Assembly (NCBI GenBank): GCA_013824385.1
Contig: PNNU01000017.1
Location: forward strand, 1-17,790
DNA from: Anaerolinea sp.
Lineage (GTDB): Bacteria > Chloroflexota > Anaerolineae > Anaerolineales > Anaerolineaceae
Length of the DNA: 17,790 nt
Direction: 5' to 3'
Shown here: piece by piece, positions 1 through 17,790 of the stretch
Position numbering within the stretch: the first letter of the stretch is position 1
Layout: the number at the start of each line of letters is the position of its first letter
The notes under the pieces: generated by a model
The model's database searches: none
What the model was told of the DNA's origin: nothing
Seen by the model: the letters and a program-made list of their open reading frames with translations, nothing else
Translations under genes and position numbers: made by a program

Positions 1-7
1 TTTTGAA

Positions 8-841
8 ATGTCAGAAAATGCCGCTTTATATTTCAAGTCATATCACGATGAAGCAAAAACCACGTTGTTGTTCCTGCACGGTGGCGGCGGCGCGGGTTGG
101 ATGTGGCAGCCGGTCGTGGAGCGTTTGACCGAGTTCCACTGTCTGGTGCCTGATCTGCCGGAACACGGTGGCAGCTTGAAGGTCAAACCCTTTTCGATGG
201 AACTCGCAACTCAAAAAACAGCGGAATTAATCCGCGAACAAGCGCACGGCGGTAAAGCTGTGGTGGTCGGCTTGTCTGAAGGCGCCCAGGTGGCGGTGCA
301 GATGTTGGCGACTTACCCCGAGGTCATGGAAAAAGCGATAATCTCCTCCGCGCTGTTATTACCCATGCCGGGAGCTAAAATGTATTCCTCACCCGGGTTG
401 ATTTCGGCGCTTTTCAAAATGTCCGTACCGCCTTTTCGCAACAACGACTGGTGGATCAAAGTGAACATGAAATATGCGGCCGGCATCCCCGACGAGTTCT
501 ACCCGCAGTTCAAGGCTGGCTTTCAAGCCATGCCCGAAAGCCAGTTCGTCAACCTGATGGTGGCGAACCAGACCTTCCGCATGCCTGAAGGAATTGAAAA
601 AGCCAACGTTCCCGCACTGATCGTTTGCGGCAGCCATGAGTACAAGGCCATGAAAGACAGCGCCAGAAACCTTGCTTCAGAACTAAGTGGCAGTCAGGTT
701 TATCAAATCAATCTTGGACAGGGTTCAAATCTGGCTGGTGAACACAATTGGGCGATGACCGCCCCGCAGGCCTTCGCGGATACAGTCCGCAATTGGCTGA
801 GCAAACAGCCTTTGCCTGACGTTCTAACTCGTTTGGTATAA
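8..841 (+). CDS. alpha/beta-fold hydrolase (acyl-ester/thioesterase-like)
   Basis: A 277-residue single-domain alpha/beta hydrolase, probably cytoplasmic since no signal peptide is visible. The HGGGG oxyanion-hole segment is at residues 24-28, the nucleophile elbow GLSEG puts the catalytic serine at Ser90, and the catalytic histidine is His246 in GEHNW. The acid is less certain; Glu211, after the strand ALIVCG (203-208), is the best candidate. Substrate cannot be read from the sequence. Lying 31 bp before an acyl carrier protein gene and a ligase gene, it may be a thioesterase that edits or releases acyl chains from that carrier, but this is inference. The reading frame is still open at the window's left edge (only seven bases precede this ATG and no ribosome site can be judged), so the true start could lie upstream. 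The family is secure; specificity is unknown. Confidence 0.85.
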   Translation: MSENAALYFKSYHDEAKTTLLFLHGGGGAGWMWQPVVERLTEFHCLVPDLPEHGGSLKVKPFSMELATQKTAELIREQAHGGKAVVVGLSEGAQVAVQMLATYPEVMEKAIISSALLLPMPGAKMYSSPGLISALFKMSVPPFRNNDWWIKVNMKYAAGIPDEFYPQFKAGFQAMPESQFVNLMVANQTFRMPEGIEKANVPALIVCGSHEYKAMKDSARNLASELSGSQVYQINLGQGSNLAGEHNWAMTAPQAFADTVRNWLSKQPLPDVLTRLV

Positions 842-872
842 TTCGCTGACAATCTTAATAATCGGAGCCCTT

Positions 873-1121
873 ATGAAAGACGATATCATTCAAAAAACCG
901 GCGCTTATATCGCCTCAAGCATTCTCAAACAACCAAACCGCGTGATCAAAACGGACCAGCCCCTCATCTCAAGCGGATTGATTGACTCTTTCAGCTTGGT
1001 GGATATGGCTTTGTTTGTCGAAGACACCTTCAACGTCCATTTGGATGACTCTGAATTGAACAAGGATGTTTTCGACACGCTTGATCAACTGGCCGAACTG
1101 GTTGTCTCCCGCGCTTCATAA
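873..1121 (+). CDS. acyl carrier protein
   Basis: A free-standing acyl carrier protein of 82 residues, the usual length. The phosphopantetheine attachment motif is GLIDSFS at residues 35-41, with Ser39 as the modified serine. The rest fits the four-helix fold: an acidic helix 2 (VDMALFVEDTF) and a C-terminal helix 4 (TLDQLAELV). It is not a canonical fatty-acid-synthesis AcpP, which has DSL at the site; DSF is common in carriers dedicated to secondary or envelope-lipid pathways. A ribosome site GGAG at 864-867 lies five bases before the ATG. The gene lies 31 bp after the hydrolase and 4 bp before the acyl ligase, so all three are very likely co-transcribed and the ligase product is the probable donor of the acyl group. 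The cargo is unknown. Confidence 0.9.
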   Translation: MKDDIIQKTGAYIASSILKQPNRVIKTDQPLISSGLIDSFSLVDMALFVEDTFNVHLDDSELNKDVFDTLDQLAELVVSRAS

Positions 1122-1125
1122 TTAG

Positions 1126-2799
1126 ATGTCCACTTTTTCAGAACTGCTGCTCGATACTTATCGCGACTGCCCGGATAAGGTCTCGCTGACCTTGCTGCTG
1201 GCTGGTCATGAGGACCAACCTTTGACCTACCGCCAATTGGTTGAGGGTGCTTCGACATGGGCAAACACTTATGCGCAGCAAGGGGTTCAACCCGGTGAAG
1301 TGGTGGTGCTGATCCTTCAGCACGGACTTGAATTGATTTTCGCCTATTGGGGCGCCATCTTACACGGCGCCATCCCATCAATCATGCCTTTCCTCACTGA
1401 GAAGCTGCAGCCCGACCGTTACCGAGCGGATCTTTCCGCACTGGTGGGCATTACCCGGCCAGAGTGCGTTGTCACCTACCGAGAGTTTGAAGCGGAAGTA
1501 CGCGCCGCCTTGCCTGAGAGTTCATCCGTGCGCAGATTGATCATTTCTGATGAACTGATCCCCATCGAGAAGGTGGATACGCAAGCTTTCAAAGGTCTGC
1601 AGCGGACTGAAAAAGATATCGTGCTGCTTCAACACTCCTCTGGAACCACAGGCTTGCAAAAGGGTGTTGCCCTGGCGCACGGTGCTGTGTTGAACCAATT
1701 GGAGAGCTATTCTCAAGCACTGCGAATCAACGAAAACGATGTGATCGTGAGCTGGCTGCCGCTCTATCATGATATGGGGTTGATTGCAGGTTTCCTGATG
1801 CCCATTCTCAAAGGTATTCCGCTGGTGCTGCTTTCTCCCTTCGAGTGGGTGCGGTCCCCGGCGAAATTGATGCAGGCGGTCAGCAAATACAAGGGTACCC
1901 TTTCGTGGCTGCCAAACTTTGCCTATAACTTCTGTGCCTTAAAAACCCGCGACCGCGACCTGGAGGGGATTGATTTATCCTCCTGGAGGGCGATCTCAAA
2001 CTGTTCCGAGCCGATGCGCTTTGAGAGCCACCGCGTATTTCTCGAACGTTTTAAACCGTATGGACTGCGTGAATCCGCTTTATGCACGTGTTATGCCATG
2101 GCTGAAAATGTCTTTGCCGTCACCCAGGGTGGTATTGATGCTGAAGTGGTTATAGATGAGATTGACCGTGACGCCATGCAAAGTCACAAACAAGCCGAAC
2201 CAGCAAGAACAGATGTGCCTTCCATAAAAATGGTATCAACAGGTAGACCCATCCGCAACGTAAAGGTCAAAGTGGTAGATGAACACGGTCACGATCTGCC
2301 CGACCGCCATATTGGCGAGGTGGTGCTACAGTCTGACTGTATGCTGACGGAGTATTATCACCGCCCTGATGCCACTGAAAAAGCACTTAAAAACGGCTGG
2401 TATTTTACCGGCGATTACGGCTACATGGTGGGGGAGGAAGTGTTTGTGGCCGGACGTAAAAAGGAAATGATCATTGTTGCGGGCAAGAACGTCTACCCAA
2501 TGGATCTGGAAGAGCTGGCCATGGAAGTGCCTGGCGTACATGCCGGCAGGGTGGTGGCATTTGGTGTCTTTAATGAAACCGCGGGAACCGAAGATGTCAT
2601 TCTGGTGGCCGAGGTGGATACCGAAGACCAGGACGAACGCGACGCCATAGGTGATGCCATCCGTCAAACGGTGACCCGCGGATCCGCGGTGGCGCTAAGG
2701 CATGTCTATTTAGTGGGCGCCAAGTGGCTGATCAAAACCAGCAGTGGCAAGAATGCCCGCACCGCCAATAAGGAAAAATATCTCAAAGAGACTGCATAA
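1126..2799 (+). CDS. AMP-forming acyl ligase (fatty acyl-AMP ligase / acyl-ACP synthetase-like)
   Basis: An ANL-superfamily adenylating enzyme of 557 residues that activates a carboxylic acid with ATP and passes the acyl-AMP to a thiol. The ATP-binding loop is QHSSGTTGLQKG (169-180), the acid-binding helix region is CYAMAEN, the ribose-contacting aspartate is Asp430 in YFTGDYG, the hinge region GRKKEMIIVAGKNVYP is at 443-458, and the catalytic C-terminal lysine is Lys542 in KTSSGKNAR. All motifs are intact. The match to fatty acyl-AMP ligases and the adjacent carrier suggest loading onto the ACP rather than onto CoA, but the diagnostic FAAL insertion cannot be confirmed by eye, so an acyl-CoA ligase is not excluded. 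The ATG follows the ACP stop by only four bases with no clear Shine-Dalgarno, which suggests translational coupling. The three genes look slightly more GC-rich than those that follow. Confidence 0.85.
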   Translation: MSTFSELLLDTYRDCPDKVSLTLLLAGHEDQPLTYRQLVEGASTWANTYAQQGVQPGEVVVLILQHGLELIFAYWGAILHGAIPSIMPFLTEKLQPDRYRADLSALVGITRPECVVTYREFEAEVRAALPESSSVRRLIISDELIPIEKVDTQAFKGLQRTEKDIVLLQHSSGTTGLQKGVALAHGAVLNQLESYSQALRINENDVIVSWLPLYHDMGLIAGFLMPILKGIPLVLLSPFEWVRSPAKLMQAVSKYKGTLSWLPNFAYNFCALKTRDRDLEGIDLSSWRAISNCSEPMRFESHRVFLERFKPYGLRESALCTCYAMAENVFAVTQGGIDAEVVIDEIDRDAMQSHKQAEPARTDVPSIKMVSTGRPIRNVKVKVVDEHGHDLPDRHIGEVVLQSDCMLTEYYHRPDATEKALKNGWYFTGDYGYMVGEEVFVAGRKKEMIIVAGKNVYPMDLEELAMEVPGVHAGRVVAFGVFNETAGTEDVILVAEVDTEDQDERDAIGDAIRQTVTRGSAVALRHVYLVGAKWLIKTSSGKNARTANKEKYLKETA

Positions 2800-2858
2800 C
2801 CTGTCTTTGTTTTTTGTTGGTTATGATCCATTTCGGTTTTCATAATTCATATATTCTC

Positions 2859-2902
2859 TCGACACAATCTTCACAACTTCTTCATAACCTTCTGATAAAT
2901 TA
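2859..2902. promoter_or_regulatory. candidate tandem 11-bp response-regulator binding repeats
   Basis: Related heptamers recur at an exact 11-bp period: TTCACAA at 2870, TTCATAA at 2881, CTGATAA at 2892, with a weaker copy at 2859. Two further TTCATA copies lie at 2839 and 2846, at a different spacing. One-turn direct repeats of this kind are typical of PhoB/OmpR-family regulators. The array ends about 20 bp before a candidate -35 element of the next gene. The repeats are visible; the regulator is a guess. Confidence 0.35.
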
Positions 2903-2920
2903 ATGAGAAGAGTTACTTTA

Positions 2921-2949
2921 TTGCCAATGATACTAATGGCATGTACCAT
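2921..2949 (+). promoter_or_regulatory. candidate sigma70 promoter for the zinc-ribbon membrane protein
   Basis: TTGCCA (2921-2926, five of six to consensus) and TACCAT (2944-2949, four of six) are separated by 17 bp. Transcription would begin near 2956, giving a short leader that includes the ribosome site at 2962. This also places the in-frame ATG at 2941 inside the promoter, which supports the later start at 2974. Confidence 0.45.
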
Positions 2950-2961
2950 TATCGGTTAAAT

Positions 2962-2966
2962 GGAGG
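2962..2966 (+). promoter_or_regulatory. ribosome binding site deciding the start at 2974
   Basis: GGAGG lies seven bases before the ATG at 2974. The upstream in-frame ATG at 2941 has no such site, so the shorter protein is preferred. Confidence 0.75.
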
Positions 2967-2973
2967 ATTCAAA

Positions 2974-3375
2974 ATGAACAAAGTATTAAAATGGGTTTTA
3001 ATCGGTTTAGGAATTGCCGTGGTGGTGTTTGGTATTGCCATGGTCGCTTTTAGAGGTTTTGTTGGACGGCCTGAGTTAATGATGGGCGGCCGGGTACTTG
3101 GTTTTCACCGTCCCTTTAGTGGCATGATGTTTGGAATGGGGCTTTTCATGTTGTTTAGAGTGTTGCTGGGCGGAACCGTTTTGGGTTTGGCGGTATTTGG
3201 ATTGATCGCTCTCTTCCGCCCGCACAAGAGTTTGCAGGCTAACGCAGCTGTTCCCACCGTTCCTGTGGTTCCAGAAACACAAGCTGAAGTTGAACCACAA
3301 AGAATTTGTCTCAAGTGTTCACAGCCCTTGCAACCTGATTGGAAGAACTGCCCATATTGCGGCAAGAAGCAGTAG
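2974..3375 (+). CDS. small membrane protein with C-terminal zinc ribbon
   Basis: A 133-residue protein of unrecognised family. Helix 1 (about residues 5-26, WVLIGLGIAVVVFGIAMVAF) and helix 2 (about 50-82, rich in Met, Phe, Leu and Gly) are strongly hydrophobic. A Pro/Val/Glu-rich linker leads to a compact zinc ribbon made by Cys112, Cys115, Cys126 and Cys129 (two CxxC knuckles ten residues apart). Two helices with a Lys-rich N-terminus place the ribbon in the cytoplasm. Ribbons of this type often act as small interaction or metal-sensing modules, but no specific role can be given. It appears to be a single-gene unit with its own promoter and a strong terminator at 3432. A start at 2941 would add eleven non-hydrophobic residues and lacks a ribosome site. 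Confidence 0.75.
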   Translation: MNKVLKWVLIGLGIAVVVFGIAMVAFRGFVGRPELMMGGRVLGFHRPFSGMMFGMGLFMLFRVLLGGTVLGLAVFGLIALFRPHKSLQANAAVPTVPVVPETQAEVEPQRICLKCSQPLQPDWKNCPYCGKKQ

Positions 3376-3431
3376 CTTGAAATATCAGGCAAGACATAGA
3401 AATTCACATTATTCTGGTCAATCTATAGCCG

Positions 3432-3475
3432 AAAGAACTCAAGCCATTATCCTTCAGCTTGAGTTCTTTTTGTTT
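3432..3475 (+). terminator. Rho-independent terminator after the zinc-ribbon gene
   Basis: A perfect 13-bp stem (3432-3444 with 3457-3469, core GAACTCAAGC/GCTTGAGTTC) encloses a 12-base loop and runs into a T-rich tail (TTTTTGTTTTATT). It separates the zinc-ribbon gene from the signalling operon. Confidence 0.85.
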
Positions 3476-3554
3476 TATTCTATATATGTATTAAAAACAG
3501 TCTAAGGCGAGATATATTTGCGCCAATTTTCGGTTAATTTCAATAATAATTTAC

Positions 3555-3586
3555 GATGCCTTTATGTGTATATAATTAAAGGCATC
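3555..3586. promoter_or_regulatory. inverted repeat surrounding a -10-like TATAAT, upstream of the diguanylate cyclase
   Basis: Perfect 10-bp arms GATGCCTTTA (3555-3564) and TAAAGGCATC (3577-3586) flank 12 bases that contain TATAAT at 3571-3576. A second TATAAT follows at 3587-3592. There is no T-run after the repeat, so it is not a terminator. An operator overlapping the promoter of the signalling operon is the likeliest reading; no good -35 is visible, which would fit a promoter needing an activator. The rest of the 308-base gap between 3376 and 3683 holds the terminator at 3432, a leader hairpin at 3637 and otherwise AT-rich sequence. Confidence 0.4.
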
Positions 3587-3636
3587 TATAATTGAATTGT
3601 AAAGAAAAATTGTCGGTATATATTTAGGGATCAATT

Positions 3637-3656
3637 CATCACTTGTTGAAGTGATG
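3637..3656 (+). promoter_or_regulatory. leader hairpin 27 nt before the diguanylate cyclase start
   Basis: A perfect 8-bp stem CATCACTT/AAGTGATG closes a GTTG tetraloop and ends 27 bases before the ATG. If transcription starts near the TATAAT boxes at 3571-3592, this hairpin lies in the 5' UTR, where it could influence translation or mRNA stability. As DNA it would equally serve as a dyad operator. No T-tail follows, so it is not a terminator. Confidence 0.4.
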
Positions 3657-3683
3657 TCAAAATCTCGATAAGGCTGTCTTTGA

Positions 3684-4700
3684 ATGATTGAAGAAAAAAG
3701 TAAATTATTGAAAACTGAATTCGCTCCTGCCGAAAGAATGGATCGTGATACTTTGCTCCACCAGCATAATCTTTGGGCTGAGCAGCTTCCAACCTCGCTG
3801 ATCAGCAATTCCATCCCGGGTCTCATCCTCATTTTGAATGAATATCGCCAAATCGTTTTTTCCAACGATCAATTTACACAACTTGGAAATTATTCTTCAT
3901 ATGAAGATTATCTTGGGTTAAGACCTGGAGAATTAATCAATTGCGAACATGCGTTTGAAACCACGGCTGGTTGCGGTACTACACGTTTTTGCGCGACCTG
4001 TGGTGCGGTAAATGCAATTCTTACCAGTATCAGTGGAAAAAAAGATGTTCAAGAATGCTTAATAGAACGGGGAAATGGAATTCTTCCATTGAACTTAAGG
4101 GTATGGACAACTCCAGTGGAATTGCAACAAGAAAAATTTGTGATTTTCACTGTTCAAGATATTTCTCTTGAAAAAGAGAATTTCAGGCTTCTTGAACAAG
4201 TGCAAAAATTGGCCATCATGGATCCCCTCACAGAAATTTATAACCGTAGGATATTTTTTGACGTATCCAATCGAGAAATTGTTCGTTCCATTCGTTATCA
4301 CAACCCGTTTTCGGTTGTGATGATTGATCTTGACCGTCTTAAACAGGTCAACGACAACTATGGGCACCCCGCTGGAGATGCGATCCTGAAGGAAGCCGTA
4401 AAGATAATTAAAGCTAATTTACGAGAGATCGATACTTTTGCTCGTTATGGCGGGGATGAGTTTATCGCTTTATTGCCTGAGACCGGTTTAGTCGGTGGGC
4501 AAAAAGTAGCAAATCGTATTATGGAAGCAGGTGATTCTACTTTTTTCACATTCAAGGATTTTGAAATTCCGGTGGCTTTCTCCGCTGGAGTAGCCGAGTT
4601 TGAGTTTGACGGGGACCATGATATTGACGATGTGATTGCACGCGCAGATAAAGAGTTGTACATTACAAAAAAGCAGAGAAAACAAGTTCAGTTGGATTAG
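3684..4700 (+). CDS. diguanylate cyclase with four-cysteine PAS sensor
   Basis: A 338-residue cytoplasmic PAS-GGDEF protein that makes c-di-GMP from two GTP. The PAS domain spans about 35-160. It carries an unusual cysteine set, Cys87, Cys97, Cys103 and Cys106, in a segment reading GCGTTRFCATCGAVNAIL at 96-113; such spacing could hold a metal or Fe-S centre or form redox disulfides. A helical linker (about 160-178) leads to the GGDEF domain, which begins at MDPLTEIYNRR (179 onward). The active-site motif is RYGGDEF with GGDEF at 256-260, so catalysis should be intact. An inhibitory I-site RxxD (Arg247-Asp250) lies the standard five residues upstream, implying product feedback. No membrane helices are seen. 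The ribosome site is weak (AAGG, ten bases upstream), and two leader repeats precede the gene. It is followed 32 bp later by a hemerythrin, likely a sensing partner. Confidence 0.9.
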   Translation: MIEEKSKLLKTEFAPAERMDRDTLLHQHNLWAEQLPTSLISNSIPGLILILNEYRQIVFSNDQFTQLGNYSSYEDYLGLRPGELINCEHAFETTAGCGTTRFCATCGAVNAILTSISGKKDVQECLIERGNGILPLNLRVWTTPVELQQEKFVIFTVQDISLEKENFRLLEQVQKLAIMDPLTEIYNRRIFFDVSNREIVRSIRYHNPFSVVMIDLDRLKQVNDNYGHPAGDAILKEAVKIIKANLREIDTFARYGGDEFIALLPETGLVGGQKVANRIMEAGDSTFFTFKDFEIPVAFSAGVAEFEFDGDHDIDDVIARADKELYITKKQRKQVQLD

Positions 4701-4732
4701 AAATAGTTTATCAGTTTAAAAGGAGACTTGAG

Positions 4733-5122
4733 ATGGCATTTTTAGCTTGGAAAGCAGAATACTCTGTAGGAAATGAAAAACTGGATCAACAGCATCAGAT
4801 GTTGGTTGAATTGATTAACAAACTTCACGAAGCCATGAAGGCTGGTAAAGCAGGCAAGGAAATAGGGTTAATCGTTGATGAGATGGTCGAATATACTAAA
4901 TTCCATTTTGGGACAGAAGAAAAACTGATGGCTGAAAAGAACTACATAGGCTTGGCCACGCAAAAAAATGAACATAGTACCTTTATCAAGAAAACGGTCG
5001 AGTTTCAAAATGAAGTCAATTCTGGCAAACTGGCTGTCAGTTTGGATGTGTTAAATTTTCTCAAAGATTGGTTAACCAATCATATATTAATCTCAGATAT
5101 GAAATATTCTGGAAAAATCTGA
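4733..5122 (+). CDS. bacteriohemerythrin with a substituted iron ligand
   Basis: A single-domain, 129-residue hemerythrin-like protein, a four-helix bundle that in this family holds a non-haem di-iron site binding oxygen. Recognisable ligands are His21 (LDQQHQ), His58 and Glu62 (KFHFGTEE), His81 (KNEHSTF), His117 and Asp122 (NHILISD). The position four residues before His81, normally a fifth histidine, is Gln77, so one terminal ligand of one iron is lost. The protein may therefore bind oxygen weakly, hold a single iron, or work as a redox or NO sensor instead of an oxygen carrier. It starts at ATG with AGGAG seven bases upstream and is 32 bp from the diguanylate cyclase gene, inside one operon closed by the terminator at 5157. 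In other bacteria, hemerythrin domains are fused directly to GGDEF domains, so a partnership in trans is plausible. Confidence 0.9.
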   Translation: MAFLAWKAEYSVGNEKLDQQHQMLVELINKLHEAMKAGKAGKEIGLIVDEMVEYTKFHFGTEEKLMAEKNYIGLATQKNEHSTFIKKTVEFQNEVNSGKLAVSLDVLNFLKDWLTNHILISDMKYSGKI

Positions 5123-5156
5123 GTATTTGCCAATAGATTTTATGAGAGTAACGAAT

Positions 5157-5198
5157 AATAAATCGGCTGTGTTCATAGCATAGCCGATTTATTTATTT
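5157..5198 (+). terminator. Rho-independent terminator of the cyclase-hemerythrin operon
   Basis: Arms AATAAATCGGCT (5157-5168) and AGCCGATTTATT (5182-5193) pair perfectly over 12 bp, with a T-rich tail (TATTTG) after the stem. The A/T-rich base of the stem gives the hairpin a tail-like run on both sides. Confidence 0.8.
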
Positions 5199-5225
5199 GC
5201 GCGACTTTCATGATACTCTTATAAT
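5197..5225 (+). promoter_or_regulatory. candidate promoter of the aminopeptidase gene
   Basis: A perfect TATAAT (5220-5225) lies 17 bp after TTGCGC (5197-5202, three of six to the -35 consensus). Transcription would start near 5232. The ribosome site AGGAG at 5249-5253 is ten bases before the ATG. The weak -35 overlaps the tail of the preceding terminator. Confidence 0.5.
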
Positions 5226-5263
5226 CGTTTAGTATTCAATTCAAAAACAGGAGACAACACTTC

Positions 5264-6370
5264 ATGGTTGATCAACGTATTGAAAAACTGGCAGATCTGA
5301 TGGTCAATTACTCTTTGGGGATAAAACCGAATGATAAAGTTGTGGTTAGAGCTCATACCGTCGCTGAACCACTCATCAAAGCAATCAATAAGAAAATCCT
5401 CGAAGCCGGCGGACAACCGTTTCTATGGCTTGAATTTCCAGGCATTGAAGGTGACCTGGTGCGATATGGCAATGATGATCAAATTCAATTCATAGCTGAA
5501 CCGATCAATGTCATTTTCAATACCTATGATTGCCTGATCCGCATTTTAGCGGACGATAATACTCGGGCGTTGGCCAATGTGGATTCGGATAAAATGACCA
5601 AATATGCCAAAGCGCGAGGTCCATTGATGAAAACCTATATGGATCGGGCATCCCGGGGTGAACTACGCTGGGTTTTGACGGCCTTTCCGACCAAGGCTTT
5701 TGCCCAAGACGCTGATATGAGCCTGGAAGAATATGAAGATTTTGTTTATGGTGCTTGCATGCCTGATCAAAATGATCCGGTGGGGTATTGGAAGCGATTC
5801 TCTGAGAAACAAGCCCGCCTGGTCAACTGGTTGAAGGGCAAAAAGAATGTCCACCTGATCAGCAAAGATACTGATTTACGTTTGAGTATTGAAGGCCGCA
5901 CATTTATCAACTGTGATGGCAGGGTAAATGTGCCTGATGGTGAAATCTTTACCGGCCCGGTGGAGGACAGCATGGAAGGCCACGTCAGCTTCTCATACCC
6001 GACCATCTATAACACGCGTGAGGTGAACGGCGTCCAGCTCGATTTTAAAAAAGGAAAAGTGGTTAAGGCCTCCGCCTCGAAGAACGAAGAATACTTACTC
6101 AAGACTTTGGATACGGATGAGGGCAGCCGTTATGTAGGTGAGTTTGCCATTGGTACGAACGAGGGAATTCAAAAATTCACCCGCCAGATCCTCTTCGATG
6201 AAAAAATTGGCGGCTCATTCCATATGGCACTTGGCAAAGGGTATCCGGAATCGGGCAGCAAGGCCAATTCAGCCATTCATTGGGATATGATCTGTGACAT
6301 GCGCGACGGCCAGATCTACGTGGACGATGTGTTGTTTTATGAAAACGGAAAGTTCAAGGTGGAAGGGTAA
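5264..6370 (+). CDS. aminopeptidase, M29 family (thermophilic metallopeptidase family)
   Basis: A 368-residue cytoplasmic metallo-aminopeptidase that removes N-terminal amino acids from peptides, usually as a dimer with two metal ions. All the family's metal and active-site positions can be found: Glu227 (VPDGEIFTGP), Glu293 (GEFAIGTN), His320 (GGSFHMALGKGY), Tyr327, His339 and Asp341 (SAIHWDMICD). The N-terminal half (about 1-190) is the variable domain. It lies on the short side of the family's roughly 370-410 residues. The gene has its own promoter and terminators lie before it, so it appears to be transcribed alone; no clear terminator follows it. A role in general peptide turnover is likely, and nothing links it specifically to the surface protein downstream. 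Confidence 0.93.
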   Translation: MVDQRIEKLADLMVNYSLGIKPNDKVVVRAHTVAEPLIKAINKKILEAGGQPFLWLEFPGIEGDLVRYGNDDQIQFIAEPINVIFNTYDCLIRILADDNTRALANVDSDKMTKYAKARGPLMKTYMDRASRGELRWVLTAFPTKAFAQDADMSLEEYEDFVYGACMPDQNDPVGYWKRFSEKQARLVNWLKGKKNVHLISKDTDLRLSIEGRTFINCDGRVNVPDGEIFTGPVEDSMEGHVSFSYPTIYNTREVNGVQLDFKKGKVVKASASKNEEYLLKTLDTDEGSRYVGEFAIGTNEGIQKFTRQILFDEKIGGSFHMALGKGYPESGSKANSAIHWDMICDMRDGQIYVDDVLFYENGKFKVEG

Positions 6371-6477
6371 GTTTATTGTTTTGGAAGCAGGGCTTGATTA
6401 TTTACTGATAAAGAATTGTTTTATCAAAACTTTATTGTTATTCTGGAAGAGTCAGTTTAAAATATATTTAATCTCAA

Positions 6478-6508
6478 TTTACAGAAAAAATGTAAACTGT
6501 GGTATTCT
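6478..6508 (+). promoter_or_regulatory. candidate extended -10 promoter of the giant surface-protein gene
   Basis: TTTACA (6478-6483, five of six) and TATTCT (6503-6508, four of six) lie 19 bp apart, with TGG directly before the -10, an extended -10 signature that can offset a long spacer. Transcription would start around 6514, inside the palindrome at 6511, leaving a leader of about 95 bases. The gap 6371-6609 is strongly AT-rich, so other -10-like sequences (for example TATATT at 6552) compete. Confidence 0.35.
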
Positions 6509-6510
6509 GT

Positions 6511-6528
6511 TTTTTCGAATTCGAAAAA
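6511..6528. promoter_or_regulatory. 18-bp perfect palindrome, candidate operator
   Basis: TTTTTCGAATTCGAAAAA is a perfect two-fold palindrome built on two abutting TTCGAA hexamers. It overlaps the predicted transcription start of the giant gene, the classic place for a repressor operator. It is followed by TCTTGG, not a T-run, so a terminator role is unlikely on the + strand. Confidence 0.45.
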
Positions 6529-6598
6529 TCTTGGAATTAATAATACTATTATATATTTTCGTAATGGTTTTGATTTACTGAGCCAAAAATTTTTTATT

Positions 6599-6602
6599 GG
6601 AG
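6599..6602 (+). promoter_or_regulatory. ribosome binding site supporting a TTG start
   Basis: GGAG lies seven bases before TTG at 6610. The encoded peptide from that TTG is an ideal signal sequence beginning Met-Lys-Lys, and no ATG or GTG start with a comparable site is present nearby, so TTG is the likely initiator. Confidence 0.75.
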
Positions 6603-6609
6603 CCTACAA

Positions 6610-9600
6610 TTGAAAAAAGTGATTAGGTCTTTCTTTTTGTTAAGTGTTTTAATAGGCTCTATTATTCTTGGACAAGTTCAAACAGCCAATGCTATCGCGT
6701 ATGAAGCGCAAATAAATATGGAGTTTTCTGAAACGGGTATTTTGGTTGGCGACACGACCATTCTTACCATAAGCATTTTTAATCAAAACTATTTTATTCT
6801 TGATAACGTATCTTTTACAAACAGTTTGGCCGGCCGACAGCCTGGATTAAAAATCGGCCCTGGCGGTTTACTCAGTAATTCATGTTCTGGCATCGTGATT
6901 GCCACTCCTGGAACTACAACCATTTCTTTGAGTGGTGGAACAGTGCCGGCCAACACTGGCGTGCAGGGGAGTTGTCAAATACAGGTTGAAATAATTACAA
7001 CAACTTCAGGGAATCTTCTTAATACTATTCCGGCGTACGGTGTTGAACCCTCATATGGTGGTGTGGGCTTGTATGCCACAGCGCGCGGCGGCCTTGATAT
7101 TATTACCAATTCAACAAGAGGTGCTACGACTGTCACCCTGTTGGTTCTTCCCGTCACTTCTCCAACCATGAATAAATCCTTTTCACCCAGCACCGTTTGG
7201 GCTGGTGAATCCACCCAATTGGAAATTAATCTTTTTAATGAAGACACTACAAATACATTAACCGGCGTAACCTATACTGATAATTTGCCTTCTCCGTTTG
7301 TTGTTTCTGCACCATTAACCACTTCACTTTTAAATTGCGGTATCGGTGCCACATTAACCGCCTCAGTGGGGTCTTCCTCTGTTACTCTTAATAATGGCAC
7401 GATCAGCCCACGGACAACCTGTCGAGTGCGTGTGAGAGTGGTTTCATCCACACAAGGTGCATATACAAATACAATTCCCAGTGGTTCTGTGCAAACAAAT
7501 CAGTTGGTTACCAACAATACAAATGTCACTGCCCCTGTCAATGTTCAATCTGTGAAGATTACCAAAACGTTCAATCCCACTTCTTTTGCCCAGGGTGATA
7601 CAAGCACTTTAACCATTAGATTACAAAATCCATCCAGTACGGTTTATTCAAATGTCAATCTGAATGATGTATTGCCCGGACCGCTTGTGGTTTCAGGAAC
7701 ACCTGTTGTATCGCAGTGCAACGGAACAATTAGCGTTTCAGGCGATAAAAAGACAATCAGTTTAACCAACGGATCCATTCCAGCAGGGAATACCATAACC
7801 CCAGGCTCTTGCAATATTGTGGTTCAAGTGACCAGTCCAACCTATGGGGGACCCTATACTAACAATATTCCGGCTGGAACCGCGCTTGGTCCCGTTACAA
7901 CCATGTTTGATGCCACTGCCCAGGCGACTGTTACTCAGAGGACAATTAAAGTTGCAAAGGTATTTGGCGCCGATTTTGTTGAAAATGCAACGACCAGTCT
8001 AACAATTACCTTAAGCAACGAAACGACATCGGCTTTTACCGGTGTGACATTTACAGATACGATGCCAGCCGGCATTACCATAGTGGGAACCCCCACCGCT
8101 AATGGTAATTGCGGTACTGGTGCAGTGGTAACAAGCTCATCCAATTCGATTACATTAACAAACGGAGTGGTGCCTGCCGGTTCAGTCGCCTCTCCGGGGA
8201 CTTGTGTCGTCAGTGCCACAGTAACTTCCTCAACAAGCGGCAGCGGCGGTACAACATATACGAACCGGATTGAAGCTGGTGATGTCTGTTCAGTTCAGGG
8301 AATCTGCAACGCTGCTGCCGCATCAGATGCAGTGATCGTTTATCCTTTGAATGGCGGTGCGACTGTCTCAAAAACCTTTGATGGGTCGGCAACTAAAACG
8401 ATCCTTGCAGGTAGTTCCTCTCTTCTTACAATAACGATCAGGGCTCCAAGAGATACCTCTCTCAGTCAGATCCATCTCCGTGATAACTTTCCTGACGATA
8501 TGGTTCTAGTTTCAGCCCCCAGTACTACTTGCGGTGGGACCTTGAGCGGGGGCATTGGTTCCCAATTTGTTGAATTGACAGGTGGATCAATTGCCACGGC
8601 CAATTCAACATGCACGATTACAGCCAATGTTACTTCTTATACTCCTGGTTCGCACATCAATACAATCCTGGCAAATTCCTTATCCACTTATGAAGGCCGC
8701 ACGGATTCTACAGCTCGTTCGGCAACGTTAGCGGTGACCAGTTTTCAAATGTCGAAGGATTTCGCGCCGAACGCGATCGCTCAAGGTGGACTTTCTCAAT
8801 TAACCATATACTTAAGTAATTCCAATTTACAACCTGTGACAGGAGTGACGCTTTCTGATAACCTGGCTTCGATGGATCAGGGGACTTATGCAGTCAGAGT
8901 TTATGCGCCTTCCTCCAACCCGGAATATGCCCCTACCACCGATTGTACCGGGGGAAATCTCTCTAGCATAACAGATGGTGGCTCCACTATTTCAATCAGC
9001 GGCGCCACAATCCCGGCCAGCGATGGCGTGGTGGATGGATTATGCCGGATTAATGTCTATGTTATAGGTCAAAGTACCTCGGTGACACCTGTCACTCGTA
9101 CGAACACCATTGCTACCGCTAATGTCAGCGGAACAGTCCAAGGTCAACTGGTTCATCCGATTGCAGCAGCATCCGATACATTGACCATTCAACCCTTGGA
9201 TATTAATGTGGATATGGGTTTCAACCCGGTTGGTGTCTACAACGGTTCATATTCAGTATTAACTATTGATCTCATTAATTTAAACGCCGTTCCACTATCC
9301 GGAATTAAATTTACCGATGTCATGCCCGTCGGCATGATTTTAGCCAACCCTGTTAATTTTAATGTTGGAACCTGTGGTGGTACACTAACTGGTACGGCTG
9401 GTAGTAACAGTTTCTCATTTAGCGGAGGCAGTTTACCTGCATCCAGCACCTGTCATTTAAAACTTAATGTCACCATGACGGTCAGTAATAACCTATTAAA
9501 TGAAATCCCTGCCCAGGCTGTGACTTCCTTTGAGGGTGCGAAGAATTCGGCAGGAACGACGGAGACACTTTCAAATGCAGTGGGCGCCTTCATCTCCAAA

Positions 9601-12600
9601 TCATTTTCACCAAACCCCGTGTCAATGGGTAATTATTCTCTTCTGACGATAACCATTACAAATGTAAATTCTGAAATTCCCTTGACATCGGTAGGGTTAG
9701 TAGATACCTTCCCGACGGGTATGACCGTGGCAGACACATTGTTGCCCGCCCCTGTACCTGTCAATAATTGTGGTGGCAGTCTGACGGCTGTCGTTGGTGC
9801 CAATTCAATTGAGTTGAGCGGCGGTTCACTTGGAGCGAGTTCATCCTGTACGTTAGTGATACCGGTGGTTGGTGCTGCTGCAGGAAGTTATACAAATACC
9901 ATACCTGCAGGCAGGTTGACTACTTTTCAAGGTGTAAGCAATACAGAAGACGCAAGTGATACCCTGGTGGTCAGCTCCTTCAGCCTGGGCAACCGTGTCT
10001 GGGATGATAATGGCAGCGGAGGGGGTACTGCCAAAGACGGCCTCCAAAATGGTACTGAACCTGGAATAAACGGGGTGACCGTCAATTTATATGCCGATAT
10101 GGATGATAATGGCACACCGGATGGAAGTGTCATTGCAACACAAACGACTGACTCAAATGGTTATTATCGCTTTGATGCCCTTGCGTCAGGTACCTATATT
10201 GTTGAAGTTGGCCTGCCCACTGGATATAGTGTCACTGCCATTAATGGAGGCGACCCGGATAGCAGTTCTGTGGATATGGATAATAACGGTACGAATGCTT
10301 CTATCCCCGGTTTTGTTAGAAGCTCTCCGGTGACTCTCGAACCCACAGCCATCGAACCCACCAATGACAATGATCCAGTTACAAATCCGGCATTAACTGG
10401 AGAAGGCCCCAACAATCAATCCAATCGCACAGTTGATTTTGGCCTTTACCTGCCATTTTCACTTGGCAACCGGGTATGGAATGATAACGGCGCCGGCAGT
10501 GGAACTGCTGGTGATGGGCTGCAGAATGGTACTGAACCTGGAATCAGCGGGGTAACAGTCAGGTTATATCGCGATACCGATAAAAATAACACGCCTGATG
10601 GTAGTGCTATTGATGTAATGGTCACGGATGTGGATGGTTATTATCGTTTTGATAACCTTTATTCAGATTCTTACATTGTTGAGGTTGTGACGCCTTCAGG
10701 TTATGGGGTTACATCAGGGGCAGTAAGCGATCCCAATTCTGATTTGGATTTGGATAATAATGGTGCCAATGTTATCGGGGTTCTTGTGCGCAGCCAGTAT
10801 GTAACGTTAGGACTTGGCGCGAATGAACCCACATTAGAAAGCAATCCTGCCTTAAACCCTGAAACGGGTGAAGCGTCGGATAATCAATCGAATCGAACTC
10901 TGGATTTTGGCTTTATAGGGGCATACAGTGTGGGTAATCGCATCTGGGATGATAACGGAGCTGGAACTGGCGGTTCCGCGAATGATGGCATCAAGAACGG
11001 CACAGAACCAGGAATGAGCGGGGTGCTCGTCAGGCTTTATTCCAACTTAAATCCGGCAGTGGTCATCGCCTCTACTACCAGTGACGCCAGCGGTTATTAC
11101 CGTTTTGACTCACTCGCTCCAGGTGAATACATTGTTGAAGCAAAAGTCGCTACCGGGTATGCAAACAGTACTGGTAAGTTCGCAGATACGATTACAGACC
11201 TCCAGAACAAAGGTTCAGACACGTTAACCAATCCAGGTTATGTACGTTCGATCGTTGTTACTCTGGGTGAAAATATGCCTATTAATGACAATGATCCAGT
11301 CACCAATCCTGTAACTGGTGAAGCGGCTAATGCTTCTTCCAACCGTACAATGGATTTTGGTTTTTACCACCAACCCTATACACTTGGAAACCTGGTGTGG
11401 CTGGATAATGGGGCTGGAGGTGGCGGAAATAATAATGGTTTGCACGATGGAACTGAACCAGGTATTGCCAACCTGATTGTAAAATTATATAGAGCCAGTG
11501 ATACTCTTCACGCAATATCAACCACAGAGACTGACGCTAATGGAAACTACCAATTTACGTTATTGCCGTCAGATGATTATTTGGTGAAAGTAACTATTCC
11601 GACGGGATACATCGTCAGCTCTGTCAATAATTCCACCGACCCTACAGATGTGATTGATGATGATAATAACGGTACGGATCTATCGGGAACATTATTAAGC
11701 AGTAAAACAATTACTCTTACGCTTGATAATAATTCGATCGATTTTGGTCTGACGCAATTACCTTCATTGGGAGACTATGTCTGGAATGATCTTGATCGTG
11801 ATGGTGTTCAGGATGCCGGGGAACCAGGTGTTACCGGGGTAACTGTAAAACTGTATCAAGGGGTTCTTGGTTCGGGTACACAAGTAGGTTCAAATGGTAC
11901 AACTGGAGCAGGCGGTTATTATCTGTTTTCAAACCTGACCCCGGCAAATGATTATTACCTCGAATTCACTTTGCCAACGGGATATAGTTTTAGTCCGACA
12001 GGTGCTGGAACATCCACAACTGATAATGATGCCACTCTGGTGAGCGGCTCTACTGGCAGAACTGGATTGATCACTTTAGTTTCAAACACAAATGACCTCA
12101 GTTGGGATGCCGGTATCTATCAACCGCCCGCATCCATTGGGAATACTGTCTGGAACGATAATGGGGCAAGCGGCGGTACTGCCAGAAATGGCATCATGGA
12201 TGGCGGCGAGACAGGTGTCGCAGGGGTTACGGTTGAACTTTTCCGCCCTGGATATGGTTTGGATGGTATTGCGGCTACTTCTGACGATAACCTTCCTGTA
12301 AAAACAACTCTGACAAATGGTAGTGGTAACTATTTATTTGACGAATTGGGACCTGGCAACTATTTTGCGACTTTTACGCTGCCGTCAGGTTATGCCTTTG
12401 CACCGAAAAGTGGTGTCAGTAATGTTGATTTGGATAGTGACGCCGATATTGTTACCGGCCAAACGGCACTGACAACAATTGCGGTCGGTGAAAATGACCT
12501 AACCTGGGACGCCGGTTTATACCAATTGGCTTCGATAGGCGATTTTGTCTGGAATGATCTGAATCACAATGGTATACAAGATGGCGGTTCCGAACTAGGC

Positions 12601-15600
12601 ATGTCAGGTGTATTGGTCAATCTTTATGACAGCACAAATACCATCATTGCAACCACGACCACCACTGGCACAGGCGGCTATTTGTTTGGAGAATTGCAGC
12701 CGGGTGATTATTATGTCGGTTTTATTCCGCCTGTTGGCTATGCTTTTACTCAGAAAAATGCCTTGGGGAGTACTGTAAATAATGATAGTGATGCGGATCT
12801 TTCTACTGGAAAAACTGTTTTAACTACACTCGATATAGGTGAAAATGATCTGAGCTGGGATACGGGTCTATATTTTACTGCGTCAATTGGCGATAAAGTT
12901 TGGAATGATAATGGTTTGGGAACGGGCGGCATTAAACGCAACGGAGTTCAAGACGGTACAGAACCAGGAATTGCCGGGGTAACGGTTACCCTCTATGATT
13001 CTTCGGATAATCTGGTAAGCTCAACTTCAACATCCAGCAGTGGCATATACGGATTTACCGGCTTGGTTCCTGGTGATTATTATGTTACGTTTGAATTACC
13101 TGCCGGCTATCAATTCAGTCCTGCTAACTTCGGGAGTGATGACACTATTGATAGTGATGTCTCGAGTGTGACTTTAAGTATTGGAAAAACAATAGTTACA
13201 ACCCTCGATCCTGGAGAAAATGATCCAACCTGGGATGCCGGTATGTATCTTCAGCCTGCATCATTGGGCGATTTTGTGTGGTTTGATGAAAATGGTAATG
13301 GTGTACAAGATGTTGGTGAAGCGGGTGTGAATGGTATAGAAGTCAAACTCTATAATGCATCTGCAACTCTTCTTGATCAAACAACTACTGCAAATATCGG
13401 CGGAATAGACGGAAAATATCTGTTTAGTGGATTATCACCAGATTATTACTCTCTTGTATTTTCAGCACCGGGCTATTTGTTCAGTTTAACAAACCAGGGT
13501 GGCAATGCCAACTTGGATAGCGATGCGATCATTCCAGGCGGGCAAACCAATTTAACTTTGTTGGATCCAGGTGAAAACGATTTAAGCTGGGATGCTGGCT
13601 TATATAATAAAGCCTCACTGGGCAACAAGGTTTGGATGGATACAAATGCAGACGGCATTCAGGATGCTGGTGAGTCAGGTATTAACGGCGTAAAAGTTGA
13701 CCTTTATCGTGTGGGTGCAGGTTTTGTAGCCACAGCCAATACGTCCGGAGGCGGTTTATACTCCTTTACTGATCTTGTTCCTGGTGATTACTATTTGATA
13801 TTTACTCTACCTTCTTCAGGTTATTTTTTCAGCCCGCAATCTGTAGGGGCAGATACTGAAGTGGATAGCGACGCAGATCAAACGACCGGCCAGACACCCA
13901 CTATCACCCTGTCATCAAGTGAAAATGATTTGAGTTGGGATGCTGGAATGTATCAGAAAACCTCTATTGGTAATCTGATCTGGCTTGATGTAAATGGGAA
14001 CGGTTTACAGGATGGCGGAAGTGAAACCGGAATAAATGGTGTCACTGTTGACCTATATACAGGCGCGAATGAGGGTACTTATGTTCGCTCTGTGGATACC
14101 GCGGGTGGTGGATTGTATTCATTCACTGACCTTGTTCCTGGCGAATATCACGTTGTCATTCATCCTCCTGTAAGTTACTTGATCAGTCCATTGAACATGG
14201 GGGCAGATGATGCCGTTGACAGCGATGCTGATCGAAGCAGCGGCAGAATGGCGAATACCATTCTAACCACAAATGAAAACGACATGACCTGGGATGCGGG
14301 TTTATACCAACCGGCTTCATTAGGAGATTATGTTTGGGTTGACACGAATGGAAATGGCATTCAAGACAGCGGAGAACCCGATCTCGCAAATGTATTGGTT
14401 GAACTTTACCGTCCAGGGTTTGGCGCTGATGGAGTTGCAGGAACATCTGACGATAACGCCATTGTTTCTTCCACATCAACCGATTCAGATGGAGCTTATC
14501 TGTTCTACAACCTGATCCCTGGTGATTATTACCTGATTTTCACAAAACCATCCGGTTACTTGATCAGTCCTGCTGATTTTGGCGCTGATGGAGTTGATAG
14601 TGATGCTGCAAATGACGGAAAAACTGTAACCACAACATTAACTTCTGGTGAAACAGATTACACCTGGGATGCAGGGATGTACTTGCCCGCTTCACTCGGC
14701 AATCTTGCCTGGATTGACAGCAATGGTGACGGAATTCAAGACTCTAGTGAATCTGGCGCTAATGGTGTCACAGTGAATCTCTACCGACCGGGTTTCGGTC
14801 CAGATGGCATTCCTGGAACTACAGGTGATAACGATTCGGCCGTAACTTCCACTGTAACCGCGGCTGTATTGGGAGTAAATGGAATCTATGGGTTTACAGG
14901 ATTAATTCCTGGAACCTATTTCATAGATTTTATTCCTCCGGTAGGTTTAAGCTTTGCACCGGATAATCAAGGTGCAGACGATGAGTTGGATAGTGATCCC
15001 AGCCCGGCAACAGGCTCAACAATAACCACCACACTTGCCTCTGGTGAAGAGCAGCTTTATTGGGATGCAGGTTTTAATACCGCCCTGGCTTCATTGGGCA
15101 ACTTGGTTTGGCTTGATAATGACGGCAACGGAATCCAAAATGGAGGAGAGCCGGGCATTAATGGTGTTTCAGTAAAATTGTTTACTTCAACCGGTACAAC
15201 GCCAATATTGACGAGAACCACTTCAAATGGCGGTTATTACTCATTCACCGATCTACAACCAGGAGCATATATTCTCGAATTTGATCCTCCTGTTGGTTAC
15301 AGCTTTTCGACTGCAAACCTGGGGGGCAACGATGCAACAGATTCTGATGCCAACCCTGCAACGCATCGCACCAGCATTATTGACCTTGGCGTGGGTGAAC
15401 ATGATATTACCTGGGACGCAGGATTGAGCAATACGAAGGCTTCGTTTGGTAACTTCGTATGGCTGGATATTAATGCAAATAATTTGCAGGATACGGGTGA
15501 ATTGGGCATTGACGGCGTGACGGTGGATTTGTACACCTCCACTGACGTGAAGTTACTAACAACCAATACATCTGGGGGTGGATATTACTCGTTTACCGGG

Positions 15601-17277
15601 TTGACACCTGGAGATTATTATGCGATCTTCACTTTACCAAATGCCGGTTATTATTTTAGCCAGGCAAATGTTACTGCTAATGATGCGATCGATAGCGATG
15701 GAAACCAGGTAACCGGTCAAACCCCAATCACAACCTTGAGTGCAGGTGAAGAAGATCTAACGGTGGATCAAGGATTGATCTTGTTTGCAAAGATAGGATT
15801 GGCTAAGCGGCAAATTGGTGAACCAGTCTCAGTAAGTATCGGCACCTGGGATGTAACCTTTGAATTCTTGGTAAAAAATTATGGAACTTCAGATCTCTTT
15901 AACGTTCAAGTTGAAGATAATCTCAGAGATACTTTTCCCGCAGACTCTTCGTTTACGATCCAATCAATTTCAAGTTCTGATTTTACGGTCAACAATTCCT
16001 ATAATGGTGATACCAATGTTCAATTACTTGAGGGAAGTGACACATTAGGTGTTGAAAATCCTGGAACCATCACCGTCGTTGTACGAGTGATCCCGGATCG
16101 GGCGAATTTCTTGAATTCCGCAACCGCGACGGGAGAAGACGAACATCAGAATGTTGCCACTGATGAATCTGATGACGGTTCAGATCCGGATGGTGAAGTA
16201 GTAAAAGATGATGATCCATCAGATGACAATGATAAAACTCCAGTCTATTTTGGCGCAAAAATATTTGATCCTCCGTTTGGTATTAAAACTGTTAATGATT
16301 CAGGCCAACCGGAATTAAAATGGACCATGGTATGGATCAACAATACAAATATTGTTGGTGTTCATGCCGTAGTACATGATCCAATCCCAGAAATGACGAC
16401 CTTTACACCAAATCTAGTAGACAGCGGATATGGCATCCCGGATACTTCACCGGATGGTTCAACTTCATTTGGCGTTTCATGCACCTCTTCTTCAGAAACA
16501 GTGACTGAACTTTGCTATTATGAGGGACCAACACCTGCATATCCGCGGGGACAGATTATCTGGGAAGGCATCCTTGGGCCAGATCTTGGAGCATTGGAAC
16601 CCGTTGATGCAAAAAACGCGATCTCAATCACTTTCACTGTGACGGTAAATGGCAGCACCGTGGTCAAGAATAATGCCTTTATAGACAGTGATCTCAATGG
16701 TGATGGAGACGCCGAGGATGTTGGTGAACGATCTGTTGCTCTTGCTGATTTTATCTGGGATGTAACCCCCGAGGATCTGCCAGACACAGGTTTCGCTCCA
16801 AACCAGGTTACTCTTCTGCCAAAACAAACCACACTCTATAATGAATTGGGTGATTTCTGGCTTGAAATACCGAAATTGGATATTAAAATGCCCATTGTCG
16901 GAGTTCCAATGGTTGATAATTCTTGGGATGTTTCATGGCTGGGGAACATGGCAGGCTGGTTGGATGAAACGGCTTATCCAACAACAGCGGGCAACTCAGT
17001 AATCACAGGACACGTTTATCTGCCCAATGGCAAACCTGGTCCATTTGTTAATCTAGTAAAAATGGGATGGAACGACAAAATTATCATTCATGTCGCTGAA
17101 AAACAGTATATCTATCGAGTTCGGCAGGTGAAACGCGTATATCCGGATGATCTTTCACCTTTGAATAATGAATCTTCGAGTTGGATTACTCTTGTAACCT
17201 GTCAAAGTTATGATGAGAAAAGTGACAATTATCTCTACCGGCAGGTAGTGAAAGCGGTTCTGATTGAGATAAAATAG
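6610..17277 (+). CDS. giant SdrD-B repeat surface protein with LPDTG motif fused to a C-terminal sortase
   Basis: A 3555-residue secreted protein, uninterrupted. Order: signal peptide (1-28, cleavage after ANA); eight beta-sandwich repeats of about 110-155 residues (30-1124), each with a Cys pair; fifteen SdrD-B-like repeats (1125-3056); two DUF11-like domains (about 3057-3180 and 3216-3385) joined by an Asp-rich strip; LPDTG at 3390-3394; sortase domain (about 3410-3555). The sortase has the full catalytic set His3468 (TGHVY), Cys3531 (TLVTC) and Arg3544 (YLYRQ). No transmembrane helix is visible after the signal peptide, and the LPDTG is not followed by the usual hydrophobic stretch and basic tail. 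The protein is probably a long calcium-stabilised adhesin or stalk that carries its own anchoring or polymerising enzyme. A TTG start with GGAG seven bases upstream is used. The sortase class is uncertain, and the ligand is unknown. Confidence 0.92.
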   Translation: MKKVIRSFFLLSVLIGSIILGQVQTANAIAYEAQINMEFSETGILVGDTTILTISIFNQNYFILDNVSFTNSLAGRQPGLKIGPGGLLSNSCSGIVIATPGTTTISLSGGTVPANTGVQGSCQIQVEIITTTSGNLLNTIPAYGVEPSYGGVGLYATARGGLDIITNSTRGATTVTLLVLPVTSPTMNKSFSPSTVWAGESTQLEINLFNEDTTNTLTGVTYTDNLPSPFVVSAPLTTSLLNCGIGATLTASVGSSSVTLNNGTISPRTTCRVRVRVVSSTQGAYTNTIPSGSVQTNQLVTNNTNVTAPVNVQSVKITKTFNPTSFAQGDTSTLTIRLQNPSSTVYSNVNLNDVLPGPLVVSGTPVVSQCNGTISVSGDKKTISLTNGSIPAGNTITPGSCNIVVQVTSPTYGGPYTNNIPAGTALGPVTTMFDATAQATVTQRTIKVAKVFGADFVENATTSLTITLSNETTSAFTGVTFTDTMPAGITIVGTPTANGNCGTGAVVTSSSNSITLTNGVVPAGSVASPGTCVVSATVTSSTSGSGGTTYTNRIEAGDVCSVQGICNAAAASDAVIVYPLNGGATVSKTFDGSATKTILAGSSSLLTITIRAPRDTSLSQIHLRDNFPDDMVLVSAPSTTCGGTLSGGIGSQFVELTGGSIATANSTCTITANVTSYTPGSHINTILANSLSTYEGRTDSTARSATLAVTSFQMSKDFAPNAIAQGGLSQLTIYLSNSNLQPVTGVTLSDNLASMDQGTYAVRVYAPSSNPEYAPTTDCTGGNLSSITDGGSTISISGATIPASDGVVDGLCRINVYVIGQSTSVTPVTRTNTIATANVSGTVQGQLVHPIAAASDTLTIQPLDINVDMGFNPVGVYNGSYSVLTIDLINLNAVPLSGIKFTDVMPVGMILANPVNFNVGTCGGTLTGTAGSNSFSFSGGSLPASSTCHLKLNVTMTVSNNLLNEIPAQAVTSFEGAKNSAGTTETLSNAVGAFISKSFSPNPVSMGNYSLLTITITNVNSEIPLTSVGLVDTFPTGMTVADTLLPAPVPVNNCGGSLTAVVGANSIELSGGSLGASSSCTLVIPVVGAAAGSYTNTIPAGRLTTFQGVSNTEDASDTLVVSSFSLGNRVWDDNGSGGGTAKDGLQNGTEPGINGVTVNLYADMDDNGTPDGSVIATQTTDSNGYYRFDALASGTYIVEVGLPTGYSVTAINGGDPDSSSVDMDNNGTNASIPGFVRSSPVTLEPTAIEPTNDNDPVTNPALTGEGPNNQSNRTVDFGLYLPFSLGNRVWNDNGAGSGTAGDGLQNGTEPGISGVTVRLYRDTDKNNTPDGSAIDVMVTDVDGYYRFDNLYSDSYIVEVVTPSGYGVTSGAVSDPNSDLDLDNNGANVIGVLVRSQYVTLGLGANEPTLESNPALNPETGEASDNQSNRTLDFGFIGAYSVGNRIWDDNGAGTGGSANDGIKNGTEPGMSGVLVRLYSNLNPAVVIASTTSDASGYYRFDSLAPGEYIVEAKVATGYANSTGKFADTITDLQNKGSDTLTNPGYVRSIVVTLGENMPINDNDPVTNPVTGEAANASSNRTMDFGFYHQPYTLGNLVWLDNGAGGGGNNNGLHDGTEPGIANLIVKLYRASDTLHAISTTETDANGNYQFTLLPSDDYLVKVTIPTGYIVSSVNNSTDPTDVIDDDNNGTDLSGTLLSSKTITLTLDNNSIDFGLTQLPSLGDYVWNDLDRDGVQDAGEPGVTGVTVKLYQGVLGSGTQVGSNGTTGAGGYYLFSNLTPANDYYLEFTLPTGYSFSPTGAGTSTTDNDATLVSGSTGRTGLITLVSNTNDLSWDAGIYQPPASIGNTVWNDNGASGGTARNGIMDGGETGVAGVTVELFRPGYGLDGIAATSDDNLPVKTTLTNGSGNYLFDELGPGNYFATFTLPSGYAFAPKSGVSNVDLDSDADIVTGQTALTTIAVGENDLTWDAGLYQLASIGDFVWNDLNHNGIQDGGSELGMSGVLVNLYDSTNTIIATTTTTGTGGYLFGELQPGDYYVGFIPPVGYAFTQKNALGSTVNNDSDADLSTGKTVLTTLDIGENDLSWDTGLYFTASIGDKVWNDNGLGTGGIKRNGVQDGTEPGIAGVTVTLYDSSDNLVSSTSTSSSGIYGFTGLVPGDYYVTFELPAGYQFSPANFGSDDTIDSDVSSVTLSIGKTIVTTLDPGENDPTWDAGMYLQPASLGDFVWFDENGNGVQDVGEAGVNGIEVKLYNASATLLDQTTTANIGGIDGKYLFSGLSPDYYSLVFSAPGYLFSLTNQGGNANLDSDAIIPGGQTNLTLLDPGENDLSWDAGLYNKASLGNKVWMDTNADGIQDAGESGINGVKVDLYRVGAGFVATANTSGGGLYSFTDLVPGDYYLIFTLPSSGYFFSPQSVGADTEVDSDADQTTGQTPTITLSSSENDLSWDAGMYQKTSIGNLIWLDVNGNGLQDGGSETGINGVTVDLYTGANEGTYVRSVDTAGGGLYSFTDLVPGEYHVVIHPPVSYLISPLNMGADDAVDSDADRSSGRMANTILTTNENDMTWDAGLYQPASLGDYVWVDTNGNGIQDSGEPDLANVLVELYRPGFGADGVAGTSDDNAIVSSTSTDSDGAYLFYNLIPGDYYLIFTKPSGYLISPADFGADGVDSDAANDGKTVTTTLTSGETDYTWDAGMYLPASLGNLAWIDSNGDGIQDSSESGANGVTVNLYRPGFGPDGIPGTTGDNDSAVTSTVTAAVLGVNGIYGFTGLIPGTYFIDFIPPVGLSFAPDNQGADDELDSDPSPATGSTITTTLASGEEQLYWDAGFNTALASLGNLVWLDNDGNGIQNGGEPGINGVSVKLFTSTGTTPILTRTTSNGGYYSFTDLQPGAYILEFDPPVGYSFSTANLGGNDATDSDANPATHRTSIIDLGVGEHDITWDAGLSNTKASFGNFVWLDINANNLQDTGELGIDGVTVDLYTSTDVKLLTTNTSGGGYYSFTGLTPGDYYAIFTLPNAGYYFSQANVTANDAIDSDGNQVTGQTPITTLSAGEEDLTVDQGLILFAKIGLAKRQIGEPVSVSIGTWDVTFEFLVKNYGTSDLFNVQVEDNLRDTFPADSSFTIQSISSSDFTVNNSYNGDTNVQLLEGSDTLGVENPGTITVVVRVIPDRANFLNSATATGEDEHQNVATDESDDGSDPDGEVVKDDDPSDDNDKTPVYFGAKIFDPPFGIKTVNDSGQPELKWTMVWINNTNIVGVHAVVHDPIPEMTTFTPNLVDSGYGIPDTSPDGSTSFGVSCTSSSETVTELCYYEGPTPAYPRGQIIWEGILGPDLGALEPVDAKNAISITFTVTVNGSTVVKNNAFIDSDLNGDGDAEDVGERSVALADFIWDVTPEDLPDTGFAPNQVTLLPKQTTLYNELGDFWLEIPKLDIKMPIVGVPMVDNSWDVSWLGNMAGWLDETAYPTTAGNSVITGHVYLPNGKPGPFVNLVKMGWNDKIIIHVAEKQYIYRVRQVKRVYPDDLSPLNNESSSWITLVTCQSYDEKSDNYLYRQVVKAVLIEIK
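6697..9981 (+). repeat. eight tandem Cys-pair beta-sandwich repeats (DUF11/DUF7933-like)
   Basis: Within the giant protein, repeats begin near residues 30, 187, 317, 448, 586, 714, 867 and 995. Each opens with a K-x-F-x-P-like strand and a GxxSxLTI motif (for example KSFSPSTVWAGES), passes through a TDxLPxG turn, and has a first Cys in a CGGTL-like strand and a second Cys in an SSTC-like strand about 20-40 residues later. The pair is present in all eight and probably forms one disulfide per domain. The copies are diverged, so the array is old. The family name is from memory. Confidence 0.8.
9982..15777 (+). repeat. fifteen tandem SdrD-B-like (Cna-B-type) repeats
   Basis: Repeats begin (SLGNxVW or SIGDxVW) at residues 1125, 1284, 1440, 1591, 1719, 1842, 1975, 2092, 2218, 2336, 2452, 2570, 2695, 2828 and 2945. 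The first three are 151-159 residues long and end in a NQSNRTxDFG segment. The rest are mostly 112-133 residues, and nearly all of them end in a GENDLSWDAGLY-like segment. Nine (5, 7 and 9-15) have an EF-hand-like loop of the form DxNxNGxQDxGE; the others have a Gly-rich variant (DNGAGxGxxxDGLQNGTE). Homologous Staphylococcus SdrD B repeats bind calcium and stiffen the stalk. Confidence 0.88.
16777..16791 (+). other. LPDTG sortase-recognition motif (residues 3390-3394)
   Basis: Codes for Leu-Pro-Asp-Thr-Gly, followed by FAPNQVTLLPKQ. A class A-type sortase would cut between Thr3393 and Gly3394. Unlike a normal cell-wall sorting signal there is no hydrophobic helix and no Arg/Lys tail; a sortase domain follows directly. 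Confidence 0.85.
16837..17274 (+). other. sortase catalytic domain (residues 3410-3555)
   Basis: An eight-stranded sortase-like domain of about 145 residues: LGDFWLEIPKLDIKMPIVGVP opens the barrel, His3468 lies in TGHVYLPNGKPGPF, Cys3531 in TLVTCQSYDE, and Arg3544 in NYLYRQVVKAVLIEIK at the very C-terminus. All three catalytic residues are present. The TLVTC form and the lack of a C-terminal extension resemble class D, E and F sortases more than class A or B, but class cannot be settled by eye. Confidence 0.87.
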
Positions 17278-17294
17278 ACAAATATAAAAGTAAA

Positions 17295-17325
17295 TCCTCC
17301 CGTGTTAGTAGCGGGAGGACTTTTT
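17295..17325. terminator. bidirectional terminator between the giant gene and the EF-hand gene
   Basis: A perfect 8-bp GC-rich stem TCCTCCCG (17295-17302) / CGGGAGGA (17312-17319) is followed by CTTTTTG on the + strand and by ATTTACTTTTATATT on the - strand, so it can serve both convergent genes. Confidence 0.85.
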
Positions 17326-17344
17326 GTAATATCCTTTCGTTGGG

Positions 17345-17790
17345 TTAGGCTTTGATACTGAAGGTGGTTGCGACCAGATTGCTGGATTCGGTCGTTTGAC
17401 CAGTGCTGTCATATTCACTTTGGCTTAATTCGGCATTGGCATTTTCTTCGAGTTGTTTGAGGATGTAGGCTAACTTTTCCTGGATGGAGACTTCGCCATC
17501 TTTATCGGTGTCACGTACATCATAGTTGGTAGTGGAGCTGGATGTACTGCTTGAATAAGAACTCTTTGAAGAAGCGCCTGTGCTTTGAGCGGGTGGCGGA
17601 CCTTTGGGTTTGCCGCCCTGCTGCATTTTCTTCAAGACGGCTTCATTTTCAGACTGGCTGATCTTGCCGTCACCATCAGTGTCGGTTTCTTCAAACATCT
17701 TGGTGAGCTTTTTGTCGGTATCGCCATCTTGCTTCTTGATGTTGGCGAGGAATTCTTCCTTGTCAACGCTCCCATCGCTGTTCGCATCCT
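17345..17790 (-). CDS. EF-hand calcium-binding protein, 5' end beyond the window
   Basis: The reading frame runs on to the right edge of the window, so the N-terminus is missing; about 147 residues are visible. An internal Met at 17698 is not the start, because in-frame EF-hand sequence continues upstream of it. Three canonical calcium loops are seen: DANSDGSVDKEEF (near 17788-17750), DTDGDGKISQSE just after the Met, and DTDKDGEVSIQE further on. A low-complexity Ser/Thr/Pro/Gly linker (GKPKGPPPAQSTGASSKSS) separates the second and third hands. The C-terminal tail is polar. Whether the protein is secreted cannot be judged without the N-terminus. It is convergent with the giant adhesin gene and shares its terminator. 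It is probably a calcium buffer or sensor. Confidence 0.85.
   Translation of the reverse strand, partial: DANSDGSVDKEEFLANIKKQDGDTDKKLTKMFEETDTDGDGKISQSENEAVLKKMQQGGKPKGPPPAQSTGASSKSSYSSSTSSSTTNYDVRDTDKDGEVSIQEKLAYILKQLEENANAELSQSEYDSTGQTTESSNLVATTFSIKA

Follow-up and report, generated by a model that had tools for sequence, protein, structure and literature searches.

The window, a 17,790-nucleotide stretch of an Anaerolinea sp. contig (PNNU01000017.1), encodes on its forward strand a giant secreted adhesin that ends in a putative substrate of its own and a sortase. The open reading frame (6610..17277, +, 3555 amino acids) starts with TTG, and a GGAG ends 7 bases upstream. Hydropathy marks a signal peptide region at 6610..6699 (+), with a hydrophobic stretch at about residues 3–23 and, by eye, a possible cleavage site at ANA near residue 28. 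Profile matches in the adhesin part (6610..16776, +) cover 8 DUF7933, 15 SdrD_B, and 3 DUF11 stretches. There follow, all on the same strand, the sorting motif LPDTG (residues 3390–3394, 16777..16791), identified from sequence and conservation and located 161 residues before the C terminus; the tripeptide FAP (3395–3397, 16792..16800), conserved in relatives and lying after the presumed cut; a linker whose length is near constant in the alignment (3398–3417, 16801..16860); and the sortase domain (16861..17262), recognized by profile, catalytic triad, model, and fold matches. Elsewhere in the 3555-residue protein the pattern LP.T[GASN] occurs only as LPVTS at 180. Past the gene, an unstranded hairpin read from the sequence by eye (CCTCCCG/CGGGAGG with a T run, 17296..17326) is a probable terminator between two convergent genes.

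The C-terminal domain has the hallmarks of the sortase superfamily and none of the usual membrane-retention signals. Pfam Sortase (PF04203) matches residues 3418–3551 (E 1.6e-21, 76.8 bits against a cut-off of 26.6), the protein also scores above the cut-off of TIGR01076, and the His-Cys-Arg triad is present as His3468, Cys3531, and Arg3544. The first-pass annotation had proposed a complete sortase with this triad behind LPDTG, with Thr3393 and Gly3394 at the scissile position, and these assignments are borne out; the domain does follow the motif as proposed, while the suggested spacing of about 16 residues is too short, as the Pfam domain begins 23 residues past the motif Gly. Downstream of LPDTG there is no hydrophobic helix with a basic tail, and no membrane helix is seen anywhere in the last 205 residues (highest Kyte–Doolittle mean over 19 residues 0.87, compared with 1.89 in the N-terminal signal region).

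The LPxTGFAP-sortase tail recurs as a module throughout its family in Anaerolineae (Chloroflexota), as the first-pass annotation had suspected for the phylum, and one cultured strain with fused members is Ornatilinea apprima P3M-1 (L080/G001). Of 59 other long relatives, 58 carry P.TGF (59/60 counting the window protein), as do 116/120 mid-size relatives, the remaining four of which have LP.SGF (2), TP.SGV (1), or LP.TGY (1); by a looser pattern, the motif is kept in 132/137 genome-derived members. The tail is joined to unrelated secreted domains among these relatives, and its recurrence in nearly every assessable one places the arrangement beyond chance. Across 160 clusters at <70% identity, which draw solely on rows whose motif columns are filled (283 of 318), P is found in 159, T in 155 (S in 5), G in 160, and F in 158 (Y in 2), while position x is free at 3.28 bits; at the sequence level, a free x within near-invariant P, T, and G is the signature of an LPxTG substrate. 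In 280/283 rows 25–28 residues separate the motif Gly from the position of Pro3421, and the C terminus lies 0–5 residues past the matched domain in 119/120 mid-size relatives (21 in one). Triad residues are near invariant, with H in 317/318, C in 318/318, and R in 313/317 rows, and the catalytic His in 120/120 mid-size relatives. For H and C this is partly by construction in the 80 scanned loci, whose scan patterns contain both residues; among rows from outside those loci, all three residues are present in 216/217, the remaining row ending before the Arg. The patterns used to scan genome contigs lay within the sortase domain and excluded the motif, the protein searches drew words from the entire region with the motif included, and the invariant P and G of alignment A2, whose rows were picked by motif pattern, are partly by construction. 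The row sets behind these counts overlap in part; the decayed copies (L124, second copy; L130; L186), whose frames were read separately, are left out. In the tree, 19 fused representatives with <52% mutual identity, including the window protein, cluster with L054 and L185 (support 90/93 at an unstarred fork, midpoint root). The divergent fused sortases L161 and L162 fall outside this main group with weak support and long branches, and a second origin for them is neither shown nor excluded by the sequences. Among viral contigs, eight stretches matched a search pattern and none encoded a relative.

Loss of the motif is rare and is in one case coupled to loss of the catalytic Arg. Free loss of LPxTG among homologues that keep the sortase, the outcome that the first-pass annotation had named as evidence against its reading, was not seen; three of the five genome-derived members without the motif also lack the Arg. 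In L054, L074, and L077, Trp replaces Arg and SGGF or SGGL replaces LPxT, with His, Cys, and GFAP retained. These three are near relatives and their joint loss counts as one event; L054, the only Arg-loss member in the tree, nests inside the fused group next to an intact sequence. All rows whose motif can be read are free of triad substitutions (P0120, with Tyr for His, ends before the motif position). Exceptions exist: L185 lacks the motif with an apparently intact triad (Arg assigned by eye, shifted one residue), and P0107, P0041, and L180 have a changed motif and a retained triad.

Outside fused sortases, the extended motif occurs at chance level in the 12 genomes searched. PxTGF[AT]P gave 29 matches there, of which 19 fall in fused sortases, counting one decayed copy, and 10 elsewhere; the latter lie in short frames of 24–157 aa, and the reversed pattern gives 12. 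The pattern CCNNNNACNGGNTTY alone was too loose for interpretation. Stand-alone sortases accompany fused ones in 12/12 genomes, and none of 39 stand-alone rows has TGF or TGY, with LPTTG or VPLTG found somewhere in two (L192 and L188). TIGR01167 was discarded as a marker of ordinary LPXTG proteins, since it matches 14/14 control genomes at the same E-value and its counts are uninformative. Its matches led to a conserved two-helix protein whose LPxTG-type end precedes a helix and arginines; this protein co-occurs with the fused family in 26/29 genomes.

Structure prediction makes it plausible that LPDTG reaches Cys3531 in cis. An AlphaFold model from a deep alignment orders the motif on the domain (pLDDT about 96 for block 11–20), superseding a shallow model (23 sequences) in which it was disordered. 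Most of the best profile matches to solved structures are class C (pilus) sortases, as is the majority of the first Foldseek matches, and these fold matches are compatible with, and no proof of, a path like that of the class C lid. The fold searches yield only the first and last aligned residue; with a gapless start assumed, the lid Asp-Pro-aromatic of 2w1j and 4g1j would fall on model residues 10–12 and that of 4g1h one later. We dropped this residue register, which 3rbk does not fit. Because the alignments of 3re9 (open lid) and 3rbj (a lid mutant whose motif is disordered) likewise begin at model residue 1–2, as far out as the other matches, the aligned range by itself does not place the motif over the Cys, and the structural argument is weakened.

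Comparison with known systems suggests that the module is a natural, family-wide version of an arrangement known from engineered LPETG-sortase fusions. The domain scores well below the NCBIfam cut-offs of class C (NF033745, 58.3 bits against 160) and of classes D, E, and F (38.8, 35.9, and 36.1 bits against 165, 160, and 166). It shares with class C sortases the fold and a segment before the first strand that packs on the domain. However, where class C has a DPX lid, no DP(W/F/Y) motif is found between residue 3381 and the first strand and LPDTGFAP, a consensus LPxTG followed by FAP, occupies its place; and where class C has a C-terminal membrane helix, this sortase is the helix-free C-terminal domain of a secreted protein. 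Wall proteins of the Sdr/MSCRAMM type resemble the window protein in their SdrD_B repeats, signal peptide, and LPxTG, but carry a helix and basic tail and rely on a separate sortase, in place of which the window protein has a fused one (the SdrD NCBIfam model gives 733 bits against a cut-off of 2500). A lid mutant of GBS SrtC1 (KDPYS to IPNTG) likewise has a sorting motif at the lid position; it is artificial, with Cys changed to Ala, and its motif is disordered in the crystal (PMC3166054, available text), whereas the window motif is natural and predicted to be ordered. Closest are STEPL and related engineered fusions, in which target, LPETG, and sortase form one polypeptide from which the target is released. 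The window protein likewise joins target, LPxTG, and sortase in a single chain, which we take to be the exact order of parts in STEPL; it differs in being natural, in occurring across a whole family, and in its conserved FAP and linker of nearly fixed length. BISOP, unlike the window module, places the sortase first. The literature searched for natural sortase-substrate fusions and for sortases in Chloroflexota, including few subscription papers, yielded no natural fusion of this kind, and the available portions of PMC7203096, PMC3415414, and PMC12617251 describe no such fused arrangement.

In this group of environmental bacteria, the presence of tag and enzyme together at the end of many secreted surface proteins suggests that each protein may attach itself. 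We lean toward a reading in which the domain brings a substrate of its own, cuts it a single time in cis, and passes the adhesin to an acceptor amine, as in STEPL. The last ~166 residues would form the self-sorting module. After export via the N-terminal signal peptide predicted from hydropathy, the sortase domain would fold with LPDTGFAP packed against it as in the model; the segment probably runs in the active-site groove, which in class C enzymes houses a pseudo-substrate lid. Cys3531 would attack Thr3393 and cut Thr-Gly, leaving the adhesin as a thioester; the GFAP end would stay docked, so that the acyl-enzyme could re-close until the adhesin passes to an amine on the wall or on another surface molecule, with release of the spent domain. 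A given sortase copy would catalyze a single reaction, with its own chain as substrate, and a membrane-retention helix would not be needed. Family-wide conservation of the motif, the confinement of PxTGF[AT]P to fused sortases beyond chance matches, and the single joint loss of LPxT and Arg support cis cleavage, as does the self-cleavage of engineered LPETG-sortase fusions, for which the available text of PMC2901362 and PMC11561820 does not state whether it is intra- or intermolecular. The motif-less and altered-motif members with retained triads count against it.

The main rival is an autoinhibitory lid, in which LPxTGFAP is an uncleaved pseudo-substrate and the fused sortase stays shut until the lid is displaced by another substrate or a surface; the enzyme would then act in trans, and the adhesin would bring it to the surface. 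Such a lid would mimic LPxT just as well, and according to the available text of PMC3493515 class C lids are inhibitory, the Pro of DPX overlays that of LPAT, and Vmax increases up to 10-fold when the N-terminal part is removed. The expected mimicry, the inhibitory nature of class C lids, and the disordered lid-position IPNTG also weigh against self-cleavage, and a lid path is compatible with the ordered N-terminal segment seen in the model. Yet a lid has no need of a consensus cleavable LPxTG, and T-G is near invariant in the 160 clusters; trans substrates with the extended motif also seem lacking in the 12 genomes, although one candidate ends in a looser LPxTG(F/I/L). We consider this account unlikely. 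It is more doubtful still that the motif is a trans substrate of the cell's stand-alone membrane sortases, with the fused domain an accessory or directed at another target. The stand-alone enzymes in all 12 genomes and the co-occurring two-helix protein fit such a role, but the chance-level occurrence of the extended motif without a fused sortase, the near-invariant fused triad (H and C partly by construction), and the loss of LPxT in the Arg-loss clade, unnecessary for a trans substrate, do not.

Polymerization, with the acyl-adhesin passed to an amine of the next adhesin to give a covalent fiber like class C pili, draws on the predominance of class C among solved-structure matches and seems improbable. 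We give very little credence to a purely structural origin of the motif, as a strand of the sortase fold devoid of catalytic meaning: GFAP persists where LPxT is lost and the segment is ordered in the model, but stand-alone sortases lack such a segment, the variable x among invariant P, T, and G is typical of a substrate, and LPxT disappears with Arg while the domain persists. Self-cleavage in cis remains our preferred reading, and the interpretation of the first-pass annotation as a whole is partly supported. In its fullest form, which we put forward tentatively, the module would be a natural single-turnover self-ligating sortase, pre-loaded with LPxTG in its active site, holding a GFAP-docked re-closable thioester for one hand-over to a wall or surface amine, and serving Anaerolineae as a portable C-terminal anchor on adhesins, proteases, and receptor kinases.

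In the current view of sortase anchoring, a membrane enzyme serves many separate, helix-held substrates. In this Chloroflexota lineage, substrate and enzyme seem to have been united, each anchored protein bringing an enzyme of its own; this would make the membrane-retention signal unnecessary. Self-anchoring would also explain how giant adhesins could be displayed in bacteria with PBP transpeptidases (12/12 genomes) and no detected Omp85 (0/12). The module could also yield compact self-ligating tags of natural origin. An LPxTG-sortase tail would be missed by surveys limited to the last 50 residues, the range covered by a sortase-motif survey according to the available text of PMC12617251.

The window's single giant ORF (6610..17277, TTG start) encodes a 3,555-aa protein in which, as the first-pass annotation had proposed, a sorting motif and a complete sortase share one polypeptide. 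A hydrophobic N-terminal signal region (hydropathy) is followed by DUF7933, SdrD_B and DUF11 repeats (domain profile search). Near the C-terminus, LPDTG (3390–3394) precedes a sortase domain (3418–3551, E = 1.6e-21) with His3468, Cys3531 and Arg3544 all in place. Hydropathy gave no membrane helix after LPDTG in this protein, and the motif lies 23 residues from the Pfam start, not the roughly 16 initially estimated. The DUF7933-bearing stretch spans window positions 6610–16776; excerpts of one paper link DUF7933, among other domains, to intramolecular isopeptide bonds (PMC12617251).

Relatives of this fused module are concentrated in Chloroflexota. Querying with the last 176 residues yielded 60 long proteins, including the window's own, and the last 175 residues yielded 144 short proteins, many on short contigs (best 120 of 144 used). 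A mid-size query yielded 420 (best 120 used, query counted), and a genome-contig scan found 201 encoding stretches. Among the best 80 of these 201, 79 titles name Chloroflexi or Anaerolineae groups; the remaining one (locus L005, a 3.8 kb contig) is labelled Acidithiobacillus ferrivorans, probably through binning error or mislabelling. A partial, 77% identical relative labelled Acetobacterium sp. (protein row P0065) is also probably mislabelled or misbinned. By hand tally of the match list, 39/400 Chloroflexota genomes match at E ≤ 1e-20, and 53 matches in 27 genomes (at most four per genome) exceed 200 bits. All 53 lie in frames of at least 396 aa and start at model position 4–10, at the motif or slightly ahead of it; weaker matches are mostly stand-alone sortases of 228–340 aa.

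The motif is as strongly conserved as the catalytic triad. The alignment of 318 rows comprised the window, 315 distinct members scoring 150 bits or more, and a further two that are divergent. Among rows with a letter in the column, motif P is present in 283/284, T in 277/285 (S 7, V 1), G in 289/289 and F in 286/289 (Y 3); for the triad, His is present in 317/318, Cys in 318/318 and Arg in 313/317. Every motif column is filled in 283 rows, of which 271 read P.TGF and 12 differ (S or V for T in 8, TGY in 3, ILDTGF in 1). Across 160 clusters below 70% identity built from these 283 rows, motif residues rank with the triad while x is free, and motif Gly lies 25–28 residues from Pro3421 in 280/283 rows. 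Of the other 35 rows, 28 are proteins ending before the motif; the rest comprise L067 and P0041 (motif across an alignment gap) and five genome-derived members without a motif. Among partly overlapping sets, the motif occurs in 59/60 long proteins (window counted), 91/92 assessable short proteins (28 more end before it) and 132/137 genome-derived members. In the best 120 of 420 mid-size proteins, 120/120 carry a loose motif pattern and His, Cys and Arg, and 116/120 carry P.TGF. His/Cys invariance is partly by construction in the contig-scan set, since the scan patterns include both; in rows from other routes all three residues are present in 216/217, the last ending before Arg. Members without the motif score 166–180 bits against the family profile, which therefore does not require it.

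Five genome-derived members lack the motif. L186 is a decayed copy, and L185 is a 203-aa frame with an apparently intact triad and no signal peptide seen. The other three (L054, L074 and L077), long in-frame proteins open at the locus edge and second family members in their loci, have catalytic Arg replaced by Trp and LPxTG by SGG(F/L)G, and retain His, Cys and GFAP. L054 nests in the fused group beside intact L078 (LIPVTGFAP, support 100/98), and L180, another relative judged by sequence, retains Arg and reads ILDTGFAP. Because LPxT is lost with the catalytic Arg and GFAP is kept, LPxT appears tied to catalysis and GFAP to a separate, probably structural role. Judged by sequence, the Arg-loss domains are pseudo-sortases, and LPxT loss would have accompanied loss of catalysis in one event.

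A self-processing module best fits the evidence, with cleavage, thioester and acceptor being steps we infer. Its strongest rival, in which LPxTGFAP is an uncleaved autoinhibitory lid, likewise predicts a substrate-like segment lying on the groove, but a substrate is favored by the near invariance of the cleavable T-G and by the joint loss of LPxT and catalytic Arg. Two engineered fusions, STEPL (PMC11561820) and the sortase-first BISOP (PMC2901362), show that motif processing by a sortase is feasible in a fused construct. Stand-alone sortases accompany fused ones in 12/12 genomes examined. Neither TGF nor TGY occurs in the 39 stand-alone rows inspected, 28 of which belong to these genomes; LPTTG or VPLTG occurs somewhere in two rows from other genomes (L192 and L188). 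Across the 12 genomes PxTGF[AT]P matches 29 times: fused sortases account for 19 (one of them decayed) and short frames for 10, versus 12 matches for a reversed-pattern control. Two divergent fused members in one genome, L161 (3095–5827, IPDTGYS) and L162 (2898–5102, IPQTGFA), keep the motif at 77–85 bits, the level of stand-alone sortases, possibly reflecting a second origin of the fusion. Many members are named "LPXTG-site transpeptidase (sortase) family protein" in databases, so the sortase domain is already recognised; the motif-sortase architecture seems unremarked in searchable literature, and the literature searched gave no description of a natural sortase-substrate fusion family of this type.

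The module's partners are diverse. A Pfam scan of ten hand-picked fused proteins found a named partner domain in six and sortase alone in four. Subtilase occurs in L020 and P0091, a PD40 propeller in L044, PMP-type repeats in L041 and Cna_B in P0059; L178 (1049–3439) carries a Ser/Thr kinase and a membrane segment recognised by eye. This kinase protein ends in LPRTGFAP plus sortase and may be a receptor whose own sortase cleaves or anchors it. Across these architectures, the module behaves like a portable C-terminal tag.

PBP transpeptidase domains occur in 12/12 genomes and Omp85 in 0/12 (assembly completeness not given), which fits a single membrane and a wall precursor as candidate acceptor. 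A protein with two helices, whose end combines an LPxTG-type motif, a helix and arginines, occurs in 31/400 genomes (a few matches weak) and in 26/29 genomes whose fused-family match reaches 150 bits, an association compared by hand and confounded by kinship. Ten read, two of them query rows, carry LPxTG (7), MPQTG, LPNGG or LPNSG (1 each). Both ends are probably cytoplasmic, and in genomes with the fused module the protein is a candidate for an ordinary substrate of sortase or for a surface partner. It is conserved at L226, L227, L228, L232, L235 and L276–L285, often with LPxTGFADE. Elsewhere in the window, 1126–2799 encodes an AMP-binding, fatty acyl-AMP ligase-like enzyme scoring under the curated cut-offs shown, and an EF-hand protein (17345–17788, minus strand), convergent with the adhesin gene, weakly matches the XopAW model (46 bits, cut-off 120).
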